Positions 1 through 64,000 of a DNA stretch of 64,000 nt are shown piece by piece. Made by a program: the position numbers and the translations under genes. The first letter of the stretch is position 1; each line of letters opens with the position of its first letter. The notes beneath the pieces were generated by a model. That model saw only the letters and a program-made list of their open reading frames with translations. It made no database searches and had not been told where the DNA came from. This DNA is from Cyclobacterium plantarum (GTDB lineage: Bacteria; Bacteroidota; Bacteroidia; Cytophagales; Cyclobacteriaceae), in NCBI RefSeq assembly GCF_011290685.1, contig NZ_JAANYN010000001.1, positions 355,325 through 419,324 of the forward strand, given 5' to 3'.

Positions 1-1
1 G

Positions 2-637
2 GCCCTGGTGCGGGTACTCCGGGCACCCGACCCATTTACCGGCGGCACCCAGCTGGTGAATGCCTATGGGCTGGGTCAATTGGTGCCCAATACCATTTTG
101 TTGGGAGATACCAGGGAAGCAGGACACCTGCGGCCTTATTCGAAAATGATCGGACATTTTTTTAAATCGAAAAAGAATGTAATAATCGTTCAGGATGATA
201 ATAACCAGGGCTTTAAAAAGAAAGAGGTGATTGACATTTGGTGGGGTGGTCTGAAAAAAAACGGGAGTCTGATGATCATACTGGCCTACCTGCTCAAAAA
301 TAGCAGGGAGTGGCAACAGGCGGAAGTAAATGTGAAAATGGTGGTACCCACTCAGGAAGCCTACAATGGGGCAAAGGAAAATCTGGACAATATCTTTGCC
401 GGCATGCGTACCGGTTTTGCTTACCAGATCCTCGTGGCCCAGGGCCTGGATTTTTGGGAGATTATGGCCAGAGAATCCAGAAAAAGTGATCTTGTAATGA
501 TGGGATTGGCTGTACCGGAGCAAGGGGATGGCTTTGAGGAGTATTATCGTTCTTTAAAAGAAAAGACCAAAGCCCTTCCTACCAAGGTGTTTGTTTTGGC
601 CGCACAGGAGGTAGCATTTGATCAGGTGCTGCGGTAA
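2..637 (+). CDS. SLC12-like cation-chloride cotransporter / permease, C-terminal part (partial)
   Basis: The reading frame is open from the left edge, so the N-terminal membrane domain lies outside the window and 211 or so C-terminal residues remain. The visible part resembles the cytoplasmic tail of the SLC12 (Na-K-Cl cotransporter) family: the block GLGQLVPNTILLGD matches the conserved GLG.. PNT..LG strand, and DIWWGGLKKNGSLMIILAYL matches the conserved DvWW..ddGgl..L.pyLL block. No membrane segment is visible in this part. In the family the membrane domain is an APC-fold transporter and the tail is regulatory; the transported ion here cannot be told. The gene is followed within about 35 bases by a composite palindromic repeat. 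Assignment to the family is good; substrate is unknown. Confidence 0.75.
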   Translation, partial: ALVRVLRAPDPFTGGTQLVNAYGLGQLVPNTILLGDTREAGHLRPYSKMIGHFFKSKKNVIIVQDDNNQGFKKKEVIDIWWGGLKKNGSLMIILAYLLKNSREWQQAEVNVKMVVPTQEAYNGAKENLDNIFAGMRTGFAYQILVAQGLDFWEIMARESRKSDLVMMGLAVPEQGDGFEEYYRSLKEKTKALPTKVFVLAAQEVAFDQVLR

Positions 638-668
638 TGGATAGCGGAATATATTCCGCTCTTCCAGG

Positions 669-912
669 ACTTGGGATCCGGTAGGGGATGCTATCACAGG
701 GCTTCACCCTGTGCTTAGATATGGCGCACTTTCAGTGCTTGGGTACCCGTTCGTATTCCATTCAGCCAAGAAACACTTTTGAAATAAATACATTCCATCC
801 CAAAGAGCTTATACAAAATTCCAGCCCTGAAAGGGCGAAATCTCCCAGCGATGGGTGCAGCCCATCGTAAAAGGGTGACTCGTGTTTTTCCAGCCCTGAA
901 AGGGTGGGATAT
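669..912 (+). repeat. Composite palindromic repeat, copy 1
   Basis: Array of short perfect or near-perfect hairpins in fixed order: CACAGGGCTTCACCCTGTG at 695-713 (7-bp stem), GCACTTTCAGTGC at 726-738, GCCCTGAAAGGGC at 824-836, GATGGGTGCAGCCCATC at 850-866, and GCCCTGAAAGGGTGGGATAT at 893-912. The same modules recur in the same order at 1605-1946 and 5829-6100. Copy 1 lacks the leading GCCCCTAC-type hairpin but keeps the CCGGTAGGGGATGCTAT block that follows it in copy 3. Its AT-rich middle (about 772-822) is close to that of copy 2. Short ORFs across it are not genes. The gap 638-1059 holds nothing else I can support. Confidence 0.9.
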
Positions 913-1059
913 GTTACTCTTTTCGCAATCCCGTTAAAAATTAATTGATCCTTGACAACCAAATTTGCGATTAAATCAAAAATGAAATATTTTTATAAGG
1001 GATAAGTTATCAGATATTTACCCATTCCTCTTCAAATGGAGGCATTTAATATACGCATT

Positions 1060-1512
1060 ATGGGACAGTCTCACGTTAGAAATTATATCCATATTATTTT
1101 TAGTACAAAAAACCGAATGCCATTGATTAGAAATGAGGTTGAAGATGCGCTCCATCGTTATCTGGGAGGGATTTGTAATAACATGGAATGTCCCGTAAAA
1201 AAAATTGGTGGTTACACCGACCATGTTCACATTCTCTGCTTGCTATCAAAAAAGAGGGCATTGGTAGATTTAATGGAGGATTTAAAAAGTCATTCCTCAA
1301 AATGGGTGAAGACACAAGGAGCAGGATTGGAAAACTTTTATTGGCAAAAGGGTTACGGTGCCTTTTCAGTAAAACCCACTGAGGTGGACACCGTAATCCA
1401 ATACATTTCCAACCAACATACCCACCATGCCAAAAGGACATTCCAGGAAGAGTACCGGGCGTTTTTAAAAAAATATAATGTTGAATACGATGAGAGATAT
1501 GTTTGGGATTAG
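1060..1512 (+). CDS. Y1 (IS200/RAYT-like) single-strand transposase
   Basis: A 150-residue HUH/Y1 transposase. The HUH pair is H55-V-H57 in GYTDHVHIL, and the likely nucleophile is Y115 in IQYISNQ, with Q119 four residues on as in the Y1_Tnp family. The opening HIIFSTKNRMPLI is typical of stand-alone, RAYT-type members. Family enzymes cut and join single-stranded DNA at hairpins by a 5'-phosphotyrosine link. I chose ATG 1060 because the family starts a few residues before this block; ATG 1036 would add eight residues. There is no TnpB partner. The gene lies between two same-orientation copies of a hairpin repeat, which suggests these may be its substrates or remnants of its mobility. It looks intact; whether it is active is unknown. 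Confidence 0.88.
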   Translation: MGQSHVRNYIHIIFSTKNRMPLIRNEVEDALHRYLGGICNNMECPVKKIGGYTDHVHILCLLSKKRALVDLMEDLKSHSSKWVKTQGAGLENFYWQKGYGAFSVKPTEVDTVIQYISNQHTHHAKRTFQEEYRAFLKKYNVEYDERYVWD

Positions 1513-1604
1513 GGGAAATGGGCTTGTAAATTTTTGGTTTTATTGAGATAAATAGGTTTCATGTATTTTTTATTTGGTTGAGTATTATCTTCTTGTCGGT
1601 TTAT

Positions 1605-1946
1605 TTCGCCCCTACGGGGCTTGGGTTGGCATTATCCATTTTCACAGGGCTTCACCCTGTGCTTGGATATTACGCACTTTCAGTGCTTGGATTTCGAGCA
1701 ATTTTTATTCTGATATGTCCCAAAAATAGTCTATGGATTTAAGATTTCTTTATTATATAGTTCTACCCCAGATTTACATTCAACTAAACTTTTTCGGCAC
1801 AAAACACATTTGAAATAAATGCATTCCATCTCAAAGAGCTTACCCATAATTCCAGCCCTACAAGGGCGTGATACCTCAGCGATGGCTGCAGCCCCATCGT
1901 AAAAGGAGGTCACAGAATGTTTTGAGCCCTGTCGGGGCGGTATATT
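1605..1946 (+). repeat. Composite palindromic repeat, copy 2 (longest)
   Basis: Same module order as copy 1 with the leading hairpin present: GCCCCTACGGGGC 1608-1620, CACAGGGCTTCACCCTGTG 1643-1661, GCACTTTCAGTGC 1674-1686, GCCCTACAAGGGC 1855-1867, GATGGCTGCAGCCCCATC 1881-1898, GCCCTGTCGGGGC 1925-1937. The 168-base middle contains both the stretch shared with copy 3 (about 1736-1796) and the stretch shared with copy 1 (about 1801-1854). Copies 1 and 3 therefore look like shortened forms of a unit like this one. The last module ends six bases before the stop codon of the minus-strand porin gene at 1953. Confidence 0.9.
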
Positions 1947-1952
1947 TTCTTC

Positions 1953-2585
1953 TCAGAGATAATAGGTCAGATTCATCGACCAAACCCGGTGAACCAATCG
2001 GTCGGCCCCATAAAAAATTGGATTTAAATCGCCATCCAATATCCAATGATCTTTAATCAAAGGTGTCAGTCCGTGATAATAGCGGACATCTAATACAATA
2101 TGGTTTCTCAACCGATATCCCAGACCCGCCAAAGCTCCTGCATCCCAATGGCGGAGATGTGGTATGTCATTTGGAGAACTATTGTTTGTATTTAACCTTT
2201 CACCTTTTAGCAGATACCCAAACTTGCCACCTGCCTGAAGGAAAATATTTTTCCCACCTGGTCTGAAACGAACCAGGACAGGAAGCGCGATGTAGTCAAA
2301 ATGGGTAAGTAATTTGTTCGATTGAGACCCGTCTATGCTGCTACCCTGTTTGCTGTAGACCAGTTCGCTTGCCAGGGAAAAATTTCCAGAAAGTGGTTTT
2401 GCAAATGCAAGCCCTGCATTGTACTTCCATAACCTATCTGTCAGGTTAATACTGTTTTTAAGCTGACCGGCATTAACCCCACCAGTAATTCCTACCCGAA
2501 TACCAGTCTGTCCGTACCCGTCCCAGGAAGCACTCAAAAAAAGTACAAGGCCAAAAAGGGCAACCATCCTATTTCTGTATTTCAT
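1953..2585 (-). CDS. Porin-family outer-membrane beta-barrel protein
   Basis: A 210-residue protein with an N-terminal signal peptide (MVALFGLVLFLSASWDGYGQ, cleavage likely after YGQ). The mature part is alternating beta strands: IRVGITGGVNAGQLKN, the LASELVYSKQG strand, FDYIALPVLVRF, and a last strand VWSMNLTYYL ending in an aromatic-rich C terminus. This fits the small 8-strand barrels of the Bacteroidota porin / OMP_b-brl_2 type. The LxYIxLPVLxRF strand is a hallmark of that family. Specific function unknown; such proteins sit in the outer membrane. The start ATG 2585 leaves a good signal peptide. Its 3' end abuts repeat copy 2. Confidence 0.82.
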   Translation of the reverse strand: MKYRNRMVALFGLVLFLSASWDGYGQTGIRVGITGGVNAGQLKNSINLTDRLWKYNAGLAFAKPLSGNFSLASELVYSKQGSSIDGSQSNKLLTHFDYIALPVLVRFRPGGKNIFLQAGGKFGYLLKGERLNTNNSSPNDIPHLRHWDAGALAGLGYRLRNHIVLDVRYYHGLTPLIKDHWILDGDLNPIFYGADRLVHRVWSMNLTYYL

Positions 2586-3161
2586 AATCAGAGTAGTTTA
2601 TGATAAAAGGTCATTATTTTTTGTATCCATTTCCTTAAAAAAGCCAGCGATTTTCTGGTGAAATTTGGTGCGATCCCAACTTCAGATTCACAAAGGCATG
2701 TTTTCACCAATCCAACAGTACTTATTAAATGTAACTAAAAATACTTGAAAATGATTAATAAGATAGGTTTAATTTTGAATACCATTAACGAGGTGTTTTC
2801 GGAATTCCCAAAAAGGCCCATATAGTCTAAGGGGTAAGATATTTTGACTCTATTGGTCTGAGCCCTGTAGGGGCGGGATACTTTCGATTATTATGACAAT
2901 TTCTGGTCCATCTTGATAAATCATCTTCCGAAATTGAAAGTTGAAATAAAGATTTTGACTCAATCCTGATAAATGCCAGCTTTTTGAAAGAAGGAGGGAT
3001 TGTTATTAACATCAGGGGAAATTATGCCCTCATTAGAAAAGCTGTAAATTATTTTCTTTACTTTTGGGCCGCTTCCGGCTTTAAAAATAAGGTGGGATAC
3101 ACCTGGAAATGAATTGTCAGCAAAAATGAATTATACCCTATAGCATCCTGACATTTGGCTA
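2586..3161. other. Intergenic gap with one solitary repeat module
   Basis: 576 AT-rich bases between the divergent porin and trkH genes. The only recognised element is the solo repeat module at 2853-2880. A short minus-strand ORF at 2827-3012 overlaps that module and has no family features. Just before trkH the sequence GACATTTG (3150-3157) resembles a -7 element lacking the first T, four bases upstream of the ATG. Confidence 0.6.
2853..2880 (+). repeat. Solitary terminal module of the composite repeat
   Basis: TTGGTCTGAGCCCTGTAGGGG followed by CGGGATA matches the last module of copy 3 (6070-6096), including the TTGGTCTGAG flank that precedes the hairpin. None of the other modules is nearby, so this is a stand-alone unit in the same orientation as the full copies. 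Confidence 0.8.
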
Positions 3162-4904
3162 ATGAACTTGAAATTACTTTACAGGATTGCATTGTGGATC
3201 AGTGTCCTTGGCATCATTGCCTTTGTTTCGGATTTTGGCTATACACAAAGTGACTGGTTACAGCAGCTGCTTGATGGGTTTTACTTTGTGGTCCTGGGGA
3301 TTGGCATTGTATCTACTTTTGCCAGGTACCTGCAAAATCAAGCCCTGTTAAAGCGAAAGGTCTTCATTTTTGATTTTTTATCCATCTGTTTCACGCTTTG
3401 GATTTACTATCAATTCCTCTTTGTGGGCGTTCCTTTTGAAACCGACTTGTTGCTGGAAAATCCCATTTGGGTGAGGATTGCGGTCCTTTTTACCTTTATC
3501 AGGGAGTTTTCGGAGGTTAAACTAAATTACAAACGAACGGTACTCAATCCGGCACAGCTTTTTGTTTTCAGTTTTCTGCTTATCATTTTATTTGGCACCT
3601 TCCTGCTCATGCTTCCCAAAGCTACCCATGAGGGTATCTCCTTTACGGATGCGCTTTTTACTTCCACCAGTGCAGTATGTGTGACAGGCCTTATCGTGGT
3701 GGATACAGGGAGTTATTTTACCCTCTTTGGGCAAATTATCATCATGGTACTTATTCAGATCGGCGGACTGGGTATTCTGACCTTTGCCAGCTATTTCAGT
3801 TACTTTTTTAGGGGAGGTTCCACCTATGAGAATCAACTGGCACTTACGGATATCACCAGCTCCAAGAAGATCGGCGAAGTCTTTTCTACCCTTAAATACA
3901 TCATCCTGATTACCTTCAGCATTGAACTGGCATCTGGAACTTTGATTTACAGCAGTTTGGATGCCCAACACTATTCGTCTCAGTATGAGCGGTTATTTTT
4001 TGCGGTATTCCATGCCATATCCGCCTTTTGCAATGCTGGATTTTCCACCTTACCCAACAGTTTGTACGAAAGTGATTTCAAATTCAACTACCCCCTTCAG
4101 TTAACCGTCATCGGCACCTTTGTCCTGGGCGGTCTGGGTTTTCCAATTGTTGCCAATTCCATCAATTACCTGAAATACCAAATCAGGAAGCGGGTTTCGT
4201 TTGGTAAAAATAAGGCTGGTTTCCGGCCCTGGGTATTGAACCTGAACAGCCGCATTACCTTAATTACAACATTTTCCATAACGGCTATTGCTTTTGTGGC
4301 CTTTTACCTGCTGGAATACGACAACACTTTGTCCGAACACTCTGGCTTGGGAAAGGTAGTAACGGCACTCTTTGGAGCTACGACGCCGCGCACGGCAGGT
4401 TTTAATTCCATAGATACGGCGGCCATGCTTTTTCCCACTATCATGATGGTTTTTTTGCTGATGTGGATCGGTGCTTCTCCCGCCTCCACTGGAGGGGGCA
4501 TCAAGACCAGCACCTTTGCCATTGCCACGCTAAACATGCTCAGCCTGGCCAAGGGGAAAGATAGAATAGAGGTTTTTGGGAGGGAGATTGCAGCCATTTC
4601 CATCCGCAGGGCTTTTGCCATCATTTCCCTTTCATTGATCGTCATTGGTATGGGGATCATGCTGATTTCGATATTTGACAGTGAAAAGAGCCTGATGGAT
4701 ATTGGCTTTGAATGTTTCTCGGCCTACAGTACGGTAGGTTTAAGCCTGGGCATTACCGCAAGCCTGGGCACCCAGAGCAAACTGATTCTCATTGTCATCA
4801 TGTTTGTGGGCAGAGTGAGTATGCTGACCATTATCATTGCGGTTTTTAAGAAAGTAAAAAGTAAAAATTACCGGTATCCATTGGAGGAATTAACGATCAA
4901 TTAA
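3162..4904 (+). CDS. TrkH/KtrB-type potassium uptake channel subunit
   Basis: A 580-residue membrane protein. After an N-terminal stretch of roughly three extra membrane segments come the four M1-P-M2 repeats of the SKT superfamily. Pore-loop filters with the essential glycine are visible: TSAVCVTGLIV, SAFCNAGFSTL, TPRTAGFNSID and SAYSTVGLSL. The inner-membrane protein moves K+ (often with Na+ or H+) under control of a cytoplasmic RCK ring, supplied by the next gene 12 bases downstream. The length exceeds typical KtrB because of the N-terminal extension, common in Bacteroidota homologues. ATG 3162 is preceded by a possible -7 element, so the mRNA may have almost no leader. Family is certain; Trk versus Ktr class is not. 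Confidence 0.93.
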   Translation: MNLKLLYRIALWISVLGIIAFVSDFGYTQSDWLQQLLDGFYFVVLGIGIVSTFARYLQNQALLKRKVFIFDFLSICFTLWIYYQFLFVGVPFETDLLLENPIWVRIAVLFTFIREFSEVKLNYKRTVLNPAQLFVFSFLLIILFGTFLLMLPKATHEGISFTDALFTSTSAVCVTGLIVVDTGSYFTLFGQIIIMVLIQIGGLGILTFASYFSYFFRGGSTYENQLALTDITSSKKIGEVFSTLKYIILITFSIELASGTLIYSSLDAQHYSSQYERLFFAVFHAISAFCNAGFSTLPNSLYESDFKFNYPLQLTVIGTFVLGGLGFPIVANSINYLKYQIRKRVSFGKNKAGFRPWVLNLNSRITLITTFSITAIAFVAFYLLEYDNTLSEHSGLGKVVTALFGATTPRTAGFNSIDTAAMLFPTIMMVFLLMWIGASPASTGGGIKTSTFAIATLNMLSLAKGKDRIEVFGREIAAISIRRAFAIISLSLIVIGMGIMLISIFDSEKSLMDIGFECFSAYSTVGLSLGITASLGTQSKLILIVIMFVGRVSMLTIIIAVFKKVKSKNYRYPLEELTIN

Positions 4905-4916
4905 AAAATTCAGACC

Positions 4917-5618
4917 ATGAAGTTTATTATCGCAGGACTGGGAAATTTTGGAGCCTCTCTGGCACAAAAACTCACGGCACAGGGCAATGAAGTAATCGGT
5001 ATAGACAACCGTATGGAAAAGGTTGATTTGTATAAAGAGAAAATCTCGCATACCATCTGCATGGATGCCACCGAGGAGTTTGCCGTTACCGGATTGCCCC
5101 TGGACGACACAGACGTAGTTATCGTCGCCATAGGAGAAGACCAGGGTTCCAATATCATGACCACGGCCCTTTTTAAAAACATGCAGGTAAAGCGGTTGAT
5201 CAGCAGGGCGATCAACTCACTCCATGAAAAAGTGCTGGTGGCGATAGGGGTGGATGAGATCGTCCATCCCGAAGAGGAGACTGCTGAGCGATGGGCAAAA
5301 AAATTGTGCCTGAATAATGTGGTGGATTCCTTTGAGCTAAGCGATGATTTCAGCATTATTGAAGCCAATGTCCCTAAGGAATGTATTGGCCAAACCATCC
5401 GTGAAGTAGGATTCAGGTTGAAATATAACTTACTTGTGCTTACTATCATGAAGGAAACAGAAGTCAAAAGTCTGCTAGGTAAAAGCCGCAAAGAAATGCG
5501 CATTCAGGGGATTGCGACTCCTGACCAAAACCTGGAAGAATCCGATATATTGGTACTCTACGGTGCCAACAGGGACCTACAGGATTTCTTAAAGCAAAAA
5601 GGCCATGAGAGTAGGTAA
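4917..5618 (+). CDS. TrkA/KtrA-type RCK regulatory subunit
   Basis: A 233-residue cytoplasmic protein with one RCK_N and one RCK_C domain. The Rossmann motif GLGNFGASLAQ (residues 7-17) with the acidic end of beta 2 (GIDNR) marks the nucleotide-binding RCK_N half. Residues about 140-225 form the RCK_C half (FSIIEANVP... GIATPDQNLEESDILVLYG). Such proteins form an octameric ring that gates TrkH/KtrB in response to ATP/ADP or NAD(H). With one RCK_N/RCK_C unit instead of two it matches KtrA/single-domain TrkA. It lies 12 bases after the channel gene and is surely co-transcribed with it. Confidence 0.93.
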   Translation: MKFIIAGLGNFGASLAQKLTAQGNEVIGIDNRMEKVDLYKEKISHTICMDATEEFAVTGLPLDDTDVVIVAIGEDQGSNIMTTALFKNMQVKRLISRAINSLHEKVLVAIGVDEIVHPEEETAERWAKKLCLNNVVDSFELSDDFSIIEANVPKECIGQTIREVGFRLKYNLLVLTIMKETEVKSLLGKSRKEMRIQGIATPDQNLEESDILVLYGANRDLQDFLKQKGHESR

Positions 5619-5828
5619 ATACTTCGTCACTCTTTTATTATTGCTGTTCGGACAAAATATTTCAGCGGAAGCGTGATCTTGAAAGGGATTCATTTTTTAT
5701 CGTAACGCATATTGCAACACGATTTGTTAATTGAACCTGAAACACCCCGTGTTTAGATGTTCTGCCCGTCCAGGACGCAGGTCTGTATTTTAGATTCTGT
5801 ACCAGAAGTGGGGATGACCAAACATGTT

Positions 5829-6100
5829 TCGCCCCTACAGGGCTTGGGTTCCGGTAGGGGATGCTATCACAGGGCTTCACCCTGTGCTTTGGTATTCCGC
5901 ACTTTCAGTGCTTGGATTTGGAATAAATTTCATTCGGATTCAACTTAAAATATTTTTGGATTTGAATTTTCTTTACTGTTAGAACTACTCCAGGTTTCCA
6001 TTCAACCCAGCCATGAAAGGGCGAGACATCCCAGCGATGGGTGCAGCCCATCGTTATAGAATGACTTAATTGGTCTGAGCCCTGACGGGGCGGGATATTT
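5829..6100 (+). repeat. Composite palindromic repeat, copy 3
   Basis: Modules in order: GCCCCTACAGGGC 5831-5843, the CCGGTAGGGGATGCTAT block 5851-5867, CACAGGGCTTCACCCTGTG 5868-5886, GCACTTTCAGTGC 5899-5911, GCCATGAAAGGGC 6010-6022, GATGGGTGCAGCCCATC 6036-6052, GCCCTGACGGGGC 6079-6091 followed by GGGATATTTT. Same orientation as the other copies. It lies in the 521-base gap between convergent genes. The rest of that gap (5619-5828) shows no gene or clear signal. Confidence 0.9.
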
Positions 6101-6139
6101 TTTCCTGGAACAGGTGTGCCGATAAAACTACCGGGTTTT

Positions 6140-7402
6140 TTACCCCCACCACAAATAATACATCATCACCAAAGAAAACAACCCTAAAAATCCAATTCCT
6201 GCCTGAGAAAGCAGCCGCATGGCGGTTCCGGGTTGGTCTGCTTTGGACAGGTGGTCGCTGAATACCAGCCTGTAATTTAGCAGGGCAATGACCGGTGCGA
6301 TCAGAAAGGAGATGGTGGTGGCCAGGCTTACCAGCTGGTTAAAAGCATCCATAAACAGAGTGATGACCAGAAATCCCCCTAAAGTGATCAAGCCCAGCCA
6401 CCAGAGGTAGGCAGCAGGCTTTTCGGCCTTTCCCTGCATCACGGAGATCACCCTCGCGGTGGACCTGGCGTAGCCATCCATTACCCCGATGCAGGTGCCC
6501 AGCATGATGGTAAACCCTGCTGCGGCAATGATCAGAAAAGTCCACGATCCCAATTGGGCGGCATAGAGGCTGACCACCCCGGAAGCAAAACCCACATTGT
6601 TGTCGGGGAGGCCGTTGTCGGTGCCGTACAATAAGTAAGCACCCAAAACCACAAAACAAAGGGAAAGCATGGCTGAAGTCCAGAAACCCAAATTGAATTC
6701 AAATACCGATTCCTTTACAGAAGGCAGGTAGCCGCTTTGCTTACTTCTCTCCATGGTCCAAAGGCTGTTCCAGGTGGAGGAGTCAATGGCCGATGGCATC
6801 CAGCCCATAAGGGCAATGATAAAAGGCAATGATTCCAGACCTATTCTGGCAGAAAGCGGTTCAAAAACGACAGGATTTTGCGGTCCTTTAAGCAAAGCAA
6901 TAAAAAAGGCCAGCAAGGTACTGATCAGCATGAATGAACCGATGATTTTGATTCCGGTATCCAGCAGGGAATACCTTCCCAGAGCCAGAAAACCAAAGGA
7001 AAAAAGCAAAAGGATCAGGGATGGAACATAGTAAAGCGCAGCAGGCAGCTCAATGGCAAAGAGGTTTTGAAGAAATCCGGCGGCCACAAAGGTAACGGCC
7101 GCATTGACAAAAAACATAGAAAGCAGGTTAATCAGCAGGTATAACCTGGAAAACCAGGGGCTGATTATTTGGTAGCCATCGATCAAAGATCGGCCGGTAG
7201 CTGTGGCATAACGGGAGCCAAACTCAAAAAAAGGCCATTTGAAAAGATTGGCCGCCAGGATAAAACCCACCAGGGCAAATCCATATTCAGCTCCCGCCCG
7301 GGTGCTTTGTACCAGATGGGATACCCCTATGGCCGTGCTGGCAAAGAGTATGCCCGGACCCAGGGTTTTCAGAAATATCCGGAACCTTACACCTCGGATC
7401 AT
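6140..7402 (-). CDS. Nramp-fold (APC superfamily) transporter lacking the canonical metal-site motifs
   Basis: A 420-residue integral membrane protein with about 11 hydrophobic segments. The start resembles Nramp TM1 (LGPGILFASTAIGVSHL then RAGAEYGF, as in the family's GPG...AGaqYGy), but the metal-binding DPGN is replaced by AIGV. In TM6 the usual MPHN is read as MPSA (residues 202-205). Both core Mn/Fe ligands therefore seem absent, so the substrate may not be a transition metal. The start at 7402 is chosen because its ATG overlaps the upstream stop as ATGA, implying translational coupling with the dehydrogenase gene; an ATG at 7414 would add four residues. Fold assignment is good, substrate unknown. 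Confidence 0.78.
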   Translation of the reverse strand: MIRGVRFRIFLKTLGPGILFASTAIGVSHLVQSTRAGAEYGFALVGFILAANLFKWPFFEFGSRYATATGRSLIDGYQIISPWFSRLYLLINLLSMFFVNAAVTFVAAGFLQNLFAIELPAALYYVPSLILLLFSFGFLALGRYSLLDTGIKIIGSFMLISTLLAFFIALLKGPQNPVVFEPLSARIGLESLPFIIALMGWMPSAIDSSTWNSLWTMERSKQSGYLPSVKESVFEFNLGFWTSAMLSLCFVVLGAYLLYGTDNGLPDNNVGFASGVVSLYAAQLGSWTFLIIAAAGFTIMLGTCIGVMDGYARSTARVISVMQGKAEKPAAYLWWLGLITLGGFLVITLFMDAFNQLVSLATTISFLIAPVIALLNYRLVFSDHLSKADQPGTAMRLLSQAGIGFLGLFSLVMMYYLWWG

Positions 7403-8478
7403 TTTTGTACCCAATCAACACCTAACCGATCGCCCAGATTTTTCAGGTCTTCCACAACAGGTTCCAGCAAAGGTATGCCTTGCTGTCTTCTTTCTGTTTC
7501 CAGTTCCCGCTCCGGGTCTCCCGGAATCAACACTTTTTCCTGGCCTGCCACCGGTTCTGCTTCCCTGAACCTTTTGATCCAATTGTCCATATGACTTTTG
7601 AATTCGTCTGCAGGTCTGAAGGCATCCACCCGAATGGCCCCAAAGAAATGCCCCAGGCCTTCACCTACCGGATGGGGATGAGGCTCCAGAAAAGCTACAA
7701 AGGGAGGTACCCATGGGCCATAATTGGCACCGGACAGGACTGCTGAAAATATATCCACCACGGCTCCCAGGCCATAGCCTTTTTGGGAGCCATGCTCCCG
7801 GTCTCCGCCCAGGGGCAAGAGGGCCCCACCCTCCTTAACAGCAAACGGGCTGCTGCTGGGCCGTCCTTCCTTGTCCTGAATCCAGCCAAGGGGAGCTTCT
7901 TTTTGTTTTCTTTGCAGGATTTCAAGTTTTCCATTGGCAGCGGTAGTGGTGGCCATGTCTAAAACAAATGGGGGCTGATTACCCGCCGGGATGGCCACGG
8001 AAATGGGATTGGTGCCCAAAAGTCTTTCTTTGGAGAAGGTGGGACTGACAAGCGGGCTGGCATTGGTCAATGATATGCCGATCATGTCTTGTTTCAAAGC
8101 CTCCATGGCATGGATTCCTGCGATACCATAGTGATTGGAATTCCTGACAGATACCCAGCCTGTACCTGCAATATTTGCTTTTCCCATAGCGACCTTCATG
8201 GCAAAAGGTGCGACTACCAGGCCCAGGCCCCCATCCCCGTCCACTACAGCGGTGCTTGGGGTTTCATGGGTGATCCTGATATCGGGCCGGACATTGATTC
8301 TATTGGCTTCCCATAAACGCACATAACCCGAAAGTCGCGCCACGCCGTGAGAATCCACTCCCCTCAGGTCGGCAGCCAAAAGTACCTTTGCGGCTGTGGA
8401 AGCATCCTTTTCGGAGCAACCGATTTTTATTAAAATATTTTTGGTGAAGTTTTCTAACTGGCTTAAGTCAAAATGCAT
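7399..8478 (-). CDS. LDH2 / malate-L-lactate dehydrogenase family oxidoreductase
   Basis: A 359-residue NAD(P)-dependent oxidoreductase of the Ldh2/MDG2 family, which is unrelated to classical LDH. Members oxidise 2-hydroxy acids such as malate, lactate, sulfolactate or ureidoglycolate. Family blocks are visible: LLAADLRGVDSHGVARL near residue 35, VVDGDGGLGLVVAPFAM, VSVRNSNHYGIAG, GTNPISVAIPAG and GSQKGYGLGAVVDIFSAVLSG. The substrate cannot be read from sequence. ATG 8478 is chosen; the extra upstream codons begin at a TTG and do not match the family. The stop overlaps the start of the Nramp-fold transporter (ATGA), which hints that the two act on the same compound. Confidence 0.9.
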   Translation of the reverse strand: MHFDLSQLENFTKNILIKIGCSEKDASTAAKVLLAADLRGVDSHGVARLSGYVRLWEANRINVRPDIRITHETPSTAVVDGDGGLGLVVAPFAMKVAMGKANIAGTGWVSVRNSNHYGIAGIHAMEALKQDMIGISLTNASPLVSPTFSKERLLGTNPISVAIPAGNQPPFVLDMATTTAANGKLEILQRKQKEAPLGWIQDKEGRPSSSPFAVKEGGALLPLGGDREHGSQKGYGLGAVVDIFSAVLSGANYGPWVPPFVAFLEPHPHPVGEGLGHFFGAIRVDAFRPADEFKSHMDNWIKRFREAEPVAGQEKVLIPGDPERELETERRQQGIPLLEPVVEDLKNLGDRLGVDWVQK

Positions 8479-8553
8479 GTTTGCAGGAGAAAAGGGTGGA
8501 ACAATGGCACAAAAGTGCAAAAAGTTAAAGAATAAGGGAAATGTTGTTCCGGA

Positions 8554-9519
8554 TTATTGCCAGGAGTTAACCGTCAGGTCCTTACCGGTAGCTACTTTTT
8601 CTATCATTTCAGCCAGTACGCCTTCTTTCAATGAATAGGTAGAACATAATAAATCCTGAGGAGCCAAATGGTTGAGGATAAAGCGGATCAGGCAGGAGGC
8701 CACCACGATCATATCCACGCGCATGGGGATCATCCCCGGAATGGCAAGTCTTTTATCTTTGGTAAGGTGAATGAGTCTGGCGGCAATTTCCTGAAAAGAA
8801 TGGATGGGAAGCAGGTGCTTGTGCTGGTTTTTCGGTTTGGGCTGCTGATTGCCGGCGAGGTAAATATCCGTCAGGGTATCAAAGGTGCCCGAGGCACCTA
8901 CCAGTTGCTGTGGGTTGTACTGCTGTATGGCCCGGATCAGGGGCTGCAGGTGTTGAAACAAATACTGGTTGAGCTTGTCGATTTCTTCAGGTAAGATGGG
9001 ATCATGATAGTGAAAAAGATCCAGCATGCGCTGTCCCCCAATTTCAAAACTACCTTTCCAATCGATTTGCTCTTCGTTACCAATGATGAATTCTACGGAA
9101 CCTCCCCCGATATCCATCATCAGGGTACTGGAATGGTCCAGGCATCCGCTCATCCGGATACCCTTATAGATGAGTTCCGCCTCTCTTTCTCCATCAATTA
9201 CCTGAATAACTATACCGGTTTGTTCCCATACCTCTTGTGCGAAGGCCCTTCCATTGGCTGCATTTCTTACTGCGCTGGTCGCAAAAGCGAATATTTGGTC
9301 AATTTTTTCTCCCTTGAGCAATTCCTTAAAGTGGCGAAGGGTATGAAGGGCCCTTTTTTGGGCATCTGGTAAAATCAGGTTTTGACTGATACCTCCCTGA
9401 CCGATCTTCACGGGTACTTTTTCTTTGTATAAAATTTCAAAACTATTTTCACCCAATGCCACCATGAGTAAATGGAAGGTATTTGTTCCCATGTCTATTA
9501 CGGCAGCCTTATTTTTCAT
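8554..9519 (-). CDS. Ppx/GppA family phosphatase
   Basis: A 321-residue member of the Ppx/GppA branch of the ASKHA fold. The phosphate loop is AAVIDMGTNTFHLLM at the N terminus, with the second loop TLMMDIGGGSVEFIIG near residue 140. Members hydrolyse polyphosphate or pppGpp to ppGpp. It is the short, two-domain form without the HD-like C-terminal domains of E. coli Ppx, so pppGpp phosphatase versus exopolyphosphatase cannot be decided. ATG 9519 gives the family-like start; the longer ORF begins at a TTG. The gene is separated from the dehydrogenase by 75 bases and may be its own unit. Confidence 0.9.
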   Translation of the reverse strand: MKNKAAVIDMGTNTFHLLMVALGENSFEILYKEKVPVKIGQGGISQNLILPDAQKRALHTLRHFKELLKGEKIDQIFAFATSAVRNAANGRAFAQEVWEQTGIVIQVIDGEREAELIYKGIRMSGCLDHSSTLMMDIGGGSVEFIIGNEEQIDWKGSFEIGGQRMLDLFHYHDPILPEEIDKLNQYLFQHLQPLIRAIQQYNPQQLVGASGTFDTLTDIYLAGNQQPKPKNQHKHLLPIHSFQEIAARLIHLTKDKRLAIPGMIPMRVDMIVVASCLIRFILNHLAPQDLLCSTYSLKEGVLAEMIEKVATGKDLTVNSWQ

Positions 9520-9725
9520 GAACCTGGTCTTCAAAAGTTTCTGCGAATATATAAAGTTTATTGATTAAGTAGGACAGGCAGGGTTTTTTAAATCCAGAAA
9601 GGGGGGTGGAATCTTCACTATCTCTTTATTTGTCCCAATAATACAGTTTTTTATACCTAAAATCCATACCTGCACGTGCTTCAAAATAAGAAAGGCCCAT
9701 ATTTTTCCTATTGCTCTCCACTGAC

Positions 9726-9733
9726 TATATTTG
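9726..9733 (+). promoter_or_regulatory. Possible -7 element (TATATTTG) of the carboxylase gene
   Basis: TATATTTG matches the Bacteroidota TAnnTTTG -7 element and ends six bases before the ATG at 9740, so the transcript may be almost leaderless. No clear TTTG -33 element lies at the expected distance. Confidence 0.4.
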
Positions 9734-9739
9734 ATTGAT

Positions 9740-11299
9740 ATGGAGAAAAAAAAACACAAGCCGGGAAAGTTTGAAACACTTGACGCCAAAAACCAACTTG
9801 CCCTTAAAGGAGGGGGAAAGCAAAGGATGCAGGCTCAGCATGAAAAAGGAAAGCTCAGTGCCAGAGAAAGACTACTCTTGTTACTTGATGAGGACTCCTT
9901 TGAAGAGCTGGATCGCTTTGTGGTACATAGGAGCAGGGATTTTGGCCTGGACCAGCAACAGTATTTGGGGGATGGGGTGGTGACCGGCTATGGCAGCATT
10001 GAAGGGCGCCTGGTGTATGTGTTTTCTCAGGACTTTACTGTGTTTGGTGGATCTCTTTCAGAAACGCATGCGGAAAAAATCTGCAAAATCATGGATTTGG
10101 CCATGAAAAACGGAGCACCTGTGATTGGGTTAAATGATTCTGGTGGGGCCAGGATACAGGAGGGGGTCAACTCATTGGGAGGTTACGCAGATGTGTTTTA
10201 CAGGAACACCAAAGCCTCCGGGGTAATTCCTCAAATCTCAGTGATAATGGGTCCCTGTGCGGGAGGGGCAGTGTATTCTCCTGCCATTACGGATTTTATT
10301 TTTATGGTAAATAGTTCCGCTTACATGTTTGTGACCGGCCCCAATGTGGTCAAAACGGTAACCCAGGAGAATGTCAGTGCTGAAGAACTGGGAGGAGCCA
10401 CAGCCCATGCTACCAAGAGTGGGGTGTCTCATTTTTCCTGTCAGAATGAATGGGAATGCCTGCAGGAAGTCCGCAAATTGCTGGCCTATTTACCACAAAA
10501 CTGTGAGGACGATGTTCCTTTGGCCCATTACAAGCCTGCTGATGAAACCCGCCCTATTTTGGATGTGATTATACCAGAAAGGCCGAATCAACCCTATGAC
10601 ATGCATGAGCTGCTGTCTGCCCTGTTGGATGAAGGTGGTTTTTTGGAGGTGCATGAGGAATTTGCCAAAAATATACTGGTTGGTTTTGGCCGATTGGCTG
10701 GAAGGTCTATTGGTATCGTGGCCAACCAGCCTGCGGCACTGGCCGGCGTGCTGGATATACACGCCTCGGTTAAAGCCGCCAGGTTTGTCAGATTCTGTGA
10801 TAGTTTTAATATCCCGCTTTTGGTACTGGTGGATGTCCCTGGTTTCCTGCCGGGTACAGATCAGGAATGGAACGGTATTATCAGTCATGGAGCAAAGCTG
10901 CTTTTTGCATTTGCAGAGGCTACCGTTCCCAGGATCACAGTGATCACCCGAAAAGCCTATGGAGGGGCCTATGATGTGATGAACTCCAAGCATATTGGTG
11001 CGGACTTGAATTTCGCATGGCCCACAGCCGAAATTGCGGTCATGGGTCCTAAAGGAGCAGCTGCCATTATTTTTAAAAATGAAATTGCCCAGGCAGAAAA
11101 TCCCGAAAAAAGGCTGGAAGAAAAAGTGCAGGAATATTCGGAGAAGTTTGCCAATCCCTATCTGGCGGCCGAAAGAGGATTTATCGATGAGGTAATTCAG
11201 CCTTCCCTGACGCGCTTCAAGTTGATCAGGGGTTTTAAGATGCTCGAAAACAAGGTAGATCAATTGCCCAGAAAAAAACACGGCAACATACCCCTCTAG
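9740..11299 (+). CDS. Acyl-CoA carboxylase carboxyltransferase (beta) subunit, propionyl-CoA type
   Basis: A 519-residue biotin-dependent carboxyltransferase subunit, with two crotonase-fold halves. Transfer of the carboxyl group from carboxybiotin to propionyl-, acetyl- or methylcrotonyl-CoA is the family reaction. Visible blocks: [20 protein letters not shown] near the start, [40 protein letters not shown] (first oxyanion region), [12 protein letters not shown], then [17 protein letters not shown] and [20 protein letters not shown] in the C-terminal half. This pattern fits PccB best. The alpha (biotin carboxylase/BCCP) subunit is not in the window. ATG 9740 is chosen over the upstream TTG 9731 because a -7-like element overlaps the longer form. 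Confidence 0.9.
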
Positions 11300-11453
11300 T
11301 GTATCCTCAACGCTTGAATGAGGGGAAAGGCGGTAGTGGATTTTCAGTTATTTCAAGGTACAAAAAACGAGCATGTTCATAGCATTGCGATGCTTTTTGT
11401 AAAGAGGAGATAGCTCAAAAGGCGTCCAGGATTGCACATAGGTTTAGGCTTCA

Positions 11454-11470
11454 CATGCCACTCAGGCATG
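11454..11470. repeat. Short hairpin CATGCC-n5-GGCATG
   Basis: Six-base perfect stem (11454-11459 and 11465-11470) with a five-base loop, in the roughly 280-base gap between the carboxylase and the M42 peptidase. It has no T-tract, so it is not an obvious terminator. It resembles in size the REP-like modules elsewhere but has a different sequence. The rest of the gap shows nothing I can name. Confidence 0.45.
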
Positions 11471-11578
11471 GGTTTATTTTGTCTAAATCTACGGTTACGT
11501 TTTTTTAACCCCATCTAATCTGTATTTTTACCCTTTAATTCATTTAGAACAACAAGAAGGCAAAACTGCCTTTGATAA

Positions 11579-12673
11579 ATGCAAGGCATTCAAAAAAAAT
11601 CACCAATGAATACTAACGAAAAATTTCTTTATCAATATTTAAACAATGCATCGCCAACAGGCTTTGAAGCATCAGGGCAACAGATATGGCTGGATTATGT
11701 CCGCCCTTTTGTGGATGACTATTTTACAGATGCTTATGGTACGGCAGTTGGGGTGATCAATCCTGATGCAAAATTCAAGGTGGTGATTGAAGCCCATGCA
11801 GATGAGATCAGCTGGTTTGTCAATTACATCACACCCGAAGGATACATCTATGTAATCAGAAATGGTGGATCGGACCATATGATAGCACCTTCCATGCGGG
11901 TAAATATTCATACTGATAAGGGGATAATACCCGGGGTATTTGGCTGGCCAGCCATACATGTAAGGGATAAAGCCAAGGAGGAAACTCCCAAAATGGAGAA
12001 TATTTTCATAGACGTAGGTGCCAGAACAAAAGACGAAGTGTTGGAGATGGGCATCCATGTGGGTTGTGTGGTAACTTTCAAAGATGAGTTGACCCAGTTA
12101 AACAATAAATATTATTCAGGCAGGGCGCTGGACAACCGAATTGGCGGTTACATGATTGCTGAAGTGGCCCGCAAAATCAAGCAAGACAAGGTGTCCCTAC
12201 CTTTTGGGCTGTATATTGTAAATGCCGTTCAGGAAGAAATAGGCTTGCGTGGGGCAGAGATGATCGCTGCCAATATCAAGCCCAATGTAGCCATCATCAC
12301 TGATGTCTGTCATGACACTACCGCTCCCATGTACAGCAAAATCACCAGCGGGGATTACACTGCCGGTAATGGACCGGTACTTACTTGTGGGGCAGCTGTT
12401 CATAAAAAGTTGTTGGATCTGGTCATAGCAAGTGCCACAAGCAGAGACATTCCCTTCCAAAGATCCGCTTCATCACGAAGTACCGGCACTGATACCGATG
12501 CTTTTGCTTATTCCAATGGGGGTGTTCCTTCCGCCTTGATTTCCCTTCCGATCAAGTACATGCATACCACAGTGGAAACGGCAAACAAAAAGGATATCGA
12601 AAACGTGATCGGATTGATTGTTGGCTTTTTGGAAGATTTTGATGCCGATTTTGATTTCAGATATGTGAAATAA
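11579..12673 (+). CDS. M42 family glutamyl/leucyl aminopeptidase
   Basis: A 364-residue M42 metallopeptidase (dinuclear Zn/Co, dodecameric tetrahedral aminopeptidases, cytoplasmic). Metal and catalytic motifs are visible: EAHADEISWFV (first His-x-Asp region), SGRALDNRIGGYM (bridging Asp), NAVQEEIGLRGAEM (general-base Glu and metal Glu), ITDVCHDTTAP and the terminal IKYMHTTVETANKKDIENVI carrying the last His ligand. These enzymes trim N-terminal residues from short peptides. Either ATG 11579 or ATG 11606 can start the protein (364 or 355 residues); the family usually begins close to NEKFLYQYLN, which slightly favours the second. Confidence 0.92.
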   Translation: MQGIQKKSPMNTNEKFLYQYLNNASPTGFEASGQQIWLDYVRPFVDDYFTDAYGTAVGVINPDAKFKVVIEAHADEISWFVNYITPEGYIYVIRNGGSDHMIAPSMRVNIHTDKGIIPGVFGWPAIHVRDKAKEETPKMENIFIDVGARTKDEVLEMGIHVGCVVTFKDELTQLNNKYYSGRALDNRIGGYMIAEVARKIKQDKVSLPFGLYIVNAVQEEIGLRGAEMIAANIKPNVAIITDVCHDTTAPMYSKITSGDYTAGNGPVLTCGAAVHKKLLDLVIASATSRDIPFQRSASSRSTGTDTDAFAYSNGGVPSALISLPIKYMHTTVETANKKDIENVIGLIVGFLEDFDADFDFRYVK

Positions 12674-12754
12674 AATTCATTCCGGCAATGCTTGGGTTTT
12701 ATAAAAATCATGAATTTTGGTTCTTGCCGGTATTTTAAAATAATTAAAATCTCC

Positions 12755-12822
12755 AAACCTGTCAGGTTTTTGTTGATATTCAAACAACAACGATCTTTGA
12801 GTAGATGAAACCTGACAGGTTT
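12755..12822. repeat. Pair of AAACCTGnCAGGTTT palindromes
   Basis: AAACCTGTCAGGTTT at 12755-12769 and AAACCTGACAGGTTT at 12808-12822 are reverse complements of each other, 38 bases apart. Each is itself a 7+1+7 palindrome. As RNA the pair could form a long hairpin with a T-rich 3' end. It could act as a terminator of the peptidase gene or be a dispersed repeat. Confidence 0.6.
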
Positions 12823-12890
12823 TACTCCTTCTTAATCAGTTGAGTATAGGATTGGGATGCGGATTTACGGAAGTGTCTAAATTTTAAACA

Positions 12891-13871
12891 ATGAAAGTAT
12901 TTATCAATAAAATCATCCCGGAACGTGGTTACCGGATGCTGGAAGAAGCAGGAATCGCCTATACCGTCTGGAAGGAAAAGCCGATATTGGACCGGGGGCA
13001 GGCCATTCAGTTTTGTAAGGGGCATGATGCTTTTTTAAGTGCGGGTCAGGCCGGTCTGGATGCAGATTTTTTTGAGCAATGTAAACATCTCAAGGTAGTG
13101 GCCCTTCATTCTGTAGGTTTCGATGGCGTGGATATAGAAGCGGCTACCGCGAGAGGCATACCTGTGGGCAATACACCCAATGTACTGAACAAAGCCACCG
13201 CTGAAACCGCCTTGTTACTCATGCTGACAGTAGCAAGGAGGGCTTTGTACCATCACAAGAGAATTAAGAAGGGAGAATGGGGTATTGCCAAGCCAACCGA
13301 GGGCTTGGGCTTTGATCTGGCGGGTAAAACGCTGGGAATTGTTGGATTGGGAAGAATAGGAGCCGAACTTGCAGCAATTTGCACCCGTTCCTGGGGCATG
13401 AAAATACTCTATCACAACCGCAGCAGCAATAAAAGGGCAGAAGAGGCCTATGGTGCCACAAAGGTAAGCTTTGATGAATTGCTGGAGCAGAGTGATGTGG
13501 TATCTGTCCATACCGCCTTGACTGAGGAAACCAGGGGAATGTTTGGCATGGAGCAGTTTAAAAAGATGAAATCCTCGGCCATTTTCATCAACACCGCAAG
13601 GGGAGGGGTTCATCAGGAGGAGGAATTGATAGCAGCTCTGGATCAAAAGATCATTTGGGGAGCAGGTATCGACGTGACCAATCCAGAACCCATGGAAGCA
13701 AACAACCCCTTGCTGGACATGGACAATGCCGTGGTCTTTCCCCACATTGGCTCGGCCACTAAGGAGACCAGGGATGAAATGACCCGCTGTGCCGTGGAAA
13801 ACATCATTGCCGGACTAAAGGGAAAGGAAATTCCTTATCCGGTCAATCCTGAAGTGTATCAAACGCGGTAA
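12891..13871 (+). CDS. D-2-hydroxyacid dehydrogenase (glyoxylate/hydroxypyruvate reductase type)
   Basis: A 326-residue NAD(P)H-dependent 2-ketoacid reductase. The Rossmann signature GKTLGIVGLGRIGAELA lies near residue 145. Catalytic residues are seen as R in INTARGGVHQEEEL, E in the GIDVTNPEPMEANNP block and H in FPHIGSATKETRDEM. The N-terminal substrate domain contains SVGFDGVDIEAATARGIPVG. The family reduces glyoxylate, hydroxypyruvate or related keto acids; the exact substrate cannot be chosen by eye. It appears to be a single-gene unit, convergent with the ZIP gene. Confidence 0.9.
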   Translation: MKVFINKIIPERGYRMLEEAGIAYTVWKEKPILDRGQAIQFCKGHDAFLSAGQAGLDADFFEQCKHLKVVALHSVGFDGVDIEAATARGIPVGNTPNVLNKATAETALLLMLTVARRALYHHKRIKKGEWGIAKPTEGLGFDLAGKTLGIVGLGRIGAELAAICTRSWGMKILYHNRSSNKRAEEAYGATKVSFDELLEQSDVVSVHTALTEETRGMFGMEQFKKMKSSAIFINTARGGVHQEEELIAALDQKIIWGAGIDVTNPEPMEANNPLLDMDNAVVFPHIGSATKETRDEMTRCAVENIIAGLKGKEIPYPVNPEVYQTR

Positions 13872-13887
13872 CAACAGGTCAAAACCT

Positions 13888-14706
13888 TTAGCCCAGGGCT
13901 ACATCCAGGATCATCATGATGGTAAAGCCTCCAATAAAGCCCAGCGTGGCCAGATCGGTATTCCCATCCTGCTGGGTTTCAGGTATTACTTCTTCGATGA
14001 CTACAAAAATCATGGCTCCAGCCGCAAAGGCCAGCGCATAAGGGAGGACAGGCGTAAAAATAGTAATAGCTGCTGCGCCAAGTACCCCGGCAATTGGCTC
14101 TACTAGAGCGGATGATTGACCGAAAAAGAAACTTTTTCTCCGGCTCATGCCCATGCGGCGAAGGGGAACGGCAACGGCAATGCCTTCCGGTAAATTTTGA
14201 AGGCCGATACCCAGGGCCAGAACTACTGCCCCAGAGATAGTGGCCTCTGAAATAGCAGAGGCTGCGCCGCCAAACAAAACCCCTACCGCCAAACCTTCCG
14301 GGATATTGTGCATGGTAATGGCCAAAACCAGTAGGGTGGTTTTCTGCCATGGGGTTTTTATGCCTTCTGCTTTTTTAAAATTTACATGGAGATGAGGAAG
14401 AAATTTGTCGAGAAAAAATATAAACAAGGAGCCCCCCACAAATCCGATAGCAGCGGGGAATACTTTAATGAATCCCTCCCCCTCACTCATGCTGATGGCC
14501 GGAGCAAGCAAACTCCAAAAGCTGGCAGCGATCATTACCCCTCCCGTAAAACCCAACATGGCATCTAAAAGAGGCCGATTCATTTGTTTGAAAAAAAAGA
14601 CAAAGGCCGCACCTAAAGCTGTCAGAAGCCATGTGAATAAAGTGGCAATGAATGCAGCATTAACGGGCGAAATGCTTCCCAAATATTCGATGATTTTGTC
14701 AAACAT
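13888..14706 (-). CDS. ZIP family metal transporter
   Basis: A 272-residue inner-membrane protein with eight predicted segments. The TM4 signature AITMHNIPEGLAVGV and the TM5 signature GIGLQNLPEGIAVAVPL carry the H-N-x-P-E-G metal-binding motifs typical of ZIP transporters of the ZupT/GufA group, which import Zn, Fe or Mn. The gene is divergent from a DtxR-family regulator. A palindrome sits within its core promoter, so metal-dependent repression is likely. Leader of about 120 bases expected from the promoter position. Confidence 0.92.
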   Translation of the reverse strand: MFDKIIEYLGSISPVNAAFIATLFTWLLTALGAAFVFFFKQMNRPLLDAMLGFTGGVMIAASFWSLLAPAISMSEGEGFIKVFPAAIGFVGGSLFIFFLDKFLPHLHVNFKKAEGIKTPWQKTTLLVLAITMHNIPEGLAVGVLFGGAASAISEATISGAVVLALGIGLQNLPEGIAVAVPLRRMGMSRRKSFFFGQSSALVEPIAGVLGAAAITIFTPVLPYALAFAAGAMIFVVIEEVIPETQQDGNTDLATLGFIGGFTIMMILDVALG

Positions 14707-14831
14707 GCGCTTGATTTTTTGGTAGCGTGATGAAATATATTTCTGATTTTCCTGGCAGAGATAAATTTAAAGCCAGAAAATTTCTGCTTATGATTTACCA
14801 AACAAGAATTTTCAGCAGTGTTTAGCTTTGG

Positions 14832-14862
14832 CAAATTTAAATAGTTAGAATAGACTAACAAA
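14832..14862 (-). promoter_or_regulatory. Promoter of the ZIP transporter
   Basis: Read on the minus strand: TTTG (14862-14859), a 19-base spacer, then TAAATTTG (14839-14832). This matches the Bacteroidota -33/-7 consensus exactly. Confidence 0.7.
14844..14859. promoter_or_regulatory. Putative DtxR/MntR-type operator
   Basis: GTTAGAATAGACTAAC is an inverted repeat (GTTAG, six bases, CTAAC) located in the spacer and edge of the -33 element of the ZIP promoter. It also lies upstream of the -7 element (14881-14888) of the divergent DtxR-family gene. Its position would let the bound regulator block ZIP transcription and perhaps its own. TTAG/CTAA half-sites are in keeping with DtxR/MntR operators. 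Inference, not shown. Confidence 0.6.
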
Positions 14863-14880
14863 TTTATTTTAATTATTTTT

Positions 14881-14888
14881 TATATTTG
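14881..14888 (+). promoter_or_regulatory. -7 element of the DtxR-family gene
   Basis: TATATTTG ends 17 bases before the ATG at 14906. No good -33 match at the right spacing; that region is taken up by the end of the palindrome. Confidence 0.5.
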
Positions 14889-14905
14889 TTTTCAAATTTG
14901 AGTTC

Positions 14906-15553
14906 ATGAACAGCCAGTCTATAGAAAATTATTTAAAAGCAATTTTTAATCAGGCCATATCCACTGATGAGGTAAACACCACGGGCATAGCCCAGGCATT
15001 GGAGGTTAGTCTGCCCTCCGTCAACAGCATGGTAAAAAAACTTGCAGGTATGGGATTGTTGGAATACCAAAAATACAAACCACTAAAGATAACGGACAAA
15101 GGCCGGAAAATGGCCGCGAGGATAATCCGGAAACACAGGTTGACAGAAATGTACCTGGTAGAGAAAATGGGTTTTGGCTGGGAGGAGGTTCATGATATTG
15201 CTGAGCAGCTGGAGCATATTCAGTCCCCGGCATTTTTTGACCGGATGGATGAATTGCTGGGCTATCCCCAGAGAGATCCGCATGGTTCTCCTATTCCCAA
15301 CAAAAACGGGCAGATTGCTGTGCAGGAATACCGACCGCTGGCAGATTGCCAGCCTGGAGAGCAGGTTGAACTGAAAGCACTGGGCCATACTTCTGATGAA
15401 TTTTTGAAATATCTTAATAGCAAGGAGCTGGCACTTGGTGTAAAAGTAGAAGTTCTGGAAGTGGAGGCTTTTGACAGGAACATGAAAGTCGAGTATTCAG
15501 GTCATCGGGAGGTGCTTTCCGCTTTGGTTTGTTCCAAATTATTGGTGAGTTGA
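14906..15553 (+). CDS. DtxR/MntR family metal-dependent transcriptional regulator
   Basis: A 215-residue protein with three parts: an N-terminal winged helix (about 1-60, with EVSLPSVNSMVKKLAGMGLL as recognition region), a dimerisation and metal-binding domain (RIIRKHRLTEMYLVEKMGFG, then EEVHDIAEQLEHI; E and H ligands typical of the family) and a C-terminal FeoA/SH3-like domain from about residue 150. It senses Mn(II) or Fe(II) and represses metal importers. The divergent ZIP gene with a palindrome in between is the obvious target. Three bases separate it from ispD, so the two are probably co-transcribed. Confidence 0.92.
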   Translation: MNSQSIENYLKAIFNQAISTDEVNTTGIAQALEVSLPSVNSMVKKLAGMGLLEYQKYKPLKITDKGRKMAARIIRKHRLTEMYLVEKMGFGWEEVHDIAEQLEHIQSPAFFDRMDELLGYPQRDPHGSPIPNKNGQIAVQEYRPLADCQPGEQVELKALGHTSDEFLKYLNSKELALGVKVEVLEVEAFDRNMKVEYSGHREVLSALVCSKLLVS

Positions 15554-15556
15554 GCC

Positions 15557-16246
15557 ATGGGAAATAAAGATGCTAAATATGCCATTATAGTTGCAGGAGG
15601 TTCCGGGAAACGCATGGGAGGGCTTGTACCAAAACAATATCAAATCATTGGTGATTTACCGGTACTGATGCATACTTTAAATAGGTTTCATGCCTATGAC
15701 GAGAAAATGGAAATACTTTTGGTACTCCCTGAAAAGGATTTTTCCTTTTGGAGGGATTTGTGTTTGGCCCATGATTTTTCCGTTCCCCATACCTTGGTGA
15801 AAGGAGGAGCCAGCAGGTTTGGAAGTGTGAGTAATGGGCTTGAGGGCATCGCTTCCACAGAGGGGCTGGTAGCCATACATGATGGTGTCAGGCCATTTGT
15901 AAGTTTGGAAGTAATTCACGAAAGTTATGTGGAGGCGGCAAAAAGAGGGAGTGCGGTGGCCGCCGTTTCATTAAAGGATTCCATCAGGGAGGTATTTGAT
16001 GACGGCCATTCTTCATATCGGAACAGGCAGCAGTACCGTTTGGTCCAGACGCCGCAGACTTTTCAGTTGGCAAAAATCAAAGCAGCATTTGCTGTTGGCG
16101 AAAGGGATTTCTTTACCGATGACGCTACAGTTTATGAAAATCAGGGCTGGGAGGTCCACCTGATTCCAGGTAACCTGGAGAACATTAAGCTGACCACGCC
16201 TGAAGATTTGGTGTATGCTGACTTCCTGCTTAATAAATCCCGGTGA
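15557..16246 (+). CDS. ispD: 2-C-methyl-D-erythritol 4-phosphate cytidylyltransferase
   Basis: A 229-residue enzyme of the MEP isoprenoid pathway, making CDP-methylerythritol from CTP and MEP. The nucleotide loop AGGSGKRMGGLVPKQY is near the N terminus. The substrate region VAIHDGVRPFVS is at about residue 105, and QTPQTF plus FTDDATVYE follow further on. Length matches the family. It follows the DtxR gene by three bases. The isoprenoid pathway has no obvious link to metal control apart from FeS enzymes IspG/IspH acting later in the pathway. Confidence 0.95.
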   Translation: MGNKDAKYAIIVAGGSGKRMGGLVPKQYQIIGDLPVLMHTLNRFHAYDEKMEILLVLPEKDFSFWRDLCLAHDFSVPHTLVKGGASRFGSVSNGLEGIASTEGLVAIHDGVRPFVSLEVIHESYVEAAKRGSAVAAVSLKDSIREVFDDGHSSYRNRQQYRLVQTPQTFQLAKIKAAFAVGERDFFTDDATVYENQGWEVHLIPGNLENIKLTTPEDLVYADFLLNKSR

Positions 16247-16362
16247 CAGGTTTAACGGGAAAACCATGCTGTTTACCGATGCCTGCTTTGGATTTACAGG
16301 ATTGACCTTTAGAAAACGATTTTCAGCCGGTATATTCGACCCATTAATCAACATTACATGCC

Positions 16363-17112
16363 ATGAAAAACAAAAGAAACGGAAATCATGCCCTTGGGCT
16401 TCTGATTTTAGTCATTGGTGCCCTGCTCCTTTTAAAGCAATCGGGCATATTCATCCCGGGCTGGTTATTTTCCTGGCCCATGATATTGATCGCTATCGGG
16501 CTGTATTCAGGCTATAAGAATGGGTTCCAGAATACAGGTTCGGTAGTGCTGCTGCTTATAGGTGGCTTTTTTCTGCTGAGGGATAAAATATTTCTTCCCT
16601 ATGAATTGGGTCCATACCTGCTGCCGGTAGGCTTAATTGTGCTTGGCCTTTTCATCATTTTCAAAAAGAACAATAATCCGGCGATCAACTGGAAGGATTG
16701 GGAAGGGAATTATGACAAGTGGGAAAAAAAGCTGAGAACAGGAGGGGCCACTGAAGGAGAAATGAAGAACAATTCCGACTACCTGAATGTGGAAGCCCTT
16801 TTTTGTGGTCTGAAGAGAAAGGTGATTTCTAAAAATTTCAAAGGCGGTGAAATCACCACTGTTTTTGGCGGTACGGATGTAGATTTGATGCATGCCGATA
16901 TCCAGGAGCAGGCAGTATTGAAGGTTTCGGTAGTTTTTGGAGGGGTCAAGCTCATTGTCCCGCCCCACTGGGATGTTCAGTTGGGAGTGAGCAATCTGGC
17001 AGCCGGAGTAGAAGACAAGCGGTACCTGCACCAGGCTACCCAGGATCCGGAGAAGAAATTGCTCATCACCGGTTCGGTTATTTTTGGGGGAATAGAAATC
17101 TCCTCTTATTGA
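16363..17112 (+). CDS. LiaF-like membrane protein (DUF5668 plus LiaF C-terminal domain)
   Basis: A 249-residue protein. The first about 105 residues form four short membrane segments (LGLLILVIGALLLLKQSGIF, then WPMILIAIGLYSGY and VGLIVLGLFIIF), the DUF5668/LiaF_TM pattern. The C-terminal half is a beta-rich domain with FGG repeats (TVFGGTDVDLMHADI, VVFGGVKLIVP, VIFGGIEISS), as in LiaF/YvqF. LiaF proteins in Firmicutes restrain a cell-envelope stress kinase. Here the next two genes are a LytS-type kinase and a LytTR regulator, so a similar inhibitory or sensory role is plausible. Confidence 0.85.
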   Translation: MKNKRNGNHALGLLILVIGALLLLKQSGIFIPGWLFSWPMILIAIGLYSGYKNGFQNTGSVVLLLIGGFFLLRDKIFLPYELGPYLLPVGLIVLGLFIIFKKNNNPAINWKDWEGNYDKWEKKLRTGGATEGEMKNNSDYLNVEALFCGLKRKVISKNFKGGEITTVFGGTDVDLMHADIQEQAVLKVSVVFGGVKLIVPPHWDVQLGVSNLAAGVEDKRYLHQATQDPEKKLLITGSVIFGGIEISSY

Positions 17113-17125
17113 TAGTTGCCGGAAA

Positions 17126-18169
17126 ATGAATACCACAGGAAAATCATACAGGATTACCGGGGAGTTGCTTGACGATGTATCCTTCCTTTTGATGGTTTTT
17201 GTGGGCCTGTTTTCCTGTTCCTTTTTCCAGCACCAGGATTGGGTATGGGCCTTTCAGGATGGGCTTATGTGCATGCTGGCTTTTGGATTGGGCGTTTTTG
17301 GGTTGAACCTGATGGTGTATTATTACCCGATTGGAAAATTCAGGACCTGGCCGGCATTGATGTTTTCGCTATTGTTTAGCCTGGCCCTGGTTTTTCTTTG
17401 CAGGCTGGTTTGGAAAGGGGAATTGTTGGGGGACCAGGAATTTTTACCCCTTTTTGATGTGTCTCTTCCAATCCGGGTTACTGTGGGTTTGTTGTTATTT
17501 CACCTGGTAACTTTACAAATAATGTCAGGAAAGACCACCGTAAAAAGTTTTCAACTGATGCAACAGGGAGAGTTGAGACAGAAGCTGACCACAGATGCGG
17601 AGTTACATTACCTGCGGCAGCAAATGCAGCCGCATTTTTTGTTCAATAGTTTGAATTCCATCAATGCGCTTTTGGGCAAGCATCCTGAGAGAGCCAGGGA
17701 AATGGTTCAGGGCCTGGCCGATTTCTATCGGGAAAATTTGAATAAGGATCCAAAGAAATGGGAAAGCCTGGAAAATGAAATTAAGGTTATTTCACAGTAC
17801 CTTGCTTTGGAAAAAATTCGGTTCGGTCATCGTTTGGGCTATGAAATTGAAATTCCCCCTGAATTGACTGAGGTAAAACTTCCCTCGCTTTTGATTCAGA
17901 CCTTGGTGGAAAATGCGGTGAAGCACGGGCTATACGGCACCACCGGACCAATTACCATCCGGATAAAGGCGACAAAACGGGAAAACATGTTGGCACTCTC
18001 GGTTCAGAATCCAACAGAACAAAATCCGGGGAAAGCCACTGGTGCCGGATTTGGCCTAAAAAACCTGGAAAGAAGGTTGTTCCTCATTTTCGGCAGGAAA
18101 GACCTGCTTTCCTACAGCCATTTGGACGGTCAATTTTCAGCCACATTAAAAATTCCCTTTCTTTTATGA
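17126..18169 (+). CDS. LytS-type sensor histidine kinase
   Basis: A 347-residue kinase with four N-terminal membrane segments (to about residue 135) and a His_kinase (PF06580-type) plus HATPase_c C-terminal part. The phospho-acceptor is H170 in QMQPHFLFNSLNS, and the N box is VENAVKHGLYG. There is no large extracellular domain, so the signal is likely perceived in or at the membrane, perhaps through the LiaF-like protein encoded just upstream. The stop overlaps the next start (ATGA), which couples it to the response regulator. Confidence 0.92.
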   Translation: MNTTGKSYRITGELLDDVSFLLMVFVGLFSCSFFQHQDWVWAFQDGLMCMLAFGLGVFGLNLMVYYYPIGKFRTWPALMFSLLFSLALVFLCRLVWKGELLGDQEFLPLFDVSLPIRVTVGLLLFHLVTLQIMSGKTTVKSFQLMQQGELRQKLTTDAELHYLRQQMQPHFLFNSLNSINALLGKHPERAREMVQGLADFYRENLNKDPKKWESLENEIKVISQYLALEKIRFGHRLGYEIEIPPELTEVKLPSLLIQTLVENAVKHGLYGTTGPITIRIKATKRENMLALSVQNPTEQNPGKATGAGFGLKNLERRLFLIFGRKDLLSYSHLDGQFSATLKIPFLL

Positions 18170-18909
18170 TACGCTGCCTGATTATAGACGATGAACCATT
18201 GGCGCAGGACCTGCTGCAGGATTACCTGGAGGATTTTCCTGTAGTCCAGGTGGTTGGTGTTTGCAATGATGGATTTGAAGGGCATAAAGCCATCACTGAA
18301 ATGCAGCCTGATCTGGTGTTTTTGGATATTCAAATGCCAAAAATAAATGGATTTGAAATGCTCGAACTTCTGGAAAAACCCCCAAAAGTCATCTTTACCA
18401 CTGCTTATGATGCTTACGCAATCAAGGCATTTGATCAGCAAGCCCTGGATTATTTGTTGAAACCCTTTTCTAAGGAAAGGTTGAAACAAGCTCTGGATAA
18501 AGTATTGAGTGAAAACCATAAATCAGTCGATCCCACTAAAAAAGCCGATATGCTGATAAGAGAGCACTTATCTGGAGAATATCTTCGCCGTGTGGTGGTC
18601 AAAACAGGCAATAGGATTCACATCATTCCGGTAGAAGATATCGCCTATATTTCGGCAGACGGCGACTATGTTAAAATTTTCTCAGAGGGTAAACACTACC
18701 TGAAATTAACTACCATGGGCGATCTTGAAAAAATGCTGGATCCTTTGGAGTTTATCAGGGTTCACCGATCTTATTTGGCCAATATTCTGGAAATAATTAA
18801 AATAGAATCCTATCAAAAAGAAAATTACCTGGTGTACCTTAAGGATGGCACCCAACTACCAGTGAGCAAATCGGGCATGGTAAAACTCAGAAAAGCTTTG
18901 AGGATCTAA
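18166..18909 (+). CDS. LytTR response regulator
   Basis: A 247-residue regulator with a receiver domain (phospho-acceptor D54 in VFLDIQMP; conserved DDE near residue 8 and K in LLKPFSKE) followed by a LytTR DNA-binding domain (from about 140, with IHIIPVEDIAYISADGDYVK and FIRVHRSYLAN). LytTR proteins bind pairs of short direct repeats. The gene overlaps the kinase by four bases. Targets unknown; the LiaF-like gene of the same unit is a likely one. A strong terminator follows at 18964. Confidence 0.94.
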   Translation: MIRCLIIDDEPLAQDLLQDYLEDFPVVQVVGVCNDGFEGHKAITEMQPDLVFLDIQMPKINGFEMLELLEKPPKVIFTTAYDAYAIKAFDQQALDYLLKPFSKERLKQALDKVLSENHKSVDPTKKADMLIREHLSGEYLRRVVVKTGNRIHIIPVEDIAYISADGDYVKIFSEGKHYLKLTTMGDLEKMLDPLEFIRVHRSYLANILEIIKIESYQKENYLVYLKDGTQLPVSKSGMVKLRKALRI

Positions 18910-18963
18910 GAAGTAACAGCCAACCGGTATTCAAAAAAATATTTAGAGAGGAGTGGAATAAAA

Positions 18964-18989
18964 AACGTCTTCCGTTTGAGGAAGACGTT
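18964..18989. terminator. Bidirectional terminator
   Basis: Ten-base perfect stem AACGTCTTCC / GGAAGACGTT with a GTTTGA loop, with A-rich sequence before and T-rich after. It lies between the convergent LytTR and DUF2795 genes and can serve both. Confidence 0.85.
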
Positions 18990-18994
18990 GATTT

Positions 18995-19216
18995 TTAATA
19001 TTCATCTTCGTTAAAGAAGAAATCATCTTTGGTTGGATAATCGGGCCAGATTTCCTCAATGTTTTCATAAGGTTCACCATCATCTTCCAACTCCTGAAGA
19101 TTTTCTACCACCTCTAACGGTGCCCCTGAACGGATAGCAAAGTCAATTAACTCATCTTTAGTGGCAGGCCACGGAGCGTCTTCCAAATAGGAGGCAAGTT
19201 CTAAAGTCCAATACAT
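18995..19216 (-). CDS. Small DUF2795 family protein
   Basis: A 73-residue acidic cytoplasmic protein with no signal or membrane segment. MYWTLELASYLEDAPWPATK and the tail ending FFFNEDEY match a strongly conserved Bacteroidota DUF2795 protein. Role unknown. A TATTTTTG -7 element lies at 19261-19254 with a TTG 18 bases further upstream, so it has its own promoter. The last stretch of the gene runs into a shared terminator. Confidence 0.88.
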   Translation of the reverse strand: MYWTLELASYLEDAPWPATKDELIDFAIRSGAPLEVVENLQELEDDGEPYENIEEIWPDYPTKDDFFFNEDEY

Positions 19217-19253
19217 AGTCTACACAAGTTTATACGTCCCCTTGAACGGGGTG

Positions 19254-19282
19254 CAAAAATATAAATTCTTTTTAAATCTCAA
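19254..19282 (-). promoter_or_regulatory. Promoter of the DUF2795 gene
   Basis: Minus strand: TTG (19282-19280), 18-base spacer, TATTTTTG (19261-19254). This fits TTTG / TAnnTTTG apart from the -33 first base. Confidence 0.5.
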
Positions 19283-19293
19283 CCAATTATGGT

Positions 19294-20544
19294 TCAATTG
19301 TTTGTAAGTTCTTTTAATATGTGGTTTTTAACATCGACTTTTCGTTTGTAGGCGCCGATTTTTCTTCGCATCATTTGGTCAAAACCATCTTCCTGGGTCC
19401 TGAAATTTTCCGCATTTTCTTTTACAGTGGTCAGCTCCCGCTGATCTCTCGCAATCAAATCTTTAAGTAAACCGGATTTGATGGTGATTTGCTCCTCAAT
19501 AGGTTTGTTTTCAAATCCAGGGTATTTTGAATTACAAAGATTGTCCAGAAAGGATTTTTCAAAAACGATTTCGGAAAAGAATACGAATGAACCAATACTT
19601 TGTTGTGCGTTCCTGGGTTTTTTTGGCGGTAATTTTTTCCATTCCGCCTGCAACTTTTTGGCCTGAGCCAATTTATTTCCATCTACCTTTCCCCGGGAAA
19701 GCAACTTCATCTCCTCAGCCAACTTTTCTATTTTTTTGATCATCAGGCCAGGACTCAGCTTGGGTGCGTTTTGAGCCATTCGTTTATACCTGCTAAAAAT
19801 CCGGTTGTTTAATTTCGAAAATTCATCCCAAATAGGCTGTCTTTTCGCCGCAGGAACCCTTCCAGAAGTTTTCCACTGCTTTTGAATTTTTTTGCTGATT
19901 TCAAATGCCGTTTTTACGTCGGCCATGTCATGGGCCTCCCGCGCTTGTTCGAGTAAGTTTTCGTAGACCTTTATGTTTTGTTCTGCCTGAAGTGCCAGTC
20001 CGTCAAAATAGTTTTTTCTGTTTCCATAAAACACGTCCAGAATAGACTGGAACCTATTTTCTATTTCTTCTTCGATCTCTTTCTCCACAGGTCCCGTTTT
20101 GAGCCATTTCAGCTTAAGTTCCTTAAATGCTTCAGAAGCTTCTTTCCAATCAGTACTGTTTTTAATGGCTTCAGCCTCTTCTATCAAGGCTTCTTTGATT
20201 TCCAGATTTTTCTTCCGGTTAGATTGGATGATTTCCTCCAGATAAGCTTCCTGCTCCTCCAGTTCCCGTATCAAAGCCGGAAAATCTCCCAATCCATCAT
20301 AACTCATCAAGGAATTTTTCAGGTGGATCAGTTTCATCAGAAAGGAACCCTTGTTCTGGTTTTCCTGGATGTCTGATTTAAGTTTTTCTACTTTGGCTTT
20401 TATCGTTTTGTACCGGTCTTCGAAATAGCGGATTGTGGATGCCTCATCCTCCTTCACCTCTCCGATAACCCGGTCTTCCTGGCCTAAAAAACCCTTTAAA
20501 TAAATTTTGTCTTCTTTTATATATCCATAAGGATGCTCCGTCAT
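19294..20544 (-). CDS. DUF349 domain protein
   Basis: A 416-residue, very charged, helical protein made of several DUF349 repeats (for example residues about 130-200, 205-275 and 280-350, with the recurring pattern F..A..IQ..WK..G.VP / W..F). Coiled-coil stretches are likely throughout. No signal peptide. DUF349 proteins are common in Bacteroidota and Actinobacteria; their function is not established. The start is ATG 20544 because the longer reading begins at a TTG. It is divergent from ettA across 130 bases. Confidence 0.88.
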   Translation of the reverse strand: MTEHPYGYIKEDKIYLKGFLGQEDRVIGEVKEDEASTIRYFEDRYKTIKAKVEKLKSDIQENQNKGSFLMKLIHLKNSLMSYDGLGDFPALIRELEEQEAYLEEIIQSNRKKNLEIKEALIEEAEAIKNSTDWKEASEAFKELKLKWLKTGPVEKEIEEEIENRFQSILDVFYGNRKNYFDGLALQAEQNIKVYENLLEQAREAHDMADVKTAFEISKKIQKQWKTSGRVPAAKRQPIWDEFSKLNNRIFSRYKRMAQNAPKLSPGLMIKKIEKLAEEMKLLSRGKVDGNKLAQAKKLQAEWKKLPPKKPRNAQQSIGSFVFFSEIVFEKSFLDNLCNSKYPGFENKPIEEQITIKSGLLKDLIARDQRELTTVKENAENFRTQEDGFDQMMRRKIGAYKRKVDVKNHILKELTNN

Positions 20545-20674
20545 GATCAGCAAGGTTGGTTGTAATTCTGATGTGGTTTTTCCAATTTCTGCAAATTAAT
20601 TAATAATGCTTCATTTATCCTAAGAAAGCGGATTTTTTACCATCTTTGTTGATTAAATTAAACGTAAAAGAACC

Positions 20675-22354
20675 ATGAGTAATGAAAAAATAATTTTTTC
20701 TATGGCCGGGGTCTCTAAAATCTATCCCCCACAGAAGAAAGTACTTAAAGATATTTATCTGTCATTTTTTTATGGTGCCAAGATCGGCGTGTTAGGCCTT
20801 AATGGCTCCGGTAAAAGCTCCCTGCTACGCATCATTGCCGGTAAGGACACCGAATATCAGGGGGAAGTGGTTTGGTCTCCGGGGTATTCTGTGGGAATGC
20901 TGGAGCAAGAGCCGGCATTGGATCCTGCCAAAACAGTAAAAGAAGTAGTGGAAGAAGCCGTTGAATCAACCATCAACCTGCTCAAAGAATTTGAATCCAT
21001 TAATGAAAAATTCATGGATCCCGCCGTGATGGAAGATCCTGATGCCATGGATAAATTGATCCACCAGCAGGGGGAGGTTCAGGAAAAACTGGATGCTGCC
21101 AATGCCTGGGAATTGGAAACCTTGCTGGAAAAAGCCATGGATGCCCTCAGGTTGCCCCCGGCTGATGCAATTGTCGAAAATCTTTCCGGAGGAGAAAAAA
21201 GAAGGGTTGCCCTATGCAGACTCCTTTTACAAGAGCCGGATGTATTGCTGCTGGACGAACCTACCAACCACCTTGATGCCGAATCAGTGCTTTGGCTGGA
21301 GCAACACCTTAAATTATACAAGGGTACAGTCATTGCAGTGACCCACGACCGTTACTTTCTGGATAATGTGGCAGGCTGGATACTGGAACTGGACCGGGGT
21401 GAGGGAATACCCTGGAAGGGCAACTATTCCAGTTGGTTGGAGCAAAAGCAGGACCGCTTGAAAAAAGAAGAAAAAACGGAATCCAAAAGACAAAAAACGC
21501 TGGAAAGAGAGTTGGAATGGATCCGCATGTCACCCAAGGCCAAACAATCTAAAGGTAAGGCCAGGTTAAATGCTTACGATAAACTGGTAGGAGAAGAGGC
21601 AAGGGAAAAAGAAGCGAAACTTGAACTTTACATCCCACCAGGCCCTCGTCTGGGCAGCAAGGTGATCGAGGTAAAAGGTGTTTCAAAAGCATTTGGCGAC
21701 AAATTGCTGTTTGATGACCTTACTTTTTCGCTTCCCCAGGGAGGCATAGTAGGAGTGATAGGACCCAACGGAGCGGGCAAGTCCACTTTGTTCAATATGA
21801 TTACAGGCAAGGAAAAACCTGATGCCGGCCATTTTGAAATTGGAGAAACTGTTAAGATTGCCTATGTAGATCAGGAACATGATGATTTGGACCCCAAAAA
21901 GTCTGTATACGAGATTATTTCTGAAGGAAATGAATTTATCCAACTGGGAAATAAGGAAATCAACGCCAGGGCTTATGTCAGCCGCTTTAATTTTGGCGGA
22001 GCAGATCAGGAAAAAAAGGTAGGTGTACTTTCCGGCGGGGAAAGAAACCGTGTTCATTTGGCCATGACCCTGAAAAAGGGTGGGAATTTATTGTTACTGG
22101 ATGAACCTACCAATGACCTGGATGTCAATACCCTCAGGTCGCTGGAAGAGGCTTTGGAAAATTTTGGAGGATGTGCAGTGATCATTTCTCACGACAGGTG
22201 GTTTCTGGACAGGATATGTACCCATATTCTCGCCTTCGAGGGAGACAGCTCCGTTTACTGGTTTGAAGGAAATTTCTCGGACTATGAAGAAAACAAAAGA
22301 AAAAGACTGGGCGATGTAAGTCCAAGGAGGATTAAATACAAGAAATTGATGTAG
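20675..22354 (+). CDS. ettA: Energy-dependent translational throttle protein EttA (ABC-F)
   Basis: A 559-residue soluble protein with two ABC domains and no membrane part. The Walker A motifs are [11 protein letters not shown] and [11 protein letters not shown]. Signatures are [15 protein letters not shown] and [15 protein letters not shown], and Walker B is [11 protein letters not shown] / [11 protein letters not shown]. The linker and the Arm region after ABC1 motif match EttA, which binds the ribosomal E site and gates the first elongation step according to the ATP/ADP ratio. Length matches EttA (about 555). It is followed by a strong terminator. Confidence 0.94.
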
Positions 22355-22394
22355 TGGCTTTAATGGTCATTTTAAAATTTCCCTTAGCAGGAAA

Positions 22395-22423
22395 GAAAGG
22401 CACCTGATTTCCAGGTGCCTTTC
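22395..22423 (+). terminator. Terminator after ettA
   Basis: Twelve-base perfect stem GAAAGGCACCTG / CAGGTGCCTTTC with a five-base loop, followed by TTTTT. Confidence 0.92.
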
Positions 22424-22810
22424 TTTTTGATCCGGATATGGTATATGTCCCATAATAAAGCCATTGATTTCAGAAATTTATTTTTTATAGAAATGGGGCA
22501 GGTATACTTTCTCCGAAAATGTTCTGAATTCAGGTAAAAAACATTCAATTTTTAAGAATAAAGGACTCATTCCCTTGTAAATTAATGGATTTGTTCTGAT
22601 TCAGTTTGTTAAGACAGTTTTTTTCAGTAAAAAGTATTTAATTAGGGGTTAAACTCCGGTTGGCTGATTATGTAATTCATGCACTTCAAATTGGAATTTC
22701 AGAAAAGCATGTATCGGAGAGCAGTAAGCTTTTCTTTTTTTTATTAAAAGTGAATGGCTTAATAGGCTTTTTTGTTTCTTTGTATTTTAATAGGGAATAC
22801 CGCAGAATTT
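22424..22810. other. Intergenic gap without recognised gene
   Basis: About 390 AT-rich bases between the ettA terminator and the aminotransferase start. A short plus-strand ORF (22660-22845) overlaps the aminotransferase start in another frame and has no family features. TTTCTTTG at about 22770-22777 is the nearest thing to a -7 element and is weak. No RNA gene was recognised. Confidence 0.5.
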
Positions 22811-24145
22811 ATGATGAGACAGTTGTTATTGCGTCCGGGAGCTGAGGAATTGAATTATGAGATCAGGGGCATAGTAAAAAAAGCCCGCATGATCGAAGAG
22901 TTGGGGTATGACATTACCTGGGAGAATATTGGTGACCCCATTCAAAAAAACAACATCATCCCCGATTGGATGAAGGAAATCGTAGCGGGCTTGGTGCAGG
23001 ATGATCACAGCTATGGTTATGCCGACAGCAAGGGCATGATGGCCACGAGAAAGTTTCTGGCAACATGCAACAACCAAAAAGGGGGAGTTCAGATTGGTCC
23101 TGAAGACATTCTTTTTTTCAATGGATTGGGGGATGGTATAGCCAAACTCTATCAGTTTCTTATACCGACTGCCAGGATCATTGGTCCTTCACCTGCCTAT
23201 TCAACCCACAGCTCAGCTGAGGCCGCTCATGCCAATACCAGTCCCATTACCTATAATCTCGATCCCGACAACAGTTGGTATCCAGACATGGATGATTTGT
23301 ACAATAAGGTAAAATACAATTCCTCCATAGTGGGGATACTGATCATCAATCCAGATAACCCCACCGGCATGGTCTATCCCAGGGAGGTGTTGGATCGTTT
23401 TGTGGAGATAGCCCGGGAATTTAACCTGTTGTTGATCGCTGATGAAATTTACCAAAATATCACCTATAATGGGTATGAGGCTATTGGGCTTTCAGAAATA
23501 TTAGGGAAGGACCTTCCCGGAATTTCCCTTAAGGGTATTTCCAAGGAATTTCCCTGGCCGGGTTCCCGTTGTGGTTGGATGGAGTTTTATAACAAACATA
23601 CCTCGGAGGAGTTTTCAAAACTCTGTACCACGCTGGAGAATGCCAAAATGATAGAGGTTTGTTCTACTACCCTTCCCCAGTTGGCAATCCCCAAAATCAT
23701 GAGTCACCCGAATTATAAAGCCTACAGGAAAAAAGCCAATGCGGCCATTGGTACAAGAAGCCGGATCATGGAGGAGGTATTGGGAGGTGTAAAAGGCATA
23801 AAGTTTAACAAAACAAAAGGGGCCTTTTACAATACCGTGATCTTCGATGAAGGCGTACTGGATGAGCATCAATCCTTGCCTGTCAGCGATCAGAGAGTTA
23901 GAGATTACCTTGATAAATGGCTGCAGGAAAAGGAAATGCCCCATGACAAGCGGTTTGTGTATAATTTGCTGGCCTCAGAAAAAATCTGTGTGGTGCCCGT
24001 TAGTTCTTTTTGTTCAGATTTGAGGGGATTCAGGGTCACCCTATTGGAAGAAAACGAGGACGTTTTTCGCGATACTTTTGAAAGATTGGCCAAAAGTATT
24101 GGGGTTTACCTGAACTCTTCCAAAAAAGTTCTGGCAAACCATTGA
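22811..24145 (+). CDS. PLP-dependent aminotransferase, class I/II
   Basis: A 444-residue fold-type-I aminotransferase. The cofactor lysine is probably in SLKGISKEFPWPGSRCGW, with the phosphate-binding arginine in PGSRCGW. Other blocks are IINPDNPTGMVYPREVL and LLIADEIYQNITYNG (Asp and Tyr contacting the pyridine ring). The substrate-binding Arg is seen near the end (DLRGFRVTLLEEN). It is slightly longer than AspC-type enzymes, and the amino-acid substrate is unknown. ATG 22811 (ATGATG) is chosen as start; the upstream in-frame ATG 22772 adds residues without family match. Its last 110 bases overlap the 3' end of the convergent gene. Confidence 0.88.
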   Translation: MMRQLLLRPGAEELNYEIRGIVKKARMIEELGYDITWENIGDPIQKNNIIPDWMKEIVAGLVQDDHSYGYADSKGMMATRKFLATCNNQKGGVQIGPEDILFFNGLGDGIAKLYQFLIPTARIIGPSPAYSTHSSAEAAHANTSPITYNLDPDNSWYPDMDDLYNKVKYNSSIVGILIINPDNPTGMVYPREVLDRFVEIAREFNLLLIADEIYQNITYNGYEAIGLSEILGKDLPGISLKGISKEFPWPGSRCGWMEFYNKHTSEEFSKLCTTLENAKMIEVCSTTLPQLAIPKIMSHPNYKAYRKKANAAIGTRSRIMEEVLGGVKGIKFNKTKGAFYNTVIFDEGVLDEHQSLPVSDQRVRDYLDKWLQEKEMPHDKRFVYNLLASEKICVVPVSSFCSDLRGFRVTLLEENEDVFRDTFERLAKSIGVYLNSSKKVLANH

Positions 24146-25094
24146 TGCTGGTTTCATGTTGCCGGATATTTTTTAATGAATTATCAGGCACAAACAGGCT
24201 GTCCCTTTCTTCCAAGGGTTCGGAGTCTACTTCCAAATCAGGCTGACCGGCTAGAATCCATGCTGTATACCAAAAGTCAGCTATCATTTTTATGGTATGC
24301 TGCATCTGTCGTTCCACCTGCCCGGCCAGCAGTTGGTGGTATGCCTGGCTAAATGCTTTTGAATAAACCCGGGTGTTGATCCCGCCTCTTTCTTCAAAGC
24401 TGTATTTTTTATCCTCCGGGAAGCGTGCAGTCAGTCTTGCTTCGAAAGCCAAAACCGAGTCCAGTGCGGCATGGGATTGCCCGACGGTTTCCCATATCAG
24501 GATTTGTGGATTGGGAATATATTCCGCTTTTCCGACAAAAAAATTGTAATCAGCAGCAAAAAGCTCCGGGAGTCGGCTTTCCCAAAATCCGTGAATGCCG
24601 TATTGTCCTGTAAATTGCCCATTATAGTTTTTGGTGGTATGTAAAGGGACATGAATATCTCCAATGTAATGACCCAGATCTGCTGCCAGGCGCAGAATGG
24701 CCTGTAAATCTTTTCGCTCAAATGCCCGGGTCAATTGCAAAAATGTCTGGTAAGTACTCCATGGAGCAATACCAGACATACGGAGGCTGTCCTCACCGAA
24801 TTGCTTGACCGCATCGGACCAGAAGATTGGCAATAATACCAAAGCGCTATCCCCGTAAACATCCAGGTCAATGAAGTGTTTTTCGGCTTCTCTTTTTACG
24901 GCATACCTCCTCCGGTCTGGATTTACTGCTTTTTCACTAATAAACCGGATGTGGGGTTTAAAGCATACCATCAGTTCCGGGGGGAGTGAAAAAACGGCCT
25001 GGCGGTTGATCAATCTGTGCGCATAAAAGCCCCAGCCCGAAACCTGGTTCAGGCTGGTAATTTGTAGGACCACCATCAAAAAGACCATCCGCAT
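24036..25094 (-). CDS. Secreted S1/P1-nuclease / zinc phospholipase C-like hydrolase
   Basis: A 352-residue exported protein. After the signal peptide (MRMVFLMVVLQITSLNQVSG) the mature chain would begin W-G-F-Y-A-H, and this W1/H6 pair is the zinc-binding start of S1/P1 nucleases and the bacterial phospholipase C superfamily. Further ligands fit the same pattern: H/D in HFIDLD, H-x3-D-x5-H in GHYIGDIHVPLH and H-x3-E in GIHGFWES (usual D is E). The enzyme would hold three zinc ions and cleave phosphodiesters outside the cytoplasm; DNA/RNA versus lipid substrate cannot be told. The 3' 110 bases lie opposite the aminotransferase C-terminal codons. Confidence 0.85.
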   Translation of the reverse strand: MRMVFLMVVLQITSLNQVSGWGFYAHRLINRQAVFSLPPELMVCFKPHIRFISEKAVNPDRRRYAVKREAEKHFIDLDVYGDSALVLLPIFWSDAVKQFGEDSLRMSGIAPWSTYQTFLQLTRAFERKDLQAILRLAADLGHYIGDIHVPLHTTKNYNGQFTGQYGIHGFWESRLPELFAADYNFFVGKAEYIPNPQILIWETVGQSHAALDSVLAFEARLTARFPEDKKYSFEERGGINTRVYSKAFSQAYHQLLAGQVERQMQHTIKMIADFWYTAWILAGQPDLEVDSEPLEERDSLFVPDNSLKNIRQHETSINGLPELFWKSSGKPQYFWPIFQKYREKRPRFLPIG

Positions 25095-25310
25095 GGGTAA
25101 ATACAAGTATAAATGAATGTATAATTTAATAAATTATAGAGAAAATTAAAATCATGATTTAAGATAAACTAAAAGATGACGTACGTTTGTATCATTGGTT
25201 CATGGGGAGAGAAAAACCTTTCAGATTTTAAGCGTTGGAGCTAAACAAGCTGCTGATTATCAACAAAAGTGGAAAGGTTAGCAGATTTCAGGGTATATTT
25301 GGGCAATTGT

Positions 25311-25341
25311 TTTGCAATTAAAAATTAAACAGTTAAATTTG
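25311..25341 (+). promoter_or_regulatory. Promoter of rpsT
   Basis: TTTG (25311-25314), 19-base spacer, TAAATTTG (25334-25341): an exact match to the Bacteroidota housekeeping consensus, about 40 bases before the ATG. The rest of the gap upstream (25095-25310) shows nothing else. Confidence 0.75.
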
Positions 25342-25382
25342 CGATCCATAAAAGAACAAGAAAAAGTTAATCATAAAAACAT

Positions 25383-25637
25383 ATGGCAAATCACAAATCG
25401 GCTTTAAAGAGAATTCGTGCAAATGAAGCCAAAAGGTTGAGGAACAGGTACCAGGCCAAAACTACCAGGACCTTTATCAAAAGATTGAAAAACACGGAGG
25501 ACAAGTCTGAGGCACAGGAACTGTTGAAACAAGTCACTTCCATGATCGACAGGCTGGCCAAGAAAAATGTGATTCACAAAAATAATGCAGCCAATAAAAA
25601 GTCAAAATTGACCAAATTCGTAAATACCCTTTCGTAA
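25383..25637 (+). CDS. rpsT: 30S ribosomal protein S20
   Basis: An 84-residue, lysine- and arginine-rich helical protein. MANHKSALKRIRANEAKRLR is the typical S20 start, and the length matches. It binds 16S rRNA early in 30S assembly. It has its own consensus promoter upstream and a terminator directly downstream, so it is a monocistronic unit. Confidence 0.97.
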   Translation: MANHKSALKRIRANEAKRLRNRYQAKTTRTFIKRLKNTEDKSEAQELLKQVTSMIDRLAKKNVIHKNNAANKKSKLTKFVNTLS

Positions 25638-25660
25638 ACCGGTCAATTCAAAACATAAAA

Positions 25661-25688
25661 AAAACCCTGCATTGAGAAGCAGGGTTTT
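25661..25688 (+). terminator. Terminator after rpsT
   Basis: Ten-base perfect stem AAAACCCTGC / GCAGGGTTTT with an eight-base loop and a following T-run. Confidence 0.9.
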
Positions 25689-25812
25689 TTTTATGTCTAA
25701 TTTTTTATATTTTTAGTGGGTACTCCGCTGAAATCAACGATAATGTAGTAGGGTTTGGTGGCGCATTGGTTTGGCCAGGGTGCTTGTTTTGTGTCAGCAT
25801 TGATTTTTTACC

Positions 25813-26508
25813 ATGGAAGATTATCGATCAATACGCATTTCTGCACTGGCAGAAGAAGACCGGCCAAGGGAAAAATTATTACTCAGGGGCAAGTCCCATT
25901 TAACGGATGCGGAACTGATTGCCATTTTAATTGGGTCCGGTACCCGGTACCTCAGTGCTGTGGACCTGTCCAGGATCATCCTGAAGAGCGTAGGCAATGA
26001 CCTGGCCCAACTTGCCAAACTCTCTGTCAATGATTTAAAAAAATTCAAAGGCATAGGAGAGGCAAAAGCCATAAGCATCGTTAGTGCTCTGGAATTGGGA
26101 AGAAGGCGAAAGGTAGCTGAACCCCAGAAAAAAACCAAAATCAACTCTTCGGCAGATGTGTATCAGTTAATGCGTCAGGAATTGCAGGACGAATCTGTCG
26201 AATTTTTTTATGCCCTATTTTTAAACCGCAGTAATCTGGTCATCAAAAAGCAATTGATCAGCCAGGGCGGCACTTCGGCTACCATTGCCGATCCCAAATT
26301 GATTTTTAAATATGGAATGGAATACCTTGCCAATGCGATAATATTGGTACACAATCACCCTTCAGGAAGCCTTAAGCCGTCTACAGCGGATCTCAACCTT
26401 ACCAAAAAATTGTGCCTGGTGGGTCAAAATTTGGAGCTTCCTGTATTAGATCATGTTATTTTCACAGATGTTGGCTATTTTAGCTTTGCAGATGAAGGCA
26501 TGATTTAA
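25813..26508 (+). CDS. radC: RadC family JAB-domain protein (UPF0758)
   Basis: A 231-residue protein. An N-terminal helix-hairpin-helix part (KLSVNDLKKFKGIGEAKAIS, near 70-90) precedes a JAB/MPN domain with the metal motif HNHPSGSLKPSTADL (H, H, D ligands). Despite the gene name, a role in DNA repair has not been upheld for the family; it is a predicted metal-dependent hydrolase. The opening SALAEEDRPREKLLLRG is a family hallmark. The next gene begins directly after the stop codon. Confidence 0.93.
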   Translation: MEDYRSIRISALAEEDRPREKLLLRGKSHLTDAELIAILIGSGTRYLSAVDLSRIILKSVGNDLAQLAKLSVNDLKKFKGIGEAKAISIVSALELGRRRKVAEPQKKTKINSSADVYQLMRQELQDESVEFFYALFLNRSNLVIKKQLISQGGTSATIADPKLIFKYGMEYLANAIILVHNHPSGSLKPSTADLNLTKKLCLVGQNLELPVLDHVIFTDVGYFSFADEGMI

Positions 26509-27132
26509 ATGAAAATGAATAAAAACAGCATATTTTGGACTTTAGTGGCCCTGGTGATAGGAATTTCCCTGATTTATACCTTTACAGGTACGGAAAACCC
26601 CGAATTGTATCAGGAGACCATAGAAGCGGAAAGAGAACGACAATTTAAGTTTTTGAAGTTCAACATGGAGTCGCCTCTCAAGGAGGACCAGAAACAAGAG
26701 CTGGACTCCCTGGATTTTTATCCCATTGATCCATCATATAAAGTGCGGGCAAGGATGGTGCCTGTCGCAAATAAAAGAATTCTGGAGATTCCCATGACAG
26801 ATGGATCTATAGAGCGCTATATCAGGCATTCTTTTGCAGAATTTGAGTTGGCGGAAAAACCAGTAAAGTTGTTGTTGCTTCAAGCCGAGGATGAAACGGA
26901 TCTGCGGAATTTTTTTCTTGCTTTTGCGGATGAAACCAGCGGGGAAGAAACTTATGGAGGAGGTCGGTATTTAAACCTCAGGCAAGATGGGCAATCTTCC
27001 ATTACCATTGACTTCAACCTGGCTTTTAATCCCTATTGCGCATACAACCCTGATTTTGCCTGCCCTATTCCGCCTCGGGAAAATATTCTTGAAATTCCCA
27101 TCAAGGCGGGGGAGAAAAATTACGATAAATAA
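26509..27132 (+). CDS. DUF1684 domain protein
   Basis: A 207-residue protein with an N-terminal membrane anchor or signal (residues about 8-26, WTLVALVIGISLIYTF). The C-terminal half carries the DUF1684 signature: FADETSGEETYGGGRYL, then IDFNLAFNPYCAYNP and PIPPRENILEIPIKAGEK. It probably acts in the periplasm or at the membrane; the biochemical role is unknown. The start codon follows the radC stop without a gap, so the two are likely co-transcribed. ATG 26515 is an alternative start. Confidence 0.85.
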   Translation: MKMNKNSIFWTLVALVIGISLIYTFTGTENPELYQETIEAERERQFKFLKFNMESPLKEDQKQELDSLDFYPIDPSYKVRARMVPVANKRILEIPMTDGSIERYIRHSFAEFELAEKPVKLLLLQAEDETDLRNFFLAFADETSGEETYGGGRYLNLRQDGQSSITIDFNLAFNPYCAYNPDFACPIPPRENILEIPIKAGEKNYDK

Positions 27133-27134
27133 CC

Positions 27135-27164
27135 TTTCAGTAGAGGCCAATTATCGTAAATTTG
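27135..27164 (+). promoter_or_regulatory. Possible promoter of the pheT operon
   Basis: TTTC (27135-27138), 18-base spacer, TAAATTTG (27157-27164), 22 bases before the pheT ATG. The -7 element is perfect; the -33 element has one mismatch. Confidence 0.5.
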
Positions 27165-27186
27165 TATTTAAGTCAAAATCATAATA

Positions 27187-29598
27187 ATGAAAATTTCGAT
27201 CAACCGTCTTAAAGATTATATTCCTTTTGATCATTCTTCTGAGGAAATTGCCCATTTATTGACAGCTTCCGGATTGGAAGTGGAAGGAATGACGACCTAT
27301 GAATCCATAAAAGGAAGTCTTAAGGGGGTGGTCGTTGGGGAAGTTGTCAGTTGTGAGCCCCACCCAAATGCGGATAAACTTAGCCTGACAGAGGTGGATA
27401 TTGGTGAGGAAATTGTGCCCATAGTATGCGGCGCTCCCAATGTGGCCAAAGGACAAAAAGTGCCTGTGGCTACTGTAGGAACAAGCCTTTACACAAATGA
27501 TGGCAAGCCATTTGAAATCAAAAAGGCCAAAATCAGGGGAGAAGTTTCTCAGGGGATGATTTGCGCTGAGGATGAATTGGGGCTGGGTAGCAGCCATGAA
27601 GGTATTCTGGTTTTGGAGACTGATTTACCCAACGGAAGCCCAGTTGTTAAATTATTTGACATAAATACCACAGATGTGCTGGAAATCGGACTCACCCCTA
27701 ACCGGGCCGACGCAGCTTCCCATTTGGGCGTGGCCAGGGATTTAAAGGCTTTGTTGGGCAAAGTATTGGTTTTACCAGATGTCAGTGACTTTAAAGTGGA
27801 CCATGAAGAGCGAACCATCAGTGTATCCGTGGCCGATAGCGGAGACTGTCCCCGGTACGCCGGGTTAACCATTAGCGGTTTGAAAATTGGGCCCTCTCCC
27901 AAGTGGCTGCAGGATTATCTGAAAGCCCTGGACCTGGATCCTATCAACAATGTGGTGGATGTGACCAATTTTATTTTGCATGACCTGGGCCAGCCCTTAC
28001 ATGCTTTTGATGCGGATAAAATTAAGGGAGAAGAAATACAGGTAAAGAAATTACCTTCCGGAACAAAATTCATCACCCTGGAGGGAAAAGAACGAAAGCT
28101 GACCGGAGAGGAATTGATGATCTGTGACCGGGAAGAAGGGCTGTGCATGGCAGGTGTCCTGGGAGGACTGGATTCCGGGGTGAGTGAAACCACCAGCTCA
28201 ATTTTCCTGGAAAGTGCCTGTTTCGGTGCCGATATTATCCGTAAAGGGGCACAACACCACGGGATCAAAACAGATGCCTCTTTTCGCTTCGAACGTGGCA
28301 CAGATCCCAACATGCCGGTCTTTGCACTGAAAAGGGCAGCCATGCTGATCAAAGAACTGGCAGGCGGAGTCATCAGTTCCGGAATTACGGACCTTTATCC
28401 CGAGCCTGTAGCCGACTTTCAGGTTCCGGTAAAATTCAGGCATATCGACAGGTTAATCGGTAAGGCAATTGACAGCCGTGAAATCAAAAAAATCCTGGAA
28501 TCCCTGGATATCCAGGTGAGTAGTGAAACAGCCGAGGGATTTGTGGCATTGGTTAAGCCTTACCGGGTAGACGTAACAAGGGAAGCAGACATCATCGAAG
28601 AAATACTCCGGATCTACGGATTTGAGGCCATCCCTCTTGAAGAAAATTATCAGTCTGACTTTTTAGCAGAACATCCTGAGAAGGACTTGAACAAATTGCA
28701 ATACAGGGTTTCGGAAATGCTGGCAGGAATGGGGTACAGTGAGATAATCACCAATTCACTCACGAAATCGTCTTACTCGGAAAAGTCCTCCTTCCTGGAT
28801 TCCAGGGAAGATGTGGTGATATTGAATAAGTTGAGCGAGGACTTGGGTGTTTTGAGGCAATCCTTACTGTTTACCGGGCTGGAAGTTTTGGCGCACAATA
28901 TCAACAGGAGACAAAAGGATTTAAAATTTTTTGAATTTGGATCCGTTTATTCGAGAAAGAAGGAGGGGTACAGAGAGATGAAAATGTTGTCTCTTTTTAT
29001 GACTGGAAATTCCAGGCATGAAAACTGGATTGAGGCGGTAAGACCGGTAGGTTTTTCGGACTTATATGCCATAGTAGAAGCCTTATTGACCAAGCTAAAC
29101 ATCCCTCAAACGGAGCTAGATGTGGTTGAGGAAGCTCCCTATGCTTTTGGTCTTGTATTGAAAGCAGAGCAACAGGAGTTCGGAAGAATAGGATTGCTGG
29201 AAGGTGCCCTGAGCAAAATGGTTGAAGTGAAGCAGGAGGTTTATTTTGCCGAATTGAACTGGAACGTGTTGGCCAAACTTGCCAGAAGCAGGGAGAAATT
29301 CCAGGAAATTTCAAAATTTCCGGAAGTCAGAAGAGATTTGTCTTTGGTCATTGATGAGGCAGTAAGTTTTGATCAATTGCGTCAATTGTCCTTCAAGGCA
29401 GGCGGGAAGTTACTTAAACGGATCAATGTATTTGATGTTTATAGGGGAGATAAAGTGGAAAAAGGTAAAAAGGCCTATACCTTGAGTTTTTATCTGCAGG
29501 ATGACCAACAGACCTTAACAGATAAAGTAATAGATAAAACCATGAATAAATTAATGGCCATGTTTGAAAATAATACCGGTGCTTTGATCAGAAAATAA
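27187..29598 (+). CDS. pheT: Phenylalanyl-tRNA synthetase beta subunit
   Basis: An 803-residue subunit of the alpha2-beta2 enzyme. Domains in order: N-terminal KISINRLKDYIPF, EMAP-type tRNA-binding domain (about 40-150; VVSCEPHPNADKLSLTEVDI), B3/B4 domain (about 210-375, editing of Tyr-tRNA), B5 domain (about 405-475), catalytic-like domain, and C-terminal anticodon-binding FDX-ACB domain (about 710-803, SKFPEVRRDLSLVIDEAVSF). Length is as expected. The alpha subunit gene pheS is not in the window. The next ORF starts one base after the stop, so it leads an operon with the coiled-coil gene and zapA. Confidence 0.96.
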   Translation: MKISINRLKDYIPFDHSSEEIAHLLTASGLEVEGMTTYESIKGSLKGVVVGEVVSCEPHPNADKLSLTEVDIGEEIVPIVCGAPNVAKGQKVPVATVGTSLYTNDGKPFEIKKAKIRGEVSQGMICAEDELGLGSSHEGILVLETDLPNGSPVVKLFDINTTDVLEIGLTPNRADAASHLGVARDLKALLGKVLVLPDVSDFKVDHEERTISVSVADSGDCPRYAGLTISGLKIGPSPKWLQDYLKALDLDPINNVVDVTNFILHDLGQPLHAFDADKIKGEEIQVKKLPSGTKFITLEGKERKLTGEELMICDREEGLCMAGVLGGLDSGVSETTSSIFLESACFGADIIRKGAQHHGIKTDASFRFERGTDPNMPVFALKRAAMLIKELAGGVISSGITDLYPEPVADFQVPVKFRHIDRLIGKAIDSREIKKILESLDIQVSSETAEGFVALVKPYRVDVTREADIIEEILRIYGFEAIPLEENYQSDFLAEHPEKDLNKLQYRVSEMLAGMGYSEIITNSLTKSSYSEKSSFLDSREDVVILNKLSEDLGVLRQSLLFTGLEVLAHNINRRQKDLKFFEFGSVYSRKKEGYREMKMLSLFMTGNSRHENWIEAVRPVGFSDLYAIVEALLTKLNIPQTELDVVEEAPYAFGLVLKAEQQEFGRIGLLEGALSKMVEVKQEVYFAELNWNVLAKLARSREKFQEISKFPEVRRDLSLVIDEAVSFDQLRQLSFKAGGKLLKRINVFDVYRGDKVEKGKKAYTLSFYLQDDQQTLTDKVIDKTMNKLMAMFENNTGALIRK

Positions 29599-29599
29599 A

Positions 29600-29887
29600 A
29601 TGAGGGTTTTCGATGAGCTTCATAGGTTGGAAAGGTTGTCTGAGCAGGTTGAACAGAAGTTCAGCAGGCTTGAAGAGGAAAATACTGCCCTTAAAAATCA
29701 ACTTTTGGAGTACCAAAAAAAACTATCAGATCAGGAAGAAGCATTGGAGGATTTTAAAAATCAAATTAAAATTAGTAAAATTGTAAGAAACATACCGGTA
29801 GAAAATAAAGCGTCTGCTGAATTGAAGGGAAGAATTGATGACTATATAAAGGAAATCGATAAAATTATTACTTACCTGTCTGAATAA
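29600..29887 (+). CDS. Small coiled-coil protein between pheT and zapA
   Basis: A 95-residue cytoplasmic protein that is almost entirely a predicted coiled coil (RLERLSEQVEQKFSRLEEEN through about residue 55), followed by a short basic turn and a final helix (LKGRIDDYIKEIDKIITYLS). No family assigned with certainty. Its start is one base after the pheT stop and two bases separate it from zapA, so the three are translated together. Because ZapB of enterobacteria is also a small pure coiled coil and partner of ZapA, a ZapA-partner role is a reasonable guess, not shown here. Confidence 0.8.
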   Translation: MRVFDELHRLERLSEQVEQKFSRLEEENTALKNQLLEYQKKLSDQEEALEDFKNQIKISKIVRNIPVENKASAELKGRIDDYIKEIDKIITYLSE

Positions 29888-29889
29888 AT

Positions 29890-30174
29890 ATGGAAACACT
29901 TTCGATCAGAATAAAAATAGGAGATAGGGAATATCCTATGAAAGTGAAGGCCGATGAGGAGGCCAGAATCAGGCGGGTTGGAAAATTAATTAACGATAAA
30001 ATTAAAAAGTATAGGGAAGAGTTTGGACTAGAGGACCGACAGGACCTGCTGGCCATGGTGGCTTTTGATTGCATGGTAGAATCCATGGAGTTAAATGAAG
30101 ATCATACCGAGGGCAGCGAGCAGGTTAAAAATGTGATCCTGCAGGTAAACCAACGCCTTGAAGCCATACTTTAA
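29890..30174 (+). CDS. zapA: Cell division protein ZapA
   Basis: A 94-residue protein. SIRIKIGDREYPMKVKADEE and ARIRRVGKLINDKIKKY form the N-terminal ZapA beta-alpha head, and the C-terminal half is a helix for the tetrameric coiled coil. ZapA bundles FtsZ filaments at midcell. It lies two bases after the coiled-coil ORF and 70 bases before rny, an order often seen in Bacteroidota. Confidence 0.88.
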   Translation: METLSIRIKIGDREYPMKVKADEEARIRRVGKLINDKIKKYREEFGLEDRQDLLAMVAFDCMVESMELNEDHTEGSEQVKNVILQVNQRLEAIL

Positions 30175-30244
30175 TAATTATAGCCGCTTTTAACCCATCA
30201 CAGTGGACGATGTTTTTTTCCGGTAGATAAACTCAAATATATCT

Positions 30245-31810
30245 ATGGGAATACCAATATACATCATTTTATCAGGGGCTGTGGGCATTTTGCTTGGAGC
30301 TTTACTCGCAGGGCTGTTTATCAAAAATAACAGCAAAAAGTTAGAAGCTGAAGCCAGGGAAAAAGCCAAAAGCATTATAAGGGAAGCCGAAATTACAGCA
30401 GAAGGGCTTAAGAAGGATAAAATACTGGAGGCCAAGGAGAAGTATATTCGACTCAAATCCGAATTCGAAGACGAGGTTGGTAAAAAGAAAAACATCCTCA
30501 TTACCAACGAAAACAAACTCAAGCAGAGGGAGCAGGTTTTGTCCAAGGAGATGGAACAGCTCAAGCGCAAAGAAGCCGAACTGGACAGCAAAAAGGAAAA
30601 TTTAAGTGCCCAATTGCATGCTGTTCAGGTTAGGAAGGACGAGTTGGATAAGGTAACCCAGCAGCGGATTACCGACCTGGAAAAAGTGGCCTTGCTCACC
30701 CGTGAAGAAGCCAGGGATCAGTTGATAGAAATGCTCAAGGATGAAGCAACTACCAAAGCCTCTTCGCATATCAAGGATATTCTGGACCAGGCAAAGCTGA
30801 GTGCCACCAAGCAGGCCAAGAAAATTGTTTTGGATACCATACAGCGTACAGCAACAGAACACGCGATTGAAAATTGTGTTTCCGTATTCAATATTGAAAG
30901 CGATGACGTCAAAGGAAAGATAATTGGTCGGGAAGGAAGGAATATCCGTGCCCTGGAAGCGGCCACAGGTATTGAAATTGTAGTGGATGATACCCCGGAA
31001 GCCATTATCATTTCCGGTTTTGATCCGGTTCGCAGGGAAATAGCCCGCTTGTCCTTGCACAGGTTGGTTCAAGATGGCAGGATCCACCCTGCCCGTATAG
31101 AAGAAGTGGTGGCCAAAACGGAAAAAAATATTGATGAGGAGATCATAGAGATCGGAGAAAGAACCTGTATTGACCTGGGCATCCATGGCCTGCATCCGGA
31201 ATTGATCAAAATGGTAGGCAGGATGCGTTTTCGTTCCTCCTATGGACAGAACCTCTTGCAACACTCAAGGGAAGTGGCCAAGCTCTGTGCTACCATGGCT
31301 GCAGAAATGGGCATCAATGCCAAGCTGGCCAAAAGAGCCGGATTGCTGCATGATATCGGGAAAGTGTATCCCGAAGAAGCCGAATTGCCACATGCCATTT
31401 TAGGAATGGAGCTGGCCAAAAAGTACAAAGAGCATCCCGAGGTCATCAATGCCATCGGAGCCCACCATGATGAGATAGAAATGACCTCCATGCTTTCACC
31501 CATTGTGCAGGCCTGTGATGCCATCTCCGGTTCCAGGCCAGGGGCCCGAAGAGAGATCATGGACAGCTACATCAAAAGGCTCAAAGACCTGGAAGACCTG
31601 GCCCTGAGCTTTGATGGGGTCAACAAATGTTTTGCCATGCAGGCGGGCAGGGAGTTGCGGGTTTTGGTAGATGCGGATAATGTGGATGATACAACTGCCG
31701 GTCGCCTCTCTTTCGAGATATCTCAAAAAATAGAAAAAGAAATGCAATATCCCGGACAAATTAAAATCACGGTGATCCGCGAGATGCGGTCTGTGAATTA
31801 TGCCAAATAG
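30245..31810 (+). CDS. rny: Ribonuclease Y
   Basis: A 521-residue endoribonuclease. It has an N-terminal membrane anchor ([20 protein letters not shown]), a long charged coiled coil (about 30-200), a KH domain with [16 protein letters not shown], and an HD domain with the motif [12 protein letters not shown]. The C-terminal part continues with [13 protein letters not shown]. RNase Y starts mRNA decay at the membrane. Length matches the family (about 520). A terminator follows at 31841. Confidence 0.96.
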
Positions 31811-31840
31811 GGTGTAGTCAATAGCATCCCAAAGAATATT

Positions 31841-31876
31841 AAAAGGGTAGCGGTCCGGAAGGAAAGCTGCCCTTTT
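31841..31876 (+). terminator. Terminator after rny
   Basis: Stem AAAAGGGTAGC / GCTGCCCTTTT (one G-T wobble) with a 13-base loop and T-run. Confidence 0.85.
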
Positions 31877-31975
31877 TTCATTTCAAGTTAAAAGTTGCAA
31901 AATATTTTTGTTTTAAAAATTATTTTTTTAGTTTTATTGAGTTCTAGATAAAAAGATCAACTAAATATTCAAATT

Positions 31976-32246
31976 TTGAATATGCTTTCCAAAAGCCGTT
32001 TCCAACCTGCCCTAATGGTTTTGCTGATCGGTTTGAGCCTTTCCTGTAGCAATAGCGGCCATGAAAATAAATCAGGCGATGACTTTATACCCCAATTTGT
32101 GATCACGGACAGTTTGGTAATCGATTACCTGGGAGAACTCAATATCATGGATATTAAACCGGACAGGTCGGAATTTCTGATGTTTGATTTACAAGGTGGA
32201 AGAAGAATTGGACCATGTGGCCTTTTATTTCTATGAGATCCAATAA
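31976..32246 (+). pseudogene. Internally deleted lipoprotein gene (remnant)
   Basis: The first about 73 codons read as an intact lipoprotein start: signal peptide ending SLSC (C24) and then FVITDSLVIDYLGELNIMDI and RSEFLMFD. From 32193, in another frame, the codons read KVEEELDHVAFYFYEIQ and then stop at 32244-32246. The intact lipoprotein gene at 35434 has similar ends: VDSIMVDEL... FLM near the start and EVEREYNIFYKLNF at the end. This looks like a gene of the same family that lost about 900 bases from the middle, leaving both ends joined out of frame. Translated straight through, it gives an 86-residue truncated product. The 50 bases after it lead to the RND gene. Confidence 0.72.
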
Positions 32247-32295
32247 AATATACAACCATGCATAAGGCTGATACTTCATATTTAACCCTTAAAAC

Positions 32296-35200
32296 ATGAC
32301 ACCCTTTCGTCTGGTCATCGCCTTTTTCGTAGTCTCCATCATAGGCTTCGCCTTACTGCCGGAATTGTCGGTGGACCTCAATCCAAGAGAAAAGGAGCCG
32401 GTTTTGAATATCAGCTTTTCGGTAAGAAGTGCCTCTCCGGAGTTGGTGGAAAAACTCGCCACTTCTCCATTGGAAGGGGCAATATCTCAAATTTCTGAGC
32501 TAAAAAAGACAACATCTGTCTCCAACTATAACCAGGGATCCATTCAGCTTAGATTTGACAAGCACACGGATATGGAGTACAAGAAATTTGAGGTGGCGGC
32601 ATTGATCCGGCAGGTATATCCCTCCATGGACAGTAAAGTCAGCTACCCTGTGATCACCCAGTCCTCGCAAAGGAGCATCCAGGAAAAAAGCCCCATCCTT
32701 ACGTTTAGTATCAATGGCCCTTTCGCCTCTTTTGAAATTAAAAAAATTACGGAGGATGTATTGGTAGCCTCCCTGAACAGTATTGAGGCGATTGAGGAAA
32801 TGGAGGTAAGGGGGGCCAATGAACTGTACCTTTTCGTAACCTATGATATTCAAAAACTTCAGGCATTTCAGTTTTCCAGGTCCTTTTTGGAGAATAAATT
32901 GCGGAATTCCTTTGGTAAAAATTACCCGGGCCTGGCCATGAATGTGTCCGGTGAATCGCTTTTTCTGGAAATTGACCGTTCCCTTCATTCCCTGGAGGCC
33001 CTGGAAAACCTGCTTATAGGCAGGATTGAGGGTAAGGATATTTTCCTTAAAGACGTAGCTACCCTGACCATGGAAGAAGCGGCTCCACAGCGATACTACA
33101 GAATCAATGGCAACAATTCCGTAAACCTGACCATTTACAGCCGGGATGGAGTAAACAAGGTGTTGTTGGCCCAAAACATCAAGGACAAGGTAAATACTGC
33201 CAGTGCCTTATTTCCCGAAGGCATGGATGTGAGGCTGGAATTTGACAATACCTCTTTCCTGGAAAAGGAACTCCAAAAAATCTATAAAAGATCGGGGCTA
33301 TCCATATTGATATTGATTGTATTTATCTTTCTGATCAACAGAAATCTGCGCTATCTGCTTACCTTATTCCTGGGTATTTTGGTGAATGTTAGTCTCACCG
33401 TCATCATGCTTTACCTGCTTGAAGTCGACATACACCTGTATTCACTGGCCGGGTTGACCATTTCATTTGGTTTGATCGTAGACAATGCCATTATCATGAT
33501 CGACCATTTGCACAAACATAAAAACAGAAAGGTCTTTTTGGCATTGCTGGCAGCCTCGCTGACGACCATTGCAGCTTTGTTGATGGTGTTTTTGTTGCCA
33601 GAAGAGGACCGTAAAAATTTAGGTGAATTTTCTATTGTCGTGGCGGTGATGCTGGGCAATTCCCTGTTGGTGGCCTTGCTGTTTACGCCGGCCATCTATG
33701 ATTTGCTTTTTGGAAGGGCCCGGGCCCGGGGCAGGAGACTTACCATTTCCAGTTTGAGGAAAAGGGTCAGGGCATTCGATGTGTTTTCTCGTTCCATTTC
33801 ATTTTTTGCCAGGTACAGGAAGGCCTTCATCACGGCATTGTTGCTCCTTTTTGGATTGCCCATTTTTTATCTTCCCGCAAAATGGGAAGATAAGGAATGG
33901 TACAACAATTCTGTGGGAAGCACGGTATATCAGGAAGAAATACGGCCCTATGTGGACAAGGCATTGGGTGGTACACTGAGGATGTTTGTGCGGGGTGTGT
34001 TTGAAAAATCGGCCTACAGGGAAGCCGAAAGGACACGTTTGATAGTCAATGCCAGTTTGCCCTTTGGCAACACCCTGGATCAGATGGATTTTATAATCAG
34101 AGAATTTGAAGACTACCTCAAAGGAGTGGAGGGGATAGATAAGTTTGTGACTAGCGTCAATTCGGGGCAAAGTGCCAGGATAGAGATTACCTTTAAAGAA
34201 GCCCACGAAACCTCTGCCCTCCCCTACAGGCTCAAAGGGAGACTGGCCATGAAATCCACCGACTGGAGCGGGGTACGATGGAATATTTATGGGGTAGGGC
34301 AGGGCTTTTATACCGGTCCCGGCGGGGAAGGGATTCCTTCATTTCGGGCCGAATTGAGAGGGTACAACTTTACGGAGTTGGAAAAACAAGCCGAAATTCT
34401 GGCAGAAAAGCTATTGTCTCATCGCCGGATACAGGAAGTGAACACCAATGAAAGACTGAGTTATGGCGAGCAGAAAACAGAGGAGTATGTCCTGAGGCTG
34501 GACCAGCAGCGGCTCGCCATGGCCGGGGCAAATCAGTATGAGCTGGTGAATGCCCTCAATGACATGTCCAGACACGAACAGCCTTCTTTGTTTTTGGAGG
34601 TGGCTTCAGCGCAATATGGCCTGGTAGTGAGAGAAAAACAATCTGACAGTTTTTCCAGGTACGATTTGGAAAATAGCAGCCTTATCACAGGGGAAGACAG
34701 GATCTTTAAAGTTTCAGGCTTTGGTTCCCTCCAAAAAGAGACTACCACCAATGCCCTGCATAAAGAAGACCGGCAATACATTCGTCTGGTTTCCTTTGAT
34801 TACATGGGCTCCGCCAAATTTGGCGGGGAATACCTGGATGAAGTGTTGGAAGAAATGAAGGCCAGTATGCCTATAGGTTATTCCGCGAGCCGGCAGACCT
34901 ATACCTGGAACTACGATCAGGCCAAAAGACAATATGGTTTGCTCCTGGTGCTGGTTTTGGGAATCTTCTTTATCTGTTCCATATTGTTTGAAAATTTCAA
35001 GCAACCCCTCTTTATAATTTTCATCATACCCATTTCTTTCATAGGCTTGTTCCTAATTTTTTCGGTATTTGATTTTTATTTTGATCAGGGGGGCTATGCT
35101 GCCTTTGTGATGTTGGGGGGATTGGCGGTCAATGCAGCTATTTTTATAGTCAATGATTTAAATAACAGGACGGTAGGAAAGTATAACAGAAATGTGTTAA

Positions 35201-35421
35201 AAGCAGTAGCCGGGAAGGCGACCCCAATTTTATTGACCGTATTGTCTACCTGTTTTGGTCTGATCCCTTTTGTCATGGAGGGGCAGAATGAAATTTTTTG
35301 GTTTTCTTTGGCCATTGGTACCATTGGAGGCCTTCTTTTTAGCATGGTAGGTGTTTTCCTGGCTTTACCTGTTTTCTTGTGGAAAAAGCAGTCTGCACCA
35401 AAAAATACCAAAAATGATTAA
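32296..35421 (+). CDS. RND-type transporter permease (HAE1-like), orphan
   Basis: A 1041-residue inner-membrane pump subunit with 12 expected membrane segments and two large periplasmic loops (about 25-330 and 540-875). The TM1-associated start (FRLVIAFFVVSIIGFALLPE) and porter-loop text (LATSPLEGAISQISELKKTT) fit RND drug/solute exporters. By eye, the TM4 acid pair is V-D396-N397 rather than D-D, and the TM10 position expected to hold the proton-relay lysine is N946 (GGLAVNAAIF). No membrane-fusion or outer-membrane partner gene is adjacent; instead it is flanked by a deleted and an intact copy of one lipoprotein family. Substrate unknown. Start ATG 32296 is the only one giving a normal TM1. 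Confidence 0.88.
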   Translation: MTPFRLVIAFFVVSIIGFALLPELSVDLNPREKEPVLNISFSVRSASPELVEKLATSPLEGAISQISELKKTTSVSNYNQGSIQLRFDKHTDMEYKKFEVAALIRQVYPSMDSKVSYPVITQSSQRSIQEKSPILTFSINGPFASFEIKKITEDVLVASLNSIEAIEEMEVRGANELYLFVTYDIQKLQAFQFSRSFLENKLRNSFGKNYPGLAMNVSGESLFLEIDRSLHSLEALENLLIGRIEGKDIFLKDVATLTMEEAAPQRYYRINGNNSVNLTIYSRDGVNKVLLAQNIKDKVNTASALFPEGMDVRLEFDNTSFLEKELQKIYKRSGLSILILIVFIFLINRNLRYLLTLFLGILVNVSLTVIMLYLLEVDIHLYSLAGLTISFGLIVDNAIIMIDHLHKHKNRKVFLALLAASLTTIAALLMVFLLPEEDRKNLGEFSIVVAVMLGNSLLVALLFTPAIYDLLFGRARARGRRLTISSLRKRVRAFDVFSRSISFFARYRKAFITALLLLFGLPIFYLPAKWEDKEWYNNSVGSTVYQEEIRPYVDKALGGTLRMFVRGVFEKSAYREAERTRLIVNASLPFGNTLDQMDFIIREFEDYLKGVEGIDKFVTSVNSGQSARIEITFKEAHETSALPYRLKGRLAMKSTDWSGVRWNIYGVGQGFYTGPGGEGIPSFRAELRGYNFTELEKQAEILAEKLLSHRRIQEVNTNERLSYGEQKTEEYVLRLDQQRLAMAGANQYELVNALNDMSRHEQPSLFLEVASAQYGLVVREKQSDSFSRYDLENSSLITGEDRIFKVSGFGSLQKETTTNALHKEDRQYIRLVSFDYMGSAKFGGEYLDEVLEEMKASMPIGYSASRQTYTWNYDQAKRQYGLLLVLVLGIFFICSILFENFKQPLFIIFIIPISFIGLFLIFSVFDFYFDQGGYAAFVMLGGLAVNAAIFIVNDLNNRTVGKYNRNVLKAVAGKATPILLTVLSTCFGLIPFVMEGQNEIFWFSLAIGTIGGLLFSMVGVFLALPVFLWKKQSAPKNTKND

Positions 35422-35433
35422 TACCAGGTTTTT

Positions 35434-36624
35434 ATGAACAAATGCATTTACGCCCTTTTATTGTTTTTCTTTTGCAATGCATGCAAGAGGTCTGAAAATC
35501 AGAAAGAATCTGGGCCAATGACAAAACTGACTTTGGGTCTGGTAGACAGCATCATGGTAGACGAACTCAGTCCCCTGGTCATTGATGATTACCTGGAGAG
35601 CACGGGTCATTTTCTGATGCGGGGGACCAGGAGCAGAAAGCCTTATCTGGTAAACGATAAAGGCCTTGTATTAAAGGAATATGACATCCTGAATGAAGGC
35701 CCGGATGGGGTGGGGGCCAATGGAGCGATTGGATATGGATTTTTGGACCAGGACCGTTGGGTGGCCCAGGGAATTTTCAACGGCTACCACATTTTTGACA
35801 TGAAAGGAAAGAAGGTGAAATTGCTGGAACCCATTCAATTGGATATTTACGCCATGTCCATTTATAGTTATCGTACTTTTTTCCGAAGTTTTACTAAATC
35901 GGGAAAAGGGATTATTATTGGGCAGGAGCAAAATTTATTTGATCCCAAAACCATCGAAAAGGATAAAATTCAAACGCCGGAATATTATGAAAAGGTTAAA
36001 ACAGTCTTTGCCTATGCCGTAGAAAACGGACAATTGGACCTTTTGGAAACCTACCCTGAGGAATGGACTCCCCGAAAGATGGGAGATTTTGTCGGGCAAA
36101 GCCAACCCATTGTGGCTTATCACCGCCATCTGCATGAAATGGCCATTTTACCGGCAATTGGCAATCAACTTTTTATATACGATTTTTCCAAAGCATATCC
36201 TGAATTGAAAAAGGTAGTGGAATTGTCCCATCGCTTTCTACCCGAAGGACTTCCGGAAAGGGGACAGGAGGTGGAAGGTTACTCAGATTATCCCAATTTT
36301 ACCTATGTCAGGTATGTCGGTGAGCGGTTACTGGTTGAGTTCAAGACAAAAATACCTGTTGATCTCATTACCCAGCTGAGGTCCAAATCAGAGCAATACT
36401 ACAATTTACCGGAATTTAAAGAGGCCTTGGAGGCTTTTGCAAAACCCTATTATATGGTCGTGGACAACGGAGAACAAATTGGGGTTTTGGATGGATTACC
36501 AGTGCATGGGGCACTGGATTTTGCAGATGAAAACGGTTTTATTTATGTTAATGATAATCTCGAGCCCGAGGTGGAAAGGGAGTACAATATTTTTTATAAA
36601 CTGAATTTCAATGAATTAGATTAA
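35434..36624 (+). CDS. Lipoprotein, probable beta-propeller type
   Basis: A 396-residue protein with a lipoprotein signal (C17 in FCNACKRS). The mature chain has repeated short beta-strand blocks ending in DG/NG turns (YLVNDKGLVLKEYDIL, YHIFDMKGKKVKLL, LFIYDFSKAYPELK, YMVVDNGEQIGVLDGL), compatible with a propeller. I cannot assign a named family with confidence. It begins 12 bases after the RND gene and is surely co-transcribed. A related, internally deleted copy lies on the other side of the RND gene. Probably anchored at the outer or inner membrane facing the periplasm. Confidence 0.75.
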   Translation: MNKCIYALLLFFFCNACKRSENQKESGPMTKLTLGLVDSIMVDELSPLVIDDYLESTGHFLMRGTRSRKPYLVNDKGLVLKEYDILNEGPDGVGANGAIGYGFLDQDRWVAQGIFNGYHIFDMKGKKVKLLEPIQLDIYAMSIYSYRTFFRSFTKSGKGIIIGQEQNLFDPKTIEKDKIQTPEYYEKVKTVFAYAVENGQLDLLETYPEEWTPRKMGDFVGQSQPIVAYHRHLHEMAILPAIGNQLFIYDFSKAYPELKKVVELSHRFLPEGLPERGQEVEGYSDYPNFTYVRYVGERLLVEFKTKIPVDLITQLRSKSEQYYNLPEFKEALEAFAKPYYMVVDNGEQIGVLDGLPVHGALDFADENGFIYVNDNLEPEVEREYNIFYKLNFNELD

Positions 36625-36846
36625 ATAAGATGCTGTCCCTGTTTTTATTTTAATATTATTTTATTTTCGGGCAATTTTTACCCTTAAAAAAAATTTTATT
36701 TTGTTTATTCCTGTATTTAAAGTGAAAAAATCACCCTGTTTCTTATTTTTTGTTCCATACATACACTACTTTTAAATTTAGGAATACATAATATTTAACT
36801 ATTTATATTAATTAATAGTTAATTTTTACATATTTTCATTGATATA

Positions 36847-36878
36847 TTTGCAATGTATAATCCTCTCTGTTACATTTG
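36847..36878 (+). promoter_or_regulatory. Promoter of the secreted-protein gene
   Basis: TTTG (36847-36850), 20-base spacer, TACATTTG (36871-36878): a near-ideal Bacteroidota promoter. The expected start is at about 36884, giving a leader of about 115 bases. The upstream part of the 375-base gap (36625-36846) is very AT-rich and shows nothing else. Confidence 0.7.
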
Positions 36879-36884
36879 TGTCAT

Positions 36885-36896
36885 ACTTACGTAAGT
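36885..36896. promoter_or_regulatory. Perfect 12-bp palindrome at the predicted transcription start
   Basis: ACTTACGTAAGT is a perfect palindrome placed exactly where transcription from the upstream promoter should begin, so it may be an operator. A second small hairpin (CGGGA / TCCCG, 36943-36955) lies in the leader, about 45 bases before the ATG. Confidence 0.45.
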
Positions 36897-36999
36897 AATT
36901 CAATTACCCGCCCAAAATAATTAGCCTCAAACAAAAATTTTTCGGGAGGTTCCCGGGAAGAGGTTTTAAAAGTGTCTAAACCTTTAAAAATTTATTACC

Positions 37000-37578
37000 A
37001 TGAGATTAATTATTGTAACATTACTCGTTTTTTCTTTAAGCACGGCGGTATTCGCTACAGCACCTGTTGAAAACCCTATCGTTACCCTTGAAAAGGTAGG
37101 TGAAAACAAATTCCAGTTGAAATACATGGGAATTCCCGAGGGAAGAATCACTGTGGCATTCAAAAATGAAGACAACAGGGTGATTTTCAGGGATATCATT
37201 GAAGCCGAAAAGGTTTTTTTCAAAAATTATGATTTGAACAAGTTGGATTTGGGCAACTATCAGGTTGAGGTTTTTGCTGCTGAGGCAGGGAAACTGGAAG
37301 ATTTTGAAGTTTACTTAGGTCCTAAAAGTGTCGAAAAAACCTATTTTGCAAAAGTGCAGGTTCTGGATAACCAAACCCTCGCATTTGTTTTGAAAAACCT
37401 GGATGGTACCGAAAAGAAACTTGAGATTTTCGAAAAGGGAAAATTGATTTTCGAAGAAGCAATTTCAGGTGATACTTTCGGCAAAAAATTCAAGTTTGAA
37501 AAAATAGGATCGTTGGAGAACATCAGCTTCAAGGTATCTGATAAAAGCGGATTTGGAAATTATATTTCCGCACTATAA
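37000..37578 (+). CDS. Secreted beta-rich protein of unknown function
   Basis: A 192-residue protein with a signal peptide (MRLIIVTLLVFSLSTAVFAT, cleavage after VFA). The mature part seems to be two beta-sandwich-like halves (about 25-105 and 110-192), each starting with a short strand and ending with Y/F-rich strands. It is lysine- and glutamate-rich with no cysteines and no recognised family. Strong promoter, structured leader and good terminator suggest a well expressed monocistronic gene. Likely periplasmic or exported. Confidence 0.8.
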   Translation: MRLIIVTLLVFSLSTAVFATAPVENPIVTLEKVGENKFQLKYMGIPEGRITVAFKNEDNRVIFRDIIEAEKVFFKNYDLNKLDLGNYQVEVFAAEAGKLEDFEVYLGPKSVEKTYFAKVQVLDNQTLAFVLKNLDGTEKKLEIFEKGKLIFEEAISGDTFGKKFKFEKIGSLENISFKVSDKSGFGNYISAL

Positions 37579-37602
37579 TATAAATTTAGCCACCAACAAT
37601 GC

Positions 37603-37630
37603 AAATAGGTTGCCTTCGGGCAGCCTATTT
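37603..37630 (+). terminator. Terminator after the secreted-protein gene
   Basis: Twelve-base stem AAATAGGTTGCC / GGCAGCCTATTT (one wobble) closed by a TTCG tetraloop, then an eight-T run. Confidence 0.92.
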
Positions 37631-38048
37631 TTTTTATGAGATCCTGAAATCGGAAAGCCAGTCCGTTTTATGGATAATTCCATTTAAAATCAATTGGTTT
37701 TGCAACGGAATGTTTTTCTTGCCTCTGACCTAATTTCAGGGAAATATAGTCTTCTCAAACTTTGACAGCTGGAGAATTAAAAACCCGGGTTACAAGGGGT
37801 TTTTCAATCCATTGAATTACAACTAATTCACATGAATGTCATCAGAAGACTCAAAATGAGACGGGCCAGGTAAGCCCATGTTAAGAAGGGGTTGCCACAT
37901 CTTTTTCCCTCATAAAAGAGCCGTAAAAAGGGTTTTCGGGGAAGGTTCATGCGGTCTTTCAGGTAATTTTGTCCAACTCTTAAATATTTAGGATCAATGC
38001 CAGGGAAAATACAAACAGGCAATGGGGGACTGATCCGTTTTTTTAACT
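37631..38048. other. Intergenic gap without recognised gene
   Basis: About 420 bases. A minus-strand ORF at 37828-38022 (64 codons) has no signal, domain or plausible start context, and is not called. No RNA gene or clear promoter was seen for the downstream regulator. Confidence 0.5.
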
Positions 38049-38663
38049 ATGAAATTTATTTTCCCTTTACCTTGTTTGAATACCATGCATAAAGTCGGGA
38101 TCAAAAACATGGTATGCCCAAGATGTATCATGGCTGTACAGGAGGTTCTCAAATCCATGATGGTGGATTTTGAGCGGGTTGAACTCGGTCAGGTGCTGTT
38201 TGAGCAAAGGCCTGATGAATCATTTTTAAGAGACTTTGAGGAAAAGCTTACGGCTTTGGGATTTTCTTTGGCCAGGTCCAGGGAAACAGTTTGGGTAGAA
38301 ATGACGAAGCTTACCTTAATTCAGCTGTTGGAGGGGGGTGACATGAAAGGTGAGGCACCGCTTTCAGACTTGCTGTCCAGTAAAACAGGTCTACCCTACA
38401 GCAGGTTGAGTCATCTTTTCAGCAGTATGGAAGGAATGTCCATCGAGCAATATTTTATCGGCTTAAAAATTGAAAAGGCAAAGGAATGGCTGAGTTACGA
38501 ATCAATGAATATCAGCGAAATCGCCTGGAGTCTTGATTACAGTAGCGTACAGCACTTTTCTGCTCAATTTAAGAAAGTAACGGGTTTAACGCCCAGCCAG
38601 TTTAAGAAACTGAATCAAAAACCCAGGATATTTTTAGATCAGGTGGGTAAGTCTCCACATTAA
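38049..38663 (+). CDS. AraC-family regulator with N-terminal HMA-like metal-binding domain
   Basis: A 204-residue protein. The first about 75 residues look like a ferredoxin-fold HMA domain: the KNMVCPRCIMAV block has a C-x-x-C pair (C23, C26), followed by FERVELGQVLFE and a DFEEKLTALGF helix. The C-terminal about 100 residues are an AraC HTH: KTGLPYSRLSHLFSS..GMSIEQYFI then NISEIAWSLDYSSVQHFSAQ and KKVTGLTPSQFKK. In this architecture soft-metal sensing (Cu or similar) is inferred. ATG 38085 (MHKVGIKNM) is an alternative start 12 codons in and fits the domain boundary better. No metal-efflux gene is adjacent. The stop lies 20 bases from the stop of the convergent porin gene. Confidence 0.85.
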   Translation: MKFIFPLPCLNTMHKVGIKNMVCPRCIMAVQEVLKSMMVDFERVELGQVLFEQRPDESFLRDFEEKLTALGFSLARSRETVWVEMTKLTLIQLLEGGDMKGEAPLSDLLSSKTGLPYSRLSHLFSSMEGMSIEQYFIGLKIEKAKEWLSYESMNISEIAWSLDYSSVQHFSAQFKKVTGLTPSQFKKLNQKPRIFLDQVGKSPH

Positions 38664-38682
38664 GTGGGATTTCGTATGACTT

Positions 38683-39285
38683 TCAAAAAAGACGAATACC
38701 CAATGAAAGCATCAATTGATTTTGCCTTTGATCTGTGGCGAAACCTGCAATTGACTCTGCATGTTTGCCCAAAGCCCCTTCATATTTAAAATCTAAAATC
38801 ATATTGGCAATATCTAATCCAATACCTGCCTGGTAGCCTAAAGTGGTGCTGTTATAATCCGGATCAAAGCTACCGGGAGCATTGCCTGAGCTAAACTCAC
38901 TGTCAATGATAAATGTGGCCACTGGGCCGGCCTGAACCCTGAAAACCCGGGCGATTTTAAATCCGCCCATCAGAGGGATATCAATTCTATCGAAACTGGC
39001 GGTATAGGTAACCGTGTTGTTTCCCTGTGAATTTTGAAATTCGCCCCCTGTATTGGTGTATAGCACTTCGGGTTGGATATAAATACGGTTTCCACCCAGC
39101 CTGGCAAATAAACCCGCATGATACCCCAGTTTTTCATTGCCTTTGGTAAAGTCTGTCCCATTAACGGAAATATTCCCCTGAGATATACCGATTTTGGGTC
39201 CAATAGAAAATTCCTGTGCATGTGTTTGGACGAAAGCCAACAGGAAAATCATTAAAATAAGGTTATTTTTGAGCACCTTTTTCAT
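38683..39285 (-). CDS. Porin-family outer-membrane beta-barrel protein
   Basis: A 200-residue barrel. The signal peptide is MKKVLKNNLILMIFLLAFVQ with cleavage after THA, followed by QEFSIGPKIGISQGNISVNG. Barrel strands include IYIQPEVLYTNTGGEF, FDRIDIPLMGGFKIARVF (the family's LPxxxxxK-type strand) and the C-terminal QLMLSLGIRLF with a final Phe. Same small-barrel class as the gene at 1953. ATG 39285 is chosen; the upstream 33 codons do not fit a signal peptide. Function unknown. Confidence 0.84.
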   Translation of the reverse strand: MKKVLKNNLILMIFLLAFVQTHAQEFSIGPKIGISQGNISVNGTDFTKGNEKLGYHAGLFARLGGNRIYIQPEVLYTNTGGEFQNSQGNNTVTYTASFDRIDIPLMGGFKIARVFRVQAGPVATFIIDSEFSSGNAPGSFDPDYNSTTLGYQAGIGLDIANMILDFKYEGALGKHAESIAGFATDQRQNQLMLSLGIRLF

Positions 39286-39659
39286 GGTGGATCCTTTTAA
39301 TTTGAGTTGCAGCATGAAATAAACCAGCTTTGAAACGATCAGGATACCGAGATGGTATTGAAATTTTTTATTGACAGAATACAAAATTGCTTGATTTTAT
39401 ATCAAATACAAAATTATGGGCATAAACTTGCCGCAGTAGCTTGTTATTTCGCAAAGGTTCCTTTAATTTGTCTTTATACTGAAGGTTAGTCACCTGCTTC
39501 CTTAATATATTGATGAAAAATAATTAAGTTTGTAAGAAGCCTAAATTTCAAAGAAATGGTTTGTTTAACTTTCTAAGGTCTTGATAGTTTTTAATCTTAT
39601 ATTTAAGAAAAAGGACTTGGTAAATTGTTTTATAAAAGATAAAAGCAAATAAAAATTCC
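39286..39659. other. Divergent intergenic region, AT-rich
   Basis: 374 AT-rich bases between the porin gene and the actin-like gene. I translated the actin-like frame upstream of its ATG for about 27 codons: it is open but lysine/phenylalanine-rich and holds no D-x-G phosphate-1 motif, so no missing N terminus is hidden here. No convincing promoter or RNA gene was seen. Confidence 0.55.
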
Positions 39660-40688
39660 ATGATAGAAGTAATAAAGTACCCCAGTGTATTGGAAAGCAG
39701 TAATCTTGAGCTCAGGAACGTGGCAAAGGATTTGGTCTCGGGACTTAAAATTTACCATGACAATATTGGTTATTTGGTTGGGGACTTGGCATTGTCTGAA
39801 GGTACATCGCCTCACAGAAACATCAATAGTTCACCTGAAGAAATTGATTACAAAATCTTTTTGAAAGCCGGACTTCTTTTGGCCTCCCAGAAGTTGGGTA
39901 GTCCCATTACAGTGACTACAGGTTTTCCATTTTCCACTTTTCAGGTTTTTAAGGAAAATGCATATCGGTTGTTGGAAAATGAACACATAATTGAATATGA
40001 TACCCAGACCTTCGGTGGAGGGGGCAGAAAAAAAATGGCTGTTGAAGTAGACAGGGTAGCAGTAATTCCCGAAGTGGTGGGTTGCAGTATGGCTGTAAGG
40101 CAAATGTACAGTGATGCACCAAAAAATTTCTTTATGATAAGTCTGGGCTATGGTACTATGGAAGCCATTTTGAGCACAGAAGGAGGCTTGGTACAAAGGT
40201 CAAGTGTGTCCACCTTTGGACTGCGGTATGCCATTAATCTGATTACCAGAGAGCTTCAGAAGGACAATTACCTTGATCTGAAAACCGAACATCAGATCGA
40301 TCAATACTTTAGTGAGGGTACAATTATATTAAACAGAAAACGTTTAGACTTAAGAGAATTGCGCAAGCAGGTGATCACCCAATATTACAATGACGTGATT
40401 TCCCCATCCATAAGAAAAGCTTTCTCCGATAGTGATTTTTCTAAATCCGCAGATCTCTATTTGGCCGGAGGTGGGGCCAATTATGTGGAGTTGGTAAATC
40501 TTTTCAGGGATGAATTTGATGGGTTATTAAATGTGCATGTTCCAGATTCTCCAGAACAAATGGCTTCGATAGGTTATTGCTATAATAGTTTGGCCATAGG
40601 TGGAGGGGCTAAGGATAAGGCTGTTGGGTTGGACCTGGGAAACAGCTCAACTATCCTTACTACATTCAAACAAGAAAAAGAAGATTAG
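39660..40688 (+). CDS. ParM/StbA-like actin homologue, apparently circularly permuted
   Basis: A 342-residue protein of the actin-like ATPase fold. It begins directly at IKYPSVLES, a block that in ParM-type proteins follows the N-terminal phosphate-1 loop. The order is then as usual: YLVGDLALSEG (39-48), VTTGFPFSTF (85-94), VIPEVVGCSMAV with probable catalytic E138, phosphate-2 ISLGYGTMEAIL (with S161 where Asp is usual), adenosine motif AGGGAN (269-274) and the closing QMASIGYCYNSL. After a Gly-rich linker (GGGAKDK) comes AVGLDLGNSSTILTTF (321-336; D325, G327), a phosphate-1 motif at the wrong end. Joining C terminus to N terminus would rebuild a normal ParM order. It is followed by a 30-codon ORF and a bactofilin gene, suggesting a cytoskeletal role. 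Confidence 0.82.
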   Translation: MIEVIKYPSVLESSNLELRNVAKDLVSGLKIYHDNIGYLVGDLALSEGTSPHRNINSSPEEIDYKIFLKAGLLLASQKLGSPITVTTGFPFSTFQVFKENAYRLLENEHIIEYDTQTFGGGGRKKMAVEVDRVAVIPEVVGCSMAVRQMYSDAPKNFFMISLGYGTMEAILSTEGGLVQRSSVSTFGLRYAINLITRELQKDNYLDLKTEHQIDQYFSEGTIILNRKRLDLRELRKQVITQYYNDVISPSIRKAFSDSDFSKSADLYLAGGGANYVELVNLFRDEFDGLLNVHVPDSPEQMASIGYCYNSLAIGGGAKDKAVGLDLGNSSTILTTFKQEKED

Positions 40689-40704
40689 TCATATAAAATC
40701 AAAA

Positions 40705-40797
40705 ATGGCTCAGCCGACACACAAATGGATGAAGTCCATCATAGGAGATTATCCAGAAAGTCGGGAACCTTCAGAAGGGATAAAATATGACCTTTGA
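40705..40797 (+). CDS. Possible 30-residue small protein
   Basis: ATG to TGA, reading MAQPTHKWMKSIIGDYPESR and then EPSEGIKYDL. It lies 16 bases after the actin-like gene and 18 bases before the bactofilin gene, in an otherwise tightly packed operon. The ribosome-binding region is weak and AT-rich, as is normal for Bacteroidota. Composition (no low-complexity runs, Trp, Tyr, Pro) looks coding-like. No family is recognised; its reality needs comparison with related genomes. Confidence 0.4.
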   Translation: MAQPTHKWMKSIIGDYPESREPSEGIKYDL

Positions 40798-40815
40798 AAA
40801 TCAAAATATAATCAG

Positions 40816-41382
40816 ATGAAATTTGGATCCAACAAGCAACAAAACGAAGAACCAAATGTGGGAAAAGTGACGGTTTTGTCACTTGGATTTGAACTTACAG
40901 GAGACATCATCTCTAAAAGTGATATACGTGCGGACGGAATATTGGTAGGCAGTATTCGGACCGATAAAAGAGTAGTGGTGGGAGAAAAGGCCTCTATTAC
41001 CGGCGATATCATTGCAGAAGAAATCAGCATTAGCGGAGAAGTTGTTGGTGACTTGTTCATTAAAGGAGAAACGACCATTTATGCCAATGCAAAGGTTTCA
41101 GGTAATATCAAAACCAGTTCCATTTTTATCCACAAGGGAGCCCAAATCAATAGTGGTATTCAGGTATTGGCACCCAAAGAAGTTGAGGAAGCTTCCAAAT
41201 CAAGCAAAATCAATTCGGTAAGCAGAGAGGAGCTTTACTCCATGTTAGATGATCGCTCCACTACGAAGAGGAACAAGGAGGTGCCGGTGAAGCCCATATC
41301 CCAGCCCAAAACAAAGACGTATACCGATTCTTCAACAGATGGCGATTCTGATACTAACATGGATTATCCCAGGTCCTGGTAA
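40816..41382 (+). CDS. Bactofilin
   Basis: A 188-residue polymer-forming protein. The core (about 22-120) is a right-handed beta helix with the bactofilin repeat pattern: GFELTGDIISKSDIRADG, GSIRTDKRVVVGEKASITGD, EISISGEVVGDLFIKGETTI and KVSGNIKTSSIFIHKGAQ. The C-terminal tail (about 125-188) is polar and disordered. Bactofilins form nucleotide-independent filaments used in shape, stalk and envelope scaffolding. It ends the actin-like operon and is closed by a strong terminator. A second bactofilin is encoded at 55599. Confidence 0.92.
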   Translation: MKFGSNKQQNEEPNVGKVTVLSLGFELTGDIISKSDIRADGILVGSIRTDKRVVVGEKASITGDIIAEEISISGEVVGDLFIKGETTIYANAKVSGNIKTSSIFIHKGAQINSGIQVLAPKEVEEASKSSKINSVSREELYSMLDDRSTTKRNKEVPVKPISQPKTKTYTDSSTDGDSDTNMDYPRSW

Positions 41383-41411
41383 AGTAAATTCACAGATTTT
41401 CTAAGGAAAAT

Positions 41412-41447
41412 AAAAAATGGCAATCCCTTCTGGGATTGCCATTTTTT
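41412..41447. terminator. Bidirectional terminator
   Basis: Sixteen-base perfect stem, AAAAAATGGCAATCCC and its complement, with a TTCT loop. It has A- and T-runs on the two sides and lies between the bactofilin and the convergent NSS transporter gene. Confidence 0.93.
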
Positions 41448-41473
41448 TATGCATTTTCCTCCGCCAAATAATC

Positions 41474-42865
41474 TTAGCCACCTTCTCCCGGTTCTCCAAA
41501 AACACCTACCATGTTTAACAATACAAGAATGATGACGATGGGGCATATCCACTTGATAAAAAAGATCCATGCCTTTTTTGGGAAGCCTTCAAACGAAGCT
41601 GAACCCATGGATAACTCTCCTGCGTATTCTTTGACATTTTTTATCCAGCCGGTATATAGGCTTAGCATCAGACAGATGACCACAATGGCTAGCGTCCCGA
41701 AGAAAAAATCCATTAAATCGAAGAAGCCTGAAATTTGTTTTCCAAAGAAGTTGAAACCCATTTTGTTAAAGAAATTGCCCTGTACTGCAGCTAGGGATGA
41801 GGGTATGCTTAGGATCATGGCGGCAATACCTATGGTCCATGCGGCTTTTTTTCTGGACCATTTTCTTTCATCAATAAAATAGGCTACAGGTACTTCCAGC
41901 ATGGAAATGCTCGATGTGAGGGCCGCTACGAGCAATAGAAGAAAGAACATGCCTCCTATGATATTTCCAAAAGGTTCGATTTGATCAAAAACCCTGGGAA
42001 GAACATTGAATACAAGAGCGGGACCTTCGTCTGGACTCACTCCTGGCAAAAGGGCAAAGAGGGCCGGAAAAATCATCAAACCACCCATTAAGGCCACCAT
42101 ACTGTCCATACCGGCTATCCATCCGGATGAACGGATTACATTGTTATTTTTGGGCAAATAGGAACCAAAGGTTATCATTAAGCCCCAACCAACAGATAAA
42201 CTAAAGAAAGCCTGTCCAAGGGCTGAAAGGATTACTTTTCCGTTGATTTTGGAAAAATCCGGAGAAAGGTAATATTCTATACCCGCACTTGCTCCGGGCA
42301 AGGTTACGGCCCTGGCTGCAATGAGAATGATAATGAGAAACAAAACGGGCATCAAAAATTTGGCAGCTTTTTCAATACCACCGGAAATGCCTCCCAATAC
42401 CACCATGATGGTCATGAGTATAAAGATCATGCACAGGGGAATGACGTATAAGGGTGTTTGGACAAAATCTTCAAAGTCGATCGGTATATTGATCAATTCA
42501 GTAAAAATATAACCTATGGTCCATCCCGCAATGACAGAATAATAACTCAAAACAGCAAAGCAAACCATGACACACAAAACACCCGCTGATTGCCAGAATT
42601 TACTTCCCCCTGTTGTTTTAATCGCTCCTACCGGGTTTCTGCCTGATTTTCTACCCAATGCAATTTCATTCAGGAGTAGTGGAAGACCTATCAATAAGAC
42701 GCAAAGCACATAAACAAAAACAAATGCACCACCTCCATTTTGACCTGTTATATATGGGAACCGCCAAATATTACCTAAACCCACTGCCGATCCTCCAGCG
42801 GCCATAATAAAACCAAATGAGGATCCCCATTGCCCTCTTGAGGGTGTTTTAATAGATTTTTGCAT
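41474..42865 (-). CDS. Neurotransmitter:sodium symporter (NSS/SNF) family transporter
   Basis: A 463-residue LeuT-fold transporter with about 12 membrane segments. TM1 is GFIMAAGGSAVGLGNIWRFP followed by YITGQNGGGAFVFVY, the family signature with the unwound Na+/substrate site. QAFFSLSVGWGLMITFGSYL is TM6 and its flank. Members import amino acids with Na+; the substrate cannot be told. It is a single-gene unit closed by the terminator shared with the bactofilin gene. Confidence 0.93.
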   Translation of the reverse strand: MQKSIKTPSRGQWGSSFGFIMAAGGSAVGLGNIWRFPYITGQNGGGAFVFVYVLCVLLIGLPLLLNEIALGRKSGRNPVGAIKTTGGSKFWQSAGVLCVMVCFAVLSYYSVIAGWTIGYIFTELINIPIDFEDFVQTPLYVIPLCMIFILMTIMVVLGGISGGIEKAAKFLMPVLFLIIILIAARAVTLPGASAGIEYYLSPDFSKINGKVILSALGQAFFSLSVGWGLMITFGSYLPKNNNVIRSSGWIAGMDSMVALMGGLMIFPALFALLPGVSPDEGPALVFNVLPRVFDQIEPFGNIIGGMFFLLLLVAALTSSISMLEVPVAYFIDERKWSRKKAAWTIGIAAMILSIPSSLAAVQGNFFNKMGFNFFGKQISGFFDLMDFFFGTLAIVVICLMLSLYTGWIKNVKEYAGELSMGSASFEGFPKKAWIFFIKWICPIVIILVLLNMVGVFGEPGEGG

Positions 42866-42907
42866 ATAGTTAATTGAGTTGAGTGATGTACAAAAAGAAA
42901 AAAGAAG

Positions 42908-43855
42908 TCAGGTTTTATATTCAGCTAATTTAATTTGTTTTGCCATAATACCAATTCCTTCGGCAAAACTTTTTGGACTAAAGCCCAGAATTTCTTTGGC
43001 TTTGGAAATGATTAGCCCGGTTCGCAAGGGCCTGTTAGCCACCTGCCCAAAATGGCTGGAATCTGTTTTTTTGATTTTTGTGGCATCCAGATGGAAAAAA
43101 CCTGCCGTTATTATGGCCATGTCATAGGGAGTAAGTAACTCCTCTCCGGACAAATTAAAAATCCCACTGGCCTTTTTGGCTACAATGAGAAGGCAGCCTT
43201 CCGCCAGGTCCTCTGCCAATGTTGGTGTCCTGAACTGATCGTCTACCAATTCAAGCGTTTTACCTTGTTCCAATCCTTTTTTAACCCAAAGAATGATATT
43301 GGAACGGCTCATATCATGGGAAATGCCATATACCAGATTGGTCCTTACTATAGCCCATTTGTAAGGGTACTTTTGGATGGCTATTTCTGTCTCCAGTTTG
43401 GTTTGGCCATAATAATTTAAAGGGTTTGGTTTGTCTGCTTCATCATAAGGACCATTTTTGCCATCAAAAATAAAATCAGTTGAAATAAAGATCAGATGGG
43501 ATTGGCATTGGGTGGAAGCCTGAATTATATTTAGAGTGGCTTTCACATTTTGCTCGTAACAGTTGTGTCTGCTTACCTCGCATCTGTCTACATCTGTCAT
43601 AGAAGCTGCATGGATAACGTATTGCGGAGCATAGATGCGGAATACCTCCATTACCTCTTTGAAATGGGTAATGTCCATTTCCTCATAATCATATCCTTCC
43701 CATTCCCCTGGTAACCTGCAGATTCCTATTCCTGTGGCTATGACATCATACTTCCCGTCAATAAGAATTTTCTTGACAATTTTTTGTCCTACCAGACCGT
43801 TGGCTCCTGTAATTAATATTTTTGGTTTTTCACTCTTCAGGATATTGATATCCAT
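42908..43855 (-). CDS. RmlD-like NAD(P)-dependent sugar/nucleotide reductase (extended SDR)
   Basis: A 315-residue extended short-chain dehydrogenase. The nucleotide loop KILITGANGLVGQKIVKKIL starts near residue 13. The active site is S in LIFISTDFIFDG and Y-x3-K in NYYGQTKLETEI. The text matches the RmlD (dTDP-4-dehydrorhamnose reductase) family, but no other rhamnose-pathway gene is present, so the specific reaction stays open. Its first 26 bases overlap the end of the cyclophilin gene. Confidence 0.86.
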   Translation of the reverse strand: MDINILKSEKPKILITGANGLVGQKIVKKILIDGKYDVIATGIGICRLPGEWEGYDYEEMDITHFKEVMEVFRIYAPQYVIHAASMTDVDRCEVSRHNCYEQNVKATLNIIQASTQCQSHLIFISTDFIFDGKNGPYDEADKPNPLNYYGQTKLETEIAIQKYPYKWAIVRTNLVYGISHDMSRSNIILWVKKGLEQGKTLELVDDQFRTPTLAEDLAEGCLLIVAKKASGIFNLSGEELLTPYDMAIITAGFFHLDATKIKKTDSSHFGQVANRPLRTGLIISKAKEILGFSPKSFAEGIGIMAKQIKLAEYKT

Positions 43856-44681
43856 AATCTTCAGATATTTTCTTCTTAGCCACTAATTCAACATTTACTT
43901 TGATGTAAACGGGTGTAACAGGTTTGTCATTCGGTCCTTTTTCCAGTTGCGCTATCGCTTCCATTACATCAAGACCCTTGATTACTTTTCCAAATACGGT
44001 ATAGGTGTCATCCAAATGTGGGGTTCCCCCTATACTGGTGTATGCCCTGACTTGATTTTCCCGGATGTCTTTTCCCAAATTTAAGTTAAAAAATTGTTCC
44101 ATCATTGCTTTTTTGGAAAGCATTAGGGCATTTAAACTATCAAATTCCTGATTTTGGTAAAGTTTACTGTATTTTTCCCTTAATCCCATATTGCTGTCCA
44201 GCTGTATGTATTTTGAAAAAGCCATTTGCAGCTTCCGCATATCGGTAGTTAGCTCCTGCTCTTCATATACCCGGCCTTCCACAATGTAAAATTGACAACC
44301 ACTGGATTCCCGTTCCGGATTCAGGTTGTCACCCTGCCTGGCAGCGGCAATACTTCCCCTTTCATGGATAAGGGAAGGGTCAAACTCCGCAGGCAGCGTG
44401 TACCATTCTTCTTTCGGTAAGCCCTCCCTGGTAAATACGTCCCCTCCCTGGATCATAAAATCATCGATGATCCTGTGAAACTCAGTAGAATCATACCTTC
44501 CAGAACTTGCCAGATCAATAAAATTTTCCTTATGCCGGGGTGTTTCATCATACAAAACGGCATACATCTTCCCAAATTTGGTGTCTATGGTCACCAGGTA
44601 ATCCTTTTCCGTGGCGCAGGAAAGGGAAAGGCTAAGGTAGGCCACACAGCTTATCCATTGGATTATTTTCAACCTATTCAT
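43830..44681 (-). CDS. Lipoprotein cyclophilin-type peptidyl-prolyl isomerase
   Basis: A 283-residue protein with a lipoprotein signal (SLSC, C22). The cyclophilin domain includes ETPRHKENFIDLASSGRYDS, FHRIIDDFMIQGGD (catalytic FHR and QGGD) and YTVFGKVIKGLDVMEAIAQL. An insert of about 70 helical residues (about 140-215, EQELTTDMRKLQMAFSKYIQ) interrupts the usual compact fold. It would assist folding in the periplasm while lipid-anchored. It overlaps hemC by 8 bases and the RmlD-like gene by 26, so it is part of a tightly packed operon. Confidence 0.9.
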   Translation of the reverse strand: MNRLKIIQWISCVAYLSLSLSCATEKDYLVTIDTKFGKMYAVLYDETPRHKENFIDLASSGRYDSTEFHRIIDDFMIQGGDVFTREGLPKEEWYTLPAEFDPSLIHERGSIAAARQGDNLNPERESSGCQFYIVEGRVYEEQELTTDMRKLQMAFSKYIQLDSNMGLREKYSKLYQNQEFDSLNALMLSKKAMMEQFFNLNLGKDIRENQVRAYTSIGGTPHLDDTYTVFGKVIKGLDVMEAIAQLEKGPNDKPVTPVYIKVNVELVAKKKISEDYGYQYPEE

Positions 44682-45612
44682 TTAGCGTTTTCTTGATTTC
44701 TTTTAAAACCTGATCCCCTCCCATGGTCAATATGCTTTCAGCAAGTTGGTGACCCAAACTTTCCGCATTTTGTTCCGGACCAATAAAGAGATCATAAAGT
44801 CTGTTTTTCCCATCCAGTGACATCAACCCGCCCTTCAGTTCCACCAGGTCCCCTTTCCATTGGGCCAGGGCAAAGGCAGGAATACTGCAGCCACCTTCCA
44901 AAACCTTTAAAAAGCTCCGCTCCGCCCGCAGGCAGACAGCTGTAGGAACATGGTTAACGGCCAGAGAAATGGATTCCTTAATTTCCGCGGGGAGGAGTTG
45001 GTGGGCTTCTATACCTATACTGCCCTGGCCCACTGCCGGAATAAATTGCTTCAAGTCCAATTCTTTTCGGATCAGGTGGTCATACCCCATCCGATGTACC
45101 CCTGCAAAAGCCAATAGCAAACCATCACAGACCCCTTTTTCCATTTTTGCAATTCTGGTTTGCAAATTCCCCCGAATATCGGTTGTTTTTACATTTGGAT
45201 AATAATGCTTTAAAGTAGCGATTCTTCTGGTGGAAGAAGTGCCAAGCACCAATGGTTTCTCCCGGTTATTGAGTTCCGGGAATTCTTTTTGGTGACTGAT
45301 GATGACATCATTCACCTTTTCCCTTTCGGTAAAAGCAATGATTTCAAATCCTTCGGGCAGTCGCGAAGGTAAATCTTTGGCACTATGCACGGCAATGTCT
45401 ATCTTACCTTCCGCCAACTGGTTTTCTAATTCTTCGGTAAATACGCCTTTACTGCCAATTTTTGAAATGGCCACGTCAAGTACCTTGTCCCCTTTGGTTT
45501 CAATGATGACAATCTGAGATGAAATGCCCTTGCTTGTCAATAAGTCTGCTACATGGTGGGCCTGATAAAGCGCCAGTTTGCTTCCCCTTGTCCCTATGCG
45601 AATCGGATCCAT
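44674..45612 (-). CDS. hemC: Porphobilinogen deaminase (hydroxymethylbilane synthase)
   Basis: A 312-residue enzyme joining four porphobilinogens into hydroxymethylbilane, on the tetrapyrrole pathway. The start IRIGTRGSKLALYQA, the active-site AVHSAKDLPSRLPEGF, GTSSTRRIATL and the cofactor-cysteine region LEGGCSIPAFA are all present. Its ATG shares a base with the rimK stop (TAATG), implying coupled translation. hemE, acting two steps later, is at the right edge of the window. Confidence 0.95.
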   Translation of the reverse strand: MDPIRIGTRGSKLALYQAHHVADLLTSKGISSQIVIIETKGDKVLDVAISKIGSKGVFTEELENQLAEGKIDIAVHSAKDLPSRLPEGFEIIAFTEREKVNDVIISHQKEFPELNNREKPLVLGTSSTRRIATLKHYYPNVKTTDIRGNLQTRIAKMEKGVCDGLLLAFAGVHRMGYDHLIRKELDLKQFIPAVGQGSIGIEAHQLLPAEIKESISLAVNHVPTAVCLRAERSFLKVLEGGCSIPAFALAQWKGDLVELKGGLMSLDGKNRLYDLFIGPEQNAESLGHQLAESILTMGGDQVLKEIKKTLNE

Positions 45613-46520
45613 TACTGCTCGTTTTTTCTTTTTAAGGTTTTTTTCTCCACTGCACTTTCTATATAGGAAATGATTTTTCCGGCAATATTTATTCCTGTAG
45701 CTTTTTCGATCCCTTCCAGCCCCGGAGAACTGTTTACCTCTAAAATCAATGGACCGCGGTCAGATTGGAGCATGTCCACGCCAGCAACTGAAAGGCCGAG
45801 CGCTTTGGCAGCATTTAAAGCGGCTGCTTTTTCCAGTCGGCTCAGTTTTATGACTTCTGCTTTTCCTCCCCTGTGTAAATTAGACCGAAATTCCCCATCT
45901 GCTCCCTGTCGCTTCATGGCACCTACCACCCTGTTGTTTACTACAAAAGCCCTGATATCCGCTCCCTTGGCTTCCTTTATGAACTCCTGGACAATAATGC
46001 GTGCTTTAAGGCCATGGAAAGCTTCAATGACCGATTGGCTGGCTTTTCTGGTTTCAGCCAATACAACTCCCAGACCCTGGGTACCCTCCAGCAGTTTGAT
46101 GATAAGCGGTGCACCTCCAACCATCTCCACCAACTGTTTTTCTCCACCTTTCGAAAAATTGGTAAATGCCGTTTTTGGCATTCCCAGACCCTCTCTGGAT
46201 AAAATCTGTAAAGATCTCAATTTATCCCGGCTGCGTACTATGGCCTGGGACTCCACTGCAGAAAAAACACCCATCAATTCAAATTGTCGGACCACAGCAG
46301 TTCCATAAAAAGTAACAGACGCCCCTATCCTGGGAATAATGGCATCAATTGATTTGAGCTTCTCTCCTTTATAAAGAATATAAGGACCATTTTGCTCGAT
46401 AATCAAATCACAAGCAGAGTGGTCGATCACCATGGCTTCATGGCCTGCTTCCCTGATAGCCTGTATCAATCTTTTGGTAGAATACAGGTTTGAATTTCGG
46501 GACAATACGGCTATTTTCAT
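45612..46520 (-). CDS. rimK: RimK-type ATP-grasp alpha-L-glutamate ligase
   Basis: A 302-residue ATP-grasp ligase. The N-terminal domain starts [18 protein letters not shown]. The ATP-grasp core includes [39 protein letters not shown] and, near the end, the Mg-binding [19 protein letters not shown]. RimK adds glutamates to ribosomal protein S6 in proteobacteria; here the target is unknown. ATG 46520 is chosen since it overlaps the upstream stop as TGATG; the preceding GTG would add one residue. It pairs with the protease gene just upstream. Confidence 0.92.
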
Positions 46521-46963
46521 CACTGATTTTTAGGCTTAGGGTTTCCGGCCAAATTAACTTTATCCACGTCTACCAAAAACCGGCCTTTCAGGATTTTTCT
46601 TCCCAACAACACGGCATTTTTCATATTTGATCGGTTGGAAAGGGTAAATGCTGCCGGAAAGGAAGCGTCTCCAATAGTCAGCGAAGTCAGCACCAGGTAG
46701 CGTTTTTCCATCTGGCCAAAGGAATTTTTCACTTTTTTTACTTTATACTTTGCTGTTTGTATTTTTTTTCCTGAAAAGGCTTTATGGGAGGGTTCCAGGG
46801 GAATAAACTCCAATAATTTTTTTCCCCTTTCCTGTATTTCAGTGGCCCGTGAGACGTGAATGGTGCAATTGTATGCACCGGTATCTATTTTCGCATTTAT
46901 TTTACCAATGTCCCATTCCGGCAGACTAATACTTTCTTTCCTCCCTAAAATTGTTTTTTCCAT
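46520..46963 (-). CDS. RimB-like retropepsin-type protease
   Basis: A 147-residue protein of the family annotated as ATP-dependent zinc protease (PF05618) and now viewed as retropepsin-like. The catalytic aspartate is in [15 protein letters not shown] (D27-T28-G29). The fold of one lobe implies a homodimer. [20 protein letters not shown] is the conserved C-terminal block. The family is often encoded beside rimK, as here, where stop and start overlap. It may trim proteins modified by RimK. Confidence 0.88.
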
Positions 46964-47020
46964 TGGTTCAAAGGTAATTTATTTCAATAACTTACAAGGA
47001 TAATTCCATAGCTTTATGGG

Positions 47021-48154
47021 CTAGACTGTCCGGATTATTTTGGCCAGGTTAAAAGCCATATCCAAAAACAGAATTTTGGAATTTGCATTTCTTTCAATAT
47101 GGTAGTGGCCATCATTGAGTACCCGATAAATTTCCATGATTTTTTCATCATTCAGCACGGTATTGCTAAAATTCACAATAAACTCCCTGTCAGTTTCGCT
47201 GCTACGCATCAGGTTTGTTAATTGGGTCCTGTTGAGCAGGGATTCTCTGATTACGTTTATTCCAGTCAATAAAATAGATTTTTGTACCTCTTTACTGCCA
47301 GTCCCTATTAGTTCTGCAAAGTCAATAAGGGACTGAATATCCGCTTTATAACAGTTTCTCAACCAGTCCCTGAAGAGCAAGGTGTTTTTGTCTGCAACAT
47401 TTTGGGATAGTAAAATAGCCTCGCGCAGGTTGCCGTCTGTCAGTGGGGCAATCTGCTGCGCTTCCATTCTCCCACATAGTGATTGATCCACCAGGTAATT
47501 TTGGATTTCTTCATCGGTAAAATTTCTGACATGGATTTTTTGGGTTCTCGATAGTATGGTTGTCAATAGACTTTCCGGCTGCTGACTGACCATTAGGAAG
47601 ATGGTTTTTGCAGGAGGCTCTTCCAGGATTTTAAGCAGGGCATTGGCGGAAGAAAGGTTCATGGTCTCAGGAGCCCAAATTAACATCATTTTGTAGCCGC
47701 CCTCAAAGGATTTAAGGGAAAGGGTTTTTACGATCTGCCTTGCTGCCGCTTTGGAAATACTCAAAGGTTTGTTGATACCCAGATGTAAACTCCAATCCTG
47801 AAAATTACCATAGGGTTTTTCCAAAACAAAATTCCTCCAGAAGGCTGCGAAATCGGGTTGTTCCTCCTCTTTTTTTTCTGCTTTCTTTTTTGAAGAAGCT
47901 GGCAGCGGAATCGCGAAATTCAGATCAGGGTGGACCAGTTTTCCCATTTTTAAACAGGAGGGACATTTGCCACATGCATCTTCCTCTCCCGGCTGACTAC
48001 AGTTGATATAGGTAGCCATGGCCAAAGCCAGGGCCAGGTTTGGGCTGCCTTCTTTTCCATGAAAAAGTAAGGCATGGGCCAGATGGTCTTTCTGAATGGC
48101 CTTGATAAGCTTTTGTTTGGTTTCCCCGAGACCGGGGATAGATGAAAAAAGCAT
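47021..48154 (-). CDS. holB: DNA polymerase III delta-prime-like clamp-loader subunit
   Basis: A 377-residue clamp-loader subunit. Features: HALLFHGKEGSPNLALALAM in place of a strict Walker A loop (nucleotide binding probably lost, as in delta-prime), a zinc-binding cysteine group (C-x-n-CGKCPSCL), APETMNLSSANALLKILEEP (the conserved Walker B/sensor 1 region, again degenerate) and TILSRTQKIHVRNFTDEEI. A lysine/glutamate-rich insert lies near residues 85-95. It helps load the sliding clamp. It lies 57 bases upstream of the RimB-like gene on the same strand, and 11 bases downstream of the GlmU-like gene. Confidence 0.88.
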   Translation of the reverse strand: MLFSSIPGLGETKQKLIKAIQKDHLAHALLFHGKEGSPNLALALAMATYINCSQPGEEDACGKCPSCLKMGKLVHPDLNFAIPLPASSKKKAEKKEEEQPDFAAFWRNFVLEKPYGNFQDWSLHLGINKPLSISKAAARQIVKTLSLKSFEGGYKMMLIWAPETMNLSSANALLKILEEPPAKTIFLMVSQQPESLLTTILSRTQKIHVRNFTDEEIQNYLVDQSLCGRMEAQQIAPLTDGNLREAILLSQNVADKNTLLFRDWLRNCYKADIQSLIDFAELIGTGSKEVQKSILLTGINVIRESLLNRTQLTNLMRSSETDREFIVNFSNTVLNDEKIMEIYRVLNDGHYHIERNANSKILFLDMAFNLAKIIRTV

Positions 48155-48165
48155 GGTGTTATTAT

Positions 48166-49368
48166 TTAAAATTCCTTATCCCAAATCCGGTAAGGCCTGG
48201 TGAGCTCAAATACCTTCTGCAATATAGCCCTTTCTTTTTCGTCAAATTCCATTCCTTTAAAGGCCATCGCTTTTTGAGCAGTTTCTTCAAACCGCATCAA
48301 TTTAAAGGTACTGAATCCCGAAGCACCTCCCCAGGCAAAAGAAGAAACAAATTTCCTTGGAAAGCCTTCCCCAAATAAATTAGCCCCTACTCCGATAACG
48401 GTACCAGTATTCAAGGTGGATCCAATTCCCAGTTTAGCATGGTCTGCTACCATTGCCCCGCAAAACTGCAATCCGGTATCGCTGAAACCACCCTTGGTAT
48501 AGTCCCATACCTTTACGGGCATGTGGTTGTTTTTCAGGTTGGAAACTACTGTGTTGGCACCAAAATTACACCATTCTCCAATCACACTGTTTCCCATGTA
48601 GCCATCATGCGATTTATTACTATGGCCCATGAAAACCACGTTGGAAACTTCTCCGCCTACTTTGCATTTTGGACCAACCGTAGTGTTTTCCCTTATTTTT
48701 GCTCCCATGCTGATAGTGGCATCTTCACAAAGGGCAAAAGGGCCTCTGATCAAAGCACCTTCCATTATCTCTGCGTTTTTACCTATGTATATAGGGCCAT
48801 TTGTAGCATTTAGTATGGCGGCCTTTATTTTTGCGCCCTTCTCAATAAAAATATTGGGTTCCTGATACAAATGCGTGTGTGGGTCGTCAGTGCCCCAGGA
48901 CACACGTCTTTTTGTCAGCAGGTCAAAATCCTTGCGGATTTCATTACCGTTCCATTGAAATATGTGCCAGTTTCTACTTAGTAATTGAATGTCTTTTTCA
49001 TAATTCACCTTTTTTTTCTGAGGCAAATGGTCCGTTTGAAAGTGTTCAGGGCTATCCAGATAGCTGGCCAAAAGGGTATCCTGGTGCCAGAGGGATTCAT
49101 TGCCCTTCAAGGCTTCTATAGCTTTCACCAAATCCTCATCCGGGCACAGGGCACCATTGATGTACAAGGCTGCTCCATGGATGGCTGGATATTTTAATTG
49201 TAAATAATCCTGAGTCAGAAACCCTACATTTTTTGCTTGCAGGCGGGTTTGCCATTTTTCACAAATTTTTAAAATCCCAACCCTTATTTCAGCAACTGGA
49301 CGGGTAAAGGTAAATGGCAGTAGGTTACCCCTGCTGCGGGGGTCGTCAAACAACATGATATGATCCAT
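48166..49368 (-). CDS. GlmU-like sugar-phosphate nucleotidyl/acetyltransferase family protein
   Basis: A 400-residue protein of the family seen in Bacteroidota as putative sugar nucleotidyl transferase. The N-terminal part (MLFDDPRSRGNLLPFTFTRP) is a shortened nucleotidyltransferase-like domain without the usual G-x-G-T-R motif. The C-terminal half is a left-handed beta helix of hexapeptide repeats (about 175-340: IFIEKGAKIKAAILNATNGP, AEIMEGALIRGPFALCEDAT). It may make an activated amino sugar, but the missing nucleotide motif leaves that open. Its start lies five bases after a possible -7 element, so a very short leader is possible. Confidence 0.84.
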   Translation of the reverse strand: MDHIMLFDDPRSRGNLLPFTFTRPVAEIRVGILKICEKWQTRLQAKNVGFLTQDYLQLKYPAIHGAALYINGALCPDEDLVKAIEALKGNESLWHQDTLLASYLDSPEHFQTDHLPQKKKVNYEKDIQLLSRNWHIFQWNGNEIRKDFDLLTKRRVSWGTDDPHTHLYQEPNIFIEKGAKIKAAILNATNGPIYIGKNAEIMEGALIRGPFALCEDATISMGAKIRENTTVGPKCKVGGEVSNVVFMGHSNKSHDGYMGNSVIGEWCNFGANTVVSNLKNNHMPVKVWDYTKGGFSDTGLQFCGAMVADHAKLGIGSTLNTGTVIGVGANLFGEGFPRKFVSSFAWGGASGFSTFKLMRFEETAQKAMAFKGMEFDEKERAILQKVFELTRPYRIWDKEF

Positions 49369-49372
49369 GGTA

Positions 49373-49380
49373 CAAAAATA
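49373..49380 (-). promoter_or_regulatory. Possible -7 element (TATTTTTG) of the GlmU-like gene
   Basis: On the minus strand TATTTTTG ends four bases before the ATG at 49368, implying an almost leaderless mRNA. No clear -33 element, and it adjoins the rpmE2 terminator. Confidence 0.35.
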
Positions 49381-49383
49381 AAA

Positions 49384-49415
49384 AAGTCTACCGGAATAAA
49401 GCTTCCGGTAGACTT
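49384..49415 (-). terminator. Terminator after rpmE2
   Basis: Thirteen-base perfect stem AAGTCTACCGGAA / TTCCGGTAGACTT with a six-base loop, with a T-run on the minus strand. Confidence 0.9.
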
Positions 49416-49440
49416 AATCTCAGGCAATATCCTGAAGAAA

Positions 49441-49686
49441 TTAATTTTTCTTGTACCTTCTGTTGAATTTCTCTACTCTTCCGGCAGTATCCAGCAACAT
49501 TTTCTTACCGGTGTAAAATGGGTGTGAGGCAGAACTTACTTCCACTTTTACAAGGGGATAATCTTTGCCATCTTCCCAAGTGATGGTGTCACCGGTTTCT
49601 ATGGTAGATTTGGTGATGAATTTATAGTCGCTTGAAGTATCCAAAAATACAACGTCTCTGTAATTGGGATGAATTTCTTTTTTCAT
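49441..49686 (-). CDS. rpmE2: 50S ribosomal protein L31, type B
   Basis: An 81-residue protein. [20 protein letters not shown] and [20 protein letters not shown] match L31 type B. The zinc-binding CxxC found in the Zn+ form is absent, which marks the zinc-independent paralogue. Own promoter and terminator; monocistronic. Confidence 0.95.
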
Positions 49687-49726
49687 TATATGGTTTGTTA
49701 TTTTTTTACTCCTTCAAATTGAGGCA

Positions 49727-49758
49727 CAAATTTACCTTATTTTATGATTTTCTCCAAA
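49727..49758 (-). promoter_or_regulatory. Promoter of rpmE2
   Basis: Minus strand TTTG (49758-49755), 20-base spacer, TAAATTTG (49734-49727), about 40 bases before the ATG: a perfect consensus match. Confidence 0.72.
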
Positions 49759-49896
49759 ACATTCTCTTTCAAATATAAAATACTTCCTTAATTTTATGCG
49801 AAAGTTGATCTTTTAGGACAAGTCGCTATGAAACAGGTATTTCCTTTCAAAGGAAAAGCCCTTTGTAAATGGCCAAACCTTACTGATTCATAATAT

Positions 49897-51567
49897 ATGA
49901 GATTATTTTTTTTCTTAGTTTTACTGGCAGCACACCCGATTACCCCTGGCCTGGCACAAAGCCCATTTATTCCTTTTGACAGGGATTATTACCAGTTGAT
50001 CGAACGGTATGAAATCAAACAGGGTTTTTTTACCCCTTCGTTTCACACTGGCACAAAACCTTATTCCAGGGATGAGGTGGTTGCGTTTTTGGAAGCGTAT
50101 AAAAAATCCTCCGGAACTCTTTCCGATACAGATGATTTTAATCTTGATTTTCTAATTCAGGACAGCTGGGAATATGCTTCAGATTCCCTTCCCCTTTCCA
50201 GGAATACAATCGGAAAGCGTTTTTACCAGCGGCCTGCTGATTTTTTTTATTACCGGGATCAGTCCCTGGATGTACACATCAACCCGGTTTTGTATTTTCA
50301 GGGAGGGGCCGAGACAGAGGAAGATAATCTCCGGTTTAGAAATACCAGGGGGGTTTCAGTAAGGGGCAGTATAGATCGGAAAATCGGTTTTTATACCATG
50401 TTGGCCACAACGGATCTTGTCTTTCCCTCATGGATCAAAAGGTATGTTACCCATCATGGTGCCTTGCCCGGTCAGGGTTTTTGGAAAAGATATGGGGAGC
50501 AGGGGTATAGTTTTTTTTCTGCCAGGGGGCACCTTAATTTTAAAGCAACCGAACATGTTCAGGTGGTTTTAGGACACGATACTCATTTTATTGGGGATGG
50601 GTTCCGGTCATTTGTCCTCTCTGATTTCTCCAACCCTTTTGCTTTTTTGAAGATTAATACCCAGATCGGTAAAATCAATTTTACAAATCTATGGGGACAA
50701 ATGACCGCGGATATCATCACCGACCGGGGCTTTCCAACAGATGGCAGGTATCCCCAGAAATGGTTTTCTTTTCATCGCCTGGGCATTAATTTGGGAGAGC
50801 GTTTCAACCTGGGAGTATATGAGTCTGTAATGGCCAGTCAAATGGATTGGAATTACCTCAACCCAGTGATTTTTTATCGTTGGGTGGAGCACCAGCTGGG
50901 CACACCAGACAAGGTCATGCTGGGGACTGATTTCAAATGGCATCCGGTTAAGGGAATGCAGCTTTATGGGCAATTTGTATTGGATGAGTTTGTGTTCAAT
51001 GAGTTTTTCGGGATTTCGGGCAAGGGCTCCAGTCGCAACAAACACGGTTTTCAGCTGGGATATAAGTATGTGTCCGTAGCAGGAATCAATAACCTGGATG
51101 TGCAGGTCGAATACAATCATGCCAGGCCCTACACCTATCAGGAGAAGTTTGCTTACCAGTCCTACACCAACTACCGCATTCCACTGACGCACCCTCTTGG
51201 GGCAAATTTCAGGGAAGTGATGGCCAGTAGTACCTTCCAGCCCCTTCCCAAACTCAGGTTGAAAGGAATTTTCCTGTTTCAAATGAAGGGTAAGGATCCT
51301 GAGCCTTCGGCTAATTTTGGAGGAGATATTCTGAAAGACAGGCTGGAAACCAGTACAACACTCCTTGGTAATTTTATCGGGCAAGGAATAAGGCAGGAGA
51401 CCTTGATGTTTACCCTGCAGGCGGAATACATGTTGCGCCATAATTTGTTTGTGGATTTTTCCCATACCCTGAGAAAAAACAGTGGCGGGGTAGGTGCCAT
51501 TCCGGACGTTGCGTTTGGTCAAATAGCTTTAAGATTGAATATGGGAAGATTTGACACTCATTTTTGA
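49897..51567 (+). CDS. Wzi-like capsule-assembly family outer-membrane protein
   Basis: A 556-residue protein with a signal peptide (MRLFFFLVLLAAHPITPGLA, cleavage before QSP). The mature N terminus (FDRDYYQLIERYEI) precedes a long run of barrel strands such as VQVVLGHDTHFIGDGFRSFV, MQLYGQFVLDEFVFN and a final strand QIALRLNMGRFDTHF. The pattern RxxGHDxxFIGDGxRS is typical of the Bacteroidota Wzi-like family. In enterobacteria Wzi anchors capsule to the cell surface; here it may do so or have another envelope role. No capsule genes are near. Confidence 0.82.
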   Translation: MRLFFFLVLLAAHPITPGLAQSPFIPFDRDYYQLIERYEIKQGFFTPSFHTGTKPYSRDEVVAFLEAYKKSSGTLSDTDDFNLDFLIQDSWEYASDSLPLSRNTIGKRFYQRPADFFYYRDQSLDVHINPVLYFQGGAETEEDNLRFRNTRGVSVRGSIDRKIGFYTMLATTDLVFPSWIKRYVTHHGALPGQGFWKRYGEQGYSFFSARGHLNFKATEHVQVVLGHDTHFIGDGFRSFVLSDFSNPFAFLKINTQIGKINFTNLWGQMTADIITDRGFPTDGRYPQKWFSFHRLGINLGERFNLGVYESVMASQMDWNYLNPVIFYRWVEHQLGTPDKVMLGTDFKWHPVKGMQLYGQFVLDEFVFNEFFGISGKGSSRNKHGFQLGYKYVSVAGINNLDVQVEYNHARPYTYQEKFAYQSYTNYRIPLTHPLGANFREVMASSTFQPLPKLRLKGIFLFQMKGKDPEPSANFGGDILKDRLETSTTLLGNFIGQGIRQETLMFTLQAEYMLRHNLFVDFSHTLRKNSGGVGAIPDVAFGQIALRLNMGRFDTHF

Positions 51568-51639
51568 TTACTCAATCGTCAGGGAGTCCCAATACCTTTA
51601 AAAAGTTGTAAATTGCGGCCCTAAATGAGATAAAACCGT

Positions 51640-53472
51640 ATGAATACCTATTTGCGAATACTTGCCTATGCCCGTCCATACAGGCGGTATTTTCCCATTT
51701 ATATACTCTATGCCCTGTTGGCCATTGTTTTTGGTTTGCTGAACTTCACGTTGTTGAAGCCACTTTTCGATGTGATATTTGAGCAGGTTGGGCCAGATGA
51801 ATTGCAGGCATACAGCACCAGACCTGAATTTTCCTTTTCCCTGCAATATTTCATGCACCTGTTTAACCATTATTTTCTGGAAATAGCGACCATTTATGGA
51901 AAATTTGGCACACTGGTTTATGTTTGTATCATTATCGTTATTTCGGTTTTTTTAAGTAATCTTTTTGCCTACCTGTCGGGAGTGGTCCTGGCCAGGGTTA
52001 GGGCAGATATCATTCAGGGTATGCGTATCCATATTTTCAATGCGGTCAGCCACATGCACCTGGGATACTTCTCTGATGAGCGAAAGGGAGATTTGATTTC
52101 CAAAATGACCAACGATATTCAGGAAGTGGAAAACAGTATCGTGCAATCGTTGCGGGTAGTGTTCAAGGAGCCTGTTACTGTAGTACTTTATTTTGCGGTA
52201 CTCTTTTTTATGTCAGTGCAGCTCACCTTATTTACCATATTGCTTATTCCGGTTTCAGGGGCAGTAATTGGCTATGTGACCAAGAGGTTGAAGAAAACCG
52301 CCGAGCAGAGCCAGGAGTCACTGGGTAGAATTGTTAATATTCTGGACGAAACGATTGGCGGGATGAGGGTGGTAAAGGCTTTTGGTGCAAGAAAGTTTGT
52401 GCAGGAAAAATTTGAATCAGAAACAGCTCATTACGCCAATGTAAATGTTGCCATGGCCCGGAAATATGAATTGGCTTCACCTATCAGTCAATTTCTTGGC
52501 GTGTCTGTAGTGGCAGGGATCCTTTTATACGGAGGTAATCTGGTATTGAACAATACCTCTACGCTCAGTGCCAGTGAATTCATCGCCTACATCATCCTGT
52601 TTACCCAGGTTTTGAACCCGGCCAAAGAAATTTCAAGAGCTCTTAGCAGTATTCAACGGGGTTTGGCCTCCGCCAGGAGAATTTTCGGAGTGGTGGATGC
52701 CAGGCCAAAAATAGCGGATAAACCTGATGCCAAAAATTTGTCGGGATTTTCTGATTCGGTCGTTTTTGAGAATGTGGGTTTTGCCTATCAGGAATCTTTT
52801 GTATTGAAGGATATTAATTTTGAACTCAAAAAAGGAAAAACAATCGCTCTGGTGGGGCCTTCCGGTGGGGGGAAATCCACTTTAGCCGACCTGTTGCCGC
52901 GATTTTATGATCCCACAGCAGGTTTGATCAAAATTGATGGAATGGATCTGAAAACCTTAAAGATTAATGACATCCGCAAGATCATGGGTATCGTAACCCA
53001 GGAATCCATTTTATTCAATGATACGGTATTTAATAATATTGCCTTTGGGATGCAGGGAGTTGCTCCCGAAAATGTGGAGAAGGCAGCATCCATAGCTAAT
53101 GCCCATGATTTTATCATGGAGCTGGAGCAGGGATACCAGACCAGTATAGGAGAAAGAGGGACGAAATTATCCGGGGGACAGCGGCAGCGCCTGAGTATTG
53201 CCAGGGCGGTTTTAAAAAACCCGGATATTTTGATTTTGGATGAGGCCACATCTGCTCTGGATGCGGCTTCCGAACGGTTGGTTCAGGAGGCATTGGCCAA
53301 TTTAATGGCAAACAGAACCTCTCTGGTGATTGCCCATAGGCTGAGTACCATTCAACATGCGGATGAAATTCTGGTGATTGACGGAGGAAAAATAGTTGAA
53401 AGAGGCACCCATGAGGAATTGATTCTGGAAAACGGATTGTACAATAAACTTTCCCAAATGCAGTCTGTTTAG
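51640..53472 (+). CDS. ABC transporter, fused permease and ATPase (MsbA type)
   Basis: A 610-residue half-transporter. Six membrane segments lie in about 1-330, and the ABC domain is C-terminal: Walker A VGPSGGGKSTLADL, signature KLSGGQRQRLSIARA, Walker B DILILDEATSALD and the H-loop IAHRLST. The family exports lipids, peptides or drugs. A long extracellular loop between TM1 and TM2 (about 45-85) is larger than in E. coli MsbA. Homodimer expected. Lipid A export is possible but not shown. The gene is followed by a small membrane-protein gene. Confidence 0.92.
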   Translation: MNTYLRILAYARPYRRYFPIYILYALLAIVFGLLNFTLLKPLFDVIFEQVGPDELQAYSTRPEFSFSLQYFMHLFNHYFLEIATIYGKFGTLVYVCIIIVISVFLSNLFAYLSGVVLARVRADIIQGMRIHIFNAVSHMHLGYFSDERKGDLISKMTNDIQEVENSIVQSLRVVFKEPVTVVLYFAVLFFMSVQLTLFTILLIPVSGAVIGYVTKRLKKTAEQSQESLGRIVNILDETIGGMRVVKAFGARKFVQEKFESETAHYANVNVAMARKYELASPISQFLGVSVVAGILLYGGNLVLNNTSTLSASEFIAYIILFTQVLNPAKEISRALSSIQRGLASARRIFGVVDARPKIADKPDAKNLSGFSDSVVFENVGFAYQESFVLKDINFELKKGKTIALVGPSGGGKSTLADLLPRFYDPTAGLIKIDGMDLKTLKINDIRKIMGIVTQESILFNDTVFNNIAFGMQGVAPENVEKAASIANAHDFIMELEQGYQTSIGERGTKLSGGQRQRLSIARAVLKNPDILILDEATSALDAASERLVQEALANLMANRTSLVIAHRLSTIQHADEILVIDGGKIVERGTHEELILENGLYNKLSQMQSV

Positions 53473-53506
53473 TATATTGTGTTTAGAAACCCTAATCAAA
53501 AGTTTT

Positions 53507-53860
53507 ATGAAAAAAGTCAACAGCATATTTCAGCTTTTAACCGCATTGTTTTTTGCCCTCGGCCTGGTTTATTTTCTGACCTATGAAAGAATGTGGAGTG
53601 GAAGTCCGGAGGCAGGGGAAGTAGTATCCTGGTTGTTGGCAGGTTTGGTGATGTACCTGATTACCTGGGGGACAGGCTGGGGGCATACCAGTAGTTTAGA
53701 CAGCAGGATCAGGAAGTTGGAATTGGAAAAGAAAGAGTTAAAAGCCATGGTTTTTGATTTGGAAAGAGGGGTGAAAATGGGACAATTGGATAAAAAAATC
53801 GAAGAGCAGCCGGATGATAAGGATTCTTCTTCCATTAAACCCAGGGAAAATTTTAAATAA
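53507..53860 (+). CDS. Small two-TM membrane protein with coiled coil
   Basis: A 117-residue protein. Two membrane segments (SIFQLLTALFFALGLVYFLT and WLLAGLVMYLITWGTGW) are followed by a coiled coil (SRIRKLELEKKELKAMVFDL) and a polar tail. The layout recalls LapA-type proteins but no family is certain. ATG 53507 is chosen because the upstream codons add only CLETLIKSF. It lies 34 bases after the ABC transporter gene. Confidence 0.72.
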   Translation: MKKVNSIFQLLTALFFALGLVYFLTYERMWSGSPEAGEVVSWLLAGLVMYLITWGTGWGHTSSLDSRIRKLELEKKELKAMVFDLERGVKMGQLDKKIEEQPDDKDSSSIKPRENFK

Positions 53861-53913
53861 TGGGGCAAATTTGATGTTGGCCTGAAACAAGTTTTTCAAT
53901 TGAATCCGTAGCT

Positions 53914-55452
53914 ATGGTAGCCAAGACTTTTGGAAGTGCAGTATCCGGAGTAGATGCCAATCTGATCACTATTGAAGTCAATGTGGGTCAGGGTACCAGT
54001 TTTTTTATGGTGGGACTTCCGGATAGTGCCGTTAAGGAGAGTCAGCAGCGGGTAGAATCATCGCTAAAATTTTACAATTTCCGCATGCCGCGGCAGAAAG
54101 TGGTCATCAATCTTGCTCCTGCAGATATCAGAAAAGAGGGATCTTCCTATGACCTTCCCATTGCCATGGGCATTTTGCAGGCTTCAGAACAAGCCTTTTT
54201 CCCCGCATTGGAAGAATACGTCATCATGGGCGAGTTGTCTCTGGATGGAAAGCTGCGTTCCATAAAAGGTGTACTGCCTATAGCCATTGAAGCCAGGAAA
54301 AGAGGCTTTAAAGGGTTTATTTTGCCAAAGGAAAATGCCAAAGAGGCCTCAATAGTCAATAAACTGGACATTATTGGTGTGGAATCCCTGCAGGAGGCCA
54401 TTCACTTTATGGAAGGGAAGGAAGATATTCCGCCGCTGGTGACGGATACCAGAAATATTTTTTATCATTCCATGGAGGATTACGCCTTCGATTTTGCAGA
54501 TGTACAGGGTCAGGAAAATATCAAAAGAGCCATGGAAATTGCCGCAGCAGGTGGCCACAATGTTATCATGATTGGTCCACCGGGTGCAGGAAAAACCATG
54601 TTAGCCAAAAGGTTGCCTTCCATTTTGCCTCCCCTTAGCCTTCAGGAGGCTCTTGAGACGACAAAAATTCATTCTGTGGCGGGAAAGTTGGGGGTGGAGG
54701 CTTCTTTGGTGGCCCAGCGTCCATTTCGCTCTCCCCATCATACCATCAGTGATGTAGCCCTGGTAGGAGGGGGCGGTAATCCCCAGCCAGGCGAGATTTC
54801 CCTTTCCCACAATGGGGTACTCTTCCTGGATGAGTTGCCTGAATTCAAACGGACCGTGCTGGAGGTAATGCGCCAGCCGCTTGAGGAACGTAAAGTAACC
54901 ATTTCAAGAGCTAAAATTTCTGTGGATTTCCCGGCTAATTTTATGCTGATAGCCAGTATGAACCCCTGTCCCTGCGGATTTTATAACCATCCTGATAAGG
55001 AATGTGTGTGCGGGCCAGGTGTGGTTCAGAAATACCTCAATAAAGTAAGCGGACCGCTACTGGACAGAATAGACCTGCATGTAGAGGTCACTCCTGTTAA
55101 TTTTGATGAAATGACTTCCGAAGGGAAATCAGAGTCCAGCAAATCCATCAGGGAAAGGGTAACCAAAGCCAGAGAGTTACAACTGGCCAGGTTTAATGAT
55201 AGCCCTGAGGTTCACTGCAACGCGATGATGCCGTCTCATACGGTTAAGGAAGTTTGTAAAATCAATCAGGCAGGCAAAACGCTTCTGAAAACAGCAATGG
55301 AAAGGTTGGGACTTTCTGCCCGGGCTTATGACCGGATTTTAAAGGTATCGAGAACGATTGCCGATTTGGCCGGAGCGGAAGAAATCAGGGTGGAGCACCT
55401 GGCTGAAGCCATTCAGTACCGCAGCCTGGACAGGGAAGGTTGGGCAGGTTAA
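53914..55452 (+). CDS. comM: ComM/YifB family Mg-chelatase-like AAA+ ATPase
   Basis: A 512-residue protein. The N-terminal Lon-protease-like domain (VEVNVGQ..., IMGELSLDGKLRSIKGVLPI) is followed by a Mg-chelatase AAA+ domain: Walker A MIGPPGAGKTMLAKRLP, Walker B LFLDELPEF, the zinc-finger loop NPCPCGFYNHPDKECVCGPG and C-terminal helix bundle. Hexameric helicase-like enzyme that promotes branch migration during natural transformation in proteobacteria. It is a single gene after the small membrane protein gene. Confidence 0.93.
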   Translation: MVAKTFGSAVSGVDANLITIEVNVGQGTSFFMVGLPDSAVKESQQRVESSLKFYNFRMPRQKVVINLAPADIRKEGSSYDLPIAMGILQASEQAFFPALEEYVIMGELSLDGKLRSIKGVLPIAIEARKRGFKGFILPKENAKEASIVNKLDIIGVESLQEAIHFMEGKEDIPPLVTDTRNIFYHSMEDYAFDFADVQGQENIKRAMEIAAAGGHNVIMIGPPGAGKTMLAKRLPSILPPLSLQEALETTKIHSVAGKLGVEASLVAQRPFRSPHHTISDVALVGGGGNPQPGEISLSHNGVLFLDELPEFKRTVLEVMRQPLEERKVTISRAKISVDFPANFMLIASMNPCPCGFYNHPDKECVCGPGVVQKYLNKVSGPLLDRIDLHVEVTPVNFDEMTSEGKSESSKSIRERVTKARELQLARFNDSPEVHCNAMMPSHTVKEVCKINQAGKTLLKTAMERLGLSARAYDRILKVSRTIADLAGAEEIRVEHLAEAIQYRSLDREGWAG

Positions 55453-55598
55453 CCAACTGATCACCTTGATTATTTGGGCAAAATCACTATGGATTGTATT
55501 CCTTATTTGCCTATATTTGCTCCGCCTACTGGTTGTTTGTTACTGATACTATAGGGGTTAAATATTGGTATTAAAGATAAAAATGAGCAGTTGATTTT

Positions 55599-56066
55599 AT
55601 GTGGACCAAAGAACGAAAAATTCAGGAAGAGATGGAAATGGCTAGCGCAACTTCAGTTTTTGCACCGGGATTGAGTATCAAAGGTAATGTAGAGGCAAGC
55701 AGTGATATCCGGATTGAAGGAGAAATTGCAGGAGATGTCACCACCGGTAGAAAGGTGATTGTTGGTGTTTCCGGCAAAATCACCGGTAATATCAAAGCCT
55801 CAGAGGTCTGTGTGATGGGGGAGGTCTTGGGAGATATTTTTGTACAGGATCTCGCCAGGTTTACCGCCGAAGCCAGGATGAAAGGAAATGTCTATTCAGG
55901 AAAAATTGAAATCGAATCAGGAGCGGATATGGAGGTGACCCTTTCCAAACCAAAGAAAAGTGGTGCAAACTTTACCGTTCCTTCAACAGAAAATCAGGCT
56001 AAACCCGCAGAAAACAAGGATACATCCAAAAAAACCGGAAAGGAAATGGTCAAAATGGATCATTAA
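55599..56066 (+). CDS. Bactofilin (second copy)
   Basis: A 155-residue bactofilin. The beta-helix core (about 20-110) shows the pattern GLSIKGNVEASSDIRIEG, GKITGNIKASEVCVMGEVLG and RMKGNVYSGKIEIESGAD. A short polar tail of Lys/Thr/Pro follows. Shorter than the copy at 40816. It stands alone and its stop overlaps the convergent trans-sulfuration gene by four bases. Confidence 0.9.
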   Translation: MWTKERKIQEEMEMASATSVFAPGLSIKGNVEASSDIRIEGEIAGDVTTGRKVIVGVSGKITGNIKASEVCVMGEVLGDIFVQDLARFTAEARMKGNVYSGKIEIESGADMEVTLSKPKKSGANFTVPSTENQAKPAENKDTSKKTGKEMVKMDH

Positions 56067-57169
56067 AATTGGGCCAGGCCCTGCTCCAGGTCTTCCAATA
56101 GATCCTCAATATGCTCTATCCCTACTGACATCCTGATTAACTGTTCGGGAATTCCGGTAACTACCCCTTGTACCCTGGATCTTCTTTCAATCAGACTTTC
56201 AACTCCCCCCAGACTGGTGGCATTGGTAAAATAATGCAAATTGTCAATCAGCTTATCGGCGTCTGCTGCATTGCCCTTAATGACAAAAGACAACATCCCT
56301 CCAAAACCCTGCATTTGAGAATTGGCGATCAGGTGCCCATCATGGTTTTCCAAACCAGGATAATATACTTTTTCCACAACAGGATGTTGGTTTAAAAAAG
56401 CGGCAATTTTTGCTGTGTTGGCAGCATGGGCCTTCATGCGATAGGGCAAGGTTTTGATGCTTCTGGTCAGGAAATAGGTATCAAAAGGAGAGGGTACAGC
56501 TCCTGCCAATGCCTGTACATTTTTGATTTGCTTCCAAAAATCGTCTTTTTCTTTGGTGATTAAAATACCCCCGACCAGGTCACTGTGTCCCCCAATGTAT
56601 TTGGTACTGCTGTGCATCACCAAATCCGCCCCCAAACCAAGTGGTTGCTGGAAAACAGGGCTCGCAAAAGTGCTGTCGCATACTACGCTAATGCCATGCT
56701 CTTTGGCTGTTTTTGACAACTTTTGGATATCAGAAATTTTTAACAGCGGATTTGATGGGGTTTCGATCCATAGCAATTGGGTATTTTTACGAATGGCAAC
56801 CGAAAGTAATTCAGGCTTTGTGAGGTCAATAAAGTCTACTTCAATTTTTTGATTGAAAACTGTCAGGAGGAGGGATTTCAATCCATGATACATATCGTCT
56901 GGTGCAATCATATGCGATCCTGCGGGTAAGGCCTGAAATACGGCATTGGCGGCAGCATTTCCAGATGAAAAGGCCGCTGCATCCCTACCTTTTTCTAATG
57001 CCGCAAGCACGGTTTCCAATGACTTTCGGTTTGGATTTTCCAGCCTGCTGTAAACCATGGAGCCTTCCTGGTGTCCGAAGGTACTGGATAGAGTAATGGG
57101 TTGAATGACCGGATTTAAAGGATCATCGACGATGTTTCCTGCGTGGATGGCAATGGTTTCTGTTTTCAT
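56063..57169 (-). CDS. Cystathionine gamma-synthase/lyase family PLP enzyme
   Basis: A 368-residue trans-sulfuration enzyme. The start is MKTETIAIHAGNIVDDP, followed by PVIQPITLSSTFGH and SSGNAAANAVFQALPAG. The PLP lysine is in MHSSTKYIGGHSDLVGG, and LGGVESLIERRS is the substrate loop with the Ser-type contact. Reaction (gamma-synthase versus lyase) cannot be separated by eye. ATG 57169 is chosen; the longer reading adds MVSTFNRNKKLE, which does not match the family. Convergent with the bactofilin gene. Confidence 0.9.
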   Translation of the reverse strand: MKTETIAIHAGNIVDDPLNPVIQPITLSSTFGHQEGSMVYSRLENPNRKSLETVLAALEKGRDAAAFSSGNAAANAVFQALPAGSHMIAPDDMYHGLKSLLLTVFNQKIEVDFIDLTKPELLSVAIRKNTQLLWIETPSNPLLKISDIQKLSKTAKEHGISVVCDSTFASPVFQQPLGLGADLVMHSSTKYIGGHSDLVGGILITKEKDDFWKQIKNVQALAGAVPSPFDTYFLTRSIKTLPYRMKAHAANTAKIAAFLNQHPVVEKVYYPGLENHDGHLIANSQMQGFGGMLSFVIKGNAADADKLIDNLHYFTNATSLGGVESLIERRSRVQGVVTGIPEQLIRMSVGIEHIEDLLEDLEQGLAQF

Positions 57170-57230
57170 TTCAAGTTTTTTGTTCCGGTTGAAGGTGCTT
57201 ACCAAATGCCCATTTCAGGAAAATATCAAA

Positions 57231-57710
57231 TCACCTGATTCTGTCCACCGAACGAATAAGCATTTCATCCTTTCGTATAAAACGGTTGGCAACCAAATTC
57301 ATTATCAGGGCAAATGCTATGGCATAAAAACCCAAAACAAATGAGCCGCTAACCGCAGGATTAAAATTTTCATTGGCTTTAAAGCTGGTGTACACCACCA
57401 GACCTAAAGTCAGGCCCATTAGCAAGGCATTGATCATATTAAGCATCAGCTGTTTTTTTCTGTTTTTAAATTGCAGCAGGCTATAAATGGCGATAACTGC
57501 CGCCAGTAGCGCCAGGATTCCAATGTAGATATTACCGGATTGAGAAAGGGTGTTTTTCTGGGGCAGCTCACTGATAGTAATCTGCCATGCAGTCATTTCC
57601 ATATATTGGTTTCCCATGGCATTTACCTGCAACCAGATCGGGGTGGCCACAGCAGCGATCATGGATATAGCCACGAGAAGTAGAAATAATGTCTGAATTC
57701 TTTGAATCAT
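57231..57710 (-). CDS. DUF4293 membrane protein
   Basis: A 159-residue protein with four membrane segments: TLFLLLVAISMIAAVATPIW, NIYIGILALLAAVIAIYSLL, LMLNMINALLMGLTLGLVVY and FVLGFYAIAFALIMNLVANR. MIQRIQTLFLL is the typical start of the Bacteroidota DUF4293 family. Function unknown. ATG 57710 is used; the longer ORF reads into the truA leader. Divergent from truA. Confidence 0.86.
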   Translation of the reverse strand: MIQRIQTLFLLLVAISMIAAVATPIWLQVNAMGNQYMEMTAWQITISELPQKNTLSQSGNIYIGILALLAAVIAIYSLLQFKNRKKQLMLNMINALLMGLTLGLVVYTSFKANENFNPAVSGSFVLGFYAIAFALIMNLVANRFIRKDEMLIRSVDRIR

Positions 57711-57796
57711 GTTATTAATCTTTTGACAAAGAAAACGGGTTATTTGATTTTTCGCAAGGAATACCTTAAATCTGACCTGATCTGTGGGTATATTTT

Positions 57797-57804
57797 TATC
57801 TTTG
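57797..57804 (+). promoter_or_regulatory. -7 element of truA
   Basis: TATCTTTG ends eight bases before the truA ATG, so the leader would be only a few bases. The -33 element is not clear (TCTG at 57771-57774, 22 bases upstream). Confidence 0.45.
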
Positions 57805-57812
57805 CGTCTGAA

Positions 57813-58568
57813 ATGAATGACTTCAAACGCTATTTTATCGAGCTTGCCTACAATGGCACAAATTACCATGGATGGCAAATGCAGAAAAATGCTGTTTCAG
57901 TGCAGGAGAAATTACAAGAATCCTTATCCATGCTTTTTCGGAAACCAATTGGAATAATGGGAAGCGGAAGGACAGATACCGGCGTGCATGCCAAACAGCA
58001 ATTTGCTCATTTTGATTTTGACGGAGAAATGAGGAAGGGGGAATTTTTAAAGAGAATAAATGGTTTATTGCCAGGTGACATAGCGGTATTTGACGTGTCA
58101 CCAGTTACACACAATGCGCATGCGAGGTTTGATGCGATCTGGAGGAGGTACGAGTACCACATTACTTTCAGAAAAGATCCATTTCAGACCGGAAAGGCTT
58201 GGCATTGTTATTATGATCTGGATGTTTCAAAAATGGAGTCCGTCTCCAAACTATTATTGGGATACCAGAACTTTGAATGTTTCAGCAAAACAAAGACTGA
58301 TGTCAAGAGTTTTGATTGTGAAATAAAAGAAGCCTTTTGGGAACAAACAAGCCATGGATTGATATTTCATATCAAAGCAAACAGGTTTTTGCGCGGTATG
58401 GTGAGGGCAATTGTGGGTACTTTGATTAAAGTGGGTCGGGATCAATTGGACAAGGCACAATTTGTCTCCATTATTGAGGGCAAAGACAGGTCAAGGGCTG
58501 GAACAGCTGCCCCTGCAAATGGGCTATATTTAAGTGAGGTCAATTATCCTGAAATTATTTTTAAGTAA
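57813..58568 (+). CDS. truA: tRNA pseudouridine(38-40) synthase
   Basis: A 251-residue enzyme. The motif RYFIELAYNGTNYHGWQMQK opens the protein; the catalytic aspartate is in GSGRTDTGVHAKQQFAHFD; and the C-terminal VRAIVGTLIKVG closes it. It modifies uridines 38-40 of many tRNAs. ATG 57813 fits the family start; the longer ORF upstream reads through the promoter. The gene is followed within 12 bases by an ABC exporter gene that begins with TTG. Confidence 0.94.
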   Translation: MNDFKRYFIELAYNGTNYHGWQMQKNAVSVQEKLQESLSMLFRKPIGIMGSGRTDTGVHAKQQFAHFDFDGEMRKGEFLKRINGLLPGDIAVFDVSPVTHNAHARFDAIWRRYEYHITFRKDPFQTGKAWHCYYDLDVSKMESVSKLLLGYQNFECFSKTKTDVKSFDCEIKEAFWEQTSHGLIFHIKANRFLRGMVRAIVGTLIKVGRDQLDKAQFVSIIEGKDRSRAGTAAPANGLYLSEVNYPEIIFK

Positions 58569-58579
58569 ACTACAGCACT

Positions 58580-60355
58580 TTGGGACTGGGAAAAGAAAAT
58601 GTAAAAAGCGGAGATATCATTGATACCAAAGTTTTGAAAAAACTGTATCAATTTGTTAACCCGTATAAACAGCGGTTTTATTTTTTGGTTGTGCTTACCC
58701 TGCTATTAGCTGTTTTGGCACCATCAAGGCCGCTATTGATTCAAATTGCGATAGATGATTACGTGGCTTTAGGGGATTCAGATGGTCTTTTGACCATGAT
58801 GTACTTTTTGGTGGGGCTTTTGGTTTTGCACGCTTTGGTGCAATTTGGACATACTTATTTGTCGGGATGGATCGGGCAGGTGATTATCAGGGATATCAGG
58901 ATCAAACTTTACAGGCACCTGCTTAAAATGCGATTAAAGTATTTTGACAATACCCCCATAGGTCGACTGGTTACCAGAAATATTTCCGATGTGGAAACGC
59001 TCTCGGATGTATTTAGTCAGGGTCTTGCAGAAATTATCGGAGATCTTTTGCAGTTGGTATCTATTCTGGCAGTCATGTTCTATGTGGATTGGAAACTTAC
59101 CCTGGTCAGTTTGTGTACCCTGCCATTGTTGATCATATCCACCTATGTTTTCAAGGAGAAGGTCAAAGTATCCTTTAATGATGTGAGGAATGCCGTGTCC
59201 AATTTAAATTCTTTTTTGCAGGAACACATCACCGGTATGAATATCATCCAGGTATTTAACCGGGAAGACAGGGAGTATGAAAAGTTTAAGGCAATCAATA
59301 AGGAGCACCGGCAGGCTCATCTGAAATCGGTATTGTATTACTCCATATATTATCCTGTGGCAGAAATTATCCAGGCCATAGGTATTGGGTTGGTAGTCTG
59401 GTATGGTGCGACCGGAGTTTTCGACATGCAGTTGAAAGTAGGTGTCCTGATTTCTTTTATCATGTATCTTCAGCTCTTTTTTAGGCCCATCCGCATGATA
59501 GCCGATAGGTTCAATACGTTACAGATGGGAGTGGTAAGTTCATCCAGGATTTTTAATATCCTGGAAAATGACGAGCAAATCCCTAATGAAGGCACACATA
59601 CTCCTGGGAAGATCAAAGGTAATATTTCGTTTGAAAAGGTATGGTTTGCCTACGAGAAGGAGGATTGGGTACTGAAAGATATCAGCTTTAATGTCCGTCA
59701 TGGAGAAACCATTGCTTTGGTGGGTGCCACTGGTGCGGGGAAATCATCAACCATTAACCTGATCAGCAGGTTTTATGATATCAATAAGGGACAGATTAAA
59801 ATAGATGGAGCGCCAATATCTTCTTTTGAACTGTCCACATTAAGAAAACATGTCGGAGTGGTATTACAGGATGTGTTTCTTTTTTCTGATACCATATTTC
59901 AGAACATTACCCTGGGTAACCCTGATATTTCCAAAGAGCAGGTATTGTATGCGGCAGATCTGGTAGGTGCCAGAAAGTTTATTGAAAGACTTCCAGGTGG
60001 CTTGGACTATGATGTAAAAGAGAGAGGTGGCACCTTGTCTGTGGGGCAGAGACAGCTTATTTCTTTTGTTAGGGCCATGGTGTATGATCCCGAGATCATC
60101 ATTCTGGATGAGGCCACTTCTTCGGTAGATACGGAAACTGAAGAGCTGATTCAGGCTGCCATTGAGAAAATGATGCAGGGAAGGACTTCCATTATTATTG
60201 CCCACAGACTTTCCACCATCCAAAAAGCCCAAAAAATAATTGTATTGAACAAGGGGGAAATTGTGGAAGAGGGTACGCACGATAAATTACTGAAACTGGA
60301 TGGCTATTATGCGCAGCTTCACCAGATGCAACTGAAGACAATGGTAATTGGCTGA
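58580..60355 (+). CDS. ABC transporter, fused permease and ATPase
   Basis: A 591-residue half-transporter. Membrane part about 25-320 (six segments), then ABC domain: Walker A VGATGAGKSSTINLI, signature GGTLSVGQRQLISFVRAM, Walker B EIIILDEATSSVD and IAHRLST. The signature glycine is the unusual LSVGQ form, as in a known Bacteroidota exporter group. There is no ATG in the first part of the frame: the frame opens at 58565 after a TAA, and the TTG at 58580 is the only plausible start. Substrate unknown; may pair as a homo- or heterodimer. Confidence 0.9.
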   Translation: MGLGKENVKSGDIIDTKVLKKLYQFVNPYKQRFYFLVVLTLLLAVLAPSRPLLIQIAIDDYVALGDSDGLLTMMYFLVGLLVLHALVQFGHTYLSGWIGQVIIRDIRIKLYRHLLKMRLKYFDNTPIGRLVTRNISDVETLSDVFSQGLAEIIGDLLQLVSILAVMFYVDWKLTLVSLCTLPLLIISTYVFKEKVKVSFNDVRNAVSNLNSFLQEHITGMNIIQVFNREDREYEKFKAINKEHRQAHLKSVLYYSIYYPVAEIIQAIGIGLVVWYGATGVFDMQLKVGVLISFIMYLQLFFRPIRMIADRFNTLQMGVVSSSRIFNILENDEQIPNEGTHTPGKIKGNISFEKVWFAYEKEDWVLKDISFNVRHGETIALVGATGAGKSSTINLISRFYDINKGQIKIDGAPISSFELSTLRKHVGVVLQDVFLFSDTIFQNITLGNPDISKEQVLYAADLVGARKFIERLPGGLDYDVKERGGTLSVGQRQLISFVRAMVYDPEIIILDEATSSVDTETEELIQAAIEKMMQGRTSIIIAHRLSTIQKAQKIIVLNKGEIVEEGTHDKLLKLDGYYAQLHQMQLKTMVIG

Positions 60356-60468
60356 TTCCTTGAATGCTGTGCTGAGGCTGAAAAAAGTTTTGTAATGGCC
60401 TGTAACATCTCTCTTCAATGCTTCGTTGCAAGAGAAGTTAATGTAAATAAATTCGATTGGTATCGCTC

Positions 60469-61056
60469 ATGAAATATCTTTTTTTTCTTGTCCTGATGAT
60501 CGCAGGGTATAGTGGTTTTGCACAACAACATCAGGTAGGGCTAAGGTTGGGAGATCCCTACGGGATTTCGCTCAAAACATCATTAAATCAGCACTATGCT
60601 GCCGAGGTAATACTTGGAAGGGGAAGTCCGAACAGCAGCCAGTATTACAGAAGGACCTTTGAACAAAGCAAACCCCTTAGCTCTGCCATTTACGATGGGC
60701 AACAAGTATCAGGAGCTTTTTCCTTGCAGGCAAGGCTTTCTTATGAGGAGTCGCTGAACGGGGAATTTGATATTGTGGAAGGTAATTTAAAGGGCTTTGC
60801 AGGAATCGGGCTGCAATTGAGAAGTGTAACCCTCAGTTATTTTTACCATACGCCAAATCCTGGTGACATGCCCTTGGGAAGAGTTGACGAAAGGTCAGAT
60901 GTTGATTTTGGCCCGGAAGGTTTTATTGGGGTCTCGTATTTATTTCAAGATTTGCCAGTCGTTATTTTTGCCGAAATGGGACTTTTCATGGAACTGTTGA
61001 ACCGATTAGGTCATTTGAAGGTGCAAGGAGCCCTTGGTGCCCGGTATAGCTTTTAA
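60469..61056 (+). CDS. Probable small outer-membrane or secreted beta protein
   Basis: A 195-residue protein with a signal peptide (MKYLFFLVLMIAGYSGFA, cleavage after GFA, then QQHQVGLRLGDPYG). The rest alternates strands and turns (FSLQARLSYEES, FAGIGLQLRSVTLSYFYH, FGPEGFIGVSYLFQ, LKVQGALGARYSF), ending in Phe, so it is probably an outer-membrane barrel. No family name. ATG 60469 gives the better signal; ATG 60457 adds four residues. It is followed five bases later by the next gene. Confidence 0.72.
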   Translation: MKYLFFLVLMIAGYSGFAQQHQVGLRLGDPYGISLKTSLNQHYAAEVILGRGSPNSSQYYRRTFEQSKPLSSAIYDGQQVSGAFSLQARLSYEESLNGEFDIVEGNLKGFAGIGLQLRSVTLSYFYHTPNPGDMPLGRVDERSDVDFGPEGFIGVSYLFQDLPVVIFAEMGLFMELLNRLGHLKVQGALGARYSF

Positions 61057-61061
61057 AAATC

Positions 61062-61577
61062 ATGAAGCATAAAAAGATTATTTCATTAGCAGTGGTCTCA
61101 GGACTACTATTGTGTGGGATATATGCTTACCTGGGTGGATTTAATGCTGTAAGCTTTGAGTTGGTAAACTGTCAGGATATTGAGCTAATTGGTTTGGAAT
61201 ACCAGGGTACCCCTCAGGATGAAGGAATAGGATCGATTTTTCAAAAAGTAGAAGCGGAGAGAAAAGGAAGCCCTCTTTACACCATTTATTATGTAGAACC
61301 CTCCGGAAGGCGTGATACCCTGCATGTTTTTGTAGGGGTGGAGGTGGAAAATAATATCAATAACCTTGACGAGGGATGGGTTAAGAAAACTTTTGATTGC
61401 CAGCGGGCCATAAGAGCCTCTTTGGAAATGCATCAACTGGTAATGCCAGGAGCAAATAGTGTAAAGCAACAGATCAGTGATTTTGCAAAGGCGGAGGGGG
61501 TTAATCCCAAAGGGCATTTTATAGATAAAATCATTTCCCGGAACAGCGTTGAAGTGTTGGCACCAATAGCGGATTAA
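61062..61577 (+). CDS. Membrane-anchored protein, GyrI-like fold possible
   Basis: A 171-residue protein. One N-terminal segment (IISLAVVSGLLLCGIYAYLG) anchors it or acts as a signal. The remaining about 140 residues (VSFELVNCQDIELIGLEYQG, then DTLHVFVGVEVENN) recall the SOUL/GyrI-like effector fold, but the match is weak by eye. Role unknown. It begins five bases after the gene upstream, so both may belong to one envelope unit. Confidence 0.6.
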   Translation: MKHKKIISLAVVSGLLLCGIYAYLGGFNAVSFELVNCQDIELIGLEYQGTPQDEGIGSIFQKVEAERKGSPLYTIYYVEPSGRRDTLHVFVGVEVENNINNLDEGWVKKTFDCQRAIRASLEMHQLVMPGANSVKQQISDFAKAEGVNPKGHFIDKIISRNSVEVLAPIAD

Positions 61578-61734
61578 AAAATTATAAAAACTCGCCTCCT
61601 GCATCCAAAGTGTGATTGAAAAGTAAGTGAGCGGGTATGTTGGTTTTAAAACTTGTTAATTTATACTGCATTTAGCGGCTGTTGGTATGATTTTAGAGAA
61701 GGATATACTGATTTCAAACTAAATCTGAAATATA

Positions 61735-62280
61735 ATGAAAAAAGCAAATTTGATGACACCTTCCAGAATAACCTTACTATTTATTTCCGCCTTACTGTTT
61801 TGGAGGTGTGAAGGTCCCATAGGACCACAAGGCCCTCCGGGTGCTGATGGCCTCGATGGAGTCAATATTGTAGGCGAAGTTTTTGAAATCGTCGGGGATT
61901 TTATTCCCGGAAGTGATTTCCGCCTTCGTGGAGAGTACGGATTTGATTTATTGGAATCAGATAAAGTTTTGATATATCGATTGGATGGTACAGACCAGGA
62001 GGGTACTGATATCTGGAGGCTTATCCCTCAGGTAGTTTTCCATGAGGAAGGTATCTTCACTTATGATTACGATTTTACCTACTTTGATTATACCATCTTT
62101 TTGAATGGTGACTTTGATTTGAACAATCTGGAGCCTGCTTTGACCGATGATCAAATATTCCGGGTACTCATTATCCCTGCTGACAGGATTGATTTGAGAA
62201 TGGATTTTTCAGATCATCAGGGCGTACTTGAAATGCTGGAAATCGATGAGGAGGATATAAAGCGAATTTCTTTAAATTAA
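61735..62280 (+). CDS. Lipoprotein-like protein with short collagen-like stalk, copy 1
   Basis: A 181-residue protein. After a hydrophobic N terminus (ITLLFISALLFW) comes R-C25, then EGPIGPQGPPGADGLDG, about five G-x-y triplets. The lipobox is odd (FWRC rather than a small residue before Cys). A globular part follows with blocks shared with the next paralogue: IWRLIPQVVFHEEGIFTYDY and LEPALTDDQIF. The C-terminal end is acidic. In such proteins collagen triplets form a stalk displaying the head at the surface. ATG 61753 is a possible later start. Function unknown. Confidence 0.8.
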   Translation: MKKANLMTPSRITLLFISALLFWRCEGPIGPQGPPGADGLDGVNIVGEVFEIVGDFIPGSDFRLRGEYGFDLLESDKVLIYRLDGTDQEGTDIWRLIPQVVFHEEGIFTYDYDFTYFDYTIFLNGDFDLNNLEPALTDDQIFRVLIIPADRIDLRMDFSDHQGVLEMLEIDEEDIKRISLN

Positions 62281-62310
62281 TAATACCTGAGAAGATTAAC
62301 ATTATCCGAG

Positions 62311-62346
62311 AAAAACAGTTTATCATAAGGTAGGCTGTTTTTTTTG
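62311..62346 (+). terminator. Terminator between the two collagen-stalk lipoprotein genes
   Basis: Stem AAAAACAG / CTGTTTTT with an inner TATC / GGTA pairing and a following T-run. Confidence 0.6.
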
Positions 62347-62421
62347 TTTGTTGTTGGATATACAAAAATTACCCTTTATCTTTCAAATAAAGCATTATAT
62401 TATTCAGGTAAACCAAGATTT

Positions 62422-62967
62422 ATGAAAAAGATTTTATACTTGTTTGCATTCGTATTAGTGTTGTCTTTGCCGGCATGCGAGGGCCCCGAGGGACCCCAGG
62501 GCCCCCCCGGTCTGGATGGAGTGGACGGTGAGGATGGGGAAGATGGAATAGAGGTGTTGAATTTGGTATTTGAAGGAGTGGTGACCTTCTCAGAGGAAAA
62601 TGATTTTGCCATTGGATCACAATTTGAACTTGGGCAAGGGGACAATTTGCTGGTTTTTCTTGAATGGGCTCAGGCCGAAGGTAATTCCTTGTGGAGGCAT
62701 CTTCCACAAAATGTTTTTTTTGATGAGGGTGCCATATTGACTTACAATTATCAATATACGACCACTTTTTTCAATGTGTTCATGCAAGGAAATTTTGATC
62801 TTACTCAATTGGAACCGGAATGGACAGATAATCAAAGAATAAGAATCGTATTGCTGCCTGGGTTCTTTGTTGATGAGAATGCGAGAGTAGATTTAAGTGA
62901 CTTCGATGCAGTTATGGAATTGATAGGTAAGGATGAAAGCGATATCGTAGAGATTGATTTCGATTGA
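62422..62967 (+). CDS. Lipoprotein with short collagen-like stalk, copy 2
   Basis: A 181-residue protein, the same length as its neighbour. Signal MKKILYLFAFVLVLSLPA with lipobox Cys C19, then EGPEGPQGPPGLDGVDGEDG followed by EDG, about seven G-x-y triplets, two more than copy 1. The head shares W-R-x-L/I-P-Q-x-V/F-F and the GNFDLTQLEPEWTDNQRIRI block with copy 1, so the two are tandem duplicates that have since diverged. ATG 62422 is the signal-peptide start; the longer ORF to 62344 reads through the intergenic terminator. Confidence 0.84.
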   Translation: MKKILYLFAFVLVLSLPACEGPEGPQGPPGLDGVDGEDGEDGIEVLNLVFEGVVTFSEENDFAIGSQFELGQGDNLLVFLEWAQAEGNSLWRHLPQNVFFDEGAILTYNYQYTTTFFNVFMQGNFDLTQLEPEWTDNQRIRIVLLPGFFVDENARVDLSDFDAVMELIGKDESDIVEIDFD

Positions 62968-62997
62968 TGGTCAGAAGAATTATAAGATGATCCTTAT

Positions 62998-63029
62998 GTG
63001 CCTTTTTAGAAATAGAAAGGCACTTTTTT
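62998..63029 (+). terminator. Terminator after the second collagen-stalk gene
   Basis: Eight-base stem GTGCCTTT / AAAGGCAC with a ten-base loop, followed by TTTTTT. Confidence 0.8.
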
Positions 63030-63067
63030 CATTTTAATGCATGTTTCTTTTTTGAAATAACTTGGGC

Positions 63068-63075
63068 TATATTTG
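63068..63075 (+). promoter_or_regulatory. -7 element of hemE
   Basis: TATATTTG ends four bases before the hemE ATG; TTTC lies 20 bases further upstream (63044-63047). The mRNA may begin close to the start codon. Confidence 0.5.
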
Positions 63076-63079
63076 TGCC

Positions 63080-64000
63080 ATGCAATTAAAGAATGACCTC
63101 CTGTTAAGGGTAATCAAAGGGGAAAAAGTAGAACGCACTCCGGTGTGGCTAATGAGACAGGCGGGAAGAATTTTGCCCGAATATAGGGCAGTGCGCAATA
63201 GTGTAAGTGGTTTTATTGAACTGGCAAAGACTCCGGAATTGGCTGCTGAGGTAACCATTCAACCAGTTGATCTATTGGGTGTTGATGCAGCCATTATTTT
63301 TTCAGATATTTTGGTAGTGCCGGAGGCCATGGGCTTACCCTATCAGATGATTGAAAAAAGAGGGCCATGGTTTCCTGAAACCATAAAAAATGCTTCAGAC
63401 TTAAAGAAATTAAGGGTAGCTGATCCGAAGACGGATCTCCATTATGTGCTGGAAGCCATCCGTATGGCAAAGAAAGGACTAAACGGAAGGGTCCCATTGA
63501 TCGGCTTTGCCGGTGCTCCATGGACCATTTTTGCCTATATGGTGGAAGGGTCTGGTAGTAAAACCTTTTCTAATGCAAGGGCCATGTTGTACCAAAATCC
63601 TGTTTTGGCCCATCAATTGTTGGAAATGATTACCCAAACCACTATAAGGTATGTTAAAGCTCAGGTCGAGGCAGGTGCTAACCTTATTCAACTGTTTGAT
63701 AGCTGGGCAGGTATCTTACCAGCTTACCATTACAGGGAATTCTCAATAAGGTACATGGAAAAGATTTGTGAAGCTGTTACAGAAGTTCCCGTTACCATTT
63801 TTGCCAAGGGAGCCTATTTTGCGATCAATGAAATCCTGGAGCTCTCCTGTGACACAATTGGGTTAGATTGGAACATGAACATCGAAGAAATCCGCAAACA
63901 GGCAGATGGCAGAAAAACCTTTCAGGGAAATTTGGATCCTGCGGTTTTGTATGCGCCTGATGATGTTTTAGTTAGGCAAACTCAGCATATGTTAACGCAA
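63080..64000 (+). CDS. hemE: Uroporphyrinogen decarboxylase, 5' part (partial)
   Basis: The gene runs off the right edge; 307 codons are present of the usual about 340-345. Visible blocks: [20 protein letters not shown] (substrate-binding start), [17 protein letters not shown] (catalytic Asp), [16 protein letters not shown] and [16 protein letters not shown]. It decarboxylates uroporphyrinogen III to coproporphyrinogen III in haem synthesis. hemC is on the other strand at 44674. Start ATG 63080 is right at the expected family N terminus. Confidence 0.94.

What the first reader, a model, noticed from the sequence alone, without database searches (positions are those of the whole stretch)
39660..40688. 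A ParM-like actin that looks naturally circularly permuted
Seen: the protein starts at IKYPSVLES, and no phosphate-1 motif precedes it, in the protein or in about 27 open codons upstream of the ATG. The rest follows the usual order: YLVGDLALSEG, VIPEVVGCSMAV, phosphate-2 ISLGYGTMEAIL, adenosine AGGGAN and QMASIGYCYNSL. After this normal end comes a Gly-rich linker and then AVGLDLGNSSTILTTF, which has the D-x-G form of the N-terminal phosphate-1 strand of ParM/StbA/actin proteins. Joining the C terminus to the N terminus restores the canonical order. Known: in actin-fold proteins phosphate-1 is N-terminal. Inference: the N-terminal strand and loop have moved to the C terminus. The phosphate-2 Asp also appears to be Ser (S161). 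I do not know of a described family with this layout.
Basis: partly seen in the sequence, partly recalled or inferred. Interest (0 to 1): 0.88.

Follow-up and report, generated by a model that had tools for sequence, protein, structure and literature searches.

The report
Naturally circularly permuted bacterial actin
A conserved bacterial actin relative appears to carry its first ATP-gripping strand at the wrong end of the protein, and its gene usually sits beside a gene for another cytoskeletal protein, bactofilin.

Summary
Window 39660-40688 (+) encodes a ParM-like actin with no N-terminal phosphate-1 hairpin and a GLDLGNSST hairpin at the C terminus. In 66 of 66 loci read (the window's included; lowest pairwise identity 36%), the tail G-x-D-x-G-N-x-x-T is present and no D-x-G lies at the N terminus. 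With the tail moved to the front, 8 of 8 members tested match Pfam ALP_N from position 1 and gain 3.7-12.7 bits; 3 shuffled tails do not. PHROG 691 agrees. The phosphate-2 Asp is lost in 66 of 66. New here: 58 of 66 loci have a bactofilin gene downstream. Best reading: an ancient circularly permuted actin-like ATPase working with a bactofilin, probably in envelope or shape control. That the tail fills the phosphate-1 site is inferred: structure prediction failed and was then switched off, and hhalign and PSSM tests did not favour phosphate-1 over phosphate-2. Seven relevant paper searches showed no natural permuted actin.

The parts
39660..40688 (+). circularly permuted ParM/ALP-like actin, 342 aa
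39660..39704 (+). new N terminus (residues 1-15), runs straight into the P-S-V-x-E strand that follows phosphate-1 in a canonical phage ParM-like protein
   Evidence: phage: ALDLGYGWTKGKLGPSLFRQPSVLGE; P8, S9, E12 in 66 of 66
40065..40100 (+). connect-1 region IPEVVGCSMAVR with invariant Glu138 (catalytic-Glu position by recalled ParM/actin comparison)
   Evidence: E138 in 66 of 66
40128..40172 (+). phosphate-2 hairpin FFMISLGYGTMEAIL; Asp replaced by Ser161, Glu168 invariant
   Evidence: position 161 is S 63, G 2, N 1; E168 66 of 66
40461..40487 (+). adenosine motif LAGGGANYV (residues 268-276)
   Evidence: G270-G272 in 66 of 66
40557..40592 (+). connect-2 helix QMASIGYCYNSL, the usual end of the fold
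   Evidence: in relatives the end of the MreB_Mbl profile falls here, weakly
40620..40667 (+). displaced phosphate-1 hairpin AVGLDLGNSSTILTTF (residues 321-336), after a short variable linker
40816..41382 (+). bactofilin gene next to it (188 aa)
   Evidence: PF04519 E 2.8e-21; bactofilin downstream in 58 of 66 loci

Best explanation
The gene encodes a member of an old family of actin-like ATPases, not seen on plasmids, whose chain is a circular permutation of the ParM/ALP actin. Shown by sequence: the phosphate-1 hairpin is absent from the N terminus and a hairpin of that form is present at the C terminus in all 66 loci read; the chain now starts at the strand that normally follows it. Inferred: the old C-terminal helix and the old N-terminal strand lie close together in actin folds (recalled), so the short linker, about nine residues here, joins them and the tail folds back into its usual slot and rebuilds the ATP site. 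Inferred: loss of the phosphate-2 Asp, with Glu138 and Glu168 kept, slows or alters hydrolysis and favours stable filaments. The gene lies directly upstream of a bactofilin gene in most loci (adjacency shown, co-transcription inferred), so the actin probably positions, orders or tethers a bactofilin scaffold at the envelope and so steers local wall synthesis. A role in cell curvature is a further guess: the named carriers include Cyclobacterium, Lunatimonas, Lunatibacter and Pleomorphovibrio, and Cyclobacterium cells are rings or horseshoes.
For: Rotation, ALP_N bits native to rotated: 42.9 to 51.2, 34.1 to 42.2, 43.3 to 49.7, 47.5 to 53.4, 40.7 to 44.4, 53.6 to 63.4, 34.5 to 47.2, 39.7 to 47.9; all 8 rotated start at profile position 1, the native ones at 16-21. 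Three of four shuffled tails made were tested: 43.4, 43.6 and 44.1 bits, starting at 12-16. Two of three constructs made with the protein's own phosphate-2 hairpin in front were tested: 45.3 and 37.1, starting at 4; the tail fits better. PHROG 691 (partition protein): 3 of 3 rotated members match from position 4-6, the native ones from 45-52, gains about 6 bits; the one shuffled tail tried gains 0.8 and starts at 47. Conservation: 66 of 66 loci have the tail, none has an N-terminal D-x-G. Bactofilin downstream on the same strand in 58 of 66, in 52 of these within 300 bases. In locus L052 an M23 peptidase and a TPR protein also adjoin. The window's genome has a separate MreB, so this is an additional actin. 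Very weak support: profile A1 aligns its last positions to the N-terminal strand of four BiP chains, at domain scores of 1.5 bits or less.
Against: hhalign against 10 canonical ParM-like proteins did not score the rotated profile above shuffled tails in either mode, and the native profile scored higher than the rotated one; the tail alone aligned best, with 0.6% probability, to their phosphate-2. A PSSM of the tail scored phosphate-2 above phosphate-1 in 5 of 6 MreB proteins; in 10 ParM-like proteins its best place was phosphate-1 in 2, phosphate-2 in 6, neither in 2, nearly all within the range of shuffled proteins. PDB profile searches were marginal and the rotated profile was not better than the native one. 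Eight of 66 loci showed no bactofilin downstream. Distribution is patchy (13 of 84 genera of the family). No polymerisation, ATP binding or phenotype is known. Curvature rests on few named genera.
Confidence: 0.72

Rival explanations
1. The core has lost phosphate-1 and the C-terminal D-x-G-N hairpin is an added phosphate-type hairpin (for example a copy of phosphate-2) that acts in trans, docking into the neighbouring subunit of a filament rather than into its own chain.
For: The tail alone aligns best, weakly, to phosphate-2 of canonical ParM-like proteins and scores phosphate-2 above phosphate-1 in 5 of 6 MreBs and more often in ParM-like proteins. The two hairpins of the actin fold are internal duplicates (recalled).
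Against: In ALP_N and PHROG 691 the tail fits the first strand, and the protein's own phosphate-2 put there fits less well in 2 of 2. No other phosphate-1 is found in the chain or upstream. A strand swap between subunits would still be a permutation in sequence.
Confidence: 0.13
2. The protein keeps the actin fold as a scaffold for bactofilin but no longer hydrolyses ATP, because the phosphate-2 Asp is lost. This can be true together with the permutation and differs from it only in activity, so its odds are not exclusive of the main reading.
For: Asp replaced in 66 of 66.
Against: Glu138, Glu168, the GGG adenosine loop and tail D325, G327, N328, T331 are invariant in 66 of 66, which would be odd in a site that had lost nucleotide binding.
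Confidence: 0.3
3. A plasmid-type ParM segregation gene carried on the chromosome.
For: Matches ALP_N and PHROG 691 partition protein.
Against: No match to the protein in 72,556 plasmid records. The usual neighbour is a bactofilin. ParR or parC repeats were not searched for. Two records of one phage match, at 24.6% over 54% of the chain.
Confidence: 0.04
4. Annotation or sequence artefact: a different start or an upstream ORF supplies phosphate-1.
For: None found.
Against: Median 7 open codons upstream and no conserved upstream motif in 66 loci. Homologues in seven families of genomes keep the layout.
Confidence: 0.01

Closest known systems
ParM / Alp actin-like proteins (Pfam ALP_N PF17989; PHROG 691 partition protein), e.g. 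Bacillus phage vB_BboS-125 partition protein YP_009841805.1
   Same: Actin-like profiles match; strand P-S-V-x-E after phosphate-1; 24.6% identity over 54% of the chain
   Different: Phosphate-1 at the C terminus, phosphate-2 Asp lost, no plasmid match, usually next to a bactofilin gene
Chromosome-encoded ParMs, Dh-cParM1 (PDB 8x1i; PMC12270681, start of abstract and two passages seen)
   Same: Best PDB hit of the family profile (E 0.00047); a ParM on a chromosome; its abstract reports filaments and nucleotide hydrolysis
   Different: The words permut-, bacteroid- and bactofilin do not occur in the paper's main text
MreB
   Same: Phosphate-2 pattern G-x-G-T-x-E and tail D-[LI]-G-x-A-x-T resemble MreB; MreB is a cell-shape actin (recalled; PMC5502672 passages)
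   Different: MreB has canonical order and is encoded separately in the same genome
Bactofilins working with wall enzymes (CcmA, BacA; PMC5502672 passages; PMC10945521, listing and start of abstract only)
   Same: A bactofilin gene; in L052 also an M23 peptidase gene upstream
   Different: The passages seen name MreB beside bactofilins in stalk growth, but no actin gene linked to a bactofilin gene

Membership tests
ALP/ParM-like actin fold | Significant match to a curated actin-like profile | tested here: met
   ALP_N 42.9 bits, cut-off 26.3; PHROG 691 E 1.6e-17. MreB-like_C 26.4 bits, just under its cut-off of 27.8
ALP/ParM-like actin fold | Canonical motif order phosphate-1, connect-1, phosphate-2, adenosine, connect-2 | tested here: not met
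   No N-terminal D-x-G and a C-terminal G-x-D-x-G-N-x-x-T in 66 of 66
ALP/ParM-like actin fold | Phosphate-2 Asp | tested here: not met
   S 63, G 2, N 1 of 66
ALP/ParM-like actin fold | ATP binding and filament formation | not testable with these tools
   No assay
Circularly permuted actin | Rotated sequence matches canonical profiles over a longer range and better than native or shuffled | tested here: met
   8 of 8 by ALP_N, 3 of 3 by PHROG 691; not seen by hhalign or in PDB profile searches
Circularly permuted actin | Tail is phosphate-1 and not phosphate-2 in character | tested here: inconclusive
   ALP_N favours phosphate-1 over the own phosphate-2 in 2 of 2; PSSM and tail-only hhalign lean to phosphate-2
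Circularly permuted actin | Tail occupies the phosphate-1 slot in the fold | not testable with these tools
   Structure prediction failed, then was switched off
Plasmid ParMRC segregation system | Adjacent ParR adaptor and parC repeats | not tested
   No search for ParR or parC was made
Plasmid ParMRC segregation system | Found on plasmids | tested here: not met
   No match in 72,556 plasmid records at E 0.01
Bactofilin-linked gene pair | Bactofilin gene downstream on the same strand | tested here: met
   58 of 66 loci within 3 kb, largest distance 1214 bases

The most novel reading that the evidence does not exclude
A naturally circularly permuted actin, old enough to be shared by several classes of its phylum (by descent or transfer), forms an ATP-controlled filament that templates a bactofilin scaffold, a two-polymer cytoskeleton that sets cell curvature such as the rings of Cyclobacterium.
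Probability: 0.25. Interest if true: 0.93.

Novelty: new variant of a known kind. Interest (0 to 1): 0.83.

Why it matters
Known actin-fold proteins are described with phosphate-1 at the N terminus (recalled). A stable natural permutation would show that this strand need not come first, would move the free termini to a new face of the subunit, and bears on folding and filament assembly. The link to bactofilin would make it possible to test whether a nucleotide-driven polymer controls a nucleotide-free one. The gene pair is small and occurs in culturable bacteria with striking shapes.

Tried and rejected
Looked for an N-terminal phosphate-1 by alternative start, upstream ORF or frameshift: none conserved. 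Looked for canonical-order relatives in the phylum with a 25-row profile: 26 places in 24 of 395 genomes; 25 run over the whole profile to position 337-340 and one is a 53-residue frame at a contig end. hhalign, rotated versus 20 shuffles, in two runs: no gain (rotated 120.7, shuffles 116.9-123.8, native 125.6; rotated 129.2, shuffles 124.9-132.6, native 132.7); one search used an option that may have forced global mode, so one search repeated it locally. In one search the rotated alignment did begin at the template's phosphate-1 (query 7, template 8), but so, nearly, did two shuffles. PSSM: cannot tell phosphate-1 from phosphate-2. PF14450 FtsA hits to the tail were not counted, because that profile probably models the phosphate-2 half (recalled). 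PDB profile searches with native and rotated ten-row alignments: marginal, not better when rotated. Viral contigs with A1: 26 pattern matches, no relative. Plasmids: none. The ALP_N family search by genome missed the gene in the window's own genome (0 of 1) although hmmscan finds it, so the 6 of 198 is a lower bound. Bactofilin tree (40 rows chosen by me): linked bactofilins are not one clade, and many branches are long; the window's linked copy groups with five other linked copies of its family and apart from the nine bactofilins of genomes without a hit to the actin. Of 68 distinct places, two were dropped before the counts: G700 (protein identical to the window's) and G796 (fragment). The bactofilin profile used was built from 15 neighbours found, so those match it by construction; the bactofilin identity of two neighbours was checked by Pfam. 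Locus L168, counted as without bactofilin, has only 1450 bases downstream. Cell shape could not be tested across genomes, because most hosts are unnamed.

Full report
Observation. Eight codons upstream of the ATG are open, not about 27. Pfam ALP_N matches residues 5-141 at profile positions 19-148 (E 7.4e-11), so the first 18 positions of the domain are missing at the front. PDB sequences give no phmmer hit up to E 10; NCBIfam gives none.

Homologues. A pattern scan of the genome collection gave 16 named loci, 88-100% identical: Cyclobacterium, Pleomorphovibrio, Lunatibacter, Lunatimonas and two MAGs named only to order or family. These sets overlap. Outside the window's own family the hits are in genomes marked same phylum, not same class, in families f35, f37, f40, f42, f53 and f54. 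Two genomes of f54 carry two copies. I take the window's genus to be Cyclobacterium because L001, a Cyclobacterium MAG, encodes an identical protein.

The permutation. I read 66 loci: 43 of the 44 places and 23 further places (dropped: one identical protein, one fragment). All 66 lack a D-x-G in the N-terminal region. All 66 have G323, D325, G327, N328 and T331 in the tail; a strict expression found the tail in 61, and one search showed that the other five differ only in the residue two before the Asp motif's G or thereabouts (M or A for L, V, I), with the motif intact. Lowest pairwise identity is 36%; 35 rows remain after collapsing at 90%. The linker before the tail varies in sequence and a little in length. 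Scans of up to 600 bases upstream show no conserved phosphate-1.

Rotation tests. With the tail moved to the front, 8 of 8 tested members match ALP_N from position 1, gaining 3.7 to 12.7 bits. Three shuffled tails of four made gain 0.5 to 1.2 bits and do not reach position 1. The protein's own phosphate-2 hairpin in front, two of three made, gains 2.4 and 3.0 bits and starts at position 4. PHROG 691 partition protein: the native match starts at profile position 52, 45 and 47 for three members, the rotated one at 6, 4 and 6, with gains of 5.8 to 6.2 bits; the one shuffled tail tried starts at 47 and gains 0.8. A canonical phage ParM-like protein shows the joint by eye: ALDLGYGWTKGKLGPSLFRQPSVLGE beside AVGLDLGNSSTILTTF plus IKYPSVLES here.

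Results that do not support it. hhalign against ten canonical ParM-like proteins scored the rotated profile within the range of 20 shuffles and below the native profile, in two runs, and alone the tail fell, at 0.6% probability, on phosphate-2. A PSSM of the tail scored phosphate-2 above phosphate-1 in 5 of 6 MreBs; in the ten ParM-like proteins its best place was phosphate-1 in 2, phosphate-2 in 6 and neither in 2, with scores mostly inside the shuffled range. Rotated and native ten-row profiles both found only marginal PDB hits. The native 25-row profile put its last positions on the N-terminal strand of four BiP chains, but at 1.5 bits or less. The two hairpins are duplicates of each other in the actin fold (recalled), so sequence fixes the tail as a phosphate hairpin more firmly than as phosphate-1; that assignment rests on ALP_N, PHROG 691 and the absence of any other copy.

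Active site. Position 161, Asp in canonical phosphate-2, is Ser in 63, Gly in 2 and Asn in 1 of 66; E138 and E168 are invariant. Slower or altered hydrolysis is an inference. The window's genome also has an MreB (L130) and two more MreB_Mbl-matching frames, one of 443 residues that I take to be FtsA (recalled).

Neighbourhood. The next gene (40816-41382 +) is a bactofilin. A bactofilin match lies downstream on the same strand within 3 kb, or as far as the fetched stretch ran, in 58 of 66 loci: in 52 within 300 bases, in the other six at 368 to 1214. The 8 without are L051, L171 and L172 (one genus), L053, L054, L059 and L168 (another genus; L168 shows only 1450 bases downstream) and L167. In L051, L171 and L172 a pentapeptide-repeat protein ends about 50-70 bases upstream (Pfam for L051, motif counts of 54 each for the other two). 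In L052 the order is M23 peptidase, actin, TPR protein, bactofilin; L056 has the same gene clusters but was not itself read by Pfam. The 12 genomes of the window's genus have 4 bactofilins each, one of them 5, against 0-2 in 17 other relatives.

Function. Bactofilins position wall enzymes and help shape cells (PMC5502672, passages). [quoted passage not shown] The names Lunatimonas, Lunatibacter and Pleomorphovibrio suggest curved cells too (recalled; the search gave no description). Many other carriers are unnamed, so curvature is a hypothesis only.

Literature. Seven searches bear on the permutation or on an actin-bactofilin link; three more were on CorM and cell shape. None of the listed titles or abstract starts reports a natural circularly permuted actin, and the phrase circularly permuted actin occurs in no held paper. 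Most listed papers were not opened, among them PMC6669507 and PMC6695626. PMC7203096 holds the words permuted, actin-like protein and bactofilin, but only the first part of its text is held for reading and none of them is there, so I did not see the passage. PMC1079889 (passages) speaks of circular permutation among kinase folds in general. The chromosomal ParM paper PMC12270681 (passages) has no word beginning permut- or bactofilin. The library lacks most subscription journals and preprints.

Noticed in passing
window 55599-56066 (+): A second bactofilin gene about 15 kb from the first; in 11 of 12 genomes of the window's genus two bactofilin matches lie about 15 kb apart on one contig.
   Followed up: partly
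window 40689-40815: The gap between the actin and bactofilin genes is 127 bases here but 4 bases in most other loci of the genus; it holds a 30-codon stretch from an ATG, MAQPTHKWMKS.
   Followed up: no
L051, L171, L172: A pentapeptide-repeat gene (a beta-helix fold, recalled) just upstream of the permuted actin in the one genus group of f37, which lacks the bactofilin neighbour.
   Followed up: partly
L057, L058, L173, L174 (genomes G335, G379): Two copies of the permuted actin per genome, each with a bactofilin-like match downstream.
   Followed up: no
relatives of the window genome: Four to five bactofilins in 12 genomes of the window's genus against 0-2 in 17 other relatives.
   Followed up: no
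window 61735-62967 (+): Two adjacent similar ORFs with collagen-like GPQGPPG stretches near the N terminus.
   Followed up: no
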